Shown here: positions 1-64,000 of the stretch, in pieces
How positions within the stretch are numbered: position 1 is the first letter of the stretch
Layout of the letters: every line of letters starts with the position of its first letter
Source of the DNA: Microbispora amethystogenes
Lineage (GTDB): Bacteria; Actinomycetota; Actinomycetes; Streptosporangiales; Streptosporangiaceae
Length of the DNA: 64,000 bases
NCBI RefSeq assembly: GCF_016863015.1
Contig: NZ_BOOB01000059.1
Span: 1-64,000 of the forward strand
Reading direction: 5' to 3'
Translations under genes and position numbers: made by a program
The notes under the pieces: generated by a model
Told to the model about the DNA's origin: nothing
Database searches by the model: none
What the model saw: the letters and a program-made list of their open reading frames with translations, nothing else

Positions 1-551
1 CCGGCGGCGTAGATGTCACACGGCCGGTTGCCCGCCGGTGACGAGGGCGACGCCGAAGGCGATGCCGAGGGAGACGCCGAAGGGGACGCCGAGGGCGAGC
101 CGCCGGGGGACGGAGAGGTGACGCCGCCGGTGCAGGTCACGCCGTTCAGGGCGAAGCTCGCCGGCTTCGGGTTGGAGCCGCTGAAGGCTCCGTTGAACCC
201 GAACTCGGTGCTGCCACCGCTGGGGATGCTGCCGTTGTACGAGACGTTCGTGACCGTGACCTGGGAGCCCGACTGGGTGTAGGTGCCGTTCCACAGCTGG
301 GTGATGGTCTGCCCGGCGGGGAAGGACCAGGTCAGCCTCCAGCCGTTGATCGGGTCACCGAGGTTGTCGACCTTGACGCTTGCGCCGAATCCGCCCGGCC
401 ATTCGCTGGACACCGTGTAGGTGACCTGGCATCCGGCCGCGGCCGCCGAAGCCGCGTGCGTCCCTGCCACACCGGCGCCGGCCACCAGAAGGGCGGCGAC
501 GGCGGCGGCCGAGAGCTTCAGGCGCCGACGTAATGAGCTGACATTTAGCAC
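1..551 (-). CDS. Secreted CBM2-alpha-L-arabinofuranosidase (GH54), 5' part only
   Basis: The gene runs off the left edge, so only about 183 residues are visible. A GTG start at 551 gives a basic stretch, a hydrophobic core and an Ala-rich cleavage region (signal peptide, about residues 1-38). A family 2 carbohydrate-binding module follows (GCQVTYTVSSEWPGGF near its start, ALNGVTCTG at its end, with the paired Cys and surface Trp typical of CBM2). A Ser-Pro-Ala repeat linker leads to GNRPCDIYAAG, which matches the opening of GH54 arabinofuranosidase catalytic domains (family knowledge). It should remove arabinose side chains from xylan or arabinan outside the cell. No strong Shine-Dalgarno is visible at the GTG. 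The CBM2 call is firm; GH54 rests on about ten residues. Confidence 0.72.
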   Translation of the reverse strand, partial: MLNVSSLRRRLKLSAAAVAALLVAGAGVAGTHAASAAAAGCQVTYTVSSEWPGGFGASVKVDNLGDPINGWRLTWSFPAGQTITQLWNGTYTQSGSQVTVTNVSYNGSIPSGGSTEFGFNGAFSGSNPKPASFALNGVTCTGGVTSPSPGGSPSASPSASPSASPSASPSSPAGNRPCDIYAA

Positions 552-647
552 AGGTGTTTCCCATTCTCCGAGATGTGCGTGTTCTCCGCGGCGTCATCGC
601 CGCGGACGATCAGGCCACCTGTTGGGAGTCGGTGCATATCCGTGTTT

Positions 648-661
648 TGTTAGCGTTAACA
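648..661. promoter_or_regulatory. Candidate sugar-repressor operator TGTTAGCGTTAACA
   Basis: TGTTAGCGTTAACA is a near-perfect palindrome with one mismatched pair beside the centre. It lies about 97 bases upstream of the GTG of the arabinofuranosidase gene and may overlap its -35 region. It resembles LacI/AraR-type operators of the TGTTAGCGCTAACA form found near actinobacterial hemicellulase genes (from memory of the family). The regulator itself is not in the window. Confidence 0.5.
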
Positions 662-835
662 TTTACCGGCCGGTCACGGACGCGGCTCCGTTCATGGTGG
701 TGGTGTGCTGTTGAGCCAATCCCGGCGCGCGGCATCAGTCAATCGGCCGGACCCCGGGTACACCTCCCGCGCGACTGTCGACCGTGTTGAAGTGGAACGA
801 TGAACCGCGGCGAAGACCGGCGGTTGTCACACAAA

Positions 836-848
836 GTGAAAGTTTCAG
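836..848. promoter_or_regulatory. GAAA-N-TTTC palindrome
   Basis: GTGAAAGTTTCAG contains GAAAGTTTC, an odd palindrome centred on 842. The same core occurs upstream of the GH10 and GH12 genes elsewhere in the window, but here it is nearly 290 bases from the start codon, so function is uncertain. Confidence 0.35.
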
Positions 849-1056
849 TCCTCCGACCATTCCACGAGGGTCCGAGAACTCCGAGAGGTGTTCCCAAAGA
901 TAGAACGTCACAATAATGACGACCGGTTATCCGACCTTTCCGCCAAACATCGGGTCACGGCCGCTCCGCGGCACAGGATCGCGAGCACGGTGGGCGAGCA
1001 CGGTGGGCGAGGCCGCACCTGTAGCCCCGGGACCCGGGACGGCTCTGAGCGGCGCG

Positions 1057-1905
1057 TCAGGGCCGGGTGAGGAACTCCGCCGTCGTCGTCGTGAAACGGC
1101 GGGCGTCGTCGAGCCAGGGGAAGTGCCCCGCCCCCGGCTGTACGACGAACTCGGCGTGCGGGAACAGCGCGGCGAACTCGGCGACGACGTCCGGCGGCGT
1201 GTTCAGGTCGACCTCCCCGGCGAGCAGCAGCACCGGAGCGGTGAACGCGCCCAGCGCGGCGCGGGTGGCCGGCGGGTCGAACGCGCCCGGGGCGCCGAAG
1301 ACGGCGGCGGCCTCCTCGTTCCGCCGGCCCTCCTGGGCCGCCTGATGGGCCCGGGCGGCGGTGTCCCAACGCCCGTAGAAGAAGGGGTCGACGCGCTTCC
1401 AGTCGTCGTCGTCGGCGGCACCGGCCACGATCGCCTCGAGGGCCGCGAACGCGTCGCCGAACCACGGCTCGTCCCGGCGCAACCGGGCGGTCGCGAGCCG
1501 CGACTCCCCCGTGGCCTCGATGCCGACGGCCCTGGTGCTCGGAGTGATCAGGGCGAGCCTGCGTACCCGTCCGGGGTGCCGGGCGGCGTACAGCGTCGCG
1601 AGGTTCGCGCCGGCGCAGTGCGCGAGCAGGTCGATCCGGTCGGCGCCGAGATGCTCGCGCAGCGCCTCGACGTCGTCGACGAGCCGGTCGCAGCGGTAGG
1701 AGGAGACGTCCTCCGGTGCCGCGGACCGGCCGGCGCCCCGGGGATCGAGCTTGAGCAGGCGCCGGTGCGCCGGCAGGCCGCCGAGTTCGCCGAGGTAGTC
1801 GGCGCTCTGCATCGGGCCGCCGGGCAGGCAGACCACGGGATCGCCCGTTCCGGACACGCGATAGGCCAGGGTCGTTCCGTCATGGGCGGAGTATGTCTGA
1901 AGCAT
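1057..1905 (-). CDS. Alpha/beta hydrolase, proline iminopeptidase-like
   Basis: A 282-residue alpha/beta-hydrolase fold protein without signal peptide, presumably cytoplasmic. It opens with the substrate-cap signature YRVSGTGDPVVCLPGGP (oxyanion-loop region) and has LDPRGAGRS. The nucleophile elbow reads HCAGAN, so the usual Ser of G-x-S-x-G is replaced by Cys, as in some atypical family members. A late acid in LLLAGEVDLN and GAGHFPW supply the Asp/Glu and His. It resembles proline iminopeptidases and related esterases, but the substrate cannot be told. The ATG at 1905 was chosen because homology begins there. It follows the DUF72 gene on the same strand with a gap of about 40 bases, so the two may be co-transcribed. 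Confidence 0.8.
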   Translation of the reverse strand: MLQTYSAHDGTTLAYRVSGTGDPVVCLPGGPMQSADYLGELGGLPAHRRLLKLDPRGAGRSAAPEDVSSYRCDRLVDDVEALREHLGADRIDLLAHCAGANLATLYAARHPGRVRRLALITPSTRAVGIEATGESRLATARLRRDEPWFGDAFAALEAIVAGAADDDDWKRVDPFFYGRWDTAARAHQAAQEGRRNEEAAAVFGAPGAFDPPATRAALGAFTAPVLLLAGEVDLNTPPDVVAEFAALFPHAEFVVQPGAGHFPWLDDARRFTTTTAEFLTRP

Positions 1906-1946
1906 GCCGAGAACCCTGTCAACGGCGTTTCGCCTGCTGCAACGGA

Positions 1947-2864
1947 TTAACGCGGCGGCACGGGATCCGGGCTGACGACATCGGCGCCGAGCCGCCCCAG
2001 CAGCTCGGTCAGCCGCTCGGCGTTGCGCTGGGCGTTGTCGGCGCAGCAGTTGTTGTGCAGCACGTGGGTGGTCACCGCCTGGCCGGCCAGGCCCGCGATC
2101 CGGTCCGCCCAGCTCCGGAGCTCGTCCTCCGAGTAGAGGTAGCCGAAGCGCTCCTCGATGACGCGGCTCGTCCACTTGTCCGAGTGACCGTGCAGGCGGA
2201 CGACCGCGAGGTCGGAGGTGGCCGCGAGCACGGGCGGGATCGACGACGGATGCCCCTGCGGCATGTCCACTCCGACGTACGGCAGGTCGTTGTCCGCCAG
2301 GAAGCCGAGGGTCTCGTCCCGCGCGTCGGGGGTCATCCACGCCGCGTTGCGGAACTCGACGCACACCCGCATCGGCAGGCAGCGGTCCCGGCATTCGAGG
2401 ATGTAGCGGCGGTTGGCGCTGCCGGGCGGGAACCACTGGGGGAACTGGAACAGCACCGCGCCCAGCTTTCCCGCCTCGTGCAGCGGCTCCAGCGCGGAGA
2501 GGAAGCGCCGCCACACCTCCTCGACGACCTCGGTGGGAAGGTCACGCGCGTAGAGCGTGCGCCTGGGCTCCCCCAGCGCGGCCCGCAGGTCCTTGTACAG
2601 CGCCGAGGGCCGGGTCGGATGCCCGGTGAGCAGCGAGAACGCCTTGACGTTGAAGGTGAAGCCCTTGGGCGTGCGGTCCCGCCACAGCTCGGCCGTACGC
2701 CGGGCGGGCGGGTTGTAGTAGGTGGCGTCCACCTCGACCAGGGGGAAGCGGGCGGCGTAGTAACCGAGCCGGGTCTCGGGTGTGGACGCCTCGGGGGGAT
2801 ACCAGCCGGACGCGAGAAGCGACTTGTCGGTCCAGGAGGCCGTACCGATCAGGATCTTGCCCAT
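1947..2864 (-). CDS. DUF72 (YecE-like) protein, copy 1
   Basis: A 305-residue member of the DUF72 family, a TIM-barrel-like fold of unknown biochemical role. It starts with MGKILIGTASWTD, the usual N-terminal strand, and has VEVDATYY, FNVKAFSLLTGHPTRP, LFQFPQWF, VEFRNAAWM and VRLHGHSDKW, all hallmark segments of the family. The ATG is preceded by GGGGGATG-type purine-rich sequence. A close paralogue lies at 8546-9451 in the same orientation, with nearly the same length and motifs. That suggests duplication followed by divergence, or two genes with different partners. No function should be inferred from the neighbours. Confidence 0.88.
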   Translation of the reverse strand: MGKILIGTASWTDKSLLASGWYPPEASTPETRLGYYAARFPLVEVDATYYNPPARRTAELWRDRTPKGFTFNVKAFSLLTGHPTRPSALYKDLRAALGEPRRTLYARDLPTEVVEEVWRRFLSALEPLHEAGKLGAVLFQFPQWFPPGSANRRYILECRDRCLPMRVCVEFRNAAWMTPDARDETLGFLADNDLPYVGVDMPQGHPSSIPPVLAATSDLAVVRLHGHSDKWTSRVIEERFGYLYSEDELRSWADRIAGLAGQAVTTHVLHNNCCADNAQRNAERLTELLGRLGADVVSPDPVPPR

Positions 2865-2892
2865 CCCCCGACCGTAGGCGCTTCCGCCTCTC

Positions 2893-2931
2893 CGCGGTGG
2901 TCCTACGCGGTGGTCCTACGCGGTGGTCCTA
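2893..2931. repeat. Three perfect 13-bp tandem copies at the marR 3' end
   Basis: The unit CGCGGTGGTCCTA is repeated three times without change, with a partial fourth copy after it. The last copy contains the TAG stop of the leftward marR gene, so the array forms its 3' end and the start of the spacer. Confidence 0.8.
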
Positions 2932-3402
2932 CGCGGGGTCCGGGCCGACGACGTCGGGAACGGTGAAGCCGGGGGTGCCGAGGGCGACGAAACGGACCAG
3001 CAGGGCGCGGAACGCCCGCTGTTCCTCAGGAGTGAAGCCGCCGAGCAGGTCGGCCGACACCCGCTGGGCGATCTCACTGGCCCGGGCCAGCAGCCGCCGG
3101 CCCTCCGGGGTCAGCTCCACGGTACGGGCCCGGCGGTCTCCGGGCACCGGGCGGCGGACGACCAGTCCCTGCTGCTCCAGCACGTCGACGGTCCGCATCA
3201 TGGCGGTCTTGTCGCTGCCCAGCTCGCCGGTCAGCCGGGACTGGGAGGCCGGCCCGAGCCTGGCCAGTGTGGTCAGCACGCCGAAGTGCCTGCCCTCGAT
3301 GCCCAGCGGAGACAGCGCCCGGGTGAACTCGCGGGCCGCGTGCTGGTGGGCCAGGCGCAGCAGCAGCCCGACCTCCGGCCCCACCGATCTCTCCGACGTC
3401 AT
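2929..3402 (-). CDS. MarR-family transcriptional regulator
   Basis: A 157-residue winged-helix regulator. The helix-turn-helix and wing are seen in LARLGPASQSRLTGELGSDKTAMMRTVDVLEQQGLV followed by RRPVPGDRRARTVELTPEGRRL, the typical wing with conserved D-x-R. It is divergent from the membrane protein and multicopper oxidase genes. The 76-base gap between start codons holds two strong inverted repeats (3431-3442 and 3444-3459). Autorepression and control of the oxidase pair is therefore the likely arrangement, as is usual for MarR proteins. The ligand is unknown; phenolics or copper stress would fit the neighbour but are guesses. Confidence 0.9.
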   Translation of the reverse strand: MTSERSVGPEVGLLLRLAHQHAAREFTRALSPLGIEGRHFGVLTTLARLGPASQSRLTGELGSDKTAMMRTVDVLEQQGLVVRRPVPGDRRARTVELTPEGRRLLARASEIAQRVSADLLGGFTPEEQRAFRALLVRFVALGTPGFTVPDVVGPDPA

Positions 3403-3430
3403 CTCCTCAGAATATTCCCGGCCAAATTCG

Positions 3431-3459
3431 TCTCAGATGAGAAGCTCTCACTTGAGAGC
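3431..3459. promoter_or_regulatory. Tandem MarR-type operator palindromes
   Basis: Two inverted repeats sit back to back: TCTCA-GA-TGAGA (3431-3442) and GCTCTCA-CT-TGAGAGC (3444-3459). They share the TCTCA/TGAGA arms and lie between the divergent marR and 3479 genes, which is where MarR dimers normally bind. The second ends 19 bases before the ATG at 3479, so the transcript may have almost no leader. Confidence 0.7.
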
Positions 3460-3478
3460 ATATTGCTAGGCTGGGCGC

Positions 3479-3916
3479 ATGGCTGAGGACAAGAGACCGG
3501 GCTGGGCGCACTGGCCCTTCCGGGTGGCGATGACCGTCGCGGCCCTGATGCTGTTCGACCAGGCGGTCTTCGCCGGGCAGATGCTCTCCGGCTCGTTCGG
3601 GGCGCTGCACACGCACCGGGAGAACGCCACCTACGCGGGCATCGCCGTGATCGTCGCCGCGCTCTGCGCCCTCCTCCTGCGCTGGCCCGGCCGGGGGCCG
3701 TTGTGGCCCGCCCTGGCGTGCGCCGGCCTGTTCGGCCTGATCGCGCAGCAGATCGTCCTGGGATTCGCCCGTACGGTCACGCTGCACATCCCGCTCGGCG
3801 TGGCGATCATCCTGCTGGGTGGAGCGCTGACGCTCTGGGCCTGGCGCTATCGGCCCGCGCCGCCGCGCGAGGGGATCGAGCGCGCTGCCGCGAAGGCCGG
3901 AGCGGAGGCATGGTGA
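3479..3916 (+). CDS. Four-helix membrane protein next to multicopper oxidase
   Basis: A 145-residue integral membrane protein with four hydrophobic segments (about residues 15-35, 48-68, 74-94, 98-120). It is followed by a basic and Ala-rich cytoplasmic tail. I do not recognise a defined function; the size and helix pattern resemble the DUF6220-type small membrane proteins. The stop codon overlaps the ATG of the multicopper oxidase gene (ATGGTGA), so the two are translationally coupled. A role in anchoring, electron delivery or copper handling for the oxidase is possible but only inferred. No Shine-Dalgarno is obvious before the ATG, consistent with a leaderless or near-leaderless message. 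Confidence 0.8.
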   Translation: MAEDKRPGWAHWPFRVAMTVAALMLFDQAVFAGQMLSGSFGALHTHRENATYAGIAVIVAALCALLLRWPGRGPLWPALACAGLFGLIAQQIVLGFARTVTLHIPLGVAIILLGGALTLWAWRYRPAPPREGIERAAAKAGAEAW

Positions 3917-5475
3917 TCGGCAGGCGTCGCTTCCTGGGGATCCTCGGCGGCGCCGGCTCGGCGGCCGTCGTCGGGGTGCCGCTGATATCGGGGATGGGCG
4001 GGTCTTCCAGCACGGGCGAACTCCTGCCCAGCCGGCTGCCGCTGCCCCGGCCGTACACCCTGCCGTTCCGGGTGCCGCCGGTGCTGCGGCCCACGAGCAC
4101 GGACGGCGCCGCGGACCGCTACGAGATCGTCCAGCGTACGGCGGTCGCCGAGATCCTGCCGGGCGTGCGGACCGAGATCTGGGGATACAACGGGATCTTC
4201 CCCGGTCCGACCATCGTGTCCACCAGTGGCCGCCGAACGATCGTCACCCACCGCAACCGGCTGCCGGCGCCCGTCGTCGTCCACCTGCACGGCGGCCGCA
4301 CGCCCCCGGAGCACGACGGCTACCCGACCGACCTGGTGTATCCGGAGGGCGCCTCCGGCCACCACATGGCCGGCGCCGGGCACACGGCCATGAGCGGCGA
4401 CGTCTCCATGGGGCGGCGCGACTACGTCTATCCCCTCCGGCAGCCCGCCGCGACGCTCTGGTACCACGACCACCGGATGGACTTCACCGGCCCCGGGGTG
4501 TGGCGCGGCCTGGCGGGCTTCCACATCGTCCACGACCGGCACGAACTGTCCCTCGGCCTGCCCGGCGGCGACCGGGACATGCCGATCGCGATCATGGATC
4601 GCTCGTTCGCCGAGGACGGCGGCCTGCGGTACCCGAGCCTGGACCCCACTCTCACGCACACGCCGGGGGTGCGCTCCCCGTACGGGCCCGGGGTCCTCGG
4701 AGACGTGATCCTGGTCAACGGCGTGCCGTGGCCGCTGGCCCCGGTGCCCGCCGTACGGCACCGCCTGCGCCTGCTCAACGCGTCCAACGCCCGGCGCTAC
4801 CGCCTCGTCCTCGACCCGCCCCCGCCCGGCGGGAACGCCTTCGTACAGGTCGGCACGGACGGCGGCCTGCTCAGCCGGCCGATCCCGCACGACGCGCTGG
4901 AGATGGCGCCGGCCCAGCGTTTCGACGTGGTGGTCGACTTCGGCCGCTACCGTCCGGGCCAGTACGTCACGGTGCGCAACGAGTGGGGCGACGGCACCAC
5001 CGCCGACGTCATGCGCTTCCACGTCACCGCCCGTGCCGACGACCGCAGCCGGGTGCCGGACGTGCTCACCGCGGCCGTCCCCCTGCGCGAGAAGGACGCC
5101 GTCGTCACCCGCCGGTTCGAGTTCCGGCACGACACCGTGCGCGGGATGCCGGGCTGGACGATCAACGGCCGGGCGTTCTCGCCCACCGACAGCATCATGA
5201 GCCCGAAGCTCGGCACCACCGAGATCTGGCGGCTGCTCTCCGACTTCCACCACCCGATCCACGTCCACCTGTCCCACTTCCAGGTCCTGTCCCGGGGCCT
5301 CGGCGGGCCCGGGCCGTACGACCACGGGCCGAAGGACACCGTGGACCTGCGCCCGGGTGAGCAGATGGCCGTCCTGGTCAGGTTCGACGACTACGCGGGC
5401 CGGTACGTCATGCACTGCCACAACCTCGAACACGAGGACATGGGGATGATGGCCACCTTCACCACGGTCCGCTGA
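3910..5475 (+). CDS. Tat-exported multicopper oxidase (CotA/bilirubin oxidase type)
   Basis: A 521-residue copper oxidase that should oxidise phenolic or bilirubin-like substrates with reduction of O2 to water. The N-terminus MVIGRRRFLGILGG is a twin-arginine signal (RRRFLG), so the protein is exported folded. All four copper-ligand blocks are present: HLHGG near residue 126, WYHDH near 186, HPIHVHLSHF near 448, and HCHNLEHEDMGM near 502 with the T1 Cys and axial Met. The ATG at 3910 overlaps the stop of the upstream membrane protein and gives the complete Tat signal. The 3' end overlaps the convergent acyltransferase gene by 17 bases. Control by the divergent MarR protein is likely. Confidence 0.93.
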   Translation: MVIGRRRFLGILGGAGSAAVVGVPLISGMGGSSSTGELLPSRLPLPRPYTLPFRVPPVLRPTSTDGAADRYEIVQRTAVAEILPGVRTEIWGYNGIFPGPTIVSTSGRRTIVTHRNRLPAPVVVHLHGGRTPPEHDGYPTDLVYPEGASGHHMAGAGHTAMSGDVSMGRRDYVYPLRQPAATLWYHDHRMDFTGPGVWRGLAGFHIVHDRHELSLGLPGGDRDMPIAIMDRSFAEDGGLRYPSLDPTLTHTPGVRSPYGPGVLGDVILVNGVPWPLAPVPAVRHRLRLLNASNARRYRLVLDPPPPGGNAFVQVGTDGGLLSRPIPHDALEMAPAQRFDVVVDFGRYRPGQYVTVRNEWGDGTTADVMRFHVTARADDRSRVPDVLTAAVPLREKDAVVTRRFEFRHDTVRGMPGWTINGRAFSPTDSIMSPKLGTTEIWRLLSDFHHPIHVHLSHFQVLSRGLGGPGPYDHGPKDTVDLRPGEQMAVLVRFDDYAGRYVMHCHNLEHEDMGMMATFTTVR

Positions 5476-6604
5476 TCTCGGCCGCCGGCGCCCGGGACGA
5501 CCGGGCCAGGCGGCGGCCGAGGCGCTGGCCCGGGGCCTCCACGAGGCGGTGGGTCACGTGGCCGAGCGCCACCGTGGCGAGGAGGAACAGCGGCAGGTTC
5601 GGCGCGATCCGCAGCAGGAGCGGATGTAAGAGGTAGAGCGAGAAGCTGATCACTCCGAGGTGGGTGAGCCACCGGGGGAACGCCCGGCCCCGCAGCGCGA
5701 AGGCGGCCAGGAAACAGGCCGCCGCGAGCACGATCGCCACCGTGTGCGTGGGATCGTGCTCGGCGACCACCGTGCAGGCCAGGACGGCCAGCAGGGCCGC
5801 CGCGGCCGTACGCCACCGGATCGCTCCGCGCTCGGCCCGGTAGACGGCCGTCCCGGCGAACATCGCCGCCGCGATGACCAGCCCCTGTCCGGCGCCGCCC
5901 CGGCTGCCCAGCACGACCAGCGCCAGACCGAGGAGGCCCCCGATGACCGCCGCCGCCCTGCGGACGGCGCCGTACGGCCCCGCGGACGCCGCGATGGCCA
6001 GCACGACCGCGACGGCGAGGACCAGAGCGGCGGCGCCCGCACGGCCGTTGATCGTCGCGCGCGGCAGCAGCAGGCCGAGGGGCACCGCGGCGAGCGCCAG
6101 GACGACGGCGACCGGCGCCGGCCGGTGTGCCTGCCGTACGGCGAAGAGCCCCGCGACCATCAGGTAGAACGCCATCTCGTAGGAGAGCGTCCACATCACG
6201 TTGATCACGGCGGGCAGGCCGAGCAGTTCCTGCAGCATCGTGAGGTTGCCGAGGGCGACGAGCGCCAGCGGACGCCGGTTCAGGTCGGGTGACGGCACGA
6301 ACGCGCCGGCGTACGCGAGGAGCAGCGCGAGGGCGAGCGCGGTGAGCAGCAGGGGCAGCAGCCGGAAGGCCCGGCCGGTCCAGAAGGCCCGCAGGTCGCC
6401 GCGCCGTTCCAGGGAGGCCGGGATGATGTATCCGCTGACCAGGAAGAACGCGAAGACGCCCCAGGTGCCGACGTCGACGGCCCCGTCCACTTCCGCCCAG
6501 AACTCCGGGACGAAGGTCCAGGCCCCGTGGTGCAGTGCCACGCCCAGCGCGGCGACTCCGCGCAACGCGTCCAGCCATGCCAGCCGAGAGGGGTTCGCCG
6601 CCAT
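5459..6604 (-). CDS. Acyltransferase 3 family membrane protein
   Basis: A 381-residue multispanning membrane acyltransferase of the OafA/NodX superfamily. The N-terminal signature RLAWLDALRGVAALGVALHH contains the conserved R...G and the proposed catalytic His pair. Segments such as FFLVSGYIIP and RAFRLLPLLL follow, with about ten hydrophobic helices. Such enzymes O-acylate sugars, peptidoglycan or secondary metabolites at the membrane; the acceptor here is unknown. The gene is separated from the kinase gene upstream by only about 10 bases and may be transcribed with it. It overlaps the 3' end of the convergent oxidase gene. Confidence 0.88.
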   Translation of the reverse strand: MAANPSRLAWLDALRGVAALGVALHHGAWTFVPEFWAEVDGAVDVGTWGVFAFFLVSGYIIPASLERRGDLRAFWTGRAFRLLPLLLTALALALLLAYAGAFVPSPDLNRRPLALVALGNLTMLQELLGLPAVINVMWTLSYEMAFYLMVAGLFAVRQAHRPAPVAVVLALAAVPLGLLLPRATINGRAGAAALVLAVAVVLAIAASAGPYGAVRRAAAVIGGLLGLALVVLGSRGGAGQGLVIAAAMFAGTAVYRAERGAIRWRTAAAALLAVLACTVVAEHDPTHTVAIVLAAACFLAAFALRGRAFPRWLTHLGVISFSLYLLHPLLLRIAPNLPLFLLATVALGHVTHRLVEAPGQRLGRRLARSSRAPAAEISGPW

Positions 6605-6614
6605 TCAGGTGACT

Positions 6615-8273
6615 TTAGCCCGCCTTGCGCACGCTGAAGTCGTCGAACGAGACGGTGACCGTGCCGCCTCCGGCCTCGGGCACGCGGGCGAGGACCCCCG
6701 CCTGGCTGTGCGGGCCCGCAGGGAGAGGATGGGCGTCCACGGCGTCGAGGGCGCGCGTGCCGTCGACCCAGAACGTCAGCCGGGACCCCCGGCAGGAGGC
6801 CTGGAGGCGCACCGCGCGCCCGGCGTGCGGCGCGGCCGCCTTCACCGGCGGGACGACGTCGAGGTCCAGGCCCTCGGACCGGCGCACGACGCGGGCGGTG
6901 CCGTCGAAGCCCAGCAGGAACGCGTAGCCGTTGGGGACGTCCTCGTCCCACCGGCACACGAGCCCGAAGCCGCCCTGCCCGGGGGCGTCCCGCGGCTCGG
7001 CCGTCACGCCGACCAGCACGTCGCGCCCCGCCGCCGCGTCGGTCTTGGCGGGTACGGGCGACAGCGCGACATTGCCCGGCTCGGTGCCGTCGGCGCGGAG
7101 CGTGTAGACGCCGCGCTCGATCTCGTAGCCGTGCGTCGTGCGCTGGTCGCCGGTCGCGTCCGGGTCGAAGGTGTAGCCGTCCCAGTTGCCCCGGTCGCCG
7201 AAGTCGTCGCCGTACAGCAGGCTCCCGCCCCGGGGCCCCGCCTCGCCGCCGCGGGACGCGTACAGGAGGATCCAGCCCACGACGAGCACGGCCGTCACTC
7301 CCGCCGCGAGGCCGACGAGCCACCGCCGCCGCGGCGGGTCGCCCGTGTCCGCGCCTGCCGGGATCGCGCCGCCGCCGGAGACGACCGTATGGGCCGGATC
7401 GGCCGGTGCCTGGGTGAACGCCGGCGTGGTGGACGCCGACGTGGCGGCCGTGACCGCGTCGTCGCCGGTGAGGGCGCGCAGCACGGCGGAGGCGGCCGGC
7501 CGGGCGGCCGGGTCCTTCGCCAGGCACGCCTCCAGCAGTGGCCGGAAGTCGGCGGGCACGCCGGACAGGTCGGGCTCGTGCGCCGAGATGGCCATCAGAA
7601 TGGCCGGAACGGTCGGCCCGCCGAACGGCAGGCGCCCGGTCGCGGCGTACGCGATCGTCACGGCCCAGCTGAAGACGTCGGAGGCGGGGCCGGGCCGCTG
7701 CCCGGCGAGCTGCTCGGGGGCGATGAAGGCGGGCGTGCCCGCCATCGCGCCGCCGCTGACGGTGTGGTCGGCGGCGCTCGCGATGCCGAAGTCGATGACC
7801 ACGGGCCCCTCGGGTCCGAGGATCACGTTGCCGGGCTTGAAGTCGCGGTGCACGATCCCGGCCCGGTGGATCGCGGCGAGGGACGTCAGCGTGGCGACGG
7901 CGAGGCGGTGCAGCCCGCTGCCCGTACGCGGGCCGTCCCCGGCGACCGCCGCCGCCAGCGAGGGCCCGGGAATGTACTCGGTGACGATGTACGGCCGTCC
8001 GTGGTGGGACCCGGCGTCGAGCACGCGGGCGGTGCAGAAGAGGGCGAGCCCGCGCGCCGTCTCCGCCTCCCGGAGGAAGCGGCGGCGGCTCGTGGCGTCC
8101 GCGGCCTCCCTGGCGTGCAGCAGCTTGATCGCGACCTGGCCGCCCGAGGCGTCCTGAGCGAGGTAGACCGTGCCCTGGCCGCCCTCGCCGAGCACGCCGA
8201 CGAGGCGGTGGTCGCCGATCCGCTCGGGGTCACCGGGGTCGAGGGGGCGTCGCGGCACGGCGGGGCCCGTCAC
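6615..8273 (-). CDS. Membrane Ser/Thr protein kinase with extracytoplasmic sensor-like domain
   Basis: A 552-residue Hanks-type kinase. The cytoplasmic catalytic domain (about residues 18-270) has the Gly loop GEGGQGTVY, Lys50 in AIKLL, catalytic HRDFKPGN (Asp144), DFG at 161-163 and the APE-like APEQ. A Thr/Ala-rich juxtamembrane region leads to one membrane segment (about 319-338). The outer C-terminal region of some 200 residues (LLYGDDFGDRGNWDGYTFDP onward) looks like a concanavalin-A/DUF1080-type beta-sandwich, so it may sense a saccharide. No PASTA repeats are present. It ends 10 bases before the acyltransferase gene, which could be a functional partner. Start codon is ATG, with 270 bases of spacer upstream. 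Confidence 0.9.
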   Translation of the reverse strand: MTGPAVPRRPLDPGDPERIGDHRLVGVLGEGGQGTVYLAQDASGGQVAIKLLHAREAADATSRRRFLREAETARGLALFCTARVLDAGSHHGRPYIVTEYIPGPSLAAAVAGDGPRTGSGLHRLAVATLTSLAAIHRAGIVHRDFKPGNVILGPEGPVVIDFGIASAADHTVSGGAMAGTPAFIAPEQLAGQRPGPASDVFSWAVTIAYAATGRLPFGGPTVPAILMAISAHEPDLSGVPADFRPLLEACLAKDPAARPAASAVLRALTGDDAVTAATSASTTPAFTQAPADPAHTVVSGGGAIPAGADTGDPPRRRWLVGLAAGVTAVLVVGWILLYASRGGEAGPRGGSLLYGDDFGDRGNWDGYTFDPDATGDQRTTHGYEIERGVYTLRADGTEPGNVALSPVPAKTDAAAGRDVLVGVTAEPRDAPGQGGFGLVCRWDEDVPNGYAFLLGFDGTARVVRRSEGLDLDVVPPVKAAAPHAGRAVRLQASCRGSRLTFWVDGTRALDAVDAHPLPAGPHSQAGVLARVPEAGGGTVTVSFDDFSVRKAG

Positions 8274-8463
8274 GCGCGGCGGTCGCAGGTGATCCGTTCC
8301 GGCAATTCCCGCATTCGTCCCGCTCCCTCGCGATGCCGCCGGTATATCGGTGGAACAGGCCGGATCCTGTCATATCTGGAGATAGGTCGGCAGCGAAATC
8401 GCACCCCCGGCTCAGGGGCGGGAGGAGATGCGCCGGTGCCGGGACGAGCCCTCCGAGCCCCCC

Positions 8464-8520
8464 GGCGCGTGGGGGCGGGCCGGGCGCGTGGGGGCGGGCC
8501 GGGCGCGTGGGGGCGGGCCG
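8464..8520. repeat. Three 19-bp tandem copies upstream of the kinase gene
   Basis: A 19-base unit beginning GGCGCGTGGGGGCGGGCC is repeated three times perfectly, then decays. It lies in the 272-base spacer between the DUF72 copy 2 stop and the kinase start. It is extremely G-rich on the plus strand and could form quadruplex or slip during replication. Confidence 0.75.
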
Positions 8521-8545
8521 GGCGCGCGGGCTCCGGCCACGCGCC

Positions 8546-9451
8546 TCACCGAGGCGGCCGGGGGCGGACCTCGCAGTCCGGCATGCCCGCCAGCACGGCG
8601 GCGAGTTGCCGGGCGTTGGTCTGCGCGTAGTCGCGGTAGCAGTTGTTCATCAGCACGTGCGTGGTGGTCGCCTCGGCGCCCAGATCACGCAGCCTCGGCG
8701 CCCACCGCTCCAGCTCCTCCGGCGAGTAGTGGTAGCCGAAGCGCTCGTGGACGTCGTGGCTGGTCCACTTGTCGCTGTGCCCGTGGAAGCGCACGACCTC
8801 CAGGTCGGAGGTGGCCGCGACGACCGGGGGGACCGAGTCGGGATAGCCCTGCGGCATGTCCACGCACACGTACGGCAGCCCGTACGACCGGAGGAAGTCG
8901 AGGGTCTCGGCCCGGTTCTCCTCGCTCATCCAGGTGTGGTTGCGGAACTCCACGGAGATCCGGAGCGGTTCGCAGCGCCGCTTGCACTCCAGGATGTAGT
9001 GCTTGTTCGCCCGGCCGATCGGGAACCACCGGGGGAACTGGAAGAGCACCGCCCCGAGCTTGCCCGCGTCCCGCAACGGCAGCAGGGCGCTGAGGAACCG
9101 CTCCCAGACCTGCTCGACGATCCGCGGATCGAGGTCGCGGGCGTACAGGTTCTTGCCGTCGCCGCTCGGCCGCAGGTCCTTCGGCAGCGCGGCCGGCCGG
9201 GTGGGATGCCGCGTGAGCAGGGAGAACGCCTTGACGTCGAAGACGAACCCCGGGGGCGTGCGCGCGGCCCACAGCCTCACGGTGGCCTCGGCGGGCGGCG
9301 CGTAGTAGGTCGAGTCGACCTCCACCAGCGGAAACTCGCCCGCGTAGTGGCGCAGGCGTTCCTCGGGTGTCGTGACGCCGGGCGGATACCACCCGGACTC
9401 CAGCAGCGTCTTGTCGGTCCACGACGCCGTGCCGACCAGGATCTCCCCCAT
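8546..9451 (-). CDS. DUF72 (YecE-like) protein, copy 2
   Basis: A 301-residue DUF72 protein and a clear paralogue of the one at 1947-2864. It begins MGEILVGTASWTDKTLLESG and carries VEVDSTYYAPP, FDVKAFSLLTRHPTRP, FQFPRWFP, VEFRNHTWM, CVDMPQGYP and VRFHGHSDKW. Family function is unknown; some members sit near DNA repair or nucleotide metabolism genes, but nothing comparable lies beside it here. It is divergent from the 9579 gene, leaving 127 bases that must hold both promoters. The ATG start is supported by alignment with the paralogue. Confidence 0.88.
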   Translation of the reverse strand: MGEILVGTASWTDKTLLESGWYPPGVTTPEERLRHYAGEFPLVEVDSTYYAPPAEATVRLWAARTPPGFVFDVKAFSLLTRHPTRPAALPKDLRPSGDGKNLYARDLDPRIVEQVWERFLSALLPLRDAGKLGAVLFQFPRWFPIGRANKHYILECKRRCEPLRISVEFRNHTWMSEENRAETLDFLRSYGLPYVCVDMPQGYPDSVPPVVAATSDLEVVRFHGHSDKWTSHDVHERFGYHYSPEELERWAPRLRDLGAEATTTHVLMNNCYRDYAQTNARQLAAVLAGMPDCEVRPRPPR

Positions 9452-9578
9452 ATCTCACGATAAGTCAGGAGAGGTGTGTCGGGTGTGACGTGTGAAGCGC
9501 CGACGGGTCTATGATGTTGGAAAATAAAGCGGCTCCGGCGTGCGCCGGTCGCCGGCCGAAGCGCACCGGAGGTGGCCG

Positions 9579-10370
9579 ATGCTGTCGACCTGGGCCCTGG
9601 AGACGTTCGGGCCACGCGCCGGGCAGATCCGCCGCGGCGTCGCCGAGGCGCTGGCGATCGCCCTGGAGAACGCCCGGGACGCCCAGCAGACCGCGCGGAC
9701 CCGGCATCTGCATCCGTTCGGCTTCACGATGATGTCGCGCAAGTTCGAGGCGCTGGCCCGCGCGTTCGCGGACATGGCCGACGTCGAGATCGTCAAGCCG
9801 CCGGGCTCCCAGCACGAGCTCGTCGTCCTCGGCGGCAACCTGCTCTTCCCCTTCCGCTACGCGAAGGACCGGTCGGTCGGCGTCGTGAACGCCCGGATCG
9901 GCGACGGCAGGCCGTCGGGGCTGGTCCAGGCGTTGTTCACCCGGTTCGGCCCCCGGCCCTGGACCGAGCAGCTGACGCTGGGCGGCGTCGAGGACGGCAT
10001 GCCCGAGCCGGTCACCCCGGCCGCCCGGGCGCTGACGCAGCTCCCCGAGGGCACCCGCCTGGTGCTCATCGCGTACGCGTGCAACGCCGGGGCCGGGCTG
10101 CTCGACGCGTGGTGGGGCGAGGCCGAGCTGCTCGACCGCACCGGCAACCTGCGCTGGCACCACTACGAGGAGATCCCCCTCGCCGGGGCCGCCCTCGCGG
10201 GAACCCTGTCCGCCGGGACGTTGTCCGTCGAGACGCCGCCCGTCTTCTCCGGGGGCGCGATGCCCGCCCCCGAGATGAACACCCGCTCGCCGTACGAGCG
10301 CGCGGCGGCCCTGCCGCCGGAGAGCGAGGCGCCGGCGGACGCGCCGGACGTCGCCGATGAAGGACGATAG
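9579..10370 (+). CDS. Unknown protein coupled to an XRE-ImmA gene
   Basis: A 263-residue soluble protein that I do not recognise. The ATG at 9579 was chosen because GGAGG stands six bases before it; an in-frame ATG 39 bases upstream lacks such a site. The N-terminal third is helical (ETFGPRAGQIRRGVAEALAIALENA). The central part alternates strands (HELVVLGGNLLFPFRYAKD, RLVLIAYACNAGAGLLDAWWGEAEL) and looks like a nuclease- or binding-type alpha/beta core. The tail is Pro/Ala-rich. Its stop overlaps the ATG of the XRE-ImmA gene, so expression is coupled. This two-gene layout resembles ImmA/IrrE regulatory pairs that control a target protein; the role as target or toxin is inference. Confidence 0.7.
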   Translation: MLSTWALETFGPRAGQIRRGVAEALAIALENARDAQQTARTRHLHPFGFTMMSRKFEALARAFADMADVEIVKPPGSQHELVVLGGNLLFPFRYAKDRSVGVVNARIGDGRPSGLVQALFTRFGPRPWTEQLTLGGVEDGMPEPVTPAARALTQLPEGTRLVLIAYACNAGAGLLDAWWGEAELLDRTGNLRWHHYEEIPLAGAALAGTLSAGTLSVETPPVFSGGAMPAPEMNTRSPYERAAALPPESEAPADAPDVADEGR

Positions 10371-11559
10371 GCGACCGCGCCTGGTCGCGAGGCAGCCGGA
10401 CGGGGAGCCGGGCGAGGGCCGCGCCCCGCGCGAGCCCAGCCCGCAGGCGGTGGCGGACGCCTTCGACGGGACGCGGCTCACCCAGGCCAGACGGCTCGCC
10501 GCGCTGACCAAGAAGGAGGTGGCCGAGCGCGTCGGCGTGTCGCCCGCCGCGGTCGGCCAGTACGAGGCCGGGGTCACCCGGCCGCGTCCCGACCTGGTCC
10601 CGCTCCTCGCCGAGGTGCTCGCGGTGCCGGCGGCGTTCTTCCTGCCGGGCCGCCCGCACGGCAAGCTCGACGGCTCGATGGCGCACTTCCGCAGCCTGCG
10701 CTCCACCCGGGCCTACCAGCGGGCCAAGGCCGTGGCCTTCGTCGAGCAGGTCTGGGAGCTGACGTACGCGCTGGAGAAGCGGGTGCGGCTCCCCTTCGTC
10801 GACCTGCCGGGTTTCGCCGGGGGCGAGGTCGACTCCGGCACCGCCCTCCCCCGCGATCCCGTGGGCGCGGCCCGCGCGCTGCGGGCCCACTGGGGCCTCG
10901 GCGCCGGGCCGGTCAGCCACCTGGTGCGGCACATGGAGTCGCGGGGCATCGTCGTCGTCTTCCCCCGGGCCGACGAGGACGCGGTCACGGTCGACGCCTT
11001 CTCCACCTCCAGCCTGCCCCGGCCCATCGTCGTCCTGACGCCCAACCGCTTCGACGACGTCTACCGGCACCGCTTCACCGCCGCCCACGAACTGGGCCAC
11101 CTCGTCCTGCACGGCGACGCGGCGGCCGGGGACAGCCAGCAGGAGCGCGAGGCCGACTCCTTCGCCGCCGAGTTCCTCACGCCGCGCGACAGCATCGGGC
11201 CGAGCCTGCCCGCCCGCGCCGACCTGCGGCGGCTGGCCGAGCTGCGCCGCGTCTGGGGGGTGTCGGTCGACTCCCTGCTCTACCGGTGCCGGGAGGTCGG
11301 GCTGCTCTCCGACTCGGCGGCGGGCCGGGCCTGGCAGCGGCTCGCCGCACTGCGCGACCAGCCGGGCTTCGCGGCGGAGCCGGTGTCGGGCTACCCCGGC
11401 GAGCAACCCGTGCTGCTCGCCCGGGCCTTCGAGATGGCGGCGGCCGAGGCCCGGCTGACCGTGTCCGCGCTCGCGCGGGAGCTCGCCTGGCCGCCGGCGC
11501 GGGTGCGCGAGCTCATCGGCCTCCCGAATCACCGCCCGGAGCTGAAACTGGTCCTCTGA
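10357..11559 (+). CDS. XRE helix-turn-helix fused to ImmA/IrrE metallopeptidase
   Basis: A 400-residue two-domain protein. Residues about 30-90 form an XRE/Cro HTH (RLAALTKKEVAERVGVSPAAVGQYEAGV). Residues about 180-300 form an M78 (ImmA/IrrE) zinc peptidase with the motif AAHELGHLVLHGD near residue 244 and EREADSFAAEFL supplying the third ligand. Such proteins act as regulators whose peptidase cleaves or releases a partner after DNA damage or phage infection (known for ImmA and IrrE). The gene overlaps the preceding unknown gene by 14 bases. Its 3' end overlaps the convergent MFS gene by 31 bases. Start chosen at the overlapping ATG. Confidence 0.9.
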   Translation: MKDDRRPRLVARQPDGEPGEGRAPREPSPQAVADAFDGTRLTQARRLAALTKKEVAERVGVSPAAVGQYEAGVTRPRPDLVPLLAEVLAVPAAFFLPGRPHGKLDGSMAHFRSLRSTRAYQRAKAVAFVEQVWELTYALEKRVRLPFVDLPGFAGGEVDSGTALPRDPVGAARALRAHWGLGAGPVSHLVRHMESRGIVVVFPRADEDAVTVDAFSTSSLPRPIVVLTPNRFDDVYRHRFTAAHELGHLVLHGDAAAGDSQQEREADSFAAEFLTPRDSIGPSLPARADLRRLAELRRVWGVSVDSLLYRCREVGLLSDSAAGRAWQRLAALRDQPGFAAEPVSGYPGEQPVLLARAFEMAAAEARLTVSALARELAWPPARVRELIGLPNHRPELKLVL

Positions 11560-12950
11560 CCAGGGGCGCCCGCTCCGTCTGCCGCCTGTCGCCGCAGCAG
11601 CGCCGCGCCGGGAGCGCCGAGCAGCGCCGTCGCGGCGAGGACCAGCATGGTCTCCCGGAAGCCCGTGAGCGCGGACCCGGCGGCCGCGCCACGGGTGGTG
11701 AGGAACGTCACCAGCAGCGCGATCCCGAACGACCCGGCCAGCCGCTGCACGACGCTGAACAGGGTGTTCGCATCCGGGACGCGCTCGGGCGGCAGCCCGC
11801 CCAGCAGCGAGACGACCAGGGGCTGGCTGGTGAACCCGATCGCCAGGCCGCGGCCGCAGAGCAGGAGCGTGGTCAGCCAGACGGGCGTGCCGGCCGACAG
11901 CAGCGCCATGAGACCGGTCGTGACCGCGAGGAACAGCATGCCGGCCACCACCACGAACCGCACCGAGAAGCGCTCGGCGACCCTGGTGCCGGCGGCGGCC
12001 GACACTCCCATCGCCAGCCCCTGCGGCAGGAGCGCGAGCCCGGTGACGAGGCCGGTGTGGTGCTGGATCGTCTGGAGATACAGCGGCGCGAGGAACAGCA
12101 CGGCGAACAGCACGATGCTCGACACCGCGCACAGGGCGAGCGTGAGCGCCCGTACGGGATCCCGGGCCAGGTCGAGCGCCAGAGCGGCCTGCGGCCGGCG
12201 GCGCGCCCACAACACGTAGGCGGCCAGGAGCACCAGGCCGGCCGGCCAGGAGAGGGTGGCCCACCCGTGCGCCGCCGCCCGCTCCACTCCGTAGGAGGTC
12301 AGGCCGAGCCCGGCCGCCAGCAGGACCAGCCCGAGCAGGTCCGGCCGTACGGCGCGGTCGCCCCTCGCGCCGAGGCCGGCCCGGCGGGCCGCCAGCGCGC
12401 CGGGCAGGGCGAGCAGCCCGACCGGCAGGTTGACCAGGAAGATGGAGCGCCAGCCGTACGCGCCGATCAGCAGGCCGCCCAGGGAGACGCCCAGCGCGGG
12501 CGCGGCGAAGAACGCGAGACCGGCGGTGAGCGGCACCCTGCCACGCGCCCCCTCGGTGGCGCCTCCCTGTCCGATGAGCAGGCCGATCGCCAGCGGGACC
12601 AGGGGCGCCCCGGCGAGGCCCTGCACGACCCGGAAGCAGATCAGCATGCCGGCGTCCGCGCTGAGCGCGCACGCGACGGAGGAGACCGTGAACAGGGCCA
12701 GGCTCCCGGCGTACGTCGGCACCAGGCCGAAGCGCCTGGCCAGGTACGACGTGGCGGCCAGGCCGATCGCCAGGGCGAGCAGATAGCCGCTCACCGTCCA
12801 TTGGACGACCTCCAGCGGGCGGCCCAGCTCGCGGACGAGATCCGGCACCGCGAGGTTGACCACCGACGAGTCGATCATCGAGAGCACCGGCCCCGCGACG
12901 AGGCCGGCCGACATGAGGCGGGTGGGTGTCGCGCCCGCGGCGGCGGTCAC
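11529..12950 (-). CDS. MFS drug efflux transporter (EmrB/QacA, DHA2 family)
   Basis: A 473-residue major facilitator protein with 14 predicted membrane helices, the count expected of the DHA2 drug:H+ antiporters. Family motifs include MIDSSVVNLAVPDL (motif D1-like), the loop LARRFGLV (motif A) and GAPLVPLAIGLLIGQ (motif C-like Gly/Pro helix). It should export cationic or lipophilic compounds across the cytoplasmic membrane. The GTG start overlaps the TGA stop of the padR gene (GTGA), making a regulator-efflux operon. The C-terminus overlaps the end of the XRE-ImmA gene. Confidence 0.93.
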   Translation of the reverse strand: MTAAAGATPTRLMSAGLVAGPVLSMIDSSVVNLAVPDLVRELGRPLEVVQWTVSGYLLALAIGLAATSYLARRFGLVPTYAGSLALFTVSSVACALSADAGMLICFRVVQGLAGAPLVPLAIGLLIGQGGATEGARGRVPLTAGLAFFAAPALGVSLGGLLIGAYGWRSIFLVNLPVGLLALPGALAARRAGLGARGDRAVRPDLLGLVLLAAGLGLTSYGVERAAAHGWATLSWPAGLVLLAAYVLWARRRPQAALALDLARDPVRALTLALCAVSSIVLFAVLFLAPLYLQTIQHHTGLVTGLALLPQGLAMGVSAAAGTRVAERFSVRFVVVAGMLFLAVTTGLMALLSAGTPVWLTTLLLCGRGLAIGFTSQPLVVSLLGGLPPERVPDANTLFSVVQRLAGSFGIALLVTFLTTRGAAAGSALTGFRETMLVLAATALLGAPGAALLRRQAADGAGAPGQRTSFSSGR

Positions 12951-13492
12951 CCCTTGTCCTCCAGCGCCGTCTCCTCAGGCGCCGTCTCCTCCAGCACCGC
13001 CTCCAGCTCGGCCAGCCAGAGCAGCTCCAGCCGGAGCCGTTCGACGGTGAAGGCGAGGACGCGCTCGCCCCAGGGCGCGTGCCCGGCGGCGGCGGCCAGC
13101 TCCTCCTGCAGGGCCAGCTCGTGTTCGACGCGCTCCCGCCTGACCTCGACGATCCTGCGCCGGTCGGCGACGGGCAGCAGGTCGAACAGGCCGACCCTGA
13201 CCTGGAACTCCTCGTCCTTCACCAGCACCTGGGGATCGGCGGTGCGCAGCAGCGCCAGCAGGCGTTCCCGCCCCTTGCCGGTGATCCGGTAGACGGTGCG
13301 CTGGGGACGGCCGGGCGCCACCTCCTCGGCGATCTTCTCGATCTCCCCGCGCTGCTCGAAGCGGCGCAGGGCGGGATAGAGCGTGTTGTTGTTGAGAAGA
13401 CCGCCCGTGAGGCGCTCCATGTACTTCTTGATCTCGTAACCGTGCTTCGGCGCGGTGAGCAGGCCGCGCAGGATCATTATGTCGGAGTACAC
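12947..13492 (-). CDS. PadR-family transcriptional regulator
   Basis: A 181-residue PadR regulator of the subfamily with a long C-terminal dimerisation helix. The winged helix is in MILRGLLTAPKHGYEIKKYM and LNNNTLYPALRRFEQRGEIEK, with YRITGKGRERL as the wing end. It probably represses its own operon with the MFS pump and is released by the pump's substrate, the usual PadR/LmrR arrangement. The GTG start at 13492 lies only nine bases from a perfect 14-bp palindrome (13502-13515), which may overlap the -10 region. No Shine-Dalgarno is visible, so the message may be leaderless. Confidence 0.92.
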   Translation of the reverse strand: MYSDIMILRGLLTAPKHGYEIKKYMERLTGGLLNNNTLYPALRRFEQRGEIEKIAEEVAPGRPQRTVYRITGKGRERLLALLRTADPQVLVKDEEFQVRVGLFDLLPVADRRRIVEVRRERVEHELALQEELAAAAGHAPWGERVLAFTVERLRLELLWLAELEAVLEETAPEETALEDKG

Positions 13493-13501
13493 CCATCCAA
13501 C

Positions 13502-13515
13502 ATAACCTAGGTTAT
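13502..13515. promoter_or_regulatory. Candidate PadR operator ATAACCTAGGTTAT
   Basis: A perfect 14-base palindrome directly in front of the padR start, with an extra AACCTA half-site at 13519-13524. Position and symmetry suit autorepression of the padR-MFS operon. Confidence 0.6.
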
Positions 13516-13550
13516 TTTAACCTACGAGTCCCGGCGTGCCGAGGGACGGA

Positions 13551-13919
13551 TCAGGCGACGGCCTGGCTCTGCACGACCTGGTCCTTCAGCGGGGCGAGGG
13601 CCCCGGCGATGGCGCCGATCGTCTCCCCGTCCACCCCGCACGACTCCAGCGCACCGGCCAGGTGGACGACCACCTGGCCGAACTCCTCGGCGGTGATGCC
13701 GAGCCCGGCGTGCGCCACGTCCATCGACTTGCCCCGGTACTCCTGCGGACCGCCGAGCGCCGCGGCGACGAAGCTGCGCTGGTGCGCCTTCAGCTTGTCC
13801 ATGTCGACGTCCGCGAAGTATCCCTGCAGCATCGGATCGGCGACGACCCGTGTGTAGAACTCGTCGACCACGGCCGAGACCGCTGCCGATCCGCCGATCT
13901 GATCGAAGATGGACGGCAT
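13551..13919 (-). CDS. glbN: Group I truncated haemoglobin
   Basis: A 122-residue 2-on-2 globin. It opens with MPSIFDQIGGSAAVSAVVDEFYTRVVADP, the classical TrHbN start with the GG motif. It contains FFADVD-like YFADVDMDKLKAHQRSFV with Phe and the haem-pocket Gln, and proximal His in MDVAHAGLGI. Such proteins bind O2 and NO and often act as NO dioxygenases or oxygen scavengers in the cytoplasm. The ATG at 13919 was chosen because GAGGAAACGGT precedes it and homology begins there. It is separated by 58 bases from padR and by a terminator hairpin from the xylanase gene upstream, so it is probably its own transcription unit. Confidence 0.92.
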   Translation of the reverse strand: MPSIFDQIGGSAAVSAVVDEFYTRVVADPMLQGYFADVDMDKLKAHQRSFVAAALGGPQEYRGKSMDVAHAGLGITAEEFGQVVVHLAGALESCGVDGETIGAIAGALAPLKDQVVQSQAVA

Positions 13920-14044
13920 ACCGTTTCCTCTCGTGTCTGTGTGACCTCCTCGCCCGATGCTCGACACGGAAAGTTACAGTGCGATTACCACCCGGAAATA
14001 CGTGCGTAGCGGCCCGCTCACGCAGTCGACACGTTCGACCCGGA

Positions 14045-14076
14045 ACGGTGCCCGCACCCCCGAGCGCGGGCACCGT
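14045..14076 (-). terminator. Hairpin terminator after the GH10 gene
   Basis: Perfect 11-bp arms (ACGGTGCCCGC and GCGGGCACCGT) around a 10-base loop, just beyond the stop of the leftward xylanase gene. There is no U-tract, as is common in high-GC actinomycetes. Confidence 0.6.
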
Positions 14077-14108
14077 CGTACCGGAAGGGCCGGAACCGTG
14101 CGGAGGGG

Positions 14109-15176
14109 TCAGTGCCGTCCCGCGCTCCGCAGCGCGTCCCGGATCGCGGTGTACGCGGGCTTGGGTTGGAGGTTCTCGTCGTACGGCAGCGCCGCGCCCT
14201 CACCCTGGAAGACGGCGGGAATCCAGGAGTACTTGTCGGTGTAGTCCCAGACGGTGATGCCGACGCAGCGGCGGACGGCGAGGCAGGCCTTGGTGACCCT
14301 GGCGTACCAGTCGGCCTGGGTGGCGAGCTTGGTCGCGTCGGCCGGGACGTACATGCGGATGTCCAGTTCGGTGATGGCCACGTCCAGGCCGAGGTCCGCG
14401 AAACGCCGCAGGTTCTGCTCAAGCGTGTCGGGATACCCGTACTGCAGCGCGAGGTGTCCCTGGAAGCCGACGCCGTCGATCGGCACGTGCTGGGCCCTGA
14501 GCGACTTCACGAGGGCGTAGTACGCGTCGCTCTTCGGCCCGATCGCCTCGATGTTGTAGTCGTTCAGGTAGAGCTTCGCGTGCGGGTCGGCCTCACGCGC
14601 CCAGCGCAGCGCGTCGGCGATGTAGCCGGGGCCGAGCGTCCGGTAGAAGATCGTGTCGCGGTAGGTGCCGTCCTCGTTGAACGCCTCGTTCACGACGTCC
14701 CACGAGTAGACCTTGCCCTTGTAGTGGCGGGCCACGGTCGTGATGTGCTTCTTGAGGATCGCCCGGAGCTGGTCGGCGGTGAAGGTGCCGTTGTTCAGCC
14801 AGTCGGGCAGCTGGTTGTGCCAGACCAGGGTGTGCGCCCGGAACGACATGTGGTGCCTGCGGGCGAAGTCGAGCACCTGGTCGCCCTGGGTGAAGTCGAA
14901 CACGCCCTGCTGCGGCTCGGTGGCGTACCACTTCAGCGCGTTGCCCGCGGTGGTGGAGTTGAACTCGCTGCCGAGGATGCCGAGGTACGCCGCGTCCGAG
15001 AACTCGGGGTTGTCGGTCGCCGAACCGAAGTAGCGGTGGGTGTCCGCGGCCAGCCGGCCCAGCGTCGTGTCGTCGTGCCGGTCGGGGCCGGCGGAGGCCG
15101 GCGTCGCCGCCATCGCGGTGACGAGCCCGGCGGCGGCCAGTGAGGCGGCGACTGAGGCGGCGAGTCTGTGCGGCAT
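14109..15176 (-). CDS. Secreted GH10 endo-1,4-beta-xylanase
   Basis: A 355-residue family 10 glycoside hydrolase that cuts internal xylan bonds outside the cell. A signal peptide covers about residues 1-29 (ending TPASA). The catalytic domain fills the rest; there is no carbohydrate-binding module. GH10 landmarks are HTLVWHNQLPDW, SWDVVNEAFNE with acid/base Glu164, GFQGH, and ITELDIR with nucleophile Glu270. The ATG at 15176 has GGAGGA about nine bases upstream and starts the signal peptide cleanly. Upstream are a promoter (15292-15320) and two GAAA-N-TTTC palindromes, so it is probably induced by xylo-oligosaccharides through a LacI-type repressor. Confidence 0.95.
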   Translation of the reverse strand: MPHRLAASVAASLAAAGLVTAMAATPASAGPDRHDDTTLGRLAADTHRYFGSATDNPEFSDAAYLGILGSEFNSTTAGNALKWYATEPQQGVFDFTQGDQVLDFARRHHMSFRAHTLVWHNQLPDWLNNGTFTADQLRAILKKHITTVARHYKGKVYSWDVVNEAFNEDGTYRDTIFYRTLGPGYIADALRWAREADPHAKLYLNDYNIEAIGPKSDAYYALVKSLRAQHVPIDGVGFQGHLALQYGYPDTLEQNLRRFADLGLDVAITELDIRMYVPADATKLATQADWYARVTKACLAVRRCVGITVWDYTDKYSWIPAVFQGEGAALPYDENLQPKPAYTAIRDALRSAGRH

Positions 15177-15251
15177 GAGGAAGGTCCTCCGGTGGGGGAT
15201 ACGGAGCGGGACGTCCAGATCCACGAGCAAGACTGCGCTCACCCGAGCATC

Positions 15252-15263
15252 CGAAATGTTTCG
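15252..15263. promoter_or_regulatory. Operator-like palindrome CGAAATGTTTCG
   Basis: Perfect five-base arms CGAAA/TTTCG around TG, about 22-33 bases downstream of the predicted xylanase transcription start. A repressor here would block elongation or initiation. It matches the GAAA-N-TTTC theme seen at three other glycanase loci in the window. Confidence 0.55.
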
Positions 15264-15291
15264 ATATATTGCCCTAACTTTCCGTTGACGT

Positions 15292-15320
15292 ACCCTATGA
15301 ATCCTTCACTCGCCGGTCAA
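15292..15320 (-). promoter_or_regulatory. SigA-type promoter of the GH10 gene
   Basis: On the minus strand TTGACC (complement 15315-15320), a 17-base spacer and TAGGGT (complement 15292-15297). Both hexamers and the spacing fit a housekeeping promoter, with the start near 15285 and a leader of about 110 bases. Confidence 0.6.
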
Positions 15321-15382
15321 TACGAGATGACAAATCGCCTTTCTAACAGCCATAATGACATTGGACGACTTGACAGACGTCC

Positions 15383-15391
15383 GAAACTTTC
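15383..15391. promoter_or_regulatory. Upstream GAAACTTTC palindrome of the GH10 gene
   Basis: GAAACTTTC, centred on 15387, lies about 100 bases upstream of the predicted start. With the palindrome at 15252-15263 it brackets the promoter, a layout that allows repression by looping. Confidence 0.45.
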
Positions 15392-15433
15392 AGCTCCGCG
15401 TCCTTCTCAGGGGTAAGGACGCGGTCATGGAAA

Positions 15434-15463
15434 GGGGAGGGCCGGGTCGTCCCGGCCCTCCCC
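15434..15463 (-). terminator. Hairpin terminator after the AMIN/GerMN gene
   Basis: Perfect 13-bp arms GGGGAGGGCCGGG and CCCGGCCCTCCCC with the tetraloop TCGT, 15 bases past the stop of the leftward gene at 15478. It separates that gene from the xylanase control region. Confidence 0.7.
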
Positions 15464-15477
15464 TCCGTACGATCCGG

Positions 15478-16461
15478 TCAGGGCTCCAGGCTCTCCGGGA
15501 CGGAGTCGGAGCGGCCCGCCGGGTGCTGGGTGCGGCCCCTGGCGTCGTAGATCTTCACCCAGTGGATGCCGGGCAGCCGCTTGAGCGTGGGCGTGATCTC
15601 GTCGGCGACGGTGAACGCCGACCCGCCGCTGCCGACCGCGCCGGTGAGCCGCACGTGGGCGACCCCGCCGCGGACGACCACGGACCGGAAGCCGGTGGCT
15701 CCCGAGGCGACGAAGCGCAGCCCGGCGGCGTACTCCGCCCGGGTCGGCCCGGCGAACAGCCGCTGGAGCGCGCCGCGCGCGAGGGACGGCGGCGCCACCG
15801 GCCGCCGCACCGCCCGCGTGTACGGCTCCCGTCCCGCGTCGTAGCGGCGGGAGTCGAGGAAGTGGACGCCCACCGGCACGGTGCGGCGCGGCGCCTTGAT
15901 GTCCACGACCACCCGGCTCGGACGGCTGAGCGTGTAGACGCGGTAGGGCGCCTTGCGCGCCAGGCCGATGCCGAAGGTGAGCACCGCCTCGAAGTCGCCG
16001 GCTCTGACGACCTGGATCACCTCGGGCAGCGCGAAGGTCTCGCGGGCGGGGCCGTGGGTGGAGGCGCCGCTCCCGTCGTGGCCGACCGCGCGCTCGAAGC
16101 GCAGGCCGAGGATCGCGTCACCGGCCACCGGGATGGTGTCTCCCGAGCCGTCGGCGATCAGCCGGGACACGTAGCCGGCGGTCCGCCGCGCCGGGAGCGG
16201 GCCGCGGAACTCGAAGACGACCCGGTCCAGGCCGGGGTGGTGCGAGGCGCGCACGCCGACCAGGGTCGCCACGGGCGCGGCCGCCCGCGTCGCGGCGACC
16301 GGGGCCGCGGCGTTGGGGGCCGCGGAGACCGGGGCCGCGGAGACCGGGGCCGCGGCGACGGGCGCGGCGGCCACCGGGGACGACGGCGTCACCACCAGCG
16401 TGGCCGCGCTCACCAGCGACGCGGCCGACGCCGCGAGCGAGCGCATGGGGGGCAGAAACAT
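15478..16461 (-). CDS. Secreted AMIN-like plus GerMN domain protein
   Basis: A 327-residue exported protein. The signal peptide (MFLPPMRSLAASAASLVSAA) is followed by an Ala/Pro/Val repeat linker (PVAAAPVSAAPVSAAP). About residues 75-215 resemble the AMIN-like domain (VVFEFRGPLPARRTAGYVSR, RPSRVVVDIKAP). About residues 225-320 resemble GerMN (SLARGALQRLFAGPTRAEYAAGL, VHFLDS). These modules bind peptidoglycan or envelope polymers in other bacteria; a cell-wall role is inferred. The ATG at 16461 has GAGGAG five bases upstream. Its position between a xylanase and a GH12 enzyme may be chance. Confidence 0.75.
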   Translation of the reverse strand: MFLPPMRSLAASAASLVSAATLVVTPSSPVAAAPVAAAPVSAAPVSAAPNAAAPVAATRAAAPVATLVGVRASHHPGLDRVVFEFRGPLPARRTAGYVSRLIADGSGDTIPVAGDAILGLRFERAVGHDGSGASTHGPARETFALPEVIQVVRAGDFEAVLTFGIGLARKAPYRVYTLSRPSRVVVDIKAPRRTVPVGVHFLDSRRYDAGREPYTRAVRRPVAPPSLARGALQRLFAGPTRAEYAAGLRFVASGATGFRSVVVRGGVAHVRLTGAVGSGGSAFTVADEITPTLKRLPGIHWVKIYDARGRTQHPAGRSDSVPESLEP

Positions 16462-16679
16462 GAGGGCTCCTCTGCCGGGTTCCTTTCGCGGGGTTGGGGG
16501 ACCCGCAGGGGCCGGGACCGTTCCAGCGGTCCGGCTCCTGACTGGAGTATCTCCACATGGCCACAGCCCCCGGCGCGACAGACATGTCACTTTCGGTCGC
16601 ACTTTTCTACCCCAGGGACGGCAGAGTGAGGTCTCAGCCGCCCCCGCCGGTCCGGCGTACCCGGAACGTCCGTGGAAAC

Positions 16680-16717
16680 GGAGCGCCGCCGGAGGGACGT
16701 CCCTCCGGCGGCGCTCC
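16680..16717. terminator. Perfect 38-base inverted repeat after the GH12 gene
   Basis: The arms GGAGCGCCGCCGGAGGGAC and its complement are 19 bases each with no unpaired base between them. It lies 30 bases beyond the stop of the leftward GH12 gene. It would work from either strand and lacks a U-run. Confidence 0.7.
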
Positions 16718-16747
16718 TTCTCAGGGGGTGTCAGGCGTTCAGCGGGG

Positions 16748-17890
16748 TCAGGCGTTGGTGCAGGCGGTGCCGTTCAGCGTGAAGCCGGTCGGGTTGCCGT
16801 TCGAGCCGCTCCAGGTGCCCTGGAAGCCGAACGAGATGCTGCCGCCCGCGCCGACGGAGCCGTTGTACGACAGGTTCTTCGCGGTGACCGAGGACCCGTT
16901 CTGGGTCACGGTGGCGTTCCAGCCACTGGTGATCTTCTGGCCGTTCGGGAAGTTGAAGCCCACGGTCCAGTTGTTCACCGCGCTGGAGGGGGTGACGGTG
17001 ACGTCGGCGGTGAAGCCGCCCTGCCACTCGTTCTTCGTGTACTTCACCTTGCAGCCGCCGCCGTTGCCCGGATTGGTCGGCGTGGAGGTCGGCGTCGAGC
17101 TCGGCGTCGAGGTCGGGAGGGAGCCGCCGATGCTGTAGGAGAAGTTGTTCACGGCGAGGCCGGCGCCGCCCACCCAGGGCTCGAATCCGGCCTGGACGCT
17201 GGTGAGGTACCACGACCGCTGGCCGTAGCCCCGGTTCACGGTGTCGTCGTAGAAGTTGCGCACCGCGAAACTGATCGAGTTCGTCGGCGAGGTCCGCACG
17301 TAGGAGATGACGTTCCAGCCGATGTTGCCGAACCAGACGTCCCAGGTGGCGCCGGCGATGTTGGCGGTGCCGACGCGGGATCCGACGGGCTGCACGGACC
17401 CGGTGTGGTTGAGCCACACCATGATCTCGGCGCCGGTGTTCTGGCCGTCCTTGCGGGGCGTGGGGTCGAACCAGATGTCGTACGCCGCGTCGTAGATCCC
17501 GGAGCCCGGGTAGCTCATGCTGACGCTGGTCTGCACCGTGTTGAACTGGCTGTTGCTCGCCTGGAGAGGCAGGCCGCTGTTGGTGGAGCAGTTGGCGTAG
17601 TGGCAGCCGGCGTAGATGGCCGGGTAGGCCGCCGGGGTGCCGCCCGTGTTGTTGTGCTGTGCCTGCGTCACCGTGAAGCCGTTGTTCGTGACGTTGATGC
17701 ACTGGGTGGCGCTGCTGCCCCACACGTTGTTGATGACGACGTACTTCCCGTTCTGGACGGTCGTACTGCCGTACTTGTCGCAGATCACCGTGTCCGCATG
17801 CGCCGCCTGACCGACGACGAGCGACGCGGCGACGGAGCCGAGCATGGCGAGGCTCGCCGTGATCATTCGCATCCTCATGACCCGGACCAT
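16748..17890 (-). CDS. Secreted GH12 endoglucanase with C-terminal CBM2
   Basis: A 380-residue modular enzyme acting on beta-1,4-glucan or xyloglucan. Residues 1-32 form a signal peptide ending QAAHA. The GH12 domain (about 34-256) has nucleophile Glu155 in AEIMVW and acid/base Glu237 in AGFEPW, with the paired Cys CDKY and CINV. A Pro/Ser/Thr linker (about 258-278) joins CBM2 (280-380), which starts CKVKYTKNEWQGGF and ends TLNGTACTNA. Start ATG at 17890 is the first of several in a basic stretch (MVRVMRMRM); 17878 is almost as good because no clear ribosome site separates them. A perfect 21-bp palindrome lies about 85 bases upstream, so expression is probably repressed without a sugar inducer. 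Confidence 0.92.
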   Translation of the reverse strand: MVRVMRMRMITASLAMLGSVAASLVVGQAAHADTVICDKYGSTTVQNGKYVVINNVWGSSATQCINVTNNGFTVTQAQHNNTGGTPAAYPAIYAGCHYANCSTNSGLPLQASNSQFNTVQTSVSMSYPGSGIYDAAYDIWFDPTPRKDGQNTGAEIMVWLNHTGSVQPVGSRVGTANIAGATWDVWFGNIGWNVISYVRTSPTNSISFAVRNFYDDTVNRGYGQRSWYLTSVQAGFEPWVGGAGLAVNNFSYSIGGSLPTSTPSSTPTSTPTNPGNGGGCKVKYTKNEWQGGFTADVTVTPSSAVNNWTVGFNFPNGQKITSGWNATVTQNGSSVTAKNLSYNGSVGAGGSISFGFQGTWSGSNGNPTGFTLNGTACTNA

Positions 17891-17972
17891 AGACACTTGA
17901 CCATGGACCGCAACATGAGTTGATTTGGTCGACAAACTGGACGAAACCGCAACCAGCCACAACGCTGTGACG

Positions 17973-17993
17973 GTAGGTGAAACTTTCACCTAC
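17973..17993. promoter_or_regulatory. Perfect 21-bp operator palindrome of the GH12 gene
   Basis: GTAGGTGAAA-C-TTTCACCTAC is perfectly symmetrical about 17983. It carries the same GAAA-C-TTTC core as the sites near the GH10 gene and is the best candidate in the window for a LacI-family operator. Confidence 0.65.
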
Positions 17994-18012
17994 ACCTCTG
18001 TCACTTTGTCCG

Positions 18013-18588
18013 TCAGTGGACCACCCGCGTACGACGGCCGGAGGCGAGGCGCAGCCGGACGAGCGTGGGGAGGCGGCGCAGCCCGAGGGTGGTGCGCAGG
18101 CCGGGGACGGCCTCCTCGTGCAGCCGGGTGACCAGCGCCCCGAGGTCGGCCGGTGCGACGGCGGAGACCCCGAGGTCGAGGTGCGGGTCGTCGGAGGAGC
18201 CGCGCAGCACGGCGTGCGCCCTGCGCACGTCCGGGTACGCGCTGACCTGCTCGGCCAGGGCCGCGCTCGCCGGGTAGGCGTCGACCTCCGTCACGCCGGA
18301 GGCGCCCGACTCCAGGCGCAGCCGCCGCGGCCGGTCGAGCCGGAGCAGCGCGAGCAGCCAGGCCAGCCCGAGAAGCGCGAGCACCACGCCGATCGCGGCC
18401 ACCACCGGCCAGAACCACGGGGTGGTCGCCGCGAAGGACGTGGTCCCCGCGTCGAGCACGGGCCGCCGCGCGGCGTCGCCGCCGAAGGCCCCGAGCGCCC
18501 GCGCCAGCGCCAGGCCGCCCGCGGCCAGCAGGACCAGCCCGAACAGCGTGAGGCCCGTCCTATTCCCCTTGGACGGTTTCGTCGTCAC
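18013..18588 (-). CDS. AmaP-like alkaline-shock membrane anchor protein
   Basis: A 191-residue protein with two membrane helices near residues 10-32 and 57-82. A cytoplasmic domain follows (RRLRLESGASGVTEVDAYPASAALAEQVSAYPDVRRAHAVL), of the type that binds Asp23 proteins. It is the last gene of a leftward operon that contains three Asp23-like proteins, a small DUF2273-like membrane protein and a DUF6286-like protein. In staphylococci AmaP anchors Asp23 at the membrane (family knowledge), and the same job is likely here. The GTG start at 18588 lies 36 bases after the preceding stop. Confidence 0.75.
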   Translation of the reverse strand: MTTKPSKGNRTGLTLFGLVLLAAGGLALARALGAFGGDAARRPVLDAGTTSFAATTPWFWPVVAAIGVVLALLGLAWLLALLRLDRPRRLRLESGASGVTEVDAYPASAALAEQVSAYPDVRRAHAVLRGSSDDPHLDLGVSAVAPADLGALVTRLHEEAVPGLRTTLGLRRLPTLVRLRLASGRRTRVVH

Positions 18589-18624
18589 TGCCCCGCCTCC
18601 TTCGGCGTCTTCGGTTCGGGCGGC

Positions 18625-19233
18625 CTACCTGGGCCCGTGGACCCGGACCCGCAGCGATATCGGGTGAGCGGGGGCGAGCCGGGCGATCTCCCGCTCCGCC
18701 GCCGCGCGGACGCGCTCTCGGAGGAGGGCGGTGTCGCGCAGGTCGGTCCGGACGGACACGTCGGCGTGCCATCCGCGCACCCGTGCGCCCGCCGCACGCA
18801 CGCCGTCCACGCGGCCTGCCGCGCCGGTCAGCACGCGCGCCAGCGCGCGGCGCGGCACGCCGACCACCAGGTCGGGGTCGGCCGTGCGCAGCGCGACCAG
18901 CCGTCCCCGCCCGGGCACGGCCGCGATCAGCACCAGCACCAGCCCGATCAGGGCCAGCGCGGCGGCCGCCGCGAGCGCCCGGTCGTCGTTCCACGCCGTG
19001 GTCCTCGCCCACCCGGCCACCTGTTCGTACGGCACCAGCCCGGCGGGACGCCCGAGCAGCGCGGAGATCACCTCGACGGCGGTCAGCACGCCGATCGCCA
19101 GCAGCGCGAGCGCGGCGACCACGGCGGGCAGGCCCCGGCCGGGCCGGAAGGCCCGTTCGGCCCCCGCGCCGTCGAACCCCCGCACCGGCACGAAGAGCGG
19201 GGTCCTCTCAGACCGGCCTCCGCCTTCGCTCAT
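18625..19233 (-). CDS. DUF6286-like two-helix envelope protein
   Basis: A 202-residue protein with two membrane helices (about 31-54 and 84-107) and a cytoplasmic C-terminal domain (RADPDLVVGVPRRALARVLTGAAGRVDGVRA). That domain has the DUF6286/AmaP-like alternation of strands and helices. It lies in the Asp23 operon and overlaps the preceding asp23 gene by 26 bases, which suggests coupled synthesis. The ATG at 19233 has AGAGGAG five bases upstream and was preferred over longer forms. Biochemical role unknown; envelope-stress scaffold is an inference from context. Confidence 0.7.
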   Translation of the reverse strand: MSEGGGRSERTPLFVPVRGFDGAGAERAFRPGRGLPAVVAALALLAIGVLTAVEVISALLGRPAGLVPYEQVAGWARTTAWNDDRALAAAAALALIGLVLVLIAAVPGRGRLVALRTADPDLVVGVPRRALARVLTGAAGRVDGVRAAGARVRGWHADVSVRTDLRDTALLRERVRAAAEREIARLAPAHPISLRVRVHGPR

Positions 19234-19534
19234 CGCCACTCCTCTGCTCGGGCACGAGCCCGACGACCTCGATGTCCACGTTCTCCACGGCGACGCCGGT
19301 GAGTTCGCGGACGCGCCGCCGGACCCGCTCACGGATCTCTCCGGCCACCCGCGGCACCGGCGACGGGTAGCGGATGGTGACGTCGCAGCGGACCGCCGCG
19401 ACCATCCCGCTCAGGGACGCCGACACGTGCGGAGGCTCGGTCACATGTTCCTCCTCGCCCACCACCCGCTCGACGATCTTCGTGAGCGCGCGCTCGGAGA
19501 TCGTCGTCGTGCCGCGCTCGGCCGGGAGGCTCAC
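19208..19534 (-). CDS. Asp23/Gls24 family envelope stress protein, second copy
   Basis: A 108-residue Asp23-like protein. GTTTISERALTKIVERVV is the usual N-terminal helix of the family, and DVTIRYPSPVPRVAGEIRERVRRRVRELTGVAVENVDIEVVGLV is the core strand-helix-strand. It is soluble and presumably associates with the AmaP-like anchors encoded downstream. The GTG start overlaps the stop of the small membrane protein by four bases and the 3' end overlaps the DUF6286-like gene, so the operon is tightly packed. Confidence 0.85.
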   Translation of the reverse strand: MSLPAERGTTTISERALTKIVERVVGEEEHVTEPPHVSASLSGMVAAVRCDVTIRYPSPVPRVAGEIRERVRRRVRELTGVAVENVDIEVVGLVPEQRSGDERRRRPV

Positions 19535-19716
19535 TGCCGTCTCGGGTGCATCTGGGGCATGCGTACGCCGCCTTCGAGCACCATGCCGACGAAGAACCCG
19601 GCGATGCCGAGGACCAGGACGATGAGGAACGCGTTGAGGCCGCCGAAGGCCCCGACCACCCCCAGCACCGTGCCGAACAGCAGCCCCGCGAGGGCCCAGA
19701 TCGGATACCCCTGCAT
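19531..19716 (-). CDS. Small DUF2273-like membrane protein
   Basis: A 61-residue protein with two membrane helices (YPIWALAGLLFGTVLGVVGAF and AFLIVLVLGIAGFFVGMVL). Small proteins of this kind sit beside asp23/amaP genes in many Gram-positives. The ATG at 19716 was chosen because GAAGGA stands six bases upstream; a further ATG at 19722 abuts that site too closely. It shares a four-base stop/start overlap with the following asp23 gene. Confidence 0.8.
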   Translation of the reverse strand: MQGYPIWALAGLLFGTVLGVVGAFGGLNAFLIVLVLGIAGFFVGMVLEGGVRMPQMHPRRQ

Positions 19717-19718
19717 GA

Positions 19719-20090
19719 TCATTCCTTCTTTCCGTCGGTTGTGACGACGTCGGCGATCGCGACGTCCGTCCTGCGGCCCGCCGCGAGGTCGCCGATCGCG
19801 TCGCGGATCAGTTCGGCGACCTCCGGGAGCGGCCTGCCGTACCGCGCGACGACGTGAACTTCGATCACGTCGTCCCGTACGGCCACGCCCGGGACGAGGT
19901 CGCCGGGGAGATAGGTCGCCACCGCGCCGAACGGCCCTCTGGACAGGCCGGCGACGTCGGGGCAGGACAGCACGCGTTCGGCGATCCGCCGTGCCGTCGG
20001 GGGCTGGGGTCCGGCGGCCGCCTCCCGGTCGCCGCCCTCCCGGCTCGCGACCGCGTCGCCCGGGCCCGCGTTCATGGGGCCGGCGTTCAC
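19719..20090 (-). CDS. Divergent Asp23-like protein
   Basis: A 123-residue protein resembling a degenerate Asp23 domain. ARRIAERVLSCPDVAGLSRG and VIEVHVVARYGRPLPEVAELIRDAIGDL keep the helix-strand order, while the N-terminal 30 residues are low-complexity. The GTG at 20090 is chosen because it overlaps the preceding TGA in the same GTGA style as other junctions of this operon; the in-frame ATG at 20075 is an alternative. It is soluble, with no membrane helix, and probably joins the Asp23 complex. Confidence 0.72.
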   Translation of the reverse strand: MNAGPMNAGPGDAVASREGGDREAAAGPQPPTARRIAERVLSCPDVAGLSRGPFGAVATYLPGDLVPGVAVRDDVIEVHVVARYGRPLPEVAELIRDAIGDLAAGRRTDVAIADVVTTDGKKE

Positions 20091-20560
20091 TGGACCCGCG
20101 GTTCCCCGTCGGCGGGCGCCGACGACTCCTGCCGGGGGAGATGGACGTCGTCGACGGCGATGTTCACCTCGGTGACTTCCAGCCCGCACATACGCTCCAC
20201 CGCGCGGATCACGTTGCCCCGTACGGCCTGCGCGAGGTCGGGGATCGCGACGCCGTACTCGACGACGAGATGGATGTCGGCGGCCGCCTGCCGCTCGCCC
20301 ACCTCGACCGACACCCCTTTGGTGACGCCGTCCTCCCCGCCGAGCGCGCCCTTGATGGCCCCGAACGCGCGGACCCCGCCGGCGCCGAACTCGTGGACGC
20401 CTTCGATCTCACGGGCGGCCATCCCGGCCACCTTGGCGACCACCTCGTCCGCGATGGTGGTGCGCCCGCGCTCGGTCATCAGGCTGGAGCCGCCCTGGCC
20501 TCCGTGTGGTCGGACGGGAGCCTGCTCCGCGGTCACGGACGACGTTCTGGTCTCGGTCAT
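20087..20560 (-). CDS. Asp23/Gls24 family envelope stress protein, first copy
   Basis: A 157-residue typical Asp23 protein. GRTTIADEVVAKVAGMAAREIEGVHEFGAG, then GVSVEVGERQAAADIHLVVEYGVAIPDLAQAVRGNVIRAVERMCGLEVTEVNIAVDDV cover the whole family core. It leads the leftward six-gene operon. A GGGGGAG site is four bases from the ATG at 20560, and a SigB-like promoter lies about 60-85 bases upstream. Family members are induced by alkaline or envelope stress and coat the inner face of the membrane. Confidence 0.9.
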   Translation of the reverse strand: MTETRTSSVTAEQAPVRPHGGQGGSSLMTERGRTTIADEVVAKVAGMAAREIEGVHEFGAGGVRAFGAIKGALGGEDGVTKGVSVEVGERQAAADIHLVVEYGVAIPDLAQAVRGNVIRAVERMCGLEVTEVNIAVDDVHLPRQESSAPADGEPRVQ

Positions 20561-20621
20561 GGGACTCCCCCGCTTCGCGTGCGCGGCAGATATGGCCGCT
20601 TCCCGCCGATTCACGGCCGTA

Positions 20622-20645
20622 ATACCCGGTTCGCGCACAGTAATC
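20622..20645 (-). promoter_or_regulatory. SigB-like promoter of the Asp23 operon
   Basis: On the minus strand GATT (complement 20642-20645), 14 bases and GGGTAT (complement 20622-20627). The SigB-group consensus is GTTT-N14-16-GGGTAT, so the -10 is perfect and the -35 has one change. The start would be near 20612. Confidence 0.5.
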
Positions 20646-20791
20646 GTGCGAGGTGAGGCGAGGTTGGGTCATCGGAGATCCTCGAACACACCAAGACCAC
20701 GGAGCCGGTCACAGCTCCGGGCAGGGCCGGAACCCATGCCCTAAGGAAGGGGTTATGGCACGCCAAAACTGTCCGCTATGTCATCGATTGA

Positions 20792-20816
20792 GTTTTTGTG
20801 TCACCTTCTGGGGCAT
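20792..20816 (+). promoter_or_regulatory. SigB-like promoter of the gas vesicle operon
   Basis: GTTT (20792-20795), 15 bases and GGGCAT (20811-20816), one change from GGGTAT. It would give a leader of about 75 bases before the ATG at 20900. Confidence 0.5.
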
Positions 20817-20899
20817 TCATACCGTTCGATTGGATCGCAGCGCCGCGCGGCGAGACGACCGGCATCGGCGCTCCGGGCCGGCCAGTAGGAGGCGCGATC

Positions 20900-21463
20900 A
20901 TGAAAGACGGACTGAAGGTGGCGCTGGCCGTCATCGCGGGCTACTACCTGGGGCGGCATCACAAGCTGCGCTTCGCGCTGGTGCTCGCCCTGGCCATTCT
21001 CGCCGCTCGCCTGCGCGGAGAGGGAGCCGCCGGCGCCCTCCTGGAGCAGGTGCCCAAGATCCTCGGCGGAGCCGCCCCCGACTTCAGCAAGATCACCGAT
21101 CGGGTCCGCGGCGACCTGGTGGACATCGGCAAGGCCGCGGCCAGGCGCGCCACCAGCCGGCAGATCGACACGCTCAGCGACAAGCTGCACGAACGCGCGG
21201 AGGCGCTCCGGCAGCCCCGGGGGCGCGGCCGGGCGGCGGAGGAAGAGGAAGAGGAGCGCCCGGAGGAGCCCCGCCGCAGGCCGGGGCGCGGGCGGGCGCG
21301 CCGGGCCGAGCCCGAGCCCGAAGAGGCCTACGAGGAGGAAGAGGAGTACGAGGAGGAGCCGTACGAGGAAGAGGAAGAGGAAGAGGAGCCCGAGCCCGAG
21401 CCTGAGGAGCGGCCCAAGCCCCGAGCCCGGTCTGCCCGGCCCGTGACACGGACCCGGAGGTGA
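20900..21463 (+). CDS. Gas vesicle cluster membrane protein with acidic tail (GvpY-like)
   Basis: A 187-residue first gene of the gas vesicle operon. Two closely spaced hydrophobic stretches (LKVALAVIAGYYLGRHH and RFALVLALAILAARL) suggest a membrane hairpin. A helical region follows, then a long tail of Glu runs alternating with Arg/Pro. In streptomycete gvp clusters a protein of this make-up stands beside the SRPBCC protein (GvpY next to GvpZ); assignment is by position and composition, not by a motif. AGGAGG nine bases before the ATG at 20900 sets the start. The gene ends four bases before the next one. Confidence 0.65.
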   Translation: MKDGLKVALAVIAGYYLGRHHKLRFALVLALAILAARLRGEGAAGALLEQVPKILGGAAPDFSKITDRVRGDLVDIGKAAARRATSRQIDTLSDKLHERAEALRQPRGRGRAAEEEEEERPEEPRRRPGRGRARRAEPEPEEAYEEEEEYEEEPYEEEEEEEEPEPEPEERPKPRARSARPVTRTRR

Positions 21464-21467
21464 GCCC

Positions 21468-22970
21468 ATGACCGAGGAGACACGGGAACGGGCACGGGAA
21501 TCGGAAGAGACCGCGCTCCCCACCGAGCGCCTGGGCCAGGAGGTCCAGAACCTGCTGACGGCCGCGGCGGAACGCGCGCTGTCCGGTGTGGCCGGAAGGG
21601 TCGACCGGATGGCCGGCCGTCTCACCGAATACGTGGACCAGGGCGGCTCCGGCCTGTTCGACGCGGTCACCGGCAGGCAGCGGAACGGCGGTCCCGGAGT
21701 GCTCGGCAACCTGACCGAGCGGCTGACCGGAGGCCAGGGTGGCCAGGGGCTGCTGCGGTCGCTCGCCGACCGCCTCGGCGCCACCGGCGGAGGCGGCCTG
21801 CTCGGCACCCTCACCGAGGCGCTGACCGAGGGCGGCGGCGGTGGCGGCGGCAGCCACCCCGTACGCGCCGCCCTGTTCGCGTACGGCAAGGAGAAGATCA
21901 AGGGCCTGTTCGGCGGCGGAGGCAAGGGCAAGGGCCGCAAGGGCAAGAAGCTGAAGCTCACCAACATCGTCGAGTCGCTCGACGTCGGCGCGCCCATCCG
22001 CGTGGTCTACAACCAGTGGACGCAGTTCGAGGACTGGCCGGGCTTCATGAAGAAGGTCGAGACGGTCGAGCAGAAGTCCGACGAGAAGCTCGCGTGGAAG
22101 GCCCAGGTCTGGTGGTCGCACCGCACGTGGGAGTCGACCATCGTCGAGCAGGTCCCCGACAGCAGGATCGTCTGGCGGTCGCAGGGGCCCAAGGGCTGGC
22201 CGGACGGCTCGGTCACCTTCCACGAGGTCACACCCGAGATGACCCGGGTCCTGCTGGTGATCGAGTACAACCCGCAGGGCCTGTTCGAGCGCATCGGCAA
22301 CCTGTGGCGGGCCCAGGGCCGCCGGGTCCGGCTGGAGTTCAAGCACTTCAGACGGCACGTCATGAACAACACCCTGCTGCACGCCGACGAGATCGAGGGC
22401 TGGCGGGGCGAGATCCGCGACAGCAAGGTCGTCAAGGACCACGAGACGGCCCTCCGCGAGGAGCGCGAAGAGGAAGAGGGCGAGGAGGCCCGCGAAGAGG
22501 CTCCCGAAGAGGCCGCCGAGGCGGCGGAGGAGGAGGCCCCTGAAGAAGGCGCGGAAGAAGGCGCGGAAGAGGCCCCCGAGGAGGAGCCCGAAGAGGAAGA
22601 GGCCCCCGAGGAGCTCGAAGAAGAGGAAGAAGAGGAGAGCGAGGGGGAGGAGCCCGAAGAGGAGGAGGAGCGCGAGCGCGCTCCGGCCCGCGCCGAGGCG
22701 GGCGGACGGGCCAGGGCCCGGGTGGTCACACGGAGACGCGCGCCGGAGCGGGAACCGGAGGAACAGGAGCCCGAGGAACGGCGGACCACCCGGACGCGCG
22801 GAGCCCGGACCGCCGAACCCGCGCGGCGTGGCGCCCGGACGCCCGCACGGCGGCGTGCGGAGAGCGCGGCCGAGCGCGGCGAAGGCGAGCAGGAGCGCGG
22901 GGCCGAGGAGGCCGGCGAGCCCGAGCAGCCGGCGCGGCGTCCGGTCCGGCGCCGCCGGCCCCAGGAGTGA
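21468..22970 (+). CDS. SRPBCC-domain gas vesicle cluster protein with Glu/Arg-rich tail (GvpZ-like)
   Basis: A 500-residue three-part protein. Residues 1-160 are helical and Gly-rich. Residues about 165-320 form an SRPBCC/polyketide-cyclase fold (VESLDVGAPIRVVYNQWTQFEDWPGFMKKVETVEQ, WKAQVWWSHRTWESTI, RIVWRSQGPKGWPDGSVTFHEV). The last 170 residues are low-complexity, first Glu-rich, then Arg/Glu mixed. The SRPBCC pocket may bind a hydrophobic ligand, and the charged tail is probably disordered. Position after the GvpY-like gene and before gvpA matches GvpZ of actinobacterial clusters. AGGTGAGCC precedes the ATG. Confidence 0.75.
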   Translation: MTEETRERARESEETALPTERLGQEVQNLLTAAAERALSGVAGRVDRMAGRLTEYVDQGGSGLFDAVTGRQRNGGPGVLGNLTERLTGGQGGQGLLRSLADRLGATGGGGLLGTLTEALTEGGGGGGGSHPVRAALFAYGKEKIKGLFGGGGKGKGRKGKKLKLTNIVESLDVGAPIRVVYNQWTQFEDWPGFMKKVETVEQKSDEKLAWKAQVWWSHRTWESTIVEQVPDSRIVWRSQGPKGWPDGSVTFHEVTPEMTRVLLVIEYNPQGLFERIGNLWRAQGRRVRLEFKHFRRHVMNNTLLHADEIEGWRGEIRDSKVVKDHETALREEREEEEGEEAREEAPEEAAEAAEEEAPEEGAEEGAEEAPEEEPEEEEAPEELEEEEEEESEGEEPEEEEERERAPARAEAGGRARARVVTRRRAPEREPEEQEPEERRTTRTRGARTAEPARRGARTPARRRAESAAERGEGEQERGAEEAGEPEQPARRPVRRRRPQE

Positions 22971-23024
22971 CACGCGGGGACATCTGACCACGGCACCGGA
23001 CACAAGGACAAGGAGGAAGCGCCC

Positions 23025-23441
23025 ATGACGATAGCCGTTCCACCAGCGGGTGGCGGCGGCGGACTGCCGGGCCGGTCGTCGGGATCCGGCCTGGCGGACG
23101 TCATCGACACGATCCTGGACAAGGGCCTCGTGATCGACGCGTACGTGCGGGTGTCACTGGTCGGGATCGAGATCCTGACGATCGACGTGCGGGTCGTCGT
23201 CGCGAGCGTCGACACCTATCTCCGCTTCGCGGAGGCGGTCAACCGGCTCGACATCGCCGCACAGCAGAAGGGGCTGCCCGACCTCCTGTCGGAGGCGCCG
23301 CAGAGCATCGCCCGCGGCAAGTCCAAGGGCATCGCGCAGGGCGTGCTGGAGGCGGCCGGGGAGAAGCTGCAGGACCTCATGACGAACTACGGGGAGGAAC
23401 CCGCCCCGCGGGCCCGCCGCCGGCGACGGGAGGAGGACTGA
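23025..23441 (+). CDS. gvpA: Gas vesicle structural protein GvpA
   Basis: A 138-residue shell protein that builds the ribbed wall of gas vesicles. The core [50 protein letters not shown] matches the alpha-beta-beta-alpha unit of GvpA almost residue for residue. The N-terminus is Gly-rich and the C-terminal extension of about 50 residues ends in a basic patch, as in other actinobacteria. AAGGAGGAAG precedes the ATG. gvpF follows after one base. Confidence 0.95.
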
Positions 23442-23442
23442 G

Positions 23443-24231
23443 ATGTCCCGCGCCATCAGGGAGTCCGGACCCGGCGACCGCGCCGAGACCCGTCCGGACG
23501 TCGCATGTTACGTCTACGGCATCCTCCCCGAGGACGTCGAGATGACCGAGGACGCCCTCGGAGTGGGCGATCCCCCGGCCAAGGTCAGGATCGTCCGGCA
23601 CGGCGAGATCGCCGCGCTGGTGAGCGACGTCGACGTGGACCGCCCGCTCGGCCGGGCGCAGGACCTCGTGGCCCACGAGCAGCTTCTCGACGACGTCGCC
23701 GCCGAGGTCCCCGTGCTCCCCCTGCGGTTCGGCGCCGTGATGACCACGCCGGAGGCGGTCGTGGAGGAACTGCTGGCCCCGCACCACGACTCGTTCGCGG
23801 CGGCGCTGAAGCAGATCGAGGGCCGCGCGCAGTTCGTCCTCAAGGCGCGGTACGCCGAGCAGCCGGTGCTGATCGAGGTGCTGTCGGAGAGCGCCGAGGC
23901 CAGACAGCTGCGCGACCGGATCAGGCAGTTGCCCGAAGAGGTGACGCGGAGCGAACGAATGCGGCTCGGCGAGCTGATCACGCACATCATCGCCGCCAAG
24001 CGGGAGGCCGACACGCAGGCGGTCGTCGACCGGTTCGAGCCCGTCACCGCGGGAGCGGTCGTACGGGAGCCCAGTCACGAACGCGACGCCGCGCACGTGG
24101 CGTTCCTCGTGGAGAACGACCGCCGGAACGACTTCGAGCGGGCCGTCGAGGAGTTGCGCGGCGAGTGGGGCGCCCGGGTGGAGGTCCGCCTGCTCGGGCC
24201 GATGGCGCCGTACGACTTCGTCGTCAGCTGA
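23443..24231 (+). CDS. gvpF: Gas vesicle protein GvpF (GvpL/GvpF family)
   Basis: A 262-residue accessory protein of the GvpF/GvpL family, thought to bind GvpA during assembly. It has CYVYGILPEDVEM at the N-terminus, then a first alpha/beta domain (VPVLPLRFGAVMTTPEAVVEELL). A second ferredoxin-like domain ends VRLLGPMAPYDFV, the hallmark C-terminus. It starts two bases after gvpA. A second, longer member of the family lies at 25339-26268. Confidence 0.92.
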   Translation: MSRAIRESGPGDRAETRPDVACYVYGILPEDVEMTEDALGVGDPPAKVRIVRHGEIAALVSDVDVDRPLGRAQDLVAHEQLLDDVAAEVPVLPLRFGAVMTTPEAVVEELLAPHHDSFAAALKQIEGRAQFVLKARYAEQPVLIEVLSESAEARQLRDRIRQLPEEVTRSERMRLGELITHIIAAKREADTQAVVDRFEPVTAGAVVREPSHERDAAHVAFLVENDRRNDFERAVEELRGEWGARVEVRLLGPMAPYDFVVS

Positions 24232-24270
24232 CTCGTCAGCCGACCCGTCACCATCTGGAGGGAGGCCGCC

Positions 24271-24504
24271 GTGGGACTGGTCAGTCTGCTGTTCACCTGG
24301 CCGCTCGCCCCGGTCCACGGAGTGATCCGGCTGGGCGAGCTGATCCAGCAGCAGGTCGAGCACGAACTGAAGGACCCGGCGGCGGTGCGGCGGCGGCTGG
24401 AGGCCGTCGAGGAGGCCAGGCGCTCGGGACAGATCTCCGAAGAGGAGGAGGCCCAGGCCGTGGAGGAGATCCTGCGCCTCATGAGCGGACCGCGGAGAGG
24501 GTGA
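24271..24504 (+). CDS. gvpG: Gas vesicle protein GvpG
   Basis: A 77-residue small helical assembly protein. GLVSLLFTWPLAPVHGVIRLGELIQQQVEHEL is the family signature and the rest is a charged coiled helix. The start is a GTG with GGAGGGAGG before it. It follows gvpF and precedes gvpO by six bases. Confidence 0.92.
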   Translation: MGLVSLLFTWPLAPVHGVIRLGELIQQQVEHELKDPAAVRRRLEAVEEARRSGQISEEEEAQAVEEILRLMSGPRRG

Positions 24505-24510
24505 CGTCCC

Positions 24511-24843
24511 GTGCCTCCGCGGCGGAAGGACCGCTTCGACGAGGACACCGGTGAGGAGGAGCCGCGCCGGCGGCGCCCGCTGAACGCGGCCTCGGCCGGC
24601 CGGCTCGGCCTGCGGTACATCGCCGACCTGACGTCCAAGGACACCGAGGGGATCACGCTGGTCGAACCCCTGGAGGACGGCTGGGTGGTCGACGTCGAGG
24701 TCGTCGAGGACCGCAGGATCCCGTCCTCCAGCGACATGCTGTCGACCTACGAGGTGCAGGTCGACGACGACGGCGACCTCCTGTCCTACCGCCGCACCCG
24801 GACCTACCGGCGCGGCACGGGCGCGTTCGGCGGTGGCGTATGA
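24511..24843 (+). CDS. gvpO: Gas vesicle protein GvpO
   Basis: A 110-residue GvpO family protein, needed for gas vesicle formation in haloarchaea and actinobacteria. The charged N-terminal 30 residues lead to RLGLRYIADLTSKDTEGITLVEPLEDGWVVDVEVVEDRRIP and YEVQVDDDGDLLSYRRTRTYRR, the complete family core. A GTG start is used, and the stop overlaps the next gene's ATG by four bases. Confidence 0.92.
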   Translation: MPPRRKDRFDEDTGEEEPRRRRPLNAASAGRLGLRYIADLTSKDTEGITLVEPLEDGWVVDVEVVEDRRIPSSSDMLSTYEVQVDDDGDLLSYRRTRTYRRGTGAFGGGV

Positions 24844-25346
24844 CCGATCCCCGCTCGCGTCCCGTGCTGCGGGAGTCGTACGCGCCGCCGTCCGCCATGC
24901 CCCGGGAGTCGACCAACCTGGGCGACATCCTGGAGCGCGTGCTCGACCGGGGCATCGTGATCGCGGGCGACATCCGGGTGAACCTGCTGGACATCGAGCT
25001 GCTGACGATCAAGCTGCGGCTGGTCATCGCCTCGGTCGACACCGCCCGGGAGATCGGCATCGACTGGTGGGAACGCGACCCGTGGCTCAGCGGCAAGGAC
25101 CGGGAACTGGTCGAGGAGAACCGCCGCCTCCGCGAACGCCTCACCGCGGTCGAGGAGCGCCTCCTCGCCTGGGAGGACCGGGCGGAGCTGGAACCGGGCG
25201 AGAGCCGGTACGAGCGCCCCGGCGGCCACACGGACACCACGTCCGGAACCCCCGCGACCCGCAGGGCACCCGGAACCTCCGCCGGCACGGTACGGCCCGC
25301 GCGCCCGCGCGACGCTCCGCGCGACAGGGAGCGCGACCGTGACTGA
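24840..25346 (+). CDS. gvpJ: GvpA-like minor shell protein (GvpJ type)
   Basis: A 168-residue GvpA paralogue. NLGDILERVLDRGIVIAGDIRVNLLDIELLTIKLRLVIASVDTAREIG keeps the GvpA fold but changes the exposed residues, as in GvpJ/GvpM minor wall proteins placed at vesicle tips. A helical and Arg-rich tail follows (LVEENRRLRERLTAVEERLLAWEDRAELE). Four-base overlap with gvpO and eight-base overlap with the next gene indicate coupled translation. Confidence 0.88.
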   Translation: MTDPRSRPVLRESYAPPSAMPRESTNLGDILERVLDRGIVIAGDIRVNLLDIELLTIKLRLVIASVDTAREIGIDWWERDPWLSGKDRELVEENRRLRERLTAVEERLLAWEDRAELEPGESRYERPGGHTDTTSGTPATRRAPGTSAGTVRPARPRDAPRDRERDRD

Positions 25347-26268
25347 CCACGCGCCCGCCGACGTGACCCGGCCGCCGCCGCCCGGCCCGGCGGACACACC
25401 GCGCGCCGGCGGCACGGGCGGGGCGGGGCCTGGTCAGGGCGTCTACCTGTACGCGGTGACGCCCGCCCGCGAGACGTACGCCCAGCACGACGGCGTGGCA
25501 GGCGGTGAGCTGCGGGGTGTGGGGGGCGGTGCGGTGCGGCCGGTCGCCCGGGGTGGCCTCGTGGCCCATGTCAGCGACGTGCCGCTCGACGAGTTCGGCG
25601 AGGAGCCGCTGCGGCGGCACCTGGAGGACCTCGACTGGGTGGAGGGCGTCGCCCGCGCCCATCACGCGGTCGTCGAGGCGCTGGCCGGGGCCGGGCCGAC
25701 GGCCCCCGTGCGCCTCGTGACCGTCTACACGGGTGAGGAGCAGGTGCGCGACCTGCTCGACCGGCGGCACGACGACTTCGCCGAGATCCTCGCCCACGTG
25801 GCGGGACGCCGGGAATGGGGCGTCAAGGCCTACCTGCGCCGCGAGACGGCCCAGCCCGCGACCACTCCCCCCGATCGGTCCGCGGCGTCTCCGGCTCGCA
25901 CCTCGGCCGAACCCGAGGGCGGTGGCCCCGGCGCGGCGTACCTCCGCCGGCGCAAGGAGAGCCTGCGGGGCAGGGAGGACCTGTGGCGCGCGGCCGCCGA
26001 GCGGGCCGAAGAGCTGCACGCCGCGCTGGGACGGCTCGCCGTGGCGAGCCGCCGCCACCGGCCGCAGGATCCCCGCCTGTCCGGAAGGAGCGAGTCGATG
26101 CTGCTGAACGGCGCCTATCTCGTGGACCCGGCGCACGAGGAGGAGTTCGCCGCCGTGGTCGCCGCCCACCGCGACCGGTTCCTGGACGTCGAGATCACCG
26201 GCCCGTGGGCGCCGTACTCCTTCACCATGATCGACCTCGGGACGGATCGGGACGGAGGCGTCCGGTGA
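25339..26268 (+). CDS. gvpL: Gas vesicle protein GvpL (GvpL/GvpF family)
   Basis: A 309-residue second GvpL/GvpF protein, longer than GvpF because of a low-complexity N-terminus and an insertion of Pro/Ala before residue 195. Family marks are GVYLYAVTPA, HHAVVEALAGAGPTAPVRLVTVYTGEEQVRDLLDRR, WGVKAYLR and the C-terminal VEITGPWAPYSF. It probably nucleates assembly together with GvpF. The stop overlaps the GTG of the next gvp gene. Confidence 0.9.
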   Translation: MTDHAPADVTRPPPPGPADTPRAGGTGGAGPGQGVYLYAVTPARETYAQHDGVAGGELRGVGGGAVRPVARGGLVAHVSDVPLDEFGEEPLRRHLEDLDWVEGVARAHHAVVEALAGAGPTAPVRLVTVYTGEEQVRDLLDRRHDDFAEILAHVAGRREWGVKAYLRRETAQPATTPPDRSAASPARTSAEPEGGGPGAAYLRRRKESLRGREDLWRAAAERAEELHAALGRLAVASRRHRPQDPRLSGRSESMLLNGAYLVDPAHEEEFAAVVAAHRDRFLDVEITGPWAPYSFTMIDLGTDRDGGVR

Positions 26269-26591
26269 CCCCGGACGGCCTGCCGCCGTACGCGCCGGAG
26301 CGGTCGCCTGGCAGGGTCCTCGCCGCCGAGGGCCGCCTGCCGCCCGAGCGCGTGGCGCTCGTCGACATCCTCGACCGGCTGCTCGCCGGCGGCGTGGTGA
26401 TCGCCGGTGACATCGTGTTGTCGATCGCCGACATCGACCTCGTCCGCATCTCCCTGCGGGCGCTGCTCGGCTCCGTACGCGGCACCGAGCCCTTCGATCC
26501 GCTCGGCGAGCCATACGCGGAGAGGGGGCGGGAGGCCGACCACCTCCGCGCGGAACGATGGGAGGGAGACGATGACGGCTACGGGTGGTGA
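26265..26591 (+). CDS. gvpS: GvpA-like minor protein (GvpS type)
   Basis: A 108-residue third GvpA paralogue. VALVDILDRLLAGGVVIAGDIVLSIADIDLVRISLRALLGSV shows the degenerate shell fold. It lies between gvpL and gvpK, the position of gvpS in streptomycete clusters. The GTG start at 26265 overlaps the gvpL stop (GTGA), and the 3' end overlaps gvpK by 20 bases. Confidence 0.88.
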   Translation: MTPDGLPPYAPERSPGRVLAAEGRLPPERVALVDILDRLLAGGVVIAGDIVLSIADIDLVRISLRALLGSVRGTEPFDPLGEPYAERGREADHLRAERWEGDDDGYGW

Positions 26592-26958
26592 GGCCGGGGC
26601 GGGCCCGTGGCGGATGGGCGCCGTGCCCGGGACGGCCGGCGCCGGGGAGCGGAGCGGGAACCCGCGCGCCGGGCCGGACGCCTGGCGCCTCAACACCGAT
26701 CCCGAGGCGGTGCGGCGCGACCTGAGCCGGCTCGTGCTGACGCTCGTCGAGCTGATCCGCCAGCTTGTGGAGCGGCAGTGTGTGCGGCGGATGGACCAGG
26801 GCGACCTGTCCGACGAGCAGATCGAGACGCTGGGCCTGACGCTGATGCGCCTGGAGGAGGCGATGACCGAGCTGTGCGAGCGGTTCGGACTGTCCCCCTC
26901 CGACCTCAACCTCGATCTCGGCCCCCTCGGCACGCTGCTGCCCACGGACACCCCATGA
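26572..26958 (+). CDS. gvpK: Gas vesicle protein GvpK
   Basis: A 128-residue GvpK. After a Gly/Ala-rich N-terminus the family core RLNTDPEAVRRDLSRLVLTLVELIRQLVERQCVRRMDQGDLSDEQIETLGLTLMRLEEAM is complete, ending DLNLDLGPLGTLL. GGAGGGAG stands five bases before the ATG at 26572. It is the last recognised gene of the operon. No gvpN is present, as in Streptomyces. Confidence 0.93.
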   Translation: MTATGGEAGAGPWRMGAVPGTAGAGERSGNPRAGPDAWRLNTDPEAVRRDLSRLVLTLVELIRQLVERQCVRRMDQGDLSDEQIETLGLTLMRLEEAMTELCERFGLSPSDLNLDLGPLGTLLPTDTP

Positions 26959-27025
26959 GTCCGCATACGTGTATGACCAGGTCAAGAGGGTAGGCGGACG
27001 AGACCGGGGGGCGGAAGGAGTCGTC

Positions 27026-27262
27026 ATGAGGATCGTCGGCCGGGACGAGGTCAGAGCCCTGCTGGAGTCGCCGTCGCCCGACGCGACGCTGGTGCTGGTC
27101 GGCGGACGGTGCGAGATCGTGCCCGAGGCGCAGGCCGAGGGCCTCGTGATCGTCAGCACCCGCGACCTGCGGTTTCAGACGGGGGACGGCCCCATCGACG
27201 ACCGGAGGGTCGACGAACTGGCCGACCGGCTCGACACGCTGGCCCGCGAGCTGGGGGGCTGA
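27026..27262 (+). CDS. Small unknown protein behind the gas vesicle cluster
   Basis: A 78-residue acidic protein with no family I recognise. It begins MRIVGRDEVRALLESP and shows a short strand-rich part (ATLVLVGGRCEIVPEAQAEGLVIVSTRDLRF) and a helical end (VDELADRLDTLARELGG). AAGGAG sits eight bases before the ATG at 27026. The gap of 67 bases after gvpK and the same strand allow co-transcription with the gvp operon, so an accessory role is possible. It resembles neither an antitoxin nor a regulator by motif. Confidence 0.6.
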   Translation: MRIVGRDEVRALLESPSPDATLVLVGGRCEIVPEAQAEGLVIVSTRDLRFQTGDGPIDDRRVDELADRLDTLARELGG

Positions 27263-27323
27263 CGGCCCGCCGGAGCGACCGGCACGGCCGAGGGGGCGCG
27301 TGGGGACGCGTGGGGGGAAACAC

Positions 27324-28064
27324 GTGGGGGAATGGTTTGACGCGTCCGCGTACGGGCGGACGATCGCGGACATCTACGACGACACGGCGCGGCGGCTGCC
27401 CGTCGAGCCCGTGGTCGAGACGATCTCCCGGCTGGCCGGGGGAGGTCCGGTGCTGGAGTTCGGCATCGGCACCGGCAGGCTGGCGCTCCCCCTCGCCGCC
27501 CGGGGCATCCCCGTGGCGGGCGTCGACGGCTCCCCCGAGATGGTGGAGATCCTGCGGGCCAAGCCGGGCGGCGACCGCGTCCCGGTGACCGTGGGCGATT
27601 TCTCCGAGGCGCGGGTCGAGGGCGTCTTCTCGCTCGTCCTGCTGGCCGTCAACACCGTCTTCGCGCTGCCCACCCAGGACGCGCAGGTGCGGTGCTTCCG
27701 CAACGCGGCGGCCCATCTGCGGCCCGGCGGCAGGTTCGTGGTCGAGGCGTGGGTGCCTGACCCGGCGGCGTTCCGCGACCTGACGTCGCTGCGCCTGCTG
27801 TCGGTCGCCGCGGAGGAGGTGGTCGTCGAGGCCGCCCGTCTGTGCCCGGCCGAGCAGCTCATGCACACCACGAAGCTGCGGATGACCACGGACGGCCTGC
27901 GGCTGCTGCCGGCCAACCACCGCTACGCCTGGCCGTGCGAGCTGGATCTCATGGCCCGGCTGGCCGGGATGGAGCGTGAACGACGCTGGGCCGACTGGTC
28001 GGGCACGCCGTTCACCGACGACAGCCGCGCCCACGTGTCCGTCTACCGCGTCCTGGAGGGCTGA
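27324..28064 (+). CDS. Class I SAM-dependent methyltransferase
   Basis: A 246-residue Rossmann-fold methyltransferase. Motif I is VLEFGIGTGRLALPLA, followed by the acidic tip GVDGSPEMVEIL and the post-I FSLVLLAVNTVFAL; PGGRFVVEAW marks motif III. The GTG at 27324 has GGGGGGAAACAC before it and begins the homology; the in-frame GTG at 27300 would add only a repetitive Gly-rich piece. Its TGA overlaps the ATG of the next gene, so it is coupled to the redox-glycosyltransferase fusion. The methyl acceptor is unknown and may be a product of that neighbour. Confidence 0.85.
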   Translation: MGEWFDASAYGRTIADIYDDTARRLPVEPVVETISRLAGGGPVLEFGIGTGRLALPLAARGIPVAGVDGSPEMVEILRAKPGGDRVPVTVGDFSEARVEGVFSLVLLAVNTVFALPTQDAQVRCFRNAAAHLRPGGRFVVEAWVPDPAAFRDLTSLRLLSVAAEEVVVEAARLCPAEQLMHTTKLRMTTDGLRLLPANHRYAWPCELDLMARLAGMERERRWADWSGTPFTDDSRAHVSVYRVLEG

Positions 28065-30421
28065 TGCTCCTGCCCGCGCCACGAGGCCCGATCACCGACC
28101 GGCTCCGCGGCGAGCTGACCCGCCCGCCACACCTGTTCGACCCGCCGCCCGACGAGGCGTACGGCGACGAGGAGGACCTCCACCTCGCGTTGTACGTGTG
28201 TTACGAGCTGCACTACCAGGGCTTCGACGGCGTCGACGACCGCTGGGAGTGGCACCCGTCGGTGCTGGCCCTGCGGGAACGCCTGGAGAGGTGGTTCGAG
28301 GCCGAGCTGGCCCGGCTCGTGCCCCGCCCGCCCGCGCCCGCGCCGGAGGAGGTGCCCCGGGCCCTGGCGGCCCTGGTCGCCGCCGACCAGGGCCCCTCAC
28401 TCTCCGCGTACCTGCGGACCAGGGCCGATCTCGGCCGGTTCGCGGAGTTCGTCGCCCACCGGTCCCTCTACCAGCTCAAGGAGGCCGACCCGCACACGTG
28501 GGGCATCCCGCGGCTGCTCGGCCGGTCGAAGGCGGCGCTGGTCGAGATCCAGGCCGACGAGTACGGCGGGGGCAGCCCGGAGCGCATGCACGCCGAGCTG
28601 TTCCGCGCGACCATGCGGGCGGTCGGCCTCGACGACACCTACGGCGCCTACCTGGACCGCGTTCCCGGAGCGACGCTCGCGGTCGGCAACGTCATGTCGC
28701 TGTTCGGGCTGCACCGCCGCCACCGGGGCGCGCTCCTCGGGCACCTCGCGGCGTTCGAGATGACCTCGTCGACCCCCAACCGCCGCTACAGCCATGGCCT
28801 GCGGCGGCTGGGCGGCGACGCCGGCGCGCGCCGCTACTTCGAGGAGCACGTGCAAGCCGACGCCGTGCACGAGCAGATCGCCGCGCACGACATGTGCGGC
28901 GCGTTCGCCGCCGAGCATCCCGGCCTGACCGGGGACATCCTGTACGGCGCCGCCTGCGCGCTCGCCCTCGACCGGATCTTCGCCGAGCGGCTGCTGGGCC
29001 GGTGGCGGGCCGGGCGATCCTCCCTTAGGCAGCCCCTCGGGAGCCCGCCCCAGGCGCCGCTCGGAGCGCATCCCCAGGCCCCGCTCGAAAGGCCGCCGCA
29101 GGACCCGGGAGGAAGCCCGCCGCAGGACACGGAAGGAAGCCCGCCCTCGCGGTCGCTCCCGCGACCCATCCCGCCGCGGTCACCGGCCGGCCGACTGGCG
29201 ACGTGCCCGCCCGAACCCGTATCCGAGTCCGAGACCGGTCCCGAGTCCGAGACCGGGGCCGAATGCGGGCCCGGGACCGGGACCGGGTCCGAGACCGGAG
29301 CCGAATCCGAGCCCGAGGTCGGGGCCGAGCCCGAGGTCGGGGCCGAGCCCGAGGTCGGGGCCGAGCCCGGAGCCGAATCCGAGCCCGAGGCCGAATCCGA
29401 GCCCGAGGTCGGGGCCGAATGCGAGCCGGAACCCGCGCCGCCGATCGACTACGTGCTGCCGTTGCGCTGGCAGGACGACACCGGCCTGGAGGAACTGACC
29501 GCCTATCTGCGCCGGCTGTCCCGGCACGCCCGGATCGTCGTCGTCGACGGCTCGCCGTCGCCGCTCTTCGGACGGCATGCCCGGCTGTGGCGGGAGATCG
29601 CCGAACACCTGCGGCCCGACGACGACATCCACGTGGCCAACGGCAAGGTGGCGGGAGTGCTCACCGGCATGCGCAGAGCCCGGAACGAGCACGTGATCAT
29701 CGCCGACGACGACGTGCGTTACGAGATCGCGGCGCTCGGCCGGATGAGCGCCCTGTTGAAGAACGCCGACCTGGTCCGCCCGCAGAACCACTTCCACCCG
29801 CTCCCCTGGCACGCCCGCTGGGACAGCGCCCGCACCCTGCTCAACCGCGGCCTCGGCGCCGACTATCCCGGGACCTTCGGCGTACGCCGTTCGTTCTTCG
29901 CCCGGATGGGCGGCTACGACGGCGACGTGCTGTTCGAGAACCTGGAGCTCATCCGGACCGTCCGCGCCCACGGCGGCCGGGAGGCGTGCCCGCTCGACCT
30001 GTACGTCCGGCGCCTGCCGCCCGGCACCCGGCGGTTCTGGTCGCAGCGCGTCCGGCAGGCGTACGACGACCTCGCGCAGCCCGTGCGGATGGCGGTCTTC
30101 CTGGCCGTGCTGCCCGCCGTGGGCGCGGCGTTGTGGCGACGGCGCCCGGAACTGGTGGCGGCGGGTGCGGCGGCGGTCGCCGGCCTCGCGGAGATCGGAC
30201 GCCGCCGGGCCGGAGGCCGCCGGGTCTTCCCCGCCACGGCCCCGCTGTTCGCCCCGGTGTGGGTACTCGAACGTGCCACCTGCAGCTGGGCGGCGCTCAC
30301 GGCCAGGTTCCTGTTCGGCGGTGTCCCCTACGCCGGGCGTCGCCTGCGGGTGGCCGCGCACTCGACGCGGCGGCTCCGCCACCGGGCGACCGGGCCGCCC
30401 ACTCCGCTCACGTCCCCGTGA
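28064..30421 (+). CDS. Fusion: haem-oxygenase-like iron redox domain plus family 2 glycosyltransferase
   Basis: A 785-residue fusion of two parts usually encoded apart. Residues 1-325 belong to the iron-containing redox (haem-oxygenase-like diiron) family: YVCYELHYQGF, EIQADEYGGG near residue 160, and HVQADAVHEQIAAHD near 261 supply the Glu/His metal ligands. Residues about 325-458 are low-complexity, first Pro/Gly then repeats of GAEPEV and SETG. Residues about 459-690 form a GT2 domain with the metal motif ADDDVRYE near 546 and TFGVRRSFFARMGGYD. Two weak hydrophobic stretches follow. It is coupled to the methyltransferase and lies 270 bases from a CDGSH gene. Substrate unknown. Confidence 0.85.
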   Translation: MLLPAPRGPITDRLRGELTRPPHLFDPPPDEAYGDEEDLHLALYVCYELHYQGFDGVDDRWEWHPSVLALRERLERWFEAELARLVPRPPAPAPEEVPRALAALVAADQGPSLSAYLRTRADLGRFAEFVAHRSLYQLKEADPHTWGIPRLLGRSKAALVEIQADEYGGGSPERMHAELFRATMRAVGLDDTYGAYLDRVPGATLAVGNVMSLFGLHRRHRGALLGHLAAFEMTSSTPNRRYSHGLRRLGGDAGARRYFEEHVQADAVHEQIAAHDMCGAFAAEHPGLTGDILYGAACALALDRIFAERLLGRWRAGRSSLRQPLGSPPQAPLGAHPQAPLERPPQDPGGSPPQDTEGSPPSRSLPRPIPPRSPAGRLATCPPEPVSESETGPESETGAECGPGTGTGSETGAESEPEVGAEPEVGAEPEVGAEPGAESEPEAESEPEVGAECEPEPAPPIDYVLPLRWQDDTGLEELTAYLRRLSRHARIVVVDGSPSPLFGRHARLWREIAEHLRPDDDIHVANGKVAGVLTGMRRARNEHVIIADDDVRYEIAALGRMSALLKNADLVRPQNHFHPLPWHARWDSARTLLNRGLGADYPGTFGVRRSFFARMGGYDGDVLFENLELIRTVRAHGGREACPLDLYVRRLPPGTRRFWSQRVRQAYDDLAQPVRMAVFLAVLPAVGAALWRRRPELVAAGAAAVAGLAEIGRRRAGGRRVFPATAPLFAPVWVLERATCSWAALTARFLFGGVPYAGRRLRVAAHSTRRLRHRATGPPTPLTSP
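29204..29440. repeat. Short-period repeats in the linker of the fusion gene
   Basis: Degenerate hexamer and octadecamer repeats (CCCGAGGTCGGGGCCGAG and CGAGTCCGAGAC variants) encode Glu/Pro/Ser/Gly repeats. At least three perfect 18-base copies lie near 29313-29370. Length variation in this array would change only the linker. Confidence 0.7.
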
Positions 30422-30691
30422 GAACCGGGACGCACGGCGGATCCGGCGCTCAGCCCCTATCCCGCTGAGGACGGCCGACCGGGGAGTAGCCGCGCCACAC
30501 CCAGCGTGTGCCGGCCTGTCGTGGCGCACACCTTTCGCGCGATCCGCTGGGGGCAAGCCAGCCGGTCAGGCCGGGGAAGGCTCAGTCTCGGGGATAGCAG
30601 GCGGACCGGGCACTGAGCGCGCTGGAGTCTCTGCCCCCGCCGCCCCGCCGTAGGGGTGCTCGCGCTCGGCGCGGACGACGGCGAGGACCGA

Positions 30692-30934
30692 TCAGGTGGG
30701 CGGGTCGGGCTCGCTCGTCGCGCGGAACCCGACCGCCTTGTGCGAGCCGTCGCAGAACGGCTTGGCCGAGGAACGGCCGCAGCGGCACAACGCCACCGTC
30801 GCCCTGCCCGGATCGATGCGCCGCCCGTCCTGCGTGGTGAGCGTGAACGGCCCGCGCACCAGCAGCGGACCGTCCTCGCACGGCGTCACCGTGACCGCCG
30901 CCGCCGTGACCTGCTCGTCCGCATGGCGCTCCAT
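30692..30934 (-). CDS. CDGSH iron-sulfur protein
   Basis: An 80-residue small protein with the motif ALCRCGRSSAKPFCDGSHKAVGF. It has the C-x-C-x-n-C-D-G-S-H ligand set that holds a 2Fe-2S cluster by three Cys and one His (family knowledge). It is probably a cytoplasmic electron-transfer or cluster-transfer protein. It is convergent with the redox-glycosyltransferase fusion gene. CDGSH genes often accompany haem-oxygenase-like redox genes in actinobacteria, so a shared redox task is plausible. The ATG at 30934 lacks a strong ribosome site. Confidence 0.88.
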   Translation of the reverse strand: MERHADEQVTAAAVTVTPCEDGPLLVRGPFTLTTQDGRRIDPGRATVALCRCGRSSAKPFCDGSHKAVGFRATSEPDPPT

Positions 30935-30989
30935 AGGAGCACCGTGCCCGGCAGGGCGGCGGGGTAACCCACGGGTCCTCCCGGTTCGC

Positions 30990-32861
30990 TCAGTCGGCTC
31001 GCGCGCACACCGCCGAAGGACTGAACGCCCAGCACCCGGACCGTTCGTCGACCGAACCGGCCTGGACGAACGTCTGCGCCCCGGCGAACGCCGCCCGGGG
31101 AGCGGTGAACACGCCGGGAATGCCGGAGCCGGAGGGGCTGGACACCGGGATCTTCCCGCCCGGCGGGGCGAACGCCCACTGCGGCGTCGCCGGGCTGTCC
31201 GCCTCCCCGCCCGGTACGGCCCCCAGGGAGAATCCGGACGTACGGCTCCGCCAGGGCGCCAGGCTCCAGCAGCCCGCGGCGTAGCCGTGGCCGCACCCGT
31301 CCGCGCGGGAGTGGGAGGCGAGCGGCGGCAGCGGCAGGTAGCCGGGGATCGCCAACGGCGCCGACGGCTGGCGGGCGTTGACCGCCTGCGGCGGCACCGC
31401 CCCGGACCCGCCGACCGGCAGGGGAATCGTTCCCGTCTGACCACTCGGGGGCAGCGCCTGCTCGGCCGCGGCAGCCGGCGGCGCGGTGGTGGTCACGATC
31501 GGCTTTGGCACCGGGTGCGACCCCTTGGGCGGCTTCGCGGCTTTGCCGCCGGCCTTCGGGGGGTGCGCCTTGGGCGGCTTCGCCGATTTGCCTTCGGATT
31601 TGGTGTCGGACTTGTCGTCAGACTTGGGCTTGTCGTCGGACTTGCCCTTGGGGTCCTTGTCCTTCTCGTCCTTGTCCTTCTCGTCCTTGTCCTTCGGTTT
31701 GTCGGTGTCCTTCGATTTGTCGGTGTCCTCCGGGGACGGCGCGGGCGACGCCTCCGTAGTCGGCGCGGTGCTCGGGGCCGTGCTCGTTTCGGGGGACGGG
31801 ACGGGCGCGGGGGTCACCGTGATGTCCGGAGCCGGGGTCGCCGTCACGGTGTCGTGGGGAGCCGCCGTCGCGCTCGTCTCGGTGTGCGGAGCCGGAGTCT
31901 CCTGACCGGTCGGAACGGGCGTCGCCGTCTCCGTGGGAGCGCCGCTCGCGGTGGGTGCGGGCTGCCCGGATCCGGACGGCGCGGGCGTGGGCGCTCCTGA
32001 CGACCCCGCGGGCGCGGGTGAGGACGTCGCGCCGGTCGCTTTGGGGGCCGGCCGCCGCTGGTGCGCGGTGCCGCCGCTTCCGCCCGCCGAACGGCCCGAG
32101 GTGCTGTGCCCGGAGGTGCTGTGCCCGGAGGTGCTGTGCCCGGAAGAACTGCGGCCGGAAGAGCTGTGACCGCCCGACGTGCTGTGCCCGCCGGATGCGC
32201 CGCTCCCGCCGGACCCGCCGTGCTTGGAGGCGCGAGCGGGGCGCGAGCCGTCGGCCGTACGAGCCCCGGCGGGGTCTCCACCGGACCCGCTGTCCGACGA
32301 GTGCGCGGAAGTGTCGGCGGCCTCCCGCGAGTCGCCGCCGGACCCGCCCGACGACCGGTGGGAACCACCGGAGGAATGGCGGGACGTGCCGCCCTTGCCG
32401 GAAGAGCCGGCCGAGGTGCCGACGGCGAGGCGGGGGGATCCGGAGCCGGAGTCGCTTCCGGAGTCGCCCCCGGAGGCCGCGCTACGTGCCATCCGCGCCC
32501 CTCCGTCGGCGGGCGCGGACTCACGACCGGCGCGGGGGGCGGAATCGCTGTGCGACGCCGCCGCACGCGAAGCGCCGTCCGATCCGCTCGCGGACGTCCT
32601 GTGACTCGAACCGCCGCCCGAATCGCCTGTGGAGGCTTCGCGGGCGCCGGACGCGCCGTCGTCGTGACGGGCGGCGGAGTCGTCCGTATGTCCGCCGCCT
32701 GCGAGGTCGAGAGCGACCGATCCGTCCGGCGAGGAGCCGCTGCCGGGCTCCGCCACGGCGGTCCAGGGTTGTGCGGCGACGGCGCCTGCGGTGGCGGAGA
32801 CCGCGGCCAGGAGCAGGCCGGAGACCAGTTTGGCGCGTCGAGGAGAAATTCGGGGGGGCAT
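30990..32861 (-). CDS. Large secreted Ser/Gly/Lys-Asp-rich protein of unknown function
   Basis: A 623-residue exported protein that I cannot place in a family. A signal peptide (RAKLVSGLLLAAVSATAGAVAA) leads to a Ser/Gly/His-rich region with tandem GHSTS units, then a Pro/Thr/Ala region. A strongly charged block follows (DTDKPKDKDEKDKDEKDKD, then KPP and KGK repeats). The last 100 residues are a possible small domain with Cys at CGHGYAAGCW and SGCWAFSPSAVCARAD. It looks like a wall-associated or stalk protein. ATG 32861 is used because GAGG lies nine bases before it; ATG 32870 is too close. It ends the leftward set that includes a ParA ATPase. Confidence 0.65.
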   Translation of the reverse strand: MPPRISPRRAKLVSGLLLAAVSATAGAVAAQPWTAVAEPGSGSSPDGSVALDLAGGGHTDDSAARHDDGASGAREASTGDSGGGSSHRTSASGSDGASRAAASHSDSAPRAGRESAPADGGARMARSAASGGDSGSDSGSGSPRLAVGTSAGSSGKGGTSRHSSGGSHRSSGGSGGDSREAADTSAHSSDSGSGGDPAGARTADGSRPARASKHGGSGGSGASGGHSTSGGHSSSGRSSSGHSTSGHSTSGHSTSGRSAGGSGGTAHQRRPAPKATGATSSPAPAGSSGAPTPAPSGSGQPAPTASGAPTETATPVPTGQETPAPHTETSATAAPHDTVTATPAPDITVTPAPVPSPETSTAPSTAPTTEASPAPSPEDTDKSKDTDKPKDKDEKDKDEKDKDPKGKSDDKPKSDDKSDTKSEGKSAKPPKAHPPKAGGKAAKPPKGSHPVPKPIVTTTAPPAAAAEQALPPSGQTGTIPLPVGGSGAVPPQAVNARQPSAPLAIPGYLPLPPLASHSRADGCGHGYAAGCWSLAPWRSRTSGFSLGAVPGGEADSPATPQWAFAPPGGKIPVSSPSGSGIPGVFTAPRAAFAGAQTFVQAGSVDERSGCWAFSPSAVCARAD

Positions 32862-32877
32862 GAGGCTCATCCTCGAT

Positions 32878-33630
32878 CTAGGGGGTGGGCCGGGGATCGA
32901 CGAGGGACTTCCAGCCCGCCGCGGCGAACTCGGGTGTCCCCGGGAGAGCGGCTGCGGGCACGGACGGAGGCGTGGGATCGGGGATGTTCACCCAGTCGCC
33001 CTTGTTCGTGCCACGCATGTCGGGCGCCCACGCCATGAGCAGGCTCATCGCGTACGGGCTGGAGTAGACGGGGCCGTTGCCACCGGCGCCCGTGGTCGCC
33101 GTCACCTTGACCAGGACCGACACCTGCACCTGGTCGTCGGAGCGGACGTTCCACTGCACGCCGATCGTCTGGGTCCGCAGGGCCGCCCCTGCGGGGAGGT
33201 CACCCTCGACGGGAAGGCCGAGGGTCTCGCGCCAGCCGCGTACGGCCTCGCGCGCGCCGTCACGCGCCGCCTTCTGCTGGTCCGGCGGCGCGTAGAGCGC
33301 GGCGGCCTGCTCGGCCTGGCCGACGTCGAGGGTCCAGGCGGCCTCCAGGGCGGCCGCCGCGGCGGACGCCGCGCCGAGCTCGGTCCGCGGGAAGCCGACC
33401 GGGTAGCCTCCGTCGCCTTCGTGATCGCTGGGCATCGCCAGGGCGACGGCCGGGGCGACCGCCCGGACGGGCGTGGCCGGCGGCTCGGAGTCCCGGGTCT
33501 GCAGCACGATCACCGCCACCGCGACAACGGTGACGACCCCCGCGATCACGACGATCAGATGCCGGGGGTCCCACCGCCGGGGTGGTCCGAGATCCCAGTC
33601 GAGCTCCGGCTCGGGGAAGATCTGTCCCAC
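32878..33630 (-). CDS. Bitopic membrane protein with extracytoplasmic domain
   Basis: A 250-residue protein with a short cytoplasmic N-terminus (VGQIFPEPELDWDLGPPRRWDPRH), one membrane helix (LIVVIAGVVTVVAVAVIVL) and an outer domain. The outer part (YPVGFPRTELGAASAAAAALEAAWTL, then LRTQTIGVQWNVRSDDQVQVSVLVKVTA) resembles the NTF2-like or TcpC-type outer domains of actinobacterial secretion or conjugation proteins; this is a weak likeness. The GTG at 33630 overlaps the TAG of the ParA gene by one base, so the two are co-translated. It is followed after 16 bases by the Ser-rich secreted protein. Confidence 0.65.
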   Translation of the reverse strand: MGQIFPEPELDWDLGPPRRWDPRHLIVVIAGVVTVVAVAVIVLQTRDSEPPATPVRAVAPAVALAMPSDHEGDGGYPVGFPRTELGAASAAAAALEAAWTLDVGQAEQAAALYAPPDQQKAARDGAREAVRGWRETLGLPVEGDLPAGAALRTQTIGVQWNVRSDDQVQVSVLVKVTATTGAGGNGPVYSSPYAMSLLMAWAPDMRGTNKGDWVNIPDPTPPSVPAAALPGTPEFAAAGWKSLVDPRPTP

Positions 33631-34610
33631 TATTTGCCCCGGTCCGGTCGCTGTCCGAACGCCTGCCCCGCCGCCGCGGCCAGGCGCAGGTAGGCGCCGC
33701 GGGTGGTGGGGCGCAGCCGGGTCAGGTCGACCTCCGCGCCCTCCTTGAGGTGCGGGTCGAACGGCACCCGCACCACCGTGCGGCACCGGCCGGAGAAGTG
33801 GCGTTCGAGCAGGTCCACGTCGACGTGCGACTTGGGTTCGACCGCGTTCAGCACCACGATGGCGTTCTTGACGAGGTGTCCGTGGCCGTGGGCGGTGAGC
33901 CAGTCGAGGGTCGCCGCCGCCGAGCTCGCTCCGTCCACCGCCACCATGGTGACCAGCACGATCTGGTCGGCGAGCTCCAGCGTCGCCCCCATCGCGCCGT
34001 GCAGGAGCCCGGTGCCGCAGTCGGTGATGCAGATCGAGTAGTAGCGCTCGATCAGGTTGGCGACCGTGCGGTAGTCCTCCGCGTTGAACGCCTCGCTCAC
34101 CGCCGGGTCGGTGTCGGAGGCGAGGACCTCCAGGCGGGCGGACGACTGTGAGGTGAACGCGCGGGCGTCGGCGTACCGGACGATGTGCGGCGCCTCGGCC
34201 AGCAGTGTCCTTATCGTCGCCGCGGTCTCCGACTTGACCTTGATGCCGAGCGTGCCCCGGTCCGGGTTGGCGTCGATCGCGATCACCCGGTCACCGCGCA
34301 GGGAGGCGAGCGTGTTGCCCAGCGCCGCCGTTGTCGTGGTCTTCCCCACGCCGCCCTTGAGGCTCATCACCGCGATCCGGTGGTGACCGCTGGCCACGGG
34401 AGTCTGCGCCTGGGCGATCAGCGTGCGGCGCTCCAGCTCCGCCGCCGACTCCGACGGGTTGATCCGGCCGCCGGAGATCTGGTAGACGAGCCGCCGCCAG
34501 CCGCCGGTGGGTTCGATCCGGCGGTTGATGAGCAGGTGCTCGGCCGTGAGGGGCACGCTGTCCGGAAACTGCTCGGGGGGTGTCGGCGCCGAGGTGCGGA
34601 TCTCGGTCAT
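33630..34610 (-). CDS. MinD/ParA-family ATPase of type VII secretion-like context
   Basis: A 326-residue protein with a deviant Walker A motif SLKGGVGKTTTTAALG (residues about 85-100) and switch regions AIDANPDRGTLG and ITDCGTGLLHGAMG. It is thus a MinD/ParA ATPase that binds membranes or positions complexes. The N-terminal piece GWRRLVYQISGGRINPSESAAE is typical of the ESX-associated MinD/EspI-type proteins of actinobacteria (family knowledge). No ESX core gene lies in the window. It overlaps the downstream bitopic protein gene and follows the large membrane protein gene on the same strand. Confidence 0.85.
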   Translation of the reverse strand: MTEIRTSAPTPPEQFPDSVPLTAEHLLINRRIEPTGGWRRLVYQISGGRINPSESAAELERRTLIAQAQTPVASGHHRIAVMSLKGGVGKTTTTAALGNTLASLRGDRVIAIDANPDRGTLGIKVKSETAATIRTLLAEAPHIVRYADARAFTSQSSARLEVLASDTDPAVSEAFNAEDYRTVANLIERYYSICITDCGTGLLHGAMGATLELADQIVLVTMVAVDGASSAAATLDWLTAHGHGHLVKNAIVVLNAVEPKSHVDVDLLERHFSGRCRTVVRVPFDPHLKEGAEVDLTRLRPTTRGAYLRLAAAAGQAFGQRPDRGK

Positions 34611-34652
34611 GGTCGGGTCCTTTCACCGAGGACGAGGGAGAACGGGGAGGCG

Positions 34653-34688
34653 GTCAACAGGTGTTCCATCGTCAACAGGTGCTCCATC
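34653..34688. repeat. Duplicated 18-base segment at a gene end
   Basis: GTCAACAGGTGTTCCATC and GTCAACAGGTGCTCCATC stand directly one after the other, differing at one base. The second copy contains the TGA stop and last codons of the leftward 34672 gene, so the first copy is a tandem duplicate of the gene's 3' end. Confidence 0.85.
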
Positions 34689-37254
34689 GCACTGTGGCGG
34701 TGCGTTCGCCCTTCGGGCCGTGCATAACGAGCGGCGTCGTCGTGGGCGCGGGGACCCCGCACCAGTAACGGACCCGCAGCGCGCGCACCGTGAGGACGGC
34801 CGTGTGCCGGGGCTTGAGCGTTCCACTGGACGGCGCGACCGACAGGCCGGGAGCTGATATCCGCCACTTCACCGCTTTGCCGGAGGTCGTCGAGAGAGAG
34901 ATCGTGCCTCTGCCGAAGGCGTCGAGCGTGATGACGTTCGGCGCCTGGATCCCCCACGAGCCCATCAGCACAGCGGCCGGGGAGGCCGGGGTGTCCGCGG
35001 GGGCGGGCTGGCCACCCGCCTGCGAGCCGTTTCCGGAAGAGGCGGTCGCGGTCGCCTCCGGCCCGCCGGAGGCCCCGTCTGAAGCGCCGTCTGAAGCGCC
35101 GTCCGAAGCGCCGCCGTCCGTGGCGCCGTCGGTTCCCGCCGCCCCGTCCGTCGAGACGTCACCGCCGGAGCCGGTGCCGGAGCCGGTGCCGTTCGTTGAC
35201 GCCGCCTTTTCCGCCGGGGTGTCGCCACCTGCGCCCGTTCCGGCCGCCGGGGTCTCCACCGCGATGCTCGCGGGGGTGTCAGCCGTCCCCGCGCCGAGAG
35301 GGGCGCCCGCCCCGGCCGCTCCGGGACCGGCCGTCGTCTGCGTGACGCCCGCCTCCAGGCCCTTGGGCTGGGGAGCCGGGGCGAAGAGGTTGATTCCGGT
35401 CACCGTCCCCGCCGCTCCCGCGACCACGACGATGACGATCCGTACGGCGGTCGCGCGCAGCAGCGTGAGGATCCGCGCGAACATCGCGACGATCCTGATC
35501 TGGATGCCGGACGACGGACGCGCGGAGCGCTCCAGGTCGTCCGCCGGAGCCGGAGTCAGGGCTGCGGCTGGGACGAGGGCGGCGCTCGTCTCGGGCGCGT
35601 GGGTGGGTGCCGTCTCCCTGGCCCTGATCTGCGAGAGCAGGGCGTCGTACAGGGGCGTGTCCGGGCCCGGGGTCGTTGCGGGCCCGCCCGCGGAGCCCGG
35701 CGCACCGGCGGCTCCGGGAGGAGCGGCATGCGTGGACGTCCCGGACCGGGATCCGCCCGGCTGGCCCGGCGGCCGTCCCGCACCCGGCGGCCGGGAGGGT
35801 CGTGACGTGCCTCGGGGCCGTACGAGGCTCGGCTGTGTGTCCTCCTGGGAGAAGGGCCGCACCGGTCGATCCGGCGCCCCTTCGGCGGCCCGTCCCGGCC
35901 GGGAGTCGCGCCGGGAGTCACGCCGGGAGTCGCGGCCGCCCTCCGGCTCGCTGTCCGGAGTGGCCGGGGCCGCCGGGGCCTGTGGCGGAACCACCTTGGA
36001 AGTCGCGGGGGCGACGGGGGCGGGGGCCGTCCCCACCGGCGCGGTGAGCGGCACCCCGAAGGACGACGGAGGACGGCGCACCGACGACGCCGCCTGCCCG
36101 GACGCGGGCTGGTCCGCCATCGGTTCATCAGGCGAAGCCTGGCCAGTCACGTCCTGGCCGGGCACCGGCCGAGCCGGCGCGACATCGGCGGACACGGACC
36201 GGGCGGGCGTGCTCTGCGCGGCCGGCTGGGAGGAGGCGACCTGCGGGGGTGACTGAGACGGCGACCGCGTGGGCGTGCTTCGGGTGGACGACGGCCGGGC
36301 GGGCGTACCGGGCGTGGCCGGCTGGGCGGTCCCGCTCTGAGCGGACGACGGCTGGGCGGTCCCGCTCTGAGCGGACGACGGCTGAGCGGACGACGGCCGG
36401 GCGGGGGCGGTGGGGACAGGGGATCGCCGGAAGGGCACGACCGGGGCGGGAGCGATCGGGGCCGGAGCGACCGGGGCGGGAGCGACCGGGGCGGGAGCGA
36501 CCGGGGCGGGAGCGATCGGGGCCGGAGCGATCGGGGCGGGGGCGGGGCGGTTCAGGGCGTCGAGGAGCCGCTGCCGAGTCTCGGAGGTGAGGTCGGCCAC
36601 CGGCGGGCGGGAGAGCACCTGCGGCACGGTGTACCGGATGTTGATGGGCCTCTTGCAGACCACGCAGGTCACGATGTGCGTGAGCAGAGCCGTACGAGCG
36701 GCGCCGAAGTCGGCGGCCTCGCTGTTCTCGTCCGGAAAGACGGCGGCGACCAGCGGGGCGAGTTCCGGGCAAATGGGACGGCCCCTGGCGAGGCCGTCCA
36801 GCCCGCTCACCAGGATCTCCACGACGTCCTGCGTGCGCGCGACGAGCCGGCCGGCCTCCTTGGAGGGCAGGGCGAGCACGTGCACGAGATCGCGTAACCC
36901 GAGTTCGTGGCGGTAGAGCAGGCGCAGCGTCTCGGCGCCCAGAGGGTCGGCCAGCCGCCACGCGCGCCGCACCGCGAGGGGGTCCGGCCCTGCCGAACCC
37001 GCACCCGGCAGGAACCCCCGCCCCGGTCCGGTGGCGCACTCCCTGCGCAGCGCGGAGAAAAGCAGTGCGCGGTCTGTCACGTTCCCAGGCCGCTCCCGGC
37101 CGGCGCACGACCGCATCGCGGCGGTCACCGCCGTGAGGGTGGCGGACGACTCAAGATGGTAGGACGCGTAGTCCACGAGGTGAGCGCCGTGCTCGTCGAC
37201 CCATGCCATCCCCCGGCCGGGGTCGAGCGTCACATCCCCGGTGGGCGGGCTCAT
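34672..37254 (-). CDS. Large membrane protein: sigma-like N-terminus, Cys pair, Pro/Ala linker, outer Ig-like domain
   Basis: An 860-residue mosaic protein. Residues about 1-165 resemble a degenerate ECF sigma factor (DPLGAETLRLLYRHELGLRDLVHVLALPSKEAGRLVART). ALLTHIVTCVVCKRPINIRYTVP carries a Cys pair and looks like a zinc-finger remnant. A Pro/Ala/Ser linker of about 330 residues contains PAPIAP repeats and AQPSSAQSGT repeats. One membrane helix (AVRIVIVVVAGAAGTVTGINLF) leads to a second linker. The end is an Ig/BACON-like outer domain (ISLSTTSGKAVKWRISAPGLSVAPSSGTLKPRHTAVLTVRAL). It may act as a transmembrane sensor for the ParA gene that follows. ATG 37254 is used; GTG 37260 is possible. 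Confidence 0.7.
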   Translation of the reverse strand: MSPPTGDVTLDPGRGMAWVDEHGAHLVDYASYHLESSATLTAVTAAMRSCAGRERPGNVTDRALLFSALRRECATGPGRGFLPGAGSAGPDPLAVRRAWRLADPLGAETLRLLYRHELGLRDLVHVLALPSKEAGRLVARTQDVVEILVSGLDGLARGRPICPELAPLVAAVFPDENSEAADFGAARTALLTHIVTCVVCKRPINIRYTVPQVLSRPPVADLTSETRQRLLDALNRPAPAPIAPAPIAPAPVAPAPVAPAPVAPAPIAPAPVVPFRRSPVPTAPARPSSAQPSSAQSGTAQPSSAQSGTAQPATPGTPARPSSTRSTPTRSPSQSPPQVASSQPAAQSTPARSVSADVAPARPVPGQDVTGQASPDEPMADQPASGQAASSVRRPPSSFGVPLTAPVGTAPAPVAPATSKVVPPQAPAAPATPDSEPEGGRDSRRDSRRDSRPGRAAEGAPDRPVRPFSQEDTQPSLVRPRGTSRPSRPPGAGRPPGQPGGSRSGTSTHAAPPGAAGAPGSAGGPATTPGPDTPLYDALLSQIRARETAPTHAPETSAALVPAAALTPAPADDLERSARPSSGIQIRIVAMFARILTLLRATAVRIVIVVVAGAAGTVTGINLFAPAPQPKGLEAGVTQTTAGPGAAGAGAPLGAGTADTPASIAVETPAAGTGAGGDTPAEKAASTNGTGSGTGSGGDVSTDGAAGTDGATDGGASDGASDGASDGASGGPEATATASSGNGSQAGGQPAPADTPASPAAVLMGSWGIQAPNVITLDAFGRGTISLSTTSGKAVKWRISAPGLSVAPSSGTLKPRHTAVLTVRALRVRYWCGVPAPTTTPLVMHGPKGERTATVRWSTC

Positions 37255-37828
37255 GCGCACCGGTTCGGGTGGAGGACGGCGACTGCGTCATGTTCGGCCA
37301 GAGCATCACCGCGGCCAAGGCGCCCCACTTGCGCGGCGGGAAAATCCGATGCATACCGATACATAGAACGAGATCTTAGACTGACTCGGATGTGTTGGGA
37401 AGGAAAAGAACCCGAGCAATCTACAGTTGAGGATAAGCCGCAAATAACACTGATATGGCTATCCGAAAGGGGCCCAGGAGGGATGTCCGTTATTATCTCC
37501 CCGCTTGTCTGGAGAAGTCGCGACACGTCTCCCCTTCCCCTCAGCATGACCTGTATGACCTGCACGTACCTTCCCATTCTTCGCACGCGCACGCACGCGC
37601 CGGGGATGGTTTCCGTCACCGTCCGCCGTCCGTCATCCGATCGCCACATCCGATGTGAATAACCTTCATATTTCCGGGGAATAACCTGCCTTTCATGCTT
37701 TCTCGGTATTACGGCGCGCACCCGCACCGTCTCCGCCCGGCATCGCCCGCCCCGGTCGCCCGGAACGGCCACCGAAGCTCTTGGAAACGCGATCTCAGCG
37801 ATTTCCCGGCGCAAGACAGCCAGGAACG
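37255..37828. other. Gene-free stretch with lower GC and short direct repeats
   Basis: No credible gene is seen; open frames here have poor codon usage. The stretch is clearly less GC-rich than its surroundings. It contains GAATAACCT twice (37657-37665 and 37679-37687), 22 bases apart, which equals two helical turns, a layout typical of tandem regulator sites. It probably holds the promoter of the leftward 37254 gene. Confidence 0.5.
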
Positions 37829-37875
37829 TGTCAGTCCAGATTGACAGCCCGCTCGCTGTCAGTCTACGTTGACGC
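37829..37875 (+). promoter_or_regulatory. Promoter with two TGTCAGTC-type operator copies before DUF998/photolyase
   Basis: TTGACA (37841-37846), 18 bases and TACGTT (37865-37870) form a promoter whose start would fall at or near the ATG at 37877, so the mRNA is probably leaderless. Two copies of TGTCAGTC-N-A-N2-TTGAC (37829-37846 and 37857-37874), 28 bases apart, overlap the -35 and -10. The first is nearly palindromic (TGTCA and TGACA ends). They look like sites for a repressor, perhaps one controlled by light or DNA damage. Confidence 0.55.
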
Positions 37876-37876
37876 C

Positions 37877-38488
37877 ATGCTTGACCGACTGCTGCTCACC
37901 TGCGGGCTGGTCGCGGGCCCCCTCTTCACCGTCGCGTACCTCACGGAGGGCGCCCTGCGCGCCCACTACAGGCCGCTACGCCACCCGGTCAGCTCCCTCG
38001 CCATCGGCGACCGCGGATGGACCCAGACCGTCAATTTCATGGTCGGGGGCCTGCTCTCCCTGGCCTTCGCCGCCGGCCTCTGGCGCGCCGGACCCTCGCA
38101 CTGGGGTGCGTCGCTGGTCGGCGTGTGGGCGATCGGCCTGCTCTGTGCGGGGATCTTCCGTACGGATCCGGTGAGCGGCTTTCCTCCCGGAACCCCCGAC
38201 CTGCCCCAGCCCAACACCCGGCAGGGGCTTCTCCACGATCTCTTCTCCCTGGCCGGGTTCGTGGCGCTGGCCGCGGCCTGCGTCGTGTTCGCCTGGTCGG
38301 GCACGCCCGGGTGGGCGATCTACTCGGTCGTGAGCGGTGTGCTCTTCGCCGTGACGATGGTGCTGGCGAGCGCCGCCTTCGCCCAGAAGGAGAGCCTCGT
38401 CGATCTGGGCGGACTGATCCAGCGCGTCTCGGTCACCATCGGCTGGACCTGGCTCGCGGTTCTCGCCGTACGCACCCTGAACGGCTGA
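37877..38488 (+). CDS. DUF998 family membrane protein, copy 1
   Basis: A 203-residue protein with six membrane helices and the DUF998 marks HPVSSLAIGDRGWTQTVNF and GIFRTDPVSGFPPGTP...QGLLHDLFSLAGF. Function is unknown. The ATG at 37877 has no ribosome site but lies just where transcription should begin. The photolyase gene follows after 69 bases on the same strand, so the two probably share one promoter. A second DUF998 protein is encoded at 53977-54708. Confidence 0.85.
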   Translation: MLDRLLLTCGLVAGPLFTVAYLTEGALRAHYRPLRHPVSSLAIGDRGWTQTVNFMVGGLLSLAFAAGLWRAGPSHWGASLVGVWAIGLLCAGIFRTDPVSGFPPGTPDLPQPNTRQGLLHDLFSLAGFVALAAACVVFAWSGTPGWAIYSVVSGVLFAVTMVLASAAFAQKESLVDLGGLIQRVSVTIGWTWLAVLAVRTLNG

Positions 38489-38557
38489 TCTTCGCGATCT
38501 CCGTCGATTCCGGGCGCTCCCGCAACCATCGGTGCCGGGGACCACGAAGAGACGAGC

Positions 38558-39853
38558 GTGGAGGCCGTCGTCGTGTTGTTCAACCGGGATCTGCGGGTCC
38601 ACGACCACCCCGCGCTGGCGGAGGCCTGCGCCTCGGCGAGGCACGTCGTGCCGCTGTTCGTGCTCGACCCCGCGATCGCGGCCCGGCACCGCCGCGACTT
38701 CCTGCACGCCTGCCTCCACGACCTGCGGTCGTCTCTCCGGGCGCTCGGCGGGAACCTCGCCGTACGGCACGGCGATCCGGTGGCGCAGGCCGTACGGCTG
38801 GCGGCCGAGGTGGGCGCGTCGGCGGTCTGGGCGAGTGAGGACGTCAGTTCGCTGGCCCGGCGGCGGGAACGCCGCCTCGCGGCGGAGTGCGAGACCCACC
38901 GGCTGGAGTTCCGGCTCTTCCCCGGAGTGACCGTGGTGCCCCCCGGCGCGCTGACCCCCGGCTCGGCCGGGGCGAACCACTATCGGGTGTTCTCGCCGTA
39001 CTGGCGGGCCTGGTCGGGCATGGTCCACCGGCCGGTGCTCGGCGCGCCCCACCGGCTGCGCCTGCCGCCGGGCGTCGACCCCGGAGAGCTGCCCGAAGTG
39101 CCGCCGGAGCCGTACGGGATCGTGCGGGGCGGGGAGAGCGAGGGACGGCGGCGGCTCGACCACTGGATACGCCACGGGCTCGCGTCGTACGCCGAGGACC
39201 GCGACCGGATGGCGGGCCGCACCTCGATGCTCAGCGCCTATCTCCACTTCGGCTGCGTGTCGCCCTCGGAGGTCGTCGACCGCGCGGCCGGGCGGCCGGG
39301 CGGCGAGGAGTACGTCCGGCAGTTGTGCTGGCGCGACTTCCACTACCAGGTCGTCAACGACTTCCCTGAGATGGGCCGGCGCGACTACCGGGACAGGGAC
39401 GTGGAGTGGCGGCGCGACGAGGAGGCGGAGGCGGCCTGGCGAGAGGGCATGACGGGCGTCCCGATCGTCGACGCGGGGATGCGGCAGCTACGCGCCGAGG
39501 GGTGGATGCACAACCGGGTGCGGCTCATCACCGGCTCCTACCTGACCAAGCGGCTCGGGATCGACTGGCGTGCGGGCCTGGCGCACTTCGGCGAGTGGCT
39601 CGTGGACGGCGACATGGCGAACAACTCCGGCAACTGGCAGTGGGTCGCGGGGACGGGCAACGACACCCGGCCCTACCGCACGCTCAACCCCCTGCGGCAG
39701 GCGAAGAAGTTCGACCCCGACGGCGAGTACGTGCGGCGGTACGTCCCCGAGCTGGCGTCCCTCCCGGACAACCTGGTCCACGAGCCGTGGAAGGTCCGCG
39801 GCGGCGTGCCGGGCTACCCCGCCTCTCCCCTGGGCGGCGAGCTCACGGCTTGA
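38558..39853 (+). CDS. phr: Deoxyribodipyrimidine photolyase
   Basis: A 431-residue class I photolyase that splits UV-induced cyclobutane dimers using blue light and FAD. The N-terminal antenna domain starts VVVLFNRDLRVHDHPAL. The FAD domain has SMLSAYLHFGCVSP, QLCWRDFHYQ, GVPIVDAGMRQLRAEGWMHNRVR and VDGDMANNSGNWQWVAGTGND, including the Trp residues of the electron chain and Asn beside flavin. A GTG start is used. It lies downstream of a DUF998 gene in a probable two-gene operon. Confidence 0.95.
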   Translation: MEAVVVLFNRDLRVHDHPALAEACASARHVVPLFVLDPAIAARHRRDFLHACLHDLRSSLRALGGNLAVRHGDPVAQAVRLAAEVGASAVWASEDVSSLARRRERRLAAECETHRLEFRLFPGVTVVPPGALTPGSAGANHYRVFSPYWRAWSGMVHRPVLGAPHRLRLPPGVDPGELPEVPPEPYGIVRGGESEGRRRLDHWIRHGLASYAEDRDRMAGRTSMLSAYLHFGCVSPSEVVDRAAGRPGGEEYVRQLCWRDFHYQVVNDFPEMGRRDYRDRDVEWRRDEEAEAAWREGMTGVPIVDAGMRQLRAEGWMHNRVRLITGSYLTKRLGIDWRAGLAHFGEWLVDGDMANNSGNWQWVAGTGNDTRPYRTLNPLRQAKKFDPDGEYVRRYVPELASLPDNLVHEPWKVRGGVPGYPASPLGGELTA

Positions 39854-39864
39854 CCGGCGGAGGC

Positions 39865-40559
39865 TCAGAAGACCAGGACGACCTTGCCGGTGACGTGGCC
39901 GGACTCGACCATCCGGTGCGCCCGCGCCGCCTCCTCGACCGGAACGGCCTCCTGGATGCGCACCCGCAGCTCGCCCTTCTCCCACAGGGCGACGAGCCCG
40001 GCGAGCCGCGCCGTGGAGCGCTCGGTGCTCAGCCGCTGAACGCCGAGCCGGTCGGCGGCCGGCTGGTAGGCGATCGTGCCCACCCGGGTGCGGTCGGCCA
40101 CGAGCTCCGCCGAGACCTCCAGGGCCTCCACGGTCCCGGCCGCGTCGAGCGCGGCGTCCACCCCGCCCGGGGCCGCGTCGCGCACCCTCCCGGCCAGCCC
40201 GTCGCCGTACGTCACCGGGATCACGCCGAGCTCGCGCAGGTAGGCGTGGTTGCGCTCGCTCGCGGTGCCGACGACCGTCGCCCCGGCGGCCCTGGCGATC
40301 TGCACGGCGAACGTGCCGACCCCGCCCGCCGCCGCGTGCACGAGCAGGGTGTCGCCCGCGCCGACGCGCAGCCGCTCCAGCGCGGTGGCCGCGGTCTGCC
40401 CGGACGCCGACAGCACTCCGGCCTCCGGCCACGGCATGGCCGCCGGCTTCGCGGCCACCTGGTCCGCGGGGACGACGACGTGCTCGGCGTACGACGCGAG
40501 CATGGCCCAGCCGACGACCTCGTGCCGCCGTAGGCGGAGAACACGACCGTCCTGCTCAT
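39865..40559 (-). pseudogene. Internally deleted quinone oxidoreductase-like gene
   Basis: The remains of a zinc-independent medium-chain dehydrogenase. The true start MSRTVVFSAYGG (ATG at 40559) is directly joined, in another frame, to HEVVGWAMLASYAEHVVVPADQVAAKP. The intact second half then runs to the stop with NADPH motif HAAAGGVGTFAVQIARAAGA. About 80-90 residues of the GroES-like catalytic domain are missing and the frame has shifted, so no active enzyme can be made, although an internal ATG could yield a 212-residue cofactor domain. It overlaps an upstream fragment by four bases, as in an operon. Confidence 0.8.
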
Positions 40560-40723
40560 GAACGTCTCCTCGTCATGGCCGCCAGCTGTCCGGCGACCCA
40601 CTCGCGGTACTCCTTCGACAGCGGATCGGCGCCGACGATCCCTTCGACCACCCGCGGCAGCGCGATGGGCGCGAAGGTCAGGGCGTAGGCGACCAGCAGG
40701 ACGAACATCGCCGGGCGCGCCAT
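40556..40723 (-). pseudogene. C-terminal remnant, possibly of a TetR-type regulator
   Basis: A 55-residue open frame (MARPAMFVLLVAYALTFAPIALPRVVEGIVGADPLSKEYREWVAGQLAAM) ends in ATGA overlap with the oxidoreductase remnant. That is the usual layout of a TetR regulator gene in front of its target. It looks like the last helices of such a regulator, with the DNA-binding part lost. The break lies at about 40722, where the opposite-strand PPOX fragment begins. The TetR identity is a guess. Confidence 0.4.
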
Positions 40724-40979
40724 GGCGGCGAGCCGCAAGTTCCGCAACGTCCTGGCCAACGGCAGGGTCGCGTTCGTCGTGGACGACGTCCCGTCCGTCG
40801 ACCCCTGGCAGGTGCGCTGCCTGGAGATACGCGGGTACGGCGAGGCCCTGGCCGAACCGGCGGACTCGGCGGCGCCCCTCCCGGGCCCGATCATCCGCGT
40901 CCACCCGCGGCGCGTCATCAGCTTCGGCGTCGACCCCGGCAACCCGGCGTCCGGCGCCCGCGACGTCCCCTCACACTGA
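40722..40979 (+). pseudogene. C-terminal fragment of a PPOX-class F420/flavin reductase-like protein
   Basis: An 85-residue frame whose sequence SRKFRNVLANGRVAFVVDDVPSVDPWQVRCLEIRGYGEAL and GPIIRVHPRRVISFGVDP matches the second half of PPOX-class (Rv1155-like) split-barrel proteins. The first 50-60 residues, with the first strands of the barrel, are missing. It begins at the same point where the opposite-strand remnant ends, so a deletion or rearrangement has joined two broken genes here. Confidence 0.65.
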
Positions 40980-42752
40980 CCGGCGGTGGACGTCGTCCAC
41001 GCGCTCGGTGAACCCGCGGCGGTCGAGGTGCTCCAGCAGGGGCACGGCCACCCGGCGGCTGGTGCCGAGTGCGCTCCTCGCCTGGCTGACCGTGAACGGC
41101 TGCGGCAGCCGGGCCAGCACCGCCGCCGCCCGGGCGTCGGCGCCCGGTGTGAGGACCACCCCGTCGGCCACCCGCAGCAGCGCCCCGGCGCGTACGGCGG
41201 CGGCGAGCTCGCGCGGCCCCAGGCCCAGCTCCGCCAGCCGCCCGGCCTCCGGCGCCTGGAAGGGCGTCTCGGCGAGACCGTCCAGCAGCGTCCGCACCGC
41301 CCGGGCGACGGGAGCGGGCAGCCCCGCCGTCCCGGCCGCCGTCCGGCCGGTCGCGATCCGGCCGTCCGCCACGGTCAGCGGGGGCCGTACGAGGGCGGTC
41401 ACGAGCCTGCGGTCGGGCAGGCCGAGTTCGTGCCGGGCGGCCTCCAGCGGCATCGCGGGCTCCAGCGGATGCGCCTCGGCGTACCGCCGCGCGACCTCGG
41501 GGAGCCGGGCGAGCAGGCCGGTCCAGTGGCCGGGATCGGCGTGCCAGTCCGCGGTCACCGGCCGTCCCGGCGGCGGGCAGCCCATCGCGACCAGGTCGCC
41601 CTCGCGCAGCAGCAGGTGCGTGCGCAGGAGGGACGCCGCATCGGCGGACGCCTCCGCGAGCGCCCTCGCCCGTTCCCGGGCCGCGCCCCGCCGCCGCAGC
41701 TCCGGCGGCCGCACGTCGAGGACCGTCGCCCGGGCCAGCACCCGGAGCTCGCCCTGTCCCCGGCCGGGGTCCCGCAGCAGCAGCACGTCGCCCAGGTGGA
41801 GCGGCAGCGGCCGGGCCAGGCGCAGCCGCGCCGCCTCCGCGCCGAGCGGCCGGACCTCGCACGGCACCGACGCGGAGCCGATGTGGGCGGTGAGCCGTCC
41901 CGGCAGCGGCCCCCGCGCGCCCTCGGCCATCGTCACGCGCACGTCGGCCAGGCTGGTCGCCGTCCAGGCGCCGGGCGTGACGAGCGCGTGCCCGCGGTCC
42001 GCGGCGGCCCGCCCGCGCAGGTTGAGCGCCACCCTGGCCACCCCGGTGACCGACTCGGCCCGCTCCTTCAGCGACTCCAGGCCGCGCACCCGCACCGGCT
42101 CGCCGTCCAGGTCCAGCTCGTCGCCGGCCTCGACGCGACCGGCGGGCAGCGTGCCGGTGACGACGGTGCCGCTGCCGCGCACGCTGAACGCCCGGTCGAT
42201 CCACAACCGCACCGGCGCCTCCGGATCGGGCGCGGGCAGCGCCGCCACCAGCCGGTCGAGGGCGGCGCGCAGCGCGTCGAGGCCCTCGCCGGTGCGCCCG
42301 CTCACCGCCAGCGTCTCCACCGCTCCGCCCGACGGTCCCGTACGGAGACCTGCCTCGGTGAGACGGCCGCCCGCGTCCTTCGCCGCCGGTCCGGGGTCGG
42401 CGAGGTCCGCGCGGGTCACGACAAGCAGGCCGTGCCGTACGCCGAGGGTGCGCAGCGCGACCAGGTGCTCCTCCGACTGGGGCATCCACCCCTCGTCGGC
42501 GGCGACCACGAACATCACGGCGGGCACCGGGCCGACCCCGGCGAGCATCGTGCCGAGGAACCGCTCGTGGCCGGGCACGTCGACGAAGGCGACCCGCTCT
42601 CCCGAGGGCAGGGCCGTCCAGGCGTACCCGAGCTCGATCGTCAGCCCGCGCCGCCGCTCCTCCTCCAGACGGTCGGGCTCCATCCCGGTCAGCGCCCGCA
42701 CCAGCGTCGACTTACCGTGGTCGACGTGCCCCGCCGTGGCCACGACGTGCAT
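40971..42752 (-). CDS. selB: Selenocysteine-specific elongation factor SelB
   Basis: A 593-residue GTPase that carries Sec-tRNA to UGA codons marked by a SECIS hairpin. G1 is AGHVDHGKST, G3 DVPGHERF, G4 TRAD. Domain II/III follow (GTVVTGTLPAGRVEAGDELDLDGE). The C-terminal 200 residues contain the winged-helix repeats that bind SECIS RNA (VARAVRTLLDGLAETPFQAPEAGRLAELGLG, and LGTSRRVAVPLLEHLDRRGFTERVDDVHRR, the typical last motif). AAGGAGGG before the ATG at 42752 sets the start. selA lies 51 bases upstream on the same strand. Confidence 0.96.
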   Translation of the reverse strand: MHVVATAGHVDHGKSTLVRALTGMEPDRLEEERRRGLTIELGYAWTALPSGERVAFVDVPGHERFLGTMLAGVGPVPAVMFVVAADEGWMPQSEEHLVALRTLGVRHGLLVVTRADLADPGPAAKDAGGRLTEAGLRTGPSGGAVETLAVSGRTGEGLDALRAALDRLVAALPAPDPEAPVRLWIDRAFSVRGSGTVVTGTLPAGRVEAGDELDLDGEPVRVRGLESLKERAESVTGVARVALNLRGRAAADRGHALVTPGAWTATSLADVRVTMAEGARGPLPGRLTAHIGSASVPCEVRPLGAEAARLRLARPLPLHLGDVLLLRDPGRGQGELRVLARATVLDVRPPELRRRGAARERARALAEASADAASLLRTHLLLREGDLVAMGCPPPGRPVTADWHADPGHWTGLLARLPEVARRYAEAHPLEPAMPLEAARHELGLPDRRLVTALVRPPLTVADGRIATGRTAAGTAGLPAPVARAVRTLLDGLAETPFQAPEAGRLAELGLGPRELAAAVRAGALLRVADGVVLTPGADARAAAVLARLPQPFTVSQARSALGTSRRVAVPLLEHLDRRGFTERVDDVHRRSV

Positions 42753-42803
42753 TCGTCCCTCCTTCGCCACGCTGGCGGCTTTCGTACGTGGACCGGCCGT
42801 GTG

Positions 42804-44105
42804 TCAACGCACCGTCCTGTGGTTGGCCCTGAGCACGGCGTCGATCACCTCGGCGTCCCGTTCCGGCGGCACGGTACGCAGGTCGAGCAGCAGCCGGCCT
42901 CCTTCGACCCGCCCCACCACCGGGGGCTCGCCCTGCCGCAGCGGTACGGCGAGCCGTTCCGGCAGGCTCACCGCCACGCTCGGCAGCCGCACGCCGGGTG
43001 CGCCGCCGCCGCCCACGGTCGCCTCGGCGGGCACCGCGTCGGCGTCGAGGCCCGCCTGGCACATCGCCTTCGCCAGCGCCTCGGCCCGCTCGCGCAACAT
43101 GAGGGGGTCGGTGTGCAGGGCCTGCCGTACGGGTGTCTCAGGGCCGCGCAGCGTCGCCTCCAGCGCGGCCAGCGTCAGCTTGTCCACCCGCAGCGCGCGG
43201 GCGAGCGGATGCCGCCTGAGCCGTTCGACGAGGTCGCGGCGGCCGAGCAGCAGGCCCGCCTGCGGGCCGCCGAGCAGCTTGTCGCCACTCGCGGCGACCA
43301 GGTCGGCGCCGGCCCGCAGCACGCTCGCCGCGTCGGGCTCCTCGGGCAGCAGCGGATCGCGTTCCAGCAGGCCGGAGCCGATGTCGACGACCACCGGCAC
43401 GCCCAGCCCGGTCAGCTCCCCCACCTCCACGGCGCCGGTGAAGCCCTCGACCCGGAAGTTCGACGGGTGGACCTTGAGCACGAACCCCGTCTGCGGGCCG
43501 ACCACCTCCCGGTAGTCGGCCAGGGTGGTGCGGTTGGTCGTGCCCACCTCACGCAGCCGCGCGCCGGTGGAGACGAGCAGGTCGGGGATGCGGAATCCGT
43601 CGCCGATCTCCACCAGCTCACCGCGGCTGATCACGATCTCGCGTCCGGCGGCGAGCGCGGTCGCGGCGAGGACCAGGGCCGCGGCGTTGTTGTTGACCAC
43701 GTGCACGTGCTCGGCGCCCGGCACGGCACGCGCGAGCGCCTCGGCCGCGCCGCGCCCGCGGCGGGCCCGCGCTCCGGTGACGAGGTCGAACTCGACGTCC
43801 GTCGCCCCCGCCGCCACCGTCACCGCCTCGACGGCGGCCGGGGACAGCGGGGCCCGGCCCAGGTTCGTGTGGAGCAGCACGCCGGTCATGTTGAGGACCG
43901 GGCGAAGGCTCGTCGCGTGTCTCGGCAGCGCCGCCAGTGCCGCCTCCGCGACGTCCTCCGGCTCGATCTCGCCCTGCCGCACCCGCTGCTGCGCTCGCAC
44001 GACCGCGTCCTTGACCACCGGACGACCGAGCCGCCCGGCCGCCTCGGCCAGCCGGGGGTCCGCCAGCACGGCGTCCGTACGCGGCACCCGCCTCCGTGGA
44101 TCCAC
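42804..44105 (-). CDS. selA: L-seryl-tRNA(Sec) selenium transferase SelA
   Basis: A 433-residue PLP enzyme that turns Ser-tRNA(Sec) into Sec-tRNA(Sec). The N-terminus DAVLADPRLAEAAGRLGRPVVKDAVV and LNMTGVLLHTNLGRAPL are standard SelA segments. The PLP Lys is Lys276 in AASGDKLLGGPQAGL. GRVEGGRLLLDLRTVPPERD closes the small domain. It starts with ATG and is followed by selB, so selA-selB form an operon. The full length is as expected. Confidence 0.96.
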   Translation of the reverse strand: MDPRRRVPRTDAVLADPRLAEAAGRLGRPVVKDAVVRAQQRVRQGEIEPEDVAEAALAALPRHATSLRPVLNMTGVLLHTNLGRAPLSPAAVEAVTVAAGATDVEFDLVTGARARRGRGAAEALARAVPGAEHVHVVNNNAAALVLAATALAAGREIVISRGELVEIGDGFRIPDLLVSTGARLREVGTTNRTTLADYREVVGPQTGFVLKVHPSNFRVEGFTGAVEVGELTGLGVPVVVDIGSGLLERDPLLPEEPDAASVLRAGADLVAASGDKLLGGPQAGLLLGRRDLVERLRRHPLARALRVDKLTLAALEATLRGPETPVRQALHTDPLMLRERAEALAKAMCQAGLDADAVPAEATVGGGGAPGVRLPSVAVSLPERLAVPLRQGEPPVVGRVEGGRLLLDLRTVPPERDAEVIDAVLRANHRTVR

Positions 44106-44233
44106 ACCTCAACTTACTGCGCCCACCTGCGCGGGCTCCCCGGGGCCCGCCGGTCACGCTCTTCTCCCCGTACGGACGGTAACGGCGCGGTCGTCGTCGG
44201 CGAGTTCCTGATGACGTCTCAAGAGGGAGCCCT

Positions 44234-45010
44234 ATGGAAGTGCGAGGCCACGCCGGCGCCGGTCCCGGCCAGGAGACGGCGGACCGGGCCGGGGCGCCGC
44301 CCGGACGCGGCGTGCTCGAAGGGGCGTTCCACCTGCTCGACGTCCTGTCGGCGGCCGAGGGGGGAGCCGGGCTGTCCGAGCTCGCCCGCGACGCCGGCAT
44401 GCCGAAGGCGACCACCTATCGGCTGCTCCGGCAGCTCGCGAGCCTCGGCGCGGTGCAGCGGCACGGGCAGCGATATCTCGTGGGCCGGCGGCTCGCCCGC
44501 CTGGGCGACGCCTGGCAGCCCGACCCGCGGCTGCAGGCCGCCGCCCGCGAACCCGTACGCCTGCTGTCCTCGCTGACCACGACGGTCACGTTCCTCACCG
44601 TGCTGGAAGACGACCGGATCAGGGTCATCACGGCCACGCGGGGAGACATCACGGAGGTGCCGCCGGTCCTGCCGGGCTCCGAACTGGCCGGGGCGACCGC
44701 CGCGGGCCGGGTGCTGCTCATGCACCGGCCGGACGACGACGCGCCGCCGGGGTTCACGCCGGCCGAATGGCGGCGGGCCCGGACGGCCTTCCGGCGGGCC
44801 GGGTCGATCGCCGCCGATCACCAGGACGTCCTTCCCGGGATCTGCTGCGTGGCCGTACCCGTCCGGGGGCCGGACGGCGAGGTCGTCGCGTCGGTGAGCG
44901 CGCTCGCGATACGGCCGGCGGTGCCGGCCGGGCTCTCCGAACTCGTGCTGCGCGCGTCGAGGGAGATCACCCGCAACCTCGGCCGGGCCGACGCGCGGTC
45001 CGCTGAGTGA
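44234..45010 (+). CDS. IclR-family transcriptional regulator
   Basis: A 258-residue IclR regulator placed between selA and the tRNA-Sec gene. The N-terminal winged helix reads GAFHLLDVLSAAEGGAGLSELARDAGMPKATTYRLLRQLASLGAV. The effector domain has GATAAGRVLL, GICCVAVPVRGPDGEVVASVSALAI and the final helix LVLRASREITRNLG. It is divergent from selA, with 128 bases between them. Control of the selenium genes or of formate dehydrogenase is possible by position but not shown by any motif. Confidence 0.88.
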   Translation: MEVRGHAGAGPGQETADRAGAPPGRGVLEGAFHLLDVLSAAEGGAGLSELARDAGMPKATTYRLLRQLASLGAVQRHGQRYLVGRRLARLGDAWQPDPRLQAAAREPVRLLSSLTTTVTFLTVLEDDRIRVITATRGDITEVPPVLPGSELAGATAAGRVLLMHRPDDDAPPGFTPAEWRRARTAFRRAGSIAADHQDVLPGICCVAVPVRGPDGEVVASVSALAIRPAVPAGLSELVLRASREITRNLGRADARSAE

Positions 45011-45130
45011 ACCGCGCTGTTCCCTCCGCCGGGTCCCCCGGCCGACACTGCGTCGAGCCGGCACCACGTGCGGCCGGCCCGGTCGGGGGCCAGGGTGCGG
45101 GTGCCGGAACCAAAAGGAACATGATGTGAG

Positions 45131-45223
45131 CGGAGGTGGACGGGAATCGAACCCGCCAGGCCGAGGACCTCGGCCTCGTCGGTTTTGAAGACCGCGGGGG
45201 CCACCAGGCACCCACACACCTCC
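45131..45223 (-). tRNA. selC: tRNA-Sec (anticodon UCA)
   Basis: A 93-nucleotide tRNA with an acceptor stem GGAGGTG pairing CACCTCC, discriminator G, and anticodon arm GGTCTTCAAAACC with UCA. It also has a long variable arm (GGCCGAGG and CCTCGGCC) and a T arm GGCGGGTTCGATTCCCGTC. The long variable arm, UCA anticodon and neighbouring selABD genes identify it as selenocysteine tRNA. CCA is not encoded. Confidence 0.93.
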
Positions 45224-45316
45224 AGGCAGAAACCTAGCCGGATCAGGGTAGGGACCCGGCGGCGCCCCCACGGCGGCGGCGCGGCGTACGTGAAAGACGA
45301 CCCGGACGGGGGCGGC

Positions 45317-46330
45317 ATGACCGAGACGACGGAACGGGCCGGGTTGCGGCTGACCCAGCAGGCGCACGGCGGCGGCTGCGCCTGCAAGATTCCCCCGGGT
45401 GAGCTGGAGAGCATCGTGGCCGGGCTCGTGGCCCCGGATCCGTCGGCGTACGCGAACGAACTGGTGATCGGGCTGGACGACGGCGACGACGCGGCCGTGG
45501 TCAGGATCGAGGGGGGCAGGGCGGTCGTCGCCACCGCCGACTTCTTCACCCCTGTCGTGGACGATCCGTACGACTGGGGGCGGATCGCGGCGACCAACGC
45601 GCTGTCCGACGTGTACGCCGTGGGCGGCGAACCGGTCGTCGCGGTGAACCTGCTGGGCTGGCCGAGGGAGACCCTGTCCATGGACCTCGCCCGGGAGGTG
45701 CTGCGCGGCGGCCTCGACGTGGCGCGGGCGGCGGGCTGTCACGTCGCGGGCGGGCACAGCGTGGACGACCCCGAGCCGAAGTACGGCATGGCGGTCACCG
45801 GCCTGGCCGACCCCGAGCGGCTGCTGCGCATCGACGCGGGCCGGGCGGGGACTCCGATCTCCCTCACCAAACCGCTCGGCGTGGGCGTGCTCAACACCAG
45901 GCACAAGGCGACCGGCGAGGTGTTCGCGCAGGCGGTCGAGGTGATGACGACGCTCAACCGGGACGCCTCACGGGCGGCGCTGGCCGCCGGGGTCCGCTGC
46001 GCGACCGACGTGACCGGCTTCGGGCTGCTCGGTCACCTCTACAAGCTGGCCAGGGCGAGCGGCGTCACGGCGGTGGTCGACGCGGCGGCCGTGCCCTACC
46101 TGGAGGGCGCGCGGCAGGCCGTACGCGACGGTTATGTCAGCGGCGGCACGCGCCGCAACCTCGACTGGGTGCGCCCGCATCTCGACCCGGGCGGCCTCGG
46201 CGAGGAGGACCTGCTCCTGCTCGCCGACGCGCAGACCTCCGGCGGCCTCCTGGTCGCGGGCGAGGTCCCCGGCGCACCGGTCGTCGGCGAACTCGTTCCC
46301 CGCGAGGCCTCCGTCCTGCGACTCACCTGA
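45317..46330 (+). CDS. selD: Selenide, water dikinase SelD
   Basis: A 337-residue enzyme that makes selenophosphate from selenide and ATP. LRLTQQAHGGGCACKIPPGEL holds the catalytic Cys21 (Cys, not Sec), Cys23 and Lys24. DDGDDAAV, TADFFTPVVDDPYDWGRIAATNALSDVYAVGG and VAGGHSVDDPEPKYG carry the Asp residues for magnesium-ATP. TDVTGFGLLGHLYKLA is the AIRS-family signature. The ATG at 45317 has a weak GGGGG site. It is divergent from tRNA-Sec and convergent with the fdh operon end (35 bases apart). Confidence 0.95.
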   Translation: MTETTERAGLRLTQQAHGGGCACKIPPGELESIVAGLVAPDPSAYANELVIGLDDGDDAAVVRIEGGRAVVATADFFTPVVDDPYDWGRIAATNALSDVYAVGGEPVVAVNLLGWPRETLSMDLAREVLRGGLDVARAAGCHVAGGHSVDDPEPKYGMAVTGLADPERLLRIDAGRAGTPISLTKPLGVGVLNTRHKATGEVFAQAVEVMTTLNRDASRAALAAGVRCATDVTGFGLLGHLYKLARASGVTAVVDAAAVPYLEGARQAVRDGYVSGGTRRNLDWVRPHLDPGGLGEEDLLLLADAQTSGGLLVAGEVPGAPVVGELVPREASVLRLT

Positions 46331-46365
46331 CCTCCGCCGACGCCCGTGCTCTCGTGGCGACGGGT

Positions 46366-47301
46366 TCAACGGCCGGGGACGTGGGCGGGAGCGCCGGCGT
46401 CGAGGCGGTCTCGCTGGGGGACGACGGTGTATTTGGGGTCCCTGGCCGAGACGCGGCCCGCCTCCAGCACGCCGAACCGGGTGCACAGGGCGCCGGCGGT
46501 GATCGCGAGCCCGGACAGCGCCGTAAGGGTCCGGCTGCGCCCGGCGACCGTGGCCAGCAGGCCGCCGCCGAGGGTGAGCGCGCGCGAGGCCCGCATGAGT
46601 GTGCCCGCCCTGCCCTTCCGGTACGGCTCGCCGAGCATGCCCAGACGACGCTCCATCACCTCGCCGGCGACGACCTCGGTCACGGCGCCGGCGACCGCCG
46701 CGGCGCGGGCGGGTCCCGCCAGCGCTCTGGGCGTGGTCAGCATGACGGCCGCACCTGCCGAGGCGAGGGCGCTCCCGGCGAACAGGAACGGCAGTTCCCG
46801 CATCGCCTCGTGCCAGGCCGGAACCGCGGTGTCGGCCAGCAGGACGGCCGTGTAGGTGGCCATCGCGACCCCGCTCAGGCCGCTCGCGAGCGTCGCGGCG
46901 TCACCCACCACGGGCAGCACACCGGTCACCGCCGAGCCCATCGCCACCGAGGTCAGCCCTCCCTGCGCGGCGAGCGTCCAGGACCCGACGCTCATCGGCG
47001 AGCTCGGCTTGAACACCCGCAGCATGTTGAGGAAGCGCATCGGCCGGCCCAGTTCGGCCACGAGGAAGGCCGCGCCGGCGGTTCCCCCGGCGAAGGCGGC
47101 CGTCCGGGCGGCGAGTTCGAGCCGTTCGTGGCCGGTCAGGCGAGCGACGGCCGCCATCGCGGACGCCGCACCGGACATCCCGCCGAGATACAGGTACGTC
47201 GGCATGTGCGGCTCGTGCCAGATGGGCTGCTTGACGACCGGCTGGCCGTAGTACGACCGGAACGGCGCCTCCGGCACCACCTCGCCCTGGCCTTTCGGCA
47301 T
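46366..47301 (-). CDS. NrfD/PsrC-type membrane anchor of formate dehydrogenase
   Basis: A 311-residue integral membrane protein with eight or so helices that should pass electrons from the FdhAB complex to the quinone pool. YYGQPVVKQPIWHEPHMPTYLYLGGMSGAASAMAAVA is the family N-terminus. FLVAELGRPMRFLNMLRVFKPSSPMSVGSW is the NrfD hallmark, and VPAWHEAMRELPFLFAGSA also fits. The ATG at 47301 has GGGGAGGG four bases upstream; an earlier start would force a (Phe-Gly)n run coded by a microsatellite. Last gene of the fdhA-fdhB-nrfD operon. Confidence 0.9.
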   Translation of the reverse strand: MPKGQGEVVPEAPFRSYYGQPVVKQPIWHEPHMPTYLYLGGMSGAASAMAAVARLTGHERLELAARTAAFAGGTAGAAFLVAELGRPMRFLNMLRVFKPSSPMSVGSWTLAAQGGLTSVAMGSAVTGVLPVVGDAATLASGLSGVAMATYTAVLLADTAVPAWHEAMRELPFLFAGSALASAGAAVMLTTPRALAGPARAAAVAGAVTEVVAGEVMERRLGMLGEPYRKGRAGTLMRASRALTLGGGLLATVAGRSRTLTALSGLAITAGALCTRFGVLEAGRVSARDPKYTVVPQRDRLDAGAPAHVPGR

Positions 47302-47331
47302 CAGACCCTCCCCACCGAACCCGAAGCCACG

Positions 47332-47385
47332 GAACCCGAACCCGAACCCGAAGCCGAAGCCGAAGCCGAAGCCGAAGCCGAAGCC
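47332..47385. repeat. Nine-unit hexanucleotide microsatellite between fdhB and nrfD
   Basis: Three GAACCC units followed by six GAAGCC units without interruption (54 bases), plus two more partial units at 47317-47328. It lies in the 103-base spacer upstream of the nrfD ribosome site. Copy number could change by slippage and alter translation of the anchor subunit. Confidence 0.9.
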
Positions 47386-47404
47386 ACGGAATTCACCGAA
47401 ACGA

Positions 47405-48157
47405 TCACGGCTTTCTCCCGGCGAAGCACACGGCCACGCCGGCGGCGAGGGCGAGCGCGGCGCCGCCCGCCCAGCGCCACATCGCGGGCAGGTCACGGGT
47501 GGTCACCACCGGGTCCGGCGGCAGGCCGTACGTCTCCGGCTCGTCCATCAGCAGGAAGAACGCGCCCGTGCCGCCGACGCCGTTGTCCGGGCTCTCGCCG
47601 TACAGCCGGGCGTCGGTCATGCCCTCGGCGTGCAGCCGTTCGACGCGTTCCTGGGCCCGCTCCCGCAGTTCGTCCAGCGGCCCGAACTGGATGGACTTGG
47701 TCGGGCACGCCTTGGCGCAGGCCGGTTCCATGCCGCCGCGCAGCCGGTCGTAGCAGAGGGTGCACTTCCAGGCCCGGCCGTCGTCCTCCCGGCGGTCGAT
47801 CACGCCGTACGGGCAGGCGGGCACGCAGTAACCGCAGCCGTTGCACACGTCCGGCTGGACGACGACGGTGTCGAACTCGGTGCGGAACAAGGCCCCGGTC
47901 GGGCAGACGTCGAGGCAGGCGGCGTGGGTGCAGTGCTTGCACACGTCCGACATCATCAGCCAGCGGCCGTCCTGCTCGACGAACGCGACGTGCCGCCAGG
48001 TGCTCGCGCCGAGCGAACCGGTGTTGTCGTAGGAGGTGGCGCGGAACACGAACCCGTCGTCGGGCACGTCGTTCCACTCCTTGCAGGCCACCTCGCACGC
48101 CTTGCAGCCGATGCAGACGGTCGTGTCGGTGAAGAAGCCCATCCGCTGCTCAGCCAT
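47405..48157 (-). CDS. fdhB: Formate dehydrogenase iron-sulfur subunit with membrane tail
   Basis: A 250-residue ferredoxin-like protein that carries electrons from FdhA to the membrane anchor. Four 4Fe-4S motifs are visible: CIGCKACEVACKEW, CKHCTHAACLDVCP, CNGCGYCVPACPYG and CTLCYDRLRGGMEPACAKACP. A C-terminal hydrophobic helix (WAGGAALALAAGVAVCFAG) can fix it to the membrane. The ATG overlaps the fdhA stop by eight bases. Confidence 0.93.
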   Translation of the reverse strand: MAEQRMGFFTDTTVCIGCKACEVACKEWNDVPDDGFVFRATSYDNTGSLGASTWRHVAFVEQDGRWLMMSDVCKHCTHAACLDVCPTGALFRTEFDTVVVQPDVCNGCGYCVPACPYGVIDRREDDGRAWKCTLCYDRLRGGMEPACAKACPTKSIQFGPLDELRERAQERVERLHAEGMTDARLYGESPDNGVGGTGAFFLLMDEPETYGLPPDPVVTTRDLPAMWRWAGGAALALAAGVAVCFAGRKP

Positions 48158-51100
48158 GGCGATACCTCTCGACCAGGTCGAGCAGCGCCCGGCCGCGCGG
48201 GCGCCGTCCCGGCAGGACGTCGCAGGTGCCGGCCTTGCTCTCCTGGATGTAGACGTTCGGGTCGAGCACGACCGACCCCAGGTCGTTGACGACGTCTCCG
48301 GTGATCACTCCGCCCCCGCCGTAGCCCCAGTGGTAGGGCATGATCACCTGGTGGACGGTCCTGCGGTTGACGCGCAGCGGCCGCACCCGCCCGGTCACCA
48401 GCACGCGTAGCTCGATCGCCGTACGGGCGGTGACGATCGTCGCCCAGCCGCCGTTCTCCAGGCCGAGCTCCTCGGCCATCTCCCGGGACACCTCGCAGAA
48501 CGCCTCGGGCTGGAGCTCCGCCAGGTACGGCAGGGGGCGGCTCATCGCGCCGGTCGTGTGGTGCTCGGTCAACCGGCTGGTCGTGTAGACGTACGGGAAC
48601 CGGGGCGACAGCGCCGGGTTGTACGGATTCTCCGCCCGGTCGATGGTCCGGCGGGCCGGGTTGGACTGCTGCCCGTACAACGTGTTGCGCACCGCCGACT
48701 CGTGCGGCTCGTAGTGCGTGGGCAGGGGCCCGTCCGCCAGGCCCGACGGCACGTACAGCCAGCCCCTGCCGTCCGACTGCATGATGAACGGGTCGGTGCC
48801 GGCCAGCGCGTGCTGCGCCTTGGCCCCCTCCGGCGGCACGTAGCCGGGCGCCTTGTCCTCCTCGAAGTCCGGCACGTCGGGGCCGACCCATCTGCCCTGC
48901 TCGGCGTCCCAGTAGACGTACTTCTTCCGCTCGCTCCACGGGCGCCCGTCGGGGTCGGCCGAGGCGCGGTTGTAGAGGATGCGCCGGTTGGCCGGCCAGG
49001 CCCAGCCCCATTCGAGGGCGGCCGGGCCCTGCTCGGTGTGCGGCTTGCGCCGGGCGGCCTGGTTGACCCCGTCGGCGTACACCCCGCAGTAGATCCAGCA
49101 GCCGCAGCTCGTCGAGCCGTCCGGCTTCAGCTCGCGCAGCGACGCCAGCGGACGGCCGTCGGCGTCCGAGCCGTTGATCTCCCGCAGCACGGCCTCGGCG
49201 TCGGGCTCACGCCGCTCGCCGATCTCGGGGTAGTCCCAGGTCAGCTCCGTCACCGGGCGGTCGATCGCGTCGCCGCCGAGCCGCTGCCTGATCCGCTTGC
49301 CGAGGTGGTGGTAGAACCACAGGTCGCTGCGGCAGTCCTCCGGCGGGTCGAGCGCCTTCTCGCGCCACTGCAGCAGGCGCTGGGTGTTGGTGAAGGTGCC
49401 TTCCTTCTCCACGTGGGTCGCGGCCGGCATGAAGAAGACCTCGGTGCCGATCTCCTCGGTCCGCAGCTCCCCGGTCTCGATCTCGGGCGCGTCCTTCCAG
49501 AACGTCGCGGTCTCGACCGTCACGAGGTCGCGGACCACCAGCCAGTCGAGGTTGGCCAGGCCGAGCCGCTGCGCCTTGCCGTTCGCCGACCCCACCGCGG
49601 GGTTCTCCCCCACGACGAAGTAGCCCTTGACCTTCCCGTCAATTTGGCCCATGACCGTCGAGTAGTGGCCGTGGTCGCCGGTGAGCCGCGGCAGGTAGTC
49701 GAAGTGGTAGTCGTTGTCCTCGGTCGCCGCGTCGCCCCACCACGCCTTGAGCAGGCTGACGACGTACGCCCGCCGGTTGCCCCACCAGCCGGTGTCGGAG
49801 CCCTCCCGCTCCAGGTAGTCGTCGAGGCCGTCGTGGCGGTGGGCGTGCGGCATCGCGATGTATCCCGGCAGCAGGTTGAACAGCGTCGGGATGTCCGTCG
49901 AGCCCTGGATGCTGGCGTGGCCGCGCAGCGCCATGATCCCGCCGCCCGGACGGCCCATGTTGCCGAGCAGCAACTGCAGGATCGAGGCGGCCCTGATGTA
50001 CTGCACGCCCACCGAGTGCTGTGTCCAGCCCACCGAGTAGACCCAGGCGGTGGTCCGCTCCCGGCCCGAGTTGGCGGTGACCGCCTCGGCCAGCTCCCGG
50101 AACCGCTCCGGCGGGATGCCGCACAGCTCCTCGACCATCTCCGGCGTGTAGCGGGAGTAGTGCCTCTTGAGGATCTGGTACACGCAGCGCGGGTTCGTCA
50201 GCGTCGGGTCGGACGGCGGCGTGGCGCTCGCGCCCGCGCCGCGCGCGCCGTAGGAGTCGGACCCCGCCGCCTCCGCGTGGTGCCTGCCGCCCTCGGTGAG
50301 CTCCTCCTCCTCGGGCATGTCGCCCTCGTACGCCCAGGTGGACGGGTCGTACCTGCCGGTCTCCTCGTCATAGCCGGAGAACAGGCCGTCGAGGTCCTCG
50401 GTGTCGCGGAACTCCTGGTTCACCAGGGTCGCCGCGTTCGTGTACGCGAGGACGTACTCGCGGAAGTCGAGCCCGTTCGACAGCACGTGGTTGATGAGCG
50501 CGCCGAGCAGCACGATGTCGCTTCCGGCGCGGATCGGCAGATACCGGTCCACCGACGCGCTGGTCCGGCTGAACCGCGGGTCGATGTGGAAGACCTTCGT
50601 GCCGCGCTGACGTGCCTCCATCACCCACTGGAACCCCACCGGATGGCATTCGGCCATGTTGGAGCCCTGGATGACGATGCAGTCGGCGTTCGCGAGGTCC
50701 TGCTGGGACTGGGTCGCGCCGCCGCGCCCGAAGCTGGTCCCCAGACCGGGGACGGTGGAGGAGTGTCAAATGCGCGCCTGGTTCTCCACCTGGATCGCGC
50801 CGAGGGCGGTGTACAGCTTCTTCATCAGGTAGTTCTCTTCGTTGTCGAGCGTCGCCCCGCCCAGGCTGGCGATGCCCAGAGTCCTCCTGACCTCTTCACC
50901 CTCGTGTGTCTGCTGCCAGGTCTCGCGCCGGGTCCGCACGACCCGGTCGGCGATCATGTCCATCGCGGTCTCGAGGTCGAGCGGCTCCCACTCGGTGCCG
51001 TACGGCCTGCGGTAGAGGACCTTCGTCTGACGGCCGGGGTGGGTGACGAGCTGCTTGCTGGCCGACCCCTTCGGGCACAGCCGCCCGCGCGAGATCGGCG

Positions 51101-51323
51101 AGGCCGGGTCGCCCTCGATCTGGGTGACCTTCCCGTCCTTCACGTAGACGAGCTGGCCGCAGCCCACGGCGCAGTAGGGGCAGACGGAGCGCGCCACCGT
51201 GTCGGCGTCCTCCACCCTGGGGCGAAGGGCGTCCGTACGTGGCGAGCGCGCCGCCCGCCCCCTGGCGTCCTCTCCCTTGAGCTGCCGCATCACCGGCCAT
51301 CGGGAGAGCCATCCAGCACCCAT
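48150..51323 (-). CDS. fdhA: Formate dehydrogenase alpha subunit, selenocysteine-containing
   Basis: A 1057-residue molybdopterin enzyme that oxidises formate to CO2. It is interrupted only by UGA at complement(50766..50768), read as Sec186 in NQARI-U-HSSTVPGLGTSFGRGG. The E. coli enzymes have Sec at exactly this place (NQARV-U-HGPTV). The N-terminal 4Fe-4S site is CPYCAVGCGQ...GRLCPKG. The C-terminal molybdopterin-binding part has NGGWATIVTARTAIELRV. There is no Tat signal, so it should stay in the cytoplasm. A SECIS-like hairpin stands 12 bases after the UGA. The ATG at 51323 leads fdhA-fdhB-nrfD. Standard gene finders would split it into 185- and 835-residue frames. Confidence 0.95.
50737..50753 (-). 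promoter_or_regulatory. SECIS-like hairpin of fdhA
   Basis: On the mRNA, GUCCCC-GGUCU-GGGGAC forms a six-pair stem with a five-base loop, 12 bases after the UGA codon. The GGUCU loop equals the apical loop of the E. coli fdhF SECIS that SelB recognises. Confidence 0.85.
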
Positions 51324-51499
51324 GACGCCTCTATTGCCCTAGTCACCCCAGTTTCAATCACGAAGAACTCCCAAAGGTTAAGGAGTGATCGGGTGTAGAG
51401 CGCGTACGGGGGGCATTAGGCCCTGATCCGGCACACTCCGGGGGCGAGTCGTGCCTACGGGAAGACCGCACGGGAAAGACCTCCACGCAGAGGACGGCG
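51324..51499. other. Divergent spacer between fdhA and the 51500 gene
   Basis: No gene. ACTCC-N10-GGAGT (around 51367-51387) forms a modest inverted repeat within an ATCAC...GTGAT frame, which could be a regulator site for the fdh operon. Confidence 0.35.
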
Positions 51500-51802
51500 A
51501 TGAGCGACCAACCGCCCGAGTGGGCGAGAAACATCGAGAAAGTGGCCGTCGAGGCGGCGCGGGAGTTCGGGGCCGCCGTCGAACGGGCCGGCCGGGCTCT
51601 CGGCCGGGCGGTCGACCAGGCGGGGCGGACCGCCAGGGCGCAGGCGGCGATGGCGGCGGCCTACCAGGCCGATCTGGAAGCCCTGGAGAAGGTGCTGCGC
51701 GCCCTGCCTCCCGAACAGGTCAGGGAGATCTCCACGGCGGCGGCCGTGGTGGCGGCGACCGCCGACCAGGTCCTGGCCCAGACGCCGAAGGACGCCGACT
51801 GA
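51500..51802 (+). CDS. Small helical protein of unknown function
   Basis: A 100-residue Ala-rich, charged protein predicted to be almost entirely helical (WARNIEKVAVEAAREFGAAVERAGRALGRAVDQAGRTARAQAA). Heptad-like spacing suggests a coiled coil. No membrane segment or known domain is seen. GAGGACGGCG precedes the ATG. It is divergent from fdhA and convergent with the hydrolase gene. Confidence 0.65.
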   Translation: MSDQPPEWARNIEKVAVEAAREFGAAVERAGRALGRAVDQAGRTARAQAAMAAAYQADLEALEKVLRALPPEQVREISTAAAVVAATADQVLAQTPKDAD

Positions 51803-51865
51803 CCCGGGGATGACCCGCCGACGTCGCCGGCGAAGCGGAGGGCGAGGGGGCCCGGCGCGCGGACG

Positions 51866-52873
51866 TCAGGGACGGGCGTCCGGGGCCAGGCGTTCCGCGA
51901 GCCAGTTCGTGACGAGGTCCTTCACCTGCGCGTCGACCGGCTCCCGCGCCTCACGGCGGTAGGCGCGCAGCGACGGCGGGCCGGGCTGCCGGCGCAGGAT
52001 GTGGTCGAGGTCGGGGATCACGTGGGTCTCCACCGGACCCGGGACCGACTCGGCGACCCGGGCGAGGTCGGCGGGGTCCACCTGGAGGTCCTTCTCCCCG
52101 GTGACGGCCAGGACCGGAGCGTGGATCCCCTTGAGGTCGGCGGCGGGGTCGTGGTCGAGGAACTCCCGGGTCCAGCGCGCGTTGACCCGCACGCCGCCGA
52201 TCCTGGCGACGTCCGTGGTCGTACGGCGGATCCGCTCGTGGTTCTTCAGCACCTTCGTGACCAGGTCGGTGCGGGTCAGCCGCAGCAGCCACCGGACGGC
52301 CGCCGGCATCGAGGGCGCCAGGCGCTCCGCCTGCCATCGCAGTGTCTCCGCGCCCGGCTTGGCGGACGGCGACAGCAGCACCACCGCCGCAACGACCGGC
52401 CGGGCGGCGGCTCCGGCCCCTTCCTCGGACCCGCCGGGCTCTCCGGTCGGCACGCGGGCCGGCTCCGGGGCCGGCTCGGCGGTCGCGGCGAGGTTCGCCG
52501 CGATCAGGGCGCCCTCGCTGTGCCCGGCCACCGCGACCCGGGAAGGATCGATCTCGGGATGTGCGCGCAGCGCGGCGAGCGCCGCGGCGGCGTCGGTCAT
52601 GCCCTCCAGGAAGCCCGTCGGGAGGAACTCGCCGGTGCTGGCGCCGACGCCCCTCTTGTCATAGCGGTACGTCGCGATCCCGGCGGCGGCCAGCGCCTCG
52701 GCCAGTTCGCGGGTCACCTTCAGCGGGAGCCGCCGGTGGTCGGAGTCGCGGTCGACCGGCCCGGAGCCCGGCAGGAGCAGGGCGGCCGGGAACGGGCCGT
52801 CCCCGTCCGGCAGCGTCAGCGTGCCCGCGAACCGGTGGCCGGCCGAGTCGAAGGTGAAGTCGATGTCGCGCAT
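51866..52873 (-). CDS. Alpha/beta hydrolase (dienelactone hydrolase/esterase type)
   Basis: A 335-residue cytoplasmic hydrolase. FAGTLTLPDGDGPFPAALLLPGSGPVDRD is the family N-terminus. The nucleophile elbow is VAGHSEGALIA (Ser in GHSEG), the acid lies in VTGEKDLQVDP and the His in IPDLDHILRR. It resembles the S9-type/BAAT esterases. The ATG at 52873 starts the homology. It follows the 52930 gene on the same strand after 56 bases and may be repressed with it by the divergent ArsR-like protein. Confidence 0.85.
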   Translation of the reverse strand: MRDIDFTFDSAGHRFAGTLTLPDGDGPFPAALLLPGSGPVDRDSDHRRLPLKVTRELAEALAAAGIATYRYDKRGVGASTGEFLPTGFLEGMTDAAAALAALRAHPEIDPSRVAVAGHSEGALIAANLAATAEPAPEPARVPTGEPGGSEEGAGAAARPVVAAVVLLSPSAKPGAETLRWQAERLAPSMPAAVRWLLRLTRTDLVTKVLKNHERIRRTTTDVARIGGVRVNARWTREFLDHDPAADLKGIHAPVLAVTGEKDLQVDPADLARVAESVPGPVETHVIPDLDHILRRQPGPPSLRAYRREAREPVDAQVKDLVTNWLAERLAPDARP

Positions 52874-52929
52874 GTCTGACCGTGTCTTTCCGTGTCTTCG
52901 GGTGGTGCCGGTGCGGCTCTCGGAGGTCC

Positions 52930-53286
52930 TCACGCCTCGGACGGCGTGGGGGCCAGTGCGGCGACCACGGCCCGGGGGTCGTCCACGCCGAGCAGCAGCG
53001 AGTCATACCTGTGCCCCTCCAGGTGGATGCGCACCGCCGCCCGGCCGCCGCGCACGTCCACGAACTCCCTGCTCCCGGGCCGGTGCCAGGTGCCGAGCTT
53101 ACGCGCGCCCGGGATGGCGAGACCGGTGCGCAGCCCGCGGGGGGCCCGCAGCGGCGCGCCCTCGACCACCTCGACGGACCGGACCGCCGAGCGCGGCACG
53201 CGGAGGTCCCCGCGCAGCGCGCCGACCTTCTCCGCGGTGGTCAGGCGGACGGTTACGGCGTCGGCGGTGATGGTCACGGTGCTCAT
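52930..53286 (-). CDS. Small beta-rich protein of unknown function
   Basis: A 118-residue protein without signal or membrane helix. It is built of strands (VTITADAVTVRLTTAEKVGALRGDLRVPRSAVRSVEVV and EFVDVRGGRAAVRIHLEGHRYDSLLLGVDDP) that recall bacterial PH-like folds. I know no function. It is divergent from the ArsR-like gene and probably controlled by it. Start ATG at 53286 with a weak GGAGCC site. Confidence 0.7.
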   Translation of the reverse strand: MSTVTITADAVTVRLTTAEKVGALRGDLRVPRSAVRSVEVVEGAPLRAPRGLRTGLAIPGARKLGTWHRPGSREFVDVRGGRAAVRIHLEGHRYDSLLLGVDDPRAVVAALAPTPSEA

Positions 53287-53326
53287 CGTGGCGGCTCCTT
53301 TGTCGCTTCTGTCGGGTACGAGCCCA

Positions 53327-53366
53327 TTGTTATCGACTATGAGAATGATGTCAATTGTGAGAACAT
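53327..53366. promoter_or_regulatory. Direct-repeat candidate operator between 53286 and the ArsR-like gene
   Basis: TGAGAA appears twice (ctaTGAGAATG and ttgTGAGAACAT) about 19 bases apart in the 86-base divergent gap, which is A/T-rich. This is where an ArsR-type protein would bind. Confidence 0.4.
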
Positions 53367-53372
53367 AGGGTC

Positions 53373-53906
53373 ATGGCCACAGCGGAACTACTCCTCCATC
53401 CCGTCCGGCTGCGCATCGTCCAGGCACTTCTCGGCGACCGGACGCTGACGACGGGAGAGCTGCGATCGGAACTGCCCGACGTGCCGACGGCCACGTTGTA
53501 CCGCCAGGTCGCGGCGCTCGTGGAGGGCGAGATCATCGAGATCGTGGCGGAACGCAAGGTCAGGGGAACGTTCGAGCGGTCCTACCGGCTGCGTACGGCG
53601 AACGCGACCGTGACCGCGGAGGACGCGGCCGGGCTCGGCGCGGACGACCACCGGCAGGCGTTCATGACGTTCGTCGCGTCGCTGCTCGCGGACTTCGACC
53701 GATATCTCGACCGCGACGACTTCGACCTCGGCCGGGACGGAGTGGGCTACCGGCAGGTGGCGATGTATCTGAGCGACGAGGAGTTCCGGGAGTTCCTCCG
53801 GGATCTGGCCGCGGTCCTGCGCCCCCGCCTCGCCAACCAGCCCGCTCCCGGTCGCGTCCGCAGGATCCACTCCACCGTCGTCATGCCCGCCCAGCCGCCC
53901 GCGTGA
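53373..53906 (+). CDS. ArsR-like winged-helix regulator
   Basis: A 177-residue HTH protein of the helix_turn_helix ArsR-related type. Its DNA-binding part is LLLHPVRLRIVQALLGDRTLTTGELRSELPDVPTATLYRQVAALVEGEII. It lacks the metal-binding Cys of classical ArsR. The C-terminal half is helical and may bind an organic ligand. It is divergent from a two-gene unit with an esterase, so a catabolic or detoxification switch is likely. Confidence 0.85.
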   Translation: MATAELLLHPVRLRIVQALLGDRTLTTGELRSELPDVPTATLYRQVAALVEGEIIEIVAERKVRGTFERSYRLRTANATVTAEDAAGLGADDHRQAFMTFVASLLADFDRYLDRDDFDLGRDGVGYRQVAMYLSDEEFREFLRDLAAVLRPRLANQPAPGRVRRIHSTVVMPAQPPA

Positions 53907-53976
53907 CCTCACGCTTTTCCCATCCCGACGTCTACATAAGAGCAACTGGACAAATCACGCCCGGTCGCGTGTCCCG

Positions 53977-54708
53977 TCACCCGGCGAGGGCGGCACGCTT
54001 GGTCGCGGCGACCACCGAGAGCCAGGCCATCGCGGTGAGTACGCCGACGCAGAGGGTGAGGGAACCGGCCCATCCGCCGGACATGGCCCAGCCGTTGCCC
54101 AGCACCACTGCCAGACCGCCGAGCCGTGAGGCGAACGCGTGGCCGGACCGGCCGGCGCGGGAGTAGTGGCGGCCCAGGACGAAGCAGGCCGCGGCCAGCG
54201 CGGCGAAGGCCACAGAGCCACTTGCCAGGTGCAGCAGGCCGTGCCAGCTCATGGTGCCGGGACCGGCGGGGGTCCCGGCCGGGAAGCCGTCTCCCGGGTC
54301 CAGGACGAAGACCCCGGACGCGGCCATCATGAGGCCCTGCACCAGGACCAGCCGCGGCGCCCAGGTCCCTCCCTGCGCGCCGCGCATGACACGCCGCAGC
54401 CCGACGGCGCCGGCGACCGTCAGTGCGGCCGTGACCAGGAAGTTGGAGATCTGCAGCCAGCCGAGGTCCCCGGTGCTCAGCATGCTCAACGGATGGCGCA
54501 GCAGATCGAAGCCGGCACGGGTGAAGGCCTGGGCGAGGGACACGATCCCGAACACCGGGGCCGCGGCCACACCACAGGCCAGCAGCGTCCTCGTCGATGC
54601 CGGCGCGGCCGCACCGGTCCGCGTGGCGCGGCCGGAGGAGGCTGACGCCGGGATGGTTCCGGCGCTACGCGAACCGGAGTCGGGAGTGGTGACGCGCGTG
54701 GAGGTCAT
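53977..54708 (-). CDS. DUF998 family membrane protein, copy 2
   Basis: A 243-residue protein with six membrane helices and a cytoplasmic Ser/Thr/Ala-rich N-terminus of about 40 residues. DUF998 marks are LRHPLSMLSTGDLGWLQISNF and GVFVLDPGDGFPAGTPAGPGTMSWHGLLHLASGSVAF. It resembles the copy at 37877-38488 but is longer and lies alone. Function unknown. Confidence 0.85.
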   Translation of the reverse strand: MTSTRVTTPDSGSRSAGTIPASASSGRATRTGAAAPASTRTLLACGVAAAPVFGIVSLAQAFTRAGFDLLRHPLSMLSTGDLGWLQISNFLVTAALTVAGAVGLRRVMRGAQGGTWAPRLVLVQGLMMAASGVFVLDPGDGFPAGTPAGPGTMSWHGLLHLASGSVAFAALAAACFVLGRHYSRAGRSGHAFASRLGGLAVVLGNGWAMSGGWAGSLTLCVGVLTAMAWLSVVAATKRAALAG

Positions 54709-55012
54709 CGGGGTGTTCCCTTCGTCGGGTGCTCCGCGGCCGGTCCGTCCCGCCGGCCTCGCTCACGCGTCGAACGGCTACGGGCCGGATCGACACCGCC
54801 GTGGTGCCGGCAGGCCGATCCCTGCTCACCTGCGATCACGCCACGTGAACGCATTCCCTGTCACATGCGCATTCCCTGTCGCATTGAGGAGAGAGGCCCT
54901 GGTCAGAGGGGCGAAGATGGTGGTGTCTGTTTCGCCCGCGTCCGTACGACGTGTAGGTGAGACAGGGCGGACCGGCGATCGGCCCGCACAGTGAACACAA
55001 GGAGACACCACG
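54709..55012. other. Gene-free spacer with an 18-bp tandem duplication
   Basis: No gene is seen in 304 bases. CGCATTCCCTGTCACATG and CGCATTCCCTGTCGCATT lie in tandem at 54850-54885, upstream of the YCII gene, and may be regulator sites. Confidence 0.55.
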
Positions 55013-55351
55013 ATGCGGTTCCTGTTGACCACCACCGGCGATTCCTCCGCCCCCGACGAGGCGATGATGGCCGAGATGGGCGCCTTCATCGAGGAGATGA
55101 CGAGGTCCGGCGTGCTGCTGGCCACGGGCGGGCTCGAGCCGGGCGGCGTGCGGATGACCAGCCGAGGGGGCGAGGTCACCGTGACCGACGGACCGTTCGC
55201 CGAGTCGAAGGAGGCCATCGTCAGCTTCGCGCTGGTGGAGGCCCGTTCCCGTGAGGAGGCGATCGAACTGGCCCGTCGTTTCTGGAAGATCGTCGGTGAC
55301 GGCCAGGGTGCCGTTCAGCAGGTCTTCGGCCCGGAGGACGCGCCCCGCTGA
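55013..55351 (+). CDS. YCII/DGPF-domain protein
   Basis: A 112-residue YCII-related protein (ferredoxin-like fold). MRFLLTTTGDSS, LLATGGLEPG, VTVTDGPFAESKEAIVSF (the DGPF motif) and VQQVFGPEDAP are all family marks. Genes of this type stand next to ECF42-group sigma factors throughout actinobacteria (established association), and one follows here after 27 bases. The protein may modify or sense a ligand for the sigma factor; its exact role is unknown. AAGGAG lies eight bases before the ATG. Confidence 0.92.
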   Translation: MRFLLTTTGDSSAPDEAMMAEMGAFIEEMTRSGVLLATGGLEPGGVRMTSRGGEVTVTDGPFAESKEAIVSFALVEARSREEAIELARRFWKIVGDGQGAVQQVFGPEDAPR

Positions 55352-55378
55352 AGCCGGCCGCCGGGCTCGGGTTGCGCG

Positions 55379-57916
55379 GTGAGCGGCACGGATGCTCTGA
55401 TCGGCCGGGTGACGTCCCGCGCCGACCCTCCCCGCGACGAACGCGGTGTGATCGACGCGGTCTGGAAGCTGGAGTCCGCGAGGATCGTCGCCGGCCTGCT
55501 GCGGTTGGTCGGCGACGTCGGCCTCGCGGAGGAACTCGCGCAGGAGGCGGTCCTCGCCGCGCTGGAGCAGTGGCCCGCGTCGGGTATCCCGGACAACCCC
55601 GGCGCCTGGCTCATGGCCGTCGCCAAGCGACGTGCGGTCGACCACCTGCGCAGGGAGGACCGGCACGGCCGCGGGCAGGAGCGGCTCGCCCACGACCTCT
55701 CCACGCGTCCCGGCGACGACGCCCGTGAGATGGACGACATTCTGGGCGCGGTCGACGGAGAGGTGGGCGACGACGTCCTGCGGCTGATGTTCGTCTCGTG
55801 CCATCCGGTGCTGCCGGCCGAGTCCCGGGTGGCGCTCACGCTGCGGCTCGTCGGCGGCCTGCGCACCGACGAGATCGCGCGTGCCTTCCTCGTCACCGAG
55901 ACCGCCGTGGCCCAGCGGATCGTTCGGGCCAAGCGCGCGCTCGCCGACGCGGGGGTGCCGTTCGAGGTGCCGTCGGGGCCGGACCGGACGGCCCGGCTGG
56001 CGTCGGTGCTGGAGGTCGTCTACCTCGTGTTCAACGAGGGCTATTCGGCCACGGCCGGCGACGACCTGATGCGGCCGTCCCTCTGCCTGGAGGCCCTGCG
56101 TCTCGGCCGCCTGCTGGCCGGGCTCGTGCCCGGCGAGGCCGAGGCGCACGGCCTGGTCGCGTTGATGGAGCTCCAGCAGTCGCGCTCGGCCGCCCGTACC
56201 GGGCCGTCCGGGGAGCCGGTCGTGCTGCACGAGCAGAACCGGGGACGCTGGGACCGGCTGCTCATCCGGCGCGGCTTCGCCGCGTTGCTGCGGGCGCGGC
56301 AGGCCGGTGGGCCGCTCGGGCCGTACGTGCTGCAGGCGGCCGTCGCGGCCTGCCACGCGGGAGCGGCCACGGCGGAGGAGACGGACTGGCCGCGGATCGC
56401 GTCCCTCTACGACGCGCTGGTCCGGGTGCTGCCCACACCGGTCGTCCAGCTCAACCGCGCGGTCGCGCTCGCCATGGCGTACGGGCCGGACGCCGGCCTC
56501 GCGCTGGCCGACACGCTGACCGGCGAACCGGCCTTGGCGGGCTATCACCTGCTGCCCGCCGTACGCGGCGACCTGCTGGCCCGGCTCGGCCGGCGCGAAG
56601 AGGCCCGCGCGGAGTTCGAGCGCGCGGCGTCCCTCACCCGCAACGCCCCGGAACGCGACGTCCTGCTGCGGCGCGCCGCGACCTGCGCCGCCAACGCTGC
56701 CGAAGGCATTGCGGATATCGGAGGCATCGGAAGCGTCGAGGGCGTCGGACGCATCGCGGGCATCGGAGGCGTCGGCGGTGTCGAGGGCGGCATTGGGGGT
56801 GTCGGTGTGGGGGGCGTCGTGCTCGGCGAGGCCGTTCGGGTCTTCCTCGCCCGTCCCGGCCTGACGGCCGGCACCCTGCGGTCGTACGGCCAGACCCTCT
56901 CGCGGCTGTGCCTGCGCCTCGGCGCGGACCTTCCGCTGCAGGAGGCGACCCCCCAGCGGGTGGCCGAAGTCTTCGCGGCCGAGTGGGGCACGGCGGCGGG
57001 CGCGACCTGGAACCGGCACCGCGCCGCGCTACGGTCGTTCGCCGCCTGGGCGGCCGGGCACGGACTGATTTCCGCCGACCCGGCCGATGGGCCGACCACT
57101 GGTCAGACCGCCGACCCGGCCGCTGGTAAGGCCGTCGATCGGGCCGCTGTTCCTGACGCCCGTGTCGCCGGCCTGGGCGCTGATCGGGCGGCTGTTCCAG
57201 ACGTGGACCGGGCCGCTGTTACGGGCGCTCGTGTCGCCGGCCTGGGCGCCGATTGGGGCACTGAACTGGCCGCCGCGCTCGACCGGCGGCCCGAGCCTCG
57301 CGGGCGGGTCCGTCCCATCGCCCGGCCGCACCTGGAGGACCTGTGGGCGCGGCCGGACGTCGCCCCGCGCGAGCGCGCCCTGTGGCTGCTGCTCTACGAG
57401 AGCGCGGCCCCGGCGGAATGGGCGCTCTCGCTCGACGTGCAGGACCTCGACCTGCCCGGCATGAGCGCCGTGGTGCGCGGCAGGCGGCGCCGGATCCGCT
57501 GGGAGGCGGGAACGGCCGCGCTGCTGCCCCCGCTCGTCGGCGACCGGCGTCGCGGCCCGCTCTTCCTCACCGACCGACGGCCGGGCCCCGGCCGCGCACC
57601 TGCGGCGGCCGACCTGTGCCCGCACACCGGCCGGAGCCGCCTGTCGTACGAGCGGGCCGAGCACCTGTTCAAGCGCGCCACCCGGGACCTCGACCCCGGG
57701 GGCGAGGGGTACACGCTGCACCGCCTGCGTCACTCGCGCCTGGCCCACCTCGCCGAGGACGGCTGGACGGCGCCGATGCTGATGTCCCTGTCCGGCCACA
57801 CCAGCGCGCGCACCCTGCGCGAGTTGGTCCGGGCCGGACAGCCGGCGGAGGTGACCGCCGACCCGCCCTGCCCGCCGCCGGAGCGTCCACGCATGCCCGC
57901 CCGGCCCTCCGCGTGA
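55379..57916 (+). CDS. Fusion: ECF42-type sigma factor plus catalytically dead tyrosine recombinase domain
   Basis: An 845-residue protein. Region 2 (about 20-95, VGDVGLAEELAQEAVLAALEQWP and NPGAWLMAVAKRRAVDHLRRE), region 4 (about 140-190, LTLRLVGGLRTDEIARAFLVTETAVAQRIVRAKRAL) and the TPR extension to about 445 make a complete ECF42 sigma factor. A Gly/Val/Ile linker follows. Then comes an SAM-like integrase N-domain (LTAGTLRSYGQTLSRLCLRL) and an integrase C-domain. That domain keeps HRLRHS (His781, Arg784) and SGHTS (His807), but has Ala677 instead of Arg I and Leu816 instead of Tyr. Recombinase activity is therefore unlikely. GTG start; no frameshift is visible. Confidence 0.88.
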   Translation: MSGTDALIGRVTSRADPPRDERGVIDAVWKLESARIVAGLLRLVGDVGLAEELAQEAVLAALEQWPASGIPDNPGAWLMAVAKRRAVDHLRREDRHGRGQERLAHDLSTRPGDDAREMDDILGAVDGEVGDDVLRLMFVSCHPVLPAESRVALTLRLVGGLRTDEIARAFLVTETAVAQRIVRAKRALADAGVPFEVPSGPDRTARLASVLEVVYLVFNEGYSATAGDDLMRPSLCLEALRLGRLLAGLVPGEAEAHGLVALMELQQSRSAARTGPSGEPVVLHEQNRGRWDRLLIRRGFAALLRARQAGGPLGPYVLQAAVAACHAGAATAEETDWPRIASLYDALVRVLPTPVVQLNRAVALAMAYGPDAGLALADTLTGEPALAGYHLLPAVRGDLLARLGRREEARAEFERAASLTRNAPERDVLLRRAATCAANAAEGIADIGGIGSVEGVGRIAGIGGVGGVEGGIGGVGVGGVVLGEAVRVFLARPGLTAGTLRSYGQTLSRLCLRLGADLPLQEATPQRVAEVFAAEWGTAAGATWNRHRAALRSFAAWAAGHGLISADPADGPTTGQTADPAAGKAVDRAAVPDARVAGLGADRAAVPDVDRAAVTGARVAGLGADWGTELAAALDRRPEPRGRVRPIARPHLEDLWARPDVAPRERALWLLLYESAAPAEWALSLDVQDLDLPGMSAVVRGRRRRIRWEAGTAALLPPLVGDRRRGPLFLTDRRPGPGRAPAAADLCPHTGRSRLSYERAEHLFKRATRDLDPGGEGYTLHRLRHSRLAHLAEDGWTAPMLMSLSGHTSARTLRELVRAGQPAEVTADPPCPPPERPRMPARPSA

Positions 57917-57971
57917 CCTCGCGCCTTCTCGCCCCGGTGTCCCCGCGCTCCGACCTCCGTGGGGAGTCGCC

Positions 57972-59588
57972 GTGGCCGTGCGATCGGCGGATACCGTTGC
58001 CCGAGTGTCGAGGAAAGCGGCAAACCAGTCATACCAGGCATGCCTGAAGGACGTCCTGCTCTGGGCGGTTCTCGGACTTCCGGCGGTCTGGGCAGGCCTG
58101 ACGCGAATGCTGGCCGACTCCTACACCTGGCCCGAGGTGACCGCCGGACTCGCGGCGATCGGCGTGGCCGTCGCGCTCGCCCGGTCCAGGCCGCTGGCGG
58201 CCATGCTCGTCACCGCCGCGCTGTGGGCGCTCTCGGTCGCCGTCCGGGGGGACCCCACCGTCTTCTTCCTGGCCCTGACGGTGATGAGCTGTCTCGCGGG
58301 GACGCGGATGCCCCGGGCCCGACCGGCCCTGATCGGGCTGTCGGCAGTGGCTGTGGCGGCCGCCGCCGTAGTTCCGCTGGTCCGCTGGGACCCCACTTCA
58401 GGGGGCTTTGTCCCCTGGGACCTCGGCGCGTGGTTCTTCGCCGTCACCGGGATCGGGTTGTTCGGCCTCGTGCCGTGGCTGGCGGGCCACGCGCGGCACC
58501 AGAGCCTGGCCCTGACCCACGCGGGCTGGGAACGCGCGGAGCGGTTGGAACGGGAACGCCGGATGCTCGACGAGCAGGCCAGGATGCGGGAGCGAACCGC
58601 CATCGCACGAGAGATGCACGACCTGCTCGGCCATGATCTGAGCCTGGTGGCGCTACGAATCGGCGCCCTCGAGGTCGCCCCCGGTCTGTCCGGAGACCAC
58701 CGTGAGGCTGCCGGAGAGGCGCGCAGGGCGGTCACCGGCGCCGCCGAGCGCCTACGCGACATCGTCGCCGTGCTCGGCGACGGCGACGCGGGTCACGTGG
58801 ACGACGACCCGACCGGCGAAAGCGTCGGCGAACTGGTCCGGCGGGCCGCGGCCGCCGGAATGTCCGTCGTGGTGCACGGCGCGCAGGAGGAGGAGCGGAC
58901 TCCCGGGCCCGCGCGCGCCCTCGTACGACGGGTGGTGCGGGAGGGGCTGACCAACGCCGCGAAGCACGCCCCCGGCTCGGAGGTGCGAGTGCGGCTCGCG
59001 GCCGGGCCGGACGAGACCGAGGTGACCGTCACCGCTTCGGCACCGGACCGCCCGGGCCGAGGTGTGGCAGGCGGATACGGGCTGCGGGAACTGGCCGGGC
59101 GGGTGCGGCTTCACGGCGGCATCCTGCACGCCGGGCCCTCGGACGAGGGCTTCACGCTGGCCGTCCGGCTGCCGCACGTCACACCGCCGGCGACGGACGT
59201 TCCCGGCCCTCGTCCGGTCGCGCTCGATCTGGCACTGGCCCGGCGGCGGGCACGCCGTACGCGCCTGGCCGCGCTGCTGGTGTCCGCCGCGGCGTTCACC
59301 GGAGCGTCCGCGTTCCTGCTGGGGTTCATGGTCTACGACGCGACGACCTCGGTGCTGCCGCCGGCCGAGTTCGCCGGGCTGCGGGTCGGGCTGGCCGAGT
59401 CGGAGGTCGCGGCGGTGCTGCCGCCCCGGACCAGGATCGACGATCCGTCGTGGCCCGAGCCGCCGATCCCTCCGGGTTCCCGGTGCCGTTACTACGGCGT
59501 TGACCCCGACCCGTTCGGCGAACCGCGGCTCCACCGGCTGTGCTTCGCGGAGGGCCGCCTGGTCGGCAAGGACTTCCTGCCGCGGTGA
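57972..59588 (+). CDS. NarL-type sensor histidine kinase with C-terminal outer domain
   Basis: A 538-residue membrane kinase. Five or six N-terminal helices (to about 170) are followed by the HisKA_3 dimerisation helix with His216 in REMHDLLGH. The ATPase domain has EGLTNAAKHAPGS and GGYGLRELAGRV. Unusually, a further membrane helix (LAALLVSAAAFTGASAFLLGFMVY) and a short outer domain with Cys (SRCRYYGVDP...RLCFAEG) end the protein, so a sensor lies after the kinase. GTG start. The response regulator follows after 71 bases. Confidence 0.9.
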   Translation: MAVRSADTVARVSRKAANQSYQACLKDVLLWAVLGLPAVWAGLTRMLADSYTWPEVTAGLAAIGVAVALARSRPLAAMLVTAALWALSVAVRGDPTVFFLALTVMSCLAGTRMPRARPALIGLSAVAVAAAAVVPLVRWDPTSGGFVPWDLGAWFFAVTGIGLFGLVPWLAGHARHQSLALTHAGWERAERLERERRMLDEQARMRERTAIAREMHDLLGHDLSLVALRIGALEVAPGLSGDHREAAGEARRAVTGAAERLRDIVAVLGDGDAGHVDDDPTGESVGELVRRAAAAGMSVVVHGAQEEERTPGPARALVRRVVREGLTNAAKHAPGSEVRVRLAAGPDETEVTVTASAPDRPGRGVAGGYGLRELAGRVRLHGGILHAGPSDEGFTLAVRLPHVTPPATDVPGPRPVALDLALARRRARRTRLAALLVSAAAFTGASAFLLGFMVYDATTSVLPPAEFAGLRVGLAESEVAAVLPPRTRIDDPSWPEPPIPPGSRCRYYGVDPDPFGEPRLHRLCFAEGRLVGKDFLPR

Positions 59589-59636
59589 CCGTGCCCGGAA
59601 ACGACCGTGCCCGGAACCGGCCGTGCCCGGAACCCG
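59589..59636. repeat. Three 16-bp tandem copies between kinase and regulator genes
   Basis: The unit CCGTGCCCGGAACCGG occurs three times with small changes, starting right after the kinase stop codon and filling most of the 71-base gap. Confidence 0.85.
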
Positions 59637-59659
59637 CGGCGGTTCCATACCATCGACTG

Positions 59660-60322
59660 ATGCGCACGATCCGGGTGGTTCTGGCCGACGACGAGCCGTT
59701 GATCCGCGCGGGGGTCCGGACGATCCTCGCGTCGGACCCCGGGATCGACGTGGTCGCCGAGGCCGCCGACGGTCGCGCTCTGGTGGAGGCCGTACGGGCG
59801 CACCGGCCCGAGGTCGCCCTCGTCGACATCCGTATGCCGGGGCTGGACGGGCTCGCCGCCGCATCGGAGGTGCGCCGGATCGCCCCCCGCACCGCCGTAC
59901 TGATCATGACGTCCTTCGGTGCGGACGAATACGTGGCCCGGGCGCTCGGCGACGGCGTGGCGGGGTTCCTGCTCAAGACAGGTGATCCCCGGGAGTTCTC
60001 CCTGGGGGTGCGCGCGGTGGCGGAGGGCGGGGCGTACCTGTCGCCGCCCGTGGCCGCGCGTGTCATCCGGGAGTTCGCGGGCGATCGGCTGTCGCGCTCG
60101 GCCGCGGCCCGCGAACGGATCGCCGTGCTGACGAACCGGGAGCGGGAGATGCTCGCCCTGGTGGGCGAGGGCATGTCCAACGCGGGCATCGCCGCGAGAC
60201 TGCACCTCGCCGAGGGCAGCGTGAAGACCTACATGAGCACGATCATGGCCAAGCTGGGCGTGCCCAACCGGGTGCGGGCGGCGGTCATCGCGCATGAGGC
60301 GGGGCTTTCCGGCGCGGGATAG
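59660..60322 (+). CDS. NarL/FixJ-family response regulator
   Basis: A 220-residue regulator paired with the upstream kinase. The receiver domain has the acidic pair VVLADDEPLI, phospho-acceptor Asp56 in VDIRMPG, Thr in IMTSFG and Lys in FLLKTGD. The C-terminal LuxR HTH reads LTNREREMLALVGEGMSNAGIAARLHLAEGSVKTYMSTIMAKLGV. Start ATG at 59660. Its 3' end overlaps the convergent PAP2 gene by 38 bases. Targets unknown. Confidence 0.94.
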   Translation: MRTIRVVLADDEPLIRAGVRTILASDPGIDVVAEAADGRALVEAVRAHRPEVALVDIRMPGLDGLAAASEVRRIAPRTAVLIMTSFGADEYVARALGDGVAGFLLKTGDPREFSLGVRAVAEGGAYLSPPVAARVIREFAGDRLSRSAAARERIAVLTNREREMLALVGEGMSNAGIAARLHLAEGSVKTYMSTIMAKLGVPNRVRAAVIAHEAGLSGAG

Positions 60323-60986
60323 CGGGCCCGGCTCCCAAGCCGCGCTCAGCGCGGGTGACGCGGAGCCGGCCGGCGCGGGTGGTCAGCACCGGCGCGAGAA
60401 CCGGCCGCCGCCGCAAGGTGACCACCAGCGCGACCGCCGGGCCCCGCAGGACCAGCAGGACCAGCGGAGCGGTCACCGCGCCGAGCAGCGACCCCGCCAT
60501 CACGTCGTGGGGGTAGTGGACCCCCACGAAGACCCTGGAGAAGGCCTCGGCGACCGCGAGCAGCCCGGCCGCCGGCGCTGTCCTGCGCCACAGGACGGCC
60601 AGCGCGACGGCCCCGGCGGCGGCGAAGGTCGCGTGGTTGCTCGGCAGCGACCAGTCGCCGTACGGAGGGCAGGGCGCCACCGTGACGGCCCCGGCCAGGT
60701 CCCAGCAGGGGCGGCGCAGCCGCAGCAGGCTCTTGATCCCCTCGCTGGCGAGATACGGCACCAGGACGGCGACCGGGGCGAGCAGCGCCAGCGCCATCCG
60801 CCGGTCGTCCTCCCGCCGGGCCCGCCACCAGCCCACCGCGAGGAACACGACGACGAGCGCGGGAACCACGTCCGTCGCGATCTCCATCGCATGCCGCACC
60901 CAGGCGGGAGTGTCCGCGGCGAACGCGACGACCTCCCGGTACCACTCGGCGCTGATGTCCGGCACGTCCTCGACCTCGACGCCCAC
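60285..60986 (-). CDS. PAP2-family membrane phosphatase
   Basis: A 233-residue membrane phosphatase acting on lipid phosphates, for example undecaprenyl diphosphate or phosphatidic acid. The three catalytic motifs are KSLLRLRRP, PSNHA and SRVFVGVHYPHD, with membrane helices between them. The GTG at 60986 has GGAGGGAAG before it and was preferred to the longer form, whose extra 32 residues look untranslated. The basic C-terminal tail overlaps the end of the response regulator gene. Confidence 0.9.
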   Translation of the reverse strand: MGVEVEDVPDISAEWYREVVAFAADTPAWVRHAMEIATDVVPALVVVFLAVGWWRARREDDRRMALALLAPVAVLVPYLASEGIKSLLRLRRPCWDLAGAVTVAPCPPYGDWSLPSNHATFAAAGAVALAVLWRRTAPAAGLLAVAEAFSRVFVGVHYPHDVMAGSLLGAVTAPLVLLVLRGPAVALVVTLRRRPVLAPVLTTRAGRLRVTRAERGLGAGPAIPRRKAPPHAR

Positions 60987-61117
60987 CGTCTTCCCTCCGT
61001 CGTGCCCGTACGCCGGTCCGTCCGGCCCTTCGACGCTAGGGACGGCCGTGACGGCGGGCACTGGCGGAAAGTCGCCGGTCACCCTCCACTTTCGTCAATG
61101 TCCGGGCAGCCAGCGGA

Positions 61118-61144
61118 CGGCGGGAGGCCGTGAGCCTCCCGCCG
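61118..61144 (-). terminator. Hairpin terminator after the 61167 gene
   Basis: Eleven-base arms CGGCGGGAGGC and GCCTCCCGCCG around CGTGA, 22 bases past the stop of the leftward gene. Confidence 0.7.
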
Positions 61145-61166
61145 CGTCTGACTCGGGTGCGGACGA

Positions 61167-63365
61167 TCAGGGGTAACTGACCACGTTGACCGGCACGGTG
61201 GCCGTGCCCTGGGCCGCGCCGCCCGTGTTGTTGATCACGTGGGCGATCGTCCCCACACCGCCCAGCGACACCGTGAGCAGGTCGTGGAACTTCACGGTCG
61301 ACCTCGTCGGCGCCTCGAAGCCGCGCTCGGCCACGACCGAGGGATCGGTGCTGAAGTTGCAGTAGCTGCCCAGACCCCAGGCCTCGTGGGTGGTCACCGA
61401 GTCGGCCACCTTGTAGGCGGCGTAGCCGCGGGTCGAGCCGTTCATCCAGGACGCCTGGTTCGGCGGGTCGTACGGCAGTTCGTTCTGGAAGAAGATGGTC
61501 CGGCCGCCCTGGCCGTTCCAGATCACCTCGTACTTCTTGTAGTGCTCGACGAACAGGCCGTACGCCGTGACGTTGTCGCCGTTGACGATCAGCCCGGTGT
61601 CGGCCGGGTTGCTGTTCCAGCCGACGCCCGCGCCGTGGTCGGCCCGCCACGCCCAGATGTGATCGATGATCGTGTTGTGGTTGTTCACGACGAGGCTGGT
61701 CGTGGCCGATCCGGGGCCCGCGCCGCCGATGCGGAAGAACACGTCCTGGATCGAGGTGGGGTTGGCCGCGTGACCCGCCGAGGCGCCGTCGGGGCCGACC
61801 CGCAGCAGCACCGGCGAGTTGACCGTTCCGGCGTCGAACAGCAGCCCGGCGAGCTTCACGCCGTCGACGTCCGCGACGTTCATCGCGACGACGCCGCCGT
61901 CCGGGATCAGGGTCGCGTAGCCGAGCCCGAGCACCACTGTGTCCGGCCGGGTCACGTTGATCGTCTGGTTCAGGTGGTAGACGCCCGGCGTGAACAGCAG
62001 GTTGAGGCCCTGGGCCAGCGCCTGGTTGAGCGTGGCCGCGCCGTCGGACGGCTTGGCGACGTAGAACTGCGTGAGCGGGATCGACGTGCCGGGAGTCGCG
62101 CCGTTCGCCCAGCTCGCGCCGCTGGAGTTGGTGCGCAGAGACGGGACGAACACCCGGTAGGCGCCGCCCGAGTCGACGTACAGGTACGGCTTCTCACGCG
62201 TCACCGGGCTCTGCGCCAGCGTGGTGTACGGCGGGTTCGGGAAACTCTGGGCGGGAGCGCCGACGACGCCGGAGAAGACCATGTTCCAGACGCCGTTGGT
62301 CCAGCCGCCGACGCTGCTGTCACGGGTGAACCACTGCTGCTGGGAGTACGGCCCGACCGTTCCGTCGATCTTGCTGTCGGCGATGTAGCCGCCGCTGGCC
62401 CAGCCGTACCCGTTGGGCGCGAGGTTCAGCCCGCCGCGGACGTGGATCCGCCGGAACGGCGCGGCCTGCGCGACGGCCCAGCGGTCGGTGCCGTTCACCG
62501 GGACGACGGCGAGGTTCTCGGCCGAGCGCCAGAAGTTCTGGGTGGCGTTGCCGTTGAACCAGCCCGCGTCGACGGTGATGTCCCCGTTGATCGTGACGTT
62601 GTCGGGCGACTGGCCGAGACCGGCGATGGAGGTGTAGAAGCCGATCTGGGCGTTGAGGCCGCTGTAGGTGCCGGGCTTGAACAGTAAGGCGTACCGCTGG
62701 CTGCCGAACTGGTTCGACTCCTGCTGCTTGAAGATCGTGTCGAGCGTGCTCTGGATGCTCGCACCGGACATCGACGGGTCGAAGATCCGCACGTTCGGCC
62801 CGAGGTCGCCGCCCCCGGGGAGGGTGCCGCCGTCGGTGACGACGTTCACCCCGAACTCCCAGAGCGAGTATCCGTACTGGGTGGCGCGGGTGAGGCCGTA
62901 CATGCGGACGTAGCGGCCCGTCGCCGCGAGGTCGAGCGTCTGCGTGCCGGACACGCCGGCGACGGTCGAGGTGGCGTCCGTCCACGACGAGCCGTTGGCC
63001 GAGACCTGGATCTTGAAGGTCTGGGCGCGGGCGGTCTCCCAGTTCAGGGCCACCCGGCAGATCTGCTGGGAGCTGCCGAGGTCGACCTGGACCCACTGGG
63101 GGTCGCTGAACGCGCTCGACCAGCGGGTGCCGGTGTTGCCGTCGAAGGCGGCCGAGGCGGGTGTCCCCGCGTTCTCCGTCGAGGAGGCCGACGACGGCCG
63201 GCCCTGTGCGGCGTTCGCCGTGCCGCACACGGCCGCCGCGGCGCTGTAGGAGGCAGGGAGGACGCCGGTCACCGCCGCGAACGTGGACAGCGCGGCGAGA
63301 CCGGCGGTGACGAGTCCGGCACGCCGGCGCCGGGTGCGCGGCCGAAGACGGGAGGAGGGAGGCAT
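61167..63365 (-). CDS. Secreted discoidin (CBM32-type) plus parallel beta-helix protein, GH55-like
   Basis: A 732-residue exported protein. A signal peptide (about 1-45) leads to an F5/8 type C domain (about 46-175: GRPSSASSTENAGTPASAAFDGNTGTRWSSAFSDPQWVQVDLG, ALNWETARAQTFKIQVS, GRYVRMYGLTRATQYGYSLWEF). The rest is a two-half beta-helix (GLGQSPDNVTINGDITVDAGWF; GLGYATLIPDGGVVAMNVADVDGVKLAGLLFDAGT; NNHNTIIDHIWAWRADHGAGVGWN). Databases often call such proteins adenylyl cyclase, which the sequence does not support. A glycanase acting on beta-glucan is the likely role. AAGGAG precedes the ATG. The ROK gene upstream is on the same strand. Confidence 0.8.
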   Translation of the reverse strand: MPPSSRLRPRTRRRRAGLVTAGLAALSTFAAVTGVLPASYSAAAAVCGTANAAQGRPSSASSTENAGTPASAAFDGNTGTRWSSAFSDPQWVQVDLGSSQQICRVALNWETARAQTFKIQVSANGSSWTDATSTVAGVSGTQTLDLAATGRYVRMYGLTRATQYGYSLWEFGVNVVTDGGTLPGGGDLGPNVRIFDPSMSGASIQSTLDTIFKQQESNQFGSQRYALLFKPGTYSGLNAQIGFYTSIAGLGQSPDNVTINGDITVDAGWFNGNATQNFWRSAENLAVVPVNGTDRWAVAQAAPFRRIHVRGGLNLAPNGYGWASGGYIADSKIDGTVGPYSQQQWFTRDSSVGGWTNGVWNMVFSGVVGAPAQSFPNPPYTTLAQSPVTREKPYLYVDSGGAYRVFVPSLRTNSSGASWANGATPGTSIPLTQFYVAKPSDGAATLNQALAQGLNLLFTPGVYHLNQTINVTRPDTVVLGLGYATLIPDGGVVAMNVADVDGVKLAGLLFDAGTVNSPVLLRVGPDGASAGHAANPTSIQDVFFRIGGAGPGSATTSLVVNNHNTIIDHIWAWRADHGAGVGWNSNPADTGLIVNGDNVTAYGLFVEHYKKYEVIWNGQGGRTIFFQNELPYDPPNQASWMNGSTRGYAAYKVADSVTTHEAWGLGSYCNFSTDPSVVAERGFEAPTRSTVKFHDLLTVSLGGVGTIAHVINNTGGAAQGTATVPVNVVSYP

Positions 63366-63460
63366 GCGGTCTCCTTGGGCGGTGCCCCTCGGCGGGGGAC
63401 CTGGGGGGTGGAGAGATCGGCGGCATGAGCGTCCGTCCGCGCGCTGCTTATGTCAAGGCT

Positions 63461-63479
63461 TATTTCACAATTAGAAATA
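63461..63479. promoter_or_regulatory. ROK-type operator TATTTC-N7-GAAATA
   Basis: Perfect six-base arms TATTTC and GAAATA around seven bases, between the ROK gene and the glycanase gene, in an A/T-rich island. NagC/Mlc-type ROK repressors bind TTATTTC-like inverted repeats (family knowledge), so this is a likely control site. Confidence 0.55.
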
Positions 63480-63520
63480 TGTGCCACGACCGTCATGCGA
63501 CGGGGGCACTCCACGGCATG

Positions 63521-64000
63521 TCAGCCCGCGGCGGTGATCCTGGCGACCTGGGGCGTGTTGAGGAACTCCTCCAGCACGAGCGTGGCGGCGCCGAGCGCGA
63601 CGGCGTCGGGGCCGAGACGGCCGAGGACGATCGACGTCGCGGCGTACGGCTCGGCCAGGGAGTTCGCGGCCGTGGCGCGGCGGATCTCGGGCAGCAGGCG
63701 CTCGCCGAGCCGGGCGCCGACCCAGCCGCCGATCACGATCTTCTCGGGGTTGACCAGGTTGACCAGGTTGGCCAGGCCCACACCGAGGTAGGTGACCGTC
63801 TCCTGGATCACCGGGGACTCCGAGGCGAGCAGACGGTCGAGGTCCTCCTCCCAGTCGCCCTGGGAGCCGACGCCGGCCCGGTCGAGGATCGCCTCGATCC
63901 CGACGTACGCCTCAAGGCATCCCCGCCCGCCGCAGCGGCAGGGCCGGCCACCGGCCACGATCTTGGTGTGTCCCCACTCCCCCGCGCTGTTGCTGACCCC
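63521..64000 (-). CDS. ROK-family transcriptional regulator/kinase, 3' part only
   Basis: The gene enters from the right edge; about 159 C-terminal residues are visible. The Cys-rich ROK signature is PCRCGGRGCLEAYVG, preceded by GEWGHTKIVAGG. NLVNLVNPEKIVIGGWVGARLGERLLPEIRR is the second ROK motif. Whether an N-terminal HTH is present cannot be seen. The position upstream of a secreted glycanase and the adjacent operator suggest a sugar-responsive repressor rather than glucokinase. Confidence 0.88.
   Translation of the reverse strand, partial: GVSNSAGEWGHTKIVAGGRPCRCGGRGCLEAYVGIEAILDRAGVGSQGDWEEDLDRLLASESPVIQETVTYLGVGLANLVNLVNPEKIVIGGWVGARLGERLLPEIRRATAANSLAEPYAATSIVLGRLGPDAVALGAATLVLEEFLNTPQVARITAAG

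Follow-up and report, generated by a model that had tools for sequence, protein, structure and literature searches.

An ECF42-type sigma factor fused to a catalytically dead tyrosine recombinase, with a candidate recombinase-type target site at its promoters

What might a tyrosine recombinase fold be doing at the C-terminal end of a sigma factor? This question is raised by an open reading frame in a 64,000-nucleotide stretch of DNA from Microbispora amethystogenes (hereafter referred to as the window). As an earlier note on this DNA had claimed, a single frame of 845 codons, with no internal stop, encodes both an ECF42 sigma factor and a two-domain integrase fold, and the Pfam domains listed for this protein in Table 1 all score above the curated cut-offs. 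TPR models matched it only below the Pfam cut-offs, and a TPR-like region beyond DUF6596 extends to about residue 432. The profile of the recombinase-part family matched XerD (PDB 1a0p) with an E value of 1.1e-9. Translation may start at the GTG at 55409 instead of that at 55379, because some relatives have MTSLDAHR at this point.

Table 1. Features of the fused locus and its promoter region (positions in the window).
Feature	Position	Strand	Remarks
Divergent DUF998 gene	53977..54708	-	Pfam PF06197
Divergent ECF42-type promoter, TGTCGA, 17 nt, CGACG	54768..54795	-	Before the DUF998 gene
Recombinase half-site, TTCCCTGTCACAT	54854..54866	+	Sole exact copy found in the window's genome
Second half-site, direct, TTCCCTGTCGCAT	54872..54884	+	One mismatch; period 18 bp
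Operon promoter, ECF42-type, TGTCTG, 17 nt, CGACG	54924..54951	+	-35 differs from TGTCGA
YCII-domain gene	55013..55351	+	Pfam PF03795; heads the presumed operon; usual partner gene in ECF42 systems
ECF42-type sigma factor fused to dead tyrosine recombinase	55379..57916	+	GTG start at 55379; 55409 possible
Sigma region 2	55484..55663	+	Pfam PF04542 (Sigma70_r2), residues 36-95, 40.7 bits
Sigma region 4	55790..55942	+	Pfam PF08281 (Sigma70_r4_2), residues 138-188
DUF6596, ECF42-type C-terminal extension	55994..56296	+	Pfam PF20239, residues 206-306, 120 bits
Sigma-recombinase linker, Gly/Val/Ile-rich	56660..56812	+	Length differs among relatives; median dN/dS 0.76 (genus)
Core-binding (SAM-like) domain, recombinase part	56813..57055	+	Pfam PF02899 (Phage_int_SAM_1), residues 494-559
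Insertion made of repeats, between the recombinase domains	57085..57270	+	Alignment A2; tandem repeats at 57092-57149
Catalytic-domain fold without active site	57368..57826	+	Pfam PF00589 (Phage_integrase), residues 664-813
Helix LSYERAEHLFK	57641..57673	+	Near-invariant in fused and related stand-alone proteins (alignment A2)

The recombinase part has lost its active site. Arg I, Arg II, His III and Tyr were all present in each of 20 stand-alone recombinase rows, whereas the 51 fused rows kept Arg I in three cases and Tyr in one; Arg II is still an arginine in 34 of them. With respect to the catalytic set R-K-H-R-H-Y, the window protein has proline at Arg I, lacks the lysine and has leucine at the Tyr position, and is therefore not classed as a tyrosine recombinase. 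The H-x-x-R motif at residues 781-784 (HRLR), His807 of the SGH motif and Leu816 at the Tyr position are as the earlier note described them; its loss of Arg I also stands, but the residue aligned there is Pro678 (ESAAPAEW, residues 674-681) rather than the adjacent Ala677. An active recombinase is ruled out by the table of catalytic residues. The idea of a locked recombinase scaffold is weakened by the lack of the His III-Tyr region in 38 of the 51 fused proteins; no convincing trace of this region was found 3' of the stop codon in the shortened proteins (best weak match, E 0.06, in L153).

In a tree of 127 sigma rows, the 51 fused rows formed one clade (support 99), placed as a sub-clade beside the unfused ECF42 proteins. 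Two groups were resolved within it: clade A (n=18, support 96), to which the window belongs, and clade B (n=33, support 98). The fused loci include members of Streptomycetaceae and Pseudonocardiaceae, and the single origin of the fused sigma parts across families can be read from the sequences themselves; a recent fusion is ruled out by this single clade spanning families. The fusion is present in 13 of the 15 genomes of the genus, that is, in 12 besides the window's, where it is likewise a single frame. The frame is unbroken in 50 of the 51 fused loci, ruling out an assembly or frameshift artefact. The exception is L152 (G077), in which the sigma and recombinase parts lie in different frames; a general split of the relatives into two genes, the outcome that would have undone the proposed fusion, was not found, this being the one split copy among the 51. 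No recombinase relative was detected near any of 76 unfused ECF42 loci, in the whole retrieved stretch of each, which rules out a state with two neighbouring genes in the unfused relatives (a long match at L106 was a second sigma gene).

Repeats in the linker had been taken to indicate recent joining and growth of the hinge. The Gly/Val/Ile-rich repeats do lie in the sigma-recombinase linker (56718-56783), but the DRAAVPD repeats (57137-57157 and 57182-57202) lie between the two recombinase domains, in an insertion that is shorter in L135 and absent from L134 (alignment A2). The joining itself is not young, and a recent look is limited to the linker and to the repeats between the recombinase domains.

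The promoter region of the fused loci contains a conserved element. The half-site TTCCCTGTCACAT, with at most one mismatch, was found upstream of the YCII-sigma operon at 51 of 51 fused loci (36/36 in the first set and 15/15 retrieved later), versus 0 of the 76 unfused ECF42 loci examined, an absence that is firmest for 67 of them because nine have no same-strand YCII gene and several loci have short upstream DNA; the loci counted on both sides are related and hence non-independent. A manual count of exact copies in 52 genomes gave 48 in the 32 genomes with a fusion, 41 of them at the fused operon, and none in the 20 genomes where no fusion was found. At the level of sequence, this distribution supports the suggestion of the earlier note that a second DNA-binding domain might confer promoter choice. 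Inverted repeats, which it proposed as targets, are the usual arrangement in clade B, where the spacing between the arms is mostly 8-9 bp (L162 has 4 bp and L160 has 10 bp); most of clade A, the window's own, has direct repeats.

The gene context is that of an ECF42 system, with a YCII gene immediately 5' of the sigma gene on the same strand in all 35 other fused loci considered and a DUF998 relative in 41 of the 51, window included. The promoters differ between the clades. The pattern TGTCGA-N15-18-CGA[CT] was found at 35 of the 67 unfused loci and at 5 of 15 loci in clade A, but at none of 21 in clade B. There, the position that the -35 element has in ECF42 promoters is occupied by the half-site, and CGACG follows it at a distance of 8 or 9 nt in every one of the 30 loci measured, out of 33. 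In the window, the two direct half-sites lie upstream of the ECF42-type promoter, and the closer of them is 62 nt away from its -10 element. The sigma4 recognition helix, taken as about residues 173-186 and including Gln179 and Arg183, follows the same division: Arg183 was conserved in 76/76 unfused and 18/18 clade A rows, but in only 3/32 clade B rows (Arg or Lys in 4/32). Clade B is also altered at conserved residues beyond this helix (Val217 and Leu303), and the conserved columns of region 2.3/2.4 are intact in both clades. A strict rule by which linker length follows the distance of the site is only partly true: L134 combines a 33-residue linker with a site 62 nt from the -10 element, and L163, L208, L209 and L156, with short linkers (36-44 residues), have sites 51-52 nt from it. 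In this comparison of distances L152 was omitted, L149 and L211 gave no value, and the automatic values for L136, L138, L143 and L145, which had stopped at an earlier CGACG, were not used.

In the recognition site of a tyrosine recombinase, two arms in inverted orientation flank a spacer of 6-8 bp. Near the gene of L193, the complete stand-alone recombinase closest to the fused domain, the TTCCCTGTCACAT half-site forms a perfect inverted repeat. Of ten stand-alone recombinases with the helix LSY[EP]RAEY, six have a repeat sharing these outer 7-mers nearby and four do not; none was found near the 15 whose helix is of another type or was not recognised. The full arm TGTGACAGGGAA was present on both sides only in L193 and on one side in L192; the remaining four repeats share the outer 7-mer and differ in the interior of the arm. 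Given this association between helix type and half-site, LSYERAEHLFK is probably the DNA-reading helix. A plasmid rather than a phage recombinase is favoured as the source, because 208 relatives were found in plasmid records versus two distant ones in phage records and viral contigs yielded no exact inverted repeat of the half-site.

The fusion, the loss of the active site, the selection described below, the conservation and position of the sites, and the similar site beside several complete relatives are direct properties of the sequences compared. We consider it probable (about 70%) that the domesticated recombinase serves as the promoter-reading domain of a mainly self-regulating ECF42-type sigma factor, in an activating sense. 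An ECF42-type sigma factor would have captured a plasmid-type tyrosine recombinase once, long ago, as a C-terminal domain, which would then have lost catalysis and retained its DNA-reading parts. The targets of this domain would be half-sites descended from that of the ancestral recombinase, at the promoters that drive its own YCII-sigma operon and, where present, the divergent DUF998 gene; by binding them it would bring the sigma factor, together with RNA polymerase, to this small set of promoters. In clade A, the direct half-sites upstream of the promoter probably tether the sigma factor through the flexible linker. In clade B, with the half-site 8-9 nt from the -10 element, the domain would probably do the work of sigma region 4; we give even odds to the stronger proposal that it has replaced region 4 as the -35 reader, the promoter consisting of a recombination half-site plus a -10 element and symmetric pairs yielding divergent promoters.

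A bound domain might instead block the sigma factor's own promoters in negative feedback. The overlap of the clade B half-site with the -35 region, where bound protein could occlude, and the location of most exact sites at the sigma factor's own operon are compatible with such autorepression. We nevertheless regard it as unlikely, since the clade B promoters lack the ECF42 -35 element and the sigma4 helix has diverged, for which replacement is a better explanation than blocking; the clade A sites lie upstream of the -35 element; and sites outside the operon, before a DUF1801 gene (L189) and a DUF998-like gene (L191), keep half-site and CGACG together. Somewhat less likely still is that another DNA-binding protein reads the half-site and the fused domain serves only for protein contacts or sensing. 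An association between sequences cannot name the reader, and in their -10 element and partner genes the fused loci do not differ from ordinary ECF42 systems, but the restriction of the half-site to the fused loci among the ECF42 loci examined, the lack of exact copies in genomes without a detected fusion and the presence of the half-site beside the gene of L193 all argue for the fused domain.

The dead domain could also be a functionless relic, as its missing active site, the absent C-terminal end of most fused proteins, the drifting linker and the one split copy might suggest. This is very improbable, as the recombinase part is under constraint, with a median dN/dS of 0.42 in 13 genus rows and 0.34 in clade B (19 of 33 rows; linker, 0.71); the open frame and the sites have been retained, and alignment A2 (30 fused and 8 stand-alone rows) contains 28 invariant columns.

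The preferred reading, a promoter-reading domain of recombinase origin, can be set against known systems. The fused proteins share the core-binding and catalytic-domain folds of Xer-type recombinases (XerD) and of actinobacterial plasmid recombinases (pFAJ2600 and a S. longwoodensis plasmid, the recombinase gene of the latter having nearby an inverted repeat that shares the outer 7-mer), but lack catalytic residues and mostly the Tyr region, and are joined to a sigma factor. To our knowledge, the SnoaL_2 domain of ECF41 is no site-specific DNA reader. ECF41 proteins (PMC3426412) are similar in that an ECF sigma factor carries an additional domain fused to its C-terminal end. The ECF42 proteins described in PMC8999054 (Sven_0747 and others) have a TPR-rich C-terminal extension of about 200 residues and a YCII gene neighbour. 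The window protein resembles them in its sigma2-sigma4 regions, DUF6596 extension and YCII neighbour. The promoter measured here on unfused loci is of the TGTCGA/CGAC kind, which the window's TGTCTG-N17-CGACG matches only in part. The window protein differs in that its TPR extension is followed by about 370 residues of recombinase fold, and the fused loci differ in their recombinase-type half-sites and, in clade B, in the missing -35 element and the mostly lost sigma4 arginine. A parallel for domestication after catalytic loss is provided by the crypton-derived DUF3504 genes of animals, which have lost most catalytic residues and many of which are transcription regulators; these are eukaryotic and not sigma factors, and only protein-DNA or protein-protein contacts are proposed for them in the abstract of PMC3212892, whereas a candidate target site is visible here. 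No description of a sigma factor-recombinase fusion was found in titles and abstract openings of the open-access literature searched.

If correct, this reading would mean that a transcription factor can acquire a new DNA specificity in a single step, by capturing a recombinase whose type of site is afterwards present at its promoters, and that another domain can take over the grip of a sigma factor on the -35 position. A replacement of region 4 in clade B would represent a new mode of recognising promoters and, for a site-specific recombinase in bacteria, a new fate. The two states, upstream sites with an ECF42-type promoter in clade A and a site replacing the -35 element in clade B, make the path testable. 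The locus also offers a sigma factor and matching promoter whose targets are very few in each genome, and it suggests a candidate DNA target for the proteins that two plasmid records annotate simply as RNA polymerase sigma factors. Finally, single half-sites were observed at 6 of the 10 fused loci without a divergent DUF998 gene, versus 0 of the 41 with it, and L211 has one exact half-site.

The fused gene consists of an ECF42-type sigma factor with a C-terminal tyrosine-recombinase part, preceded by a YCII gene; a 13-bp recombinase-type motif (termed the half-site) lies upstream of this operon. Pfam domains occur in the order sigma region 2, sigma region 4, DUF6596, Phage_int_SAM_1 and Phage_integrase, with each main domain above its curated cut-off and weak TPR matches alongside DUF6596. 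The window genome has eight DUF6596-type sigma factors, and the window locus was the sole match in this genome (E 0.01) when the recombinase part was used as the query.

Features of the fused locus and its neighbourhood in the window
Feature	Position	Remark	Basis
DUF998 gene	53977-54708	divergent to the fused operon	Pfam
Half-site, exact	54854-54866	only exact copy in the window genome	
Half-site, one mismatch	54872-54884	next to the exact copy	
YCII-domain gene	55013-55351	directly precedes the fused gene	Pfam
Fused gene	55379-57916	stop-free frame of 845 residues	
Insertion made of repeats	57085-57270	between both recombinase domains; absent from the nearest relative, L134	
Histidine kinase (HisKA_3) and LuxR-like response regulator	57972-60322	downstream of the fused gene	Pfam (kinase); translation (regulator)

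The fusion was found in 13 of the 15 genomes of the genus (window genome counted), 22 of 100 sampled family genomes, with both parts confirmed, five of 148 genomes of the class sample, as judged by open-frame length, and one of 198 genomes of the phylum sample, that of the window. One of the 22 family genomes, G077, has a gene split by a frame change; its locus (L152:4076-6113) is the only fused one with sigma and recombinase parts in different frames. Carriers include Streptomyces triculaminicus, S. griseocarneus, Streptacidiphilus melanogenes and Actinomycetospora endophytica, and the fusion is plasmid-borne in S. anulatus, Streptomyces sp. NBC_00250 and Embleya. At least five sigma fusions were present among the 10 plasmid matches listed (116 further records), three of these five entering the working set of 51 fused loci, which comprised the window, 35 loci from the genus, family and relative searches, and 15 added later. 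Genome G110, the second match in G002 and one match in G080 had long frames but no sigma fusion, and were dropped.

In the phylogenetic tree of the sigma part (127 rows, quick method), the 51 fused sequences formed a single clade (SH-aLRT 99) as against 76 unfused ECF42-type sequences, the latter drawn from the best 80 sigma matches and thus not a random sample. The fused clade divided into clade A (18 rows, support 96), to which the window's genus belongs along with some others, and clade B (33 rows, support 98). In the recombinase-part tree, one clade (100/97) united the fused rows with two stand-alone genes: L107, which is also L193, the closest complete stand-alone recombinase, and the broken L129. 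Inside this clade the fused rows were not separated as a group of their own; a third apparently stand-alone row, L115, corresponds to the split gene of G077. No recombinase relative was found near the unfused ECF42 genes (0/76 loci, whole stretches of 5-13.5 kb).

The catalytic residues Arg I, Arg II, His III and Tyr were all kept in 20 of 20 stand-alone relatives, whereas the full catalytic set was present in none of the 51 fused rows (Arg II persists in 34, His II in 14, His III in 13, Arg I in 3, and the beta-hairpin Lys and the Tyr in 1 each). Given this loss, the fused recombinase is, on the evidence of its sequence, catalytically dead. The His III-Tyr region was missing from 38 of the 51 rows, the ends of short proteins being hard to align; these 38 proteins stop at about the HxxR motif, and no convincing trace of the missing C-terminal part was detected behind the stop in the loci tested. 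Within the window's genus, His III is kept, as is HxxR except in L145; the Arg I position is occupied by Pro and the Tyr position by Leu or Phe. L145 has the Tyr, but carries Thr in place of Arg I and Arg in place of His II. Despite its dead active site, the recombinase part looks to be under selection, because its dN/dS is below that of the linker: median NG86 values, crude for these GC-rich genes, were 0.42 for the recombinase part, 0.76 for the linker and 0.20 for the sigma part among 13 genus rows, and 0.34, 0.71 and 0.26, in that order, among 19 of the 33 clade B rows. A block ending TGR-RLSYERAEYLFK is nearly identical in the alignment of complete and dead members; its presumed counterpart in Cre is a helix that reads the major groove of DNA.

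Upstream of the YCII gene, clade B has the inverted repeat ATGTGACAGGGAA-N8-TTCCCTGTCACAT, and most of the window's genus has that half-site twice, in direct orientation. With at most one mismatch, the half-site was present within 350 bp of the YCII start in all 36 fused loci of the first count, and exact copies were present in all 15 fused loci added after the motif was found. Allowing up to two mismatches, it was found in 0 of 76 unfused loci over entire stretches of 5-13.5 kb, 67 of which included a YCII gene on the same strand. With up to three mismatches allowed in the weaker copy, direct pairs (period 17, 18 or 27 bp) were observed in 16 of 18 clade A loci and inverted pairs in 29 of 33 clade B loci; L134, L135, L148, L027, L063 and L211 have a single half-site only. 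The split locus of G077 retains one exact and one weak copy. Counted by hand in a search of 52 genomes, the 32 with a fusion contained 48 exact half-sites (41 at the fused operon), and the 20 without a detected fusion, two of which belong to the window's genus, contained none; the operon half-sites of G041, G056 and G075 bear a mismatch.

The position of the half-site was compared with that of the ECF42 promoter. Of 67 unfused loci, 35 carry TGTCGA-N15-18-CGA[CT] ahead of the YCII gene, versus 0.1 expected; among the first 36 fused loci, the strict motif was found in 5 of 15 from clade A and 0 of 21 from clade B, and the window promoter has TGTCTG where TGTCGA is expected. The spacing between the half-site and the following CGACG is 8 or 9 nt in all 30 clade B loci measured, which places the start of the half-site within 1-2 nt of the expected start of an ECF42 -35. 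In the sigma4 recognition helix, Arg183 (window-protein numbering) is present in 76/76 unfused, 18/18 clade A and 3/32 clade B rows, L152 being excluded, and Gln179 in 74, 18 and 12 of the same rows, respectively; in clade B, conserved columns are retained at 97% in region 2.3/2.4 and at 60% in the recognition helix. Two observations count against an explanation by sigma4 alone: Val217 and Leu303 are altered in clade B as well, and Thr176 together with three further columns is altered in clade A or in both clades. In clade A, about 51-75 nt separate the half-sites from the -10 downstream of them. Linkers are longer in this clade (33-122 residues, as against 35-55 in clade B); L134, L156, L163, L208 and L209 have a short linker yet a distant site.

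A divergent DUF998 relative was present in 41 of the 51 fused loci. Single half-sites occurred in 6 of the 10 loci without this relative and 0 of the 41 with it (Fisher p 1.2e-5, taking loci as independent despite kinship, L134 and L135 being close kin). Inspection by eye indicated that a mirrored -10 (ACGTCGA) accompanies the left half-site of clade B pairs, with much the same spacing. Since single half-sites are confined to loci without DUF998, and the left half-site has its own mirror -10, these findings favour a reading of the half-sites as independent promoter elements over one in which a recombination site is retained as a pair. The fused domain is most likely a built-in site-specific DNA reader: by binding the half-sites, the recombinase domain would bring the sigma factor to its own operon and to the DUF998 promoter. 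We infer both the DNA binding by this domain and its activating sense.

Seven exact half-sites in the 52-genome search lay away from the fused operon, three of them close to genes of stand-alone recombinases (a single copy in G041 and a pair of arms in G080). Two in G048 (L189:5704-7988) are the arms of a perfect inverted repeat, with CGACG 8 nt off, before a DUF1801 gene followed by YCII-like and unfused ECF42-like frames, an arrangement through which the fused sigma factor might control a second sigma system in a cascade. One in G075, the fused locus of which has no neighbouring DUF998 relative, precedes a gene whose translation resembles the window's DUF998 protein. One in G062 (L190:3101) lies in an isolated recombinase-type inverted repeat near a transposase-like frame, possibly a remnant of a stand-alone recombinase locus.

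An upstream inverted repeat TGTGACA...TGTCACA (at most one mismatch per 7-mer) was found in 6 of 10 stand-alone recombinases with the helix LSY[EP]RAEY and in 0 of 15 loci with other or unrecognised helices, including L195 (a broken gene near the fused clade); the chance expectation, estimated for two of three locus sets, is at most 0.02 per locus. Both half-sites of L193 are full and perfect, 836 bp away, before a small gene. L192 has one full half-site arm, and L201, L196, L200 and the S. longwoodensis plasmid (L235) differ in the inner part of the arm, the repeats of these five lying 131-219 bp before the gene or its first domain. The simplest reading of these sequences is that a recombinase of this kind has its own recognition site maintained close to its gene, and that the site of its ancestor is still read by the fused domain. 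L234 and L236, which are among the 15 and come from Rhodococcus and Nocardia plasmids, carry inverted repeats that differ in sequence but lie at a comparable distance, about 125-137 bp upstream of the recombinase gene; combined with their other recognition helices, these repeats may permit the helix-to-site code of this plasmid recombinase family to be read. A further TGTCACA, the third half-site of the locus, is located 77-78 bp past the inverted repeat in L192, L201, L196 and L200.
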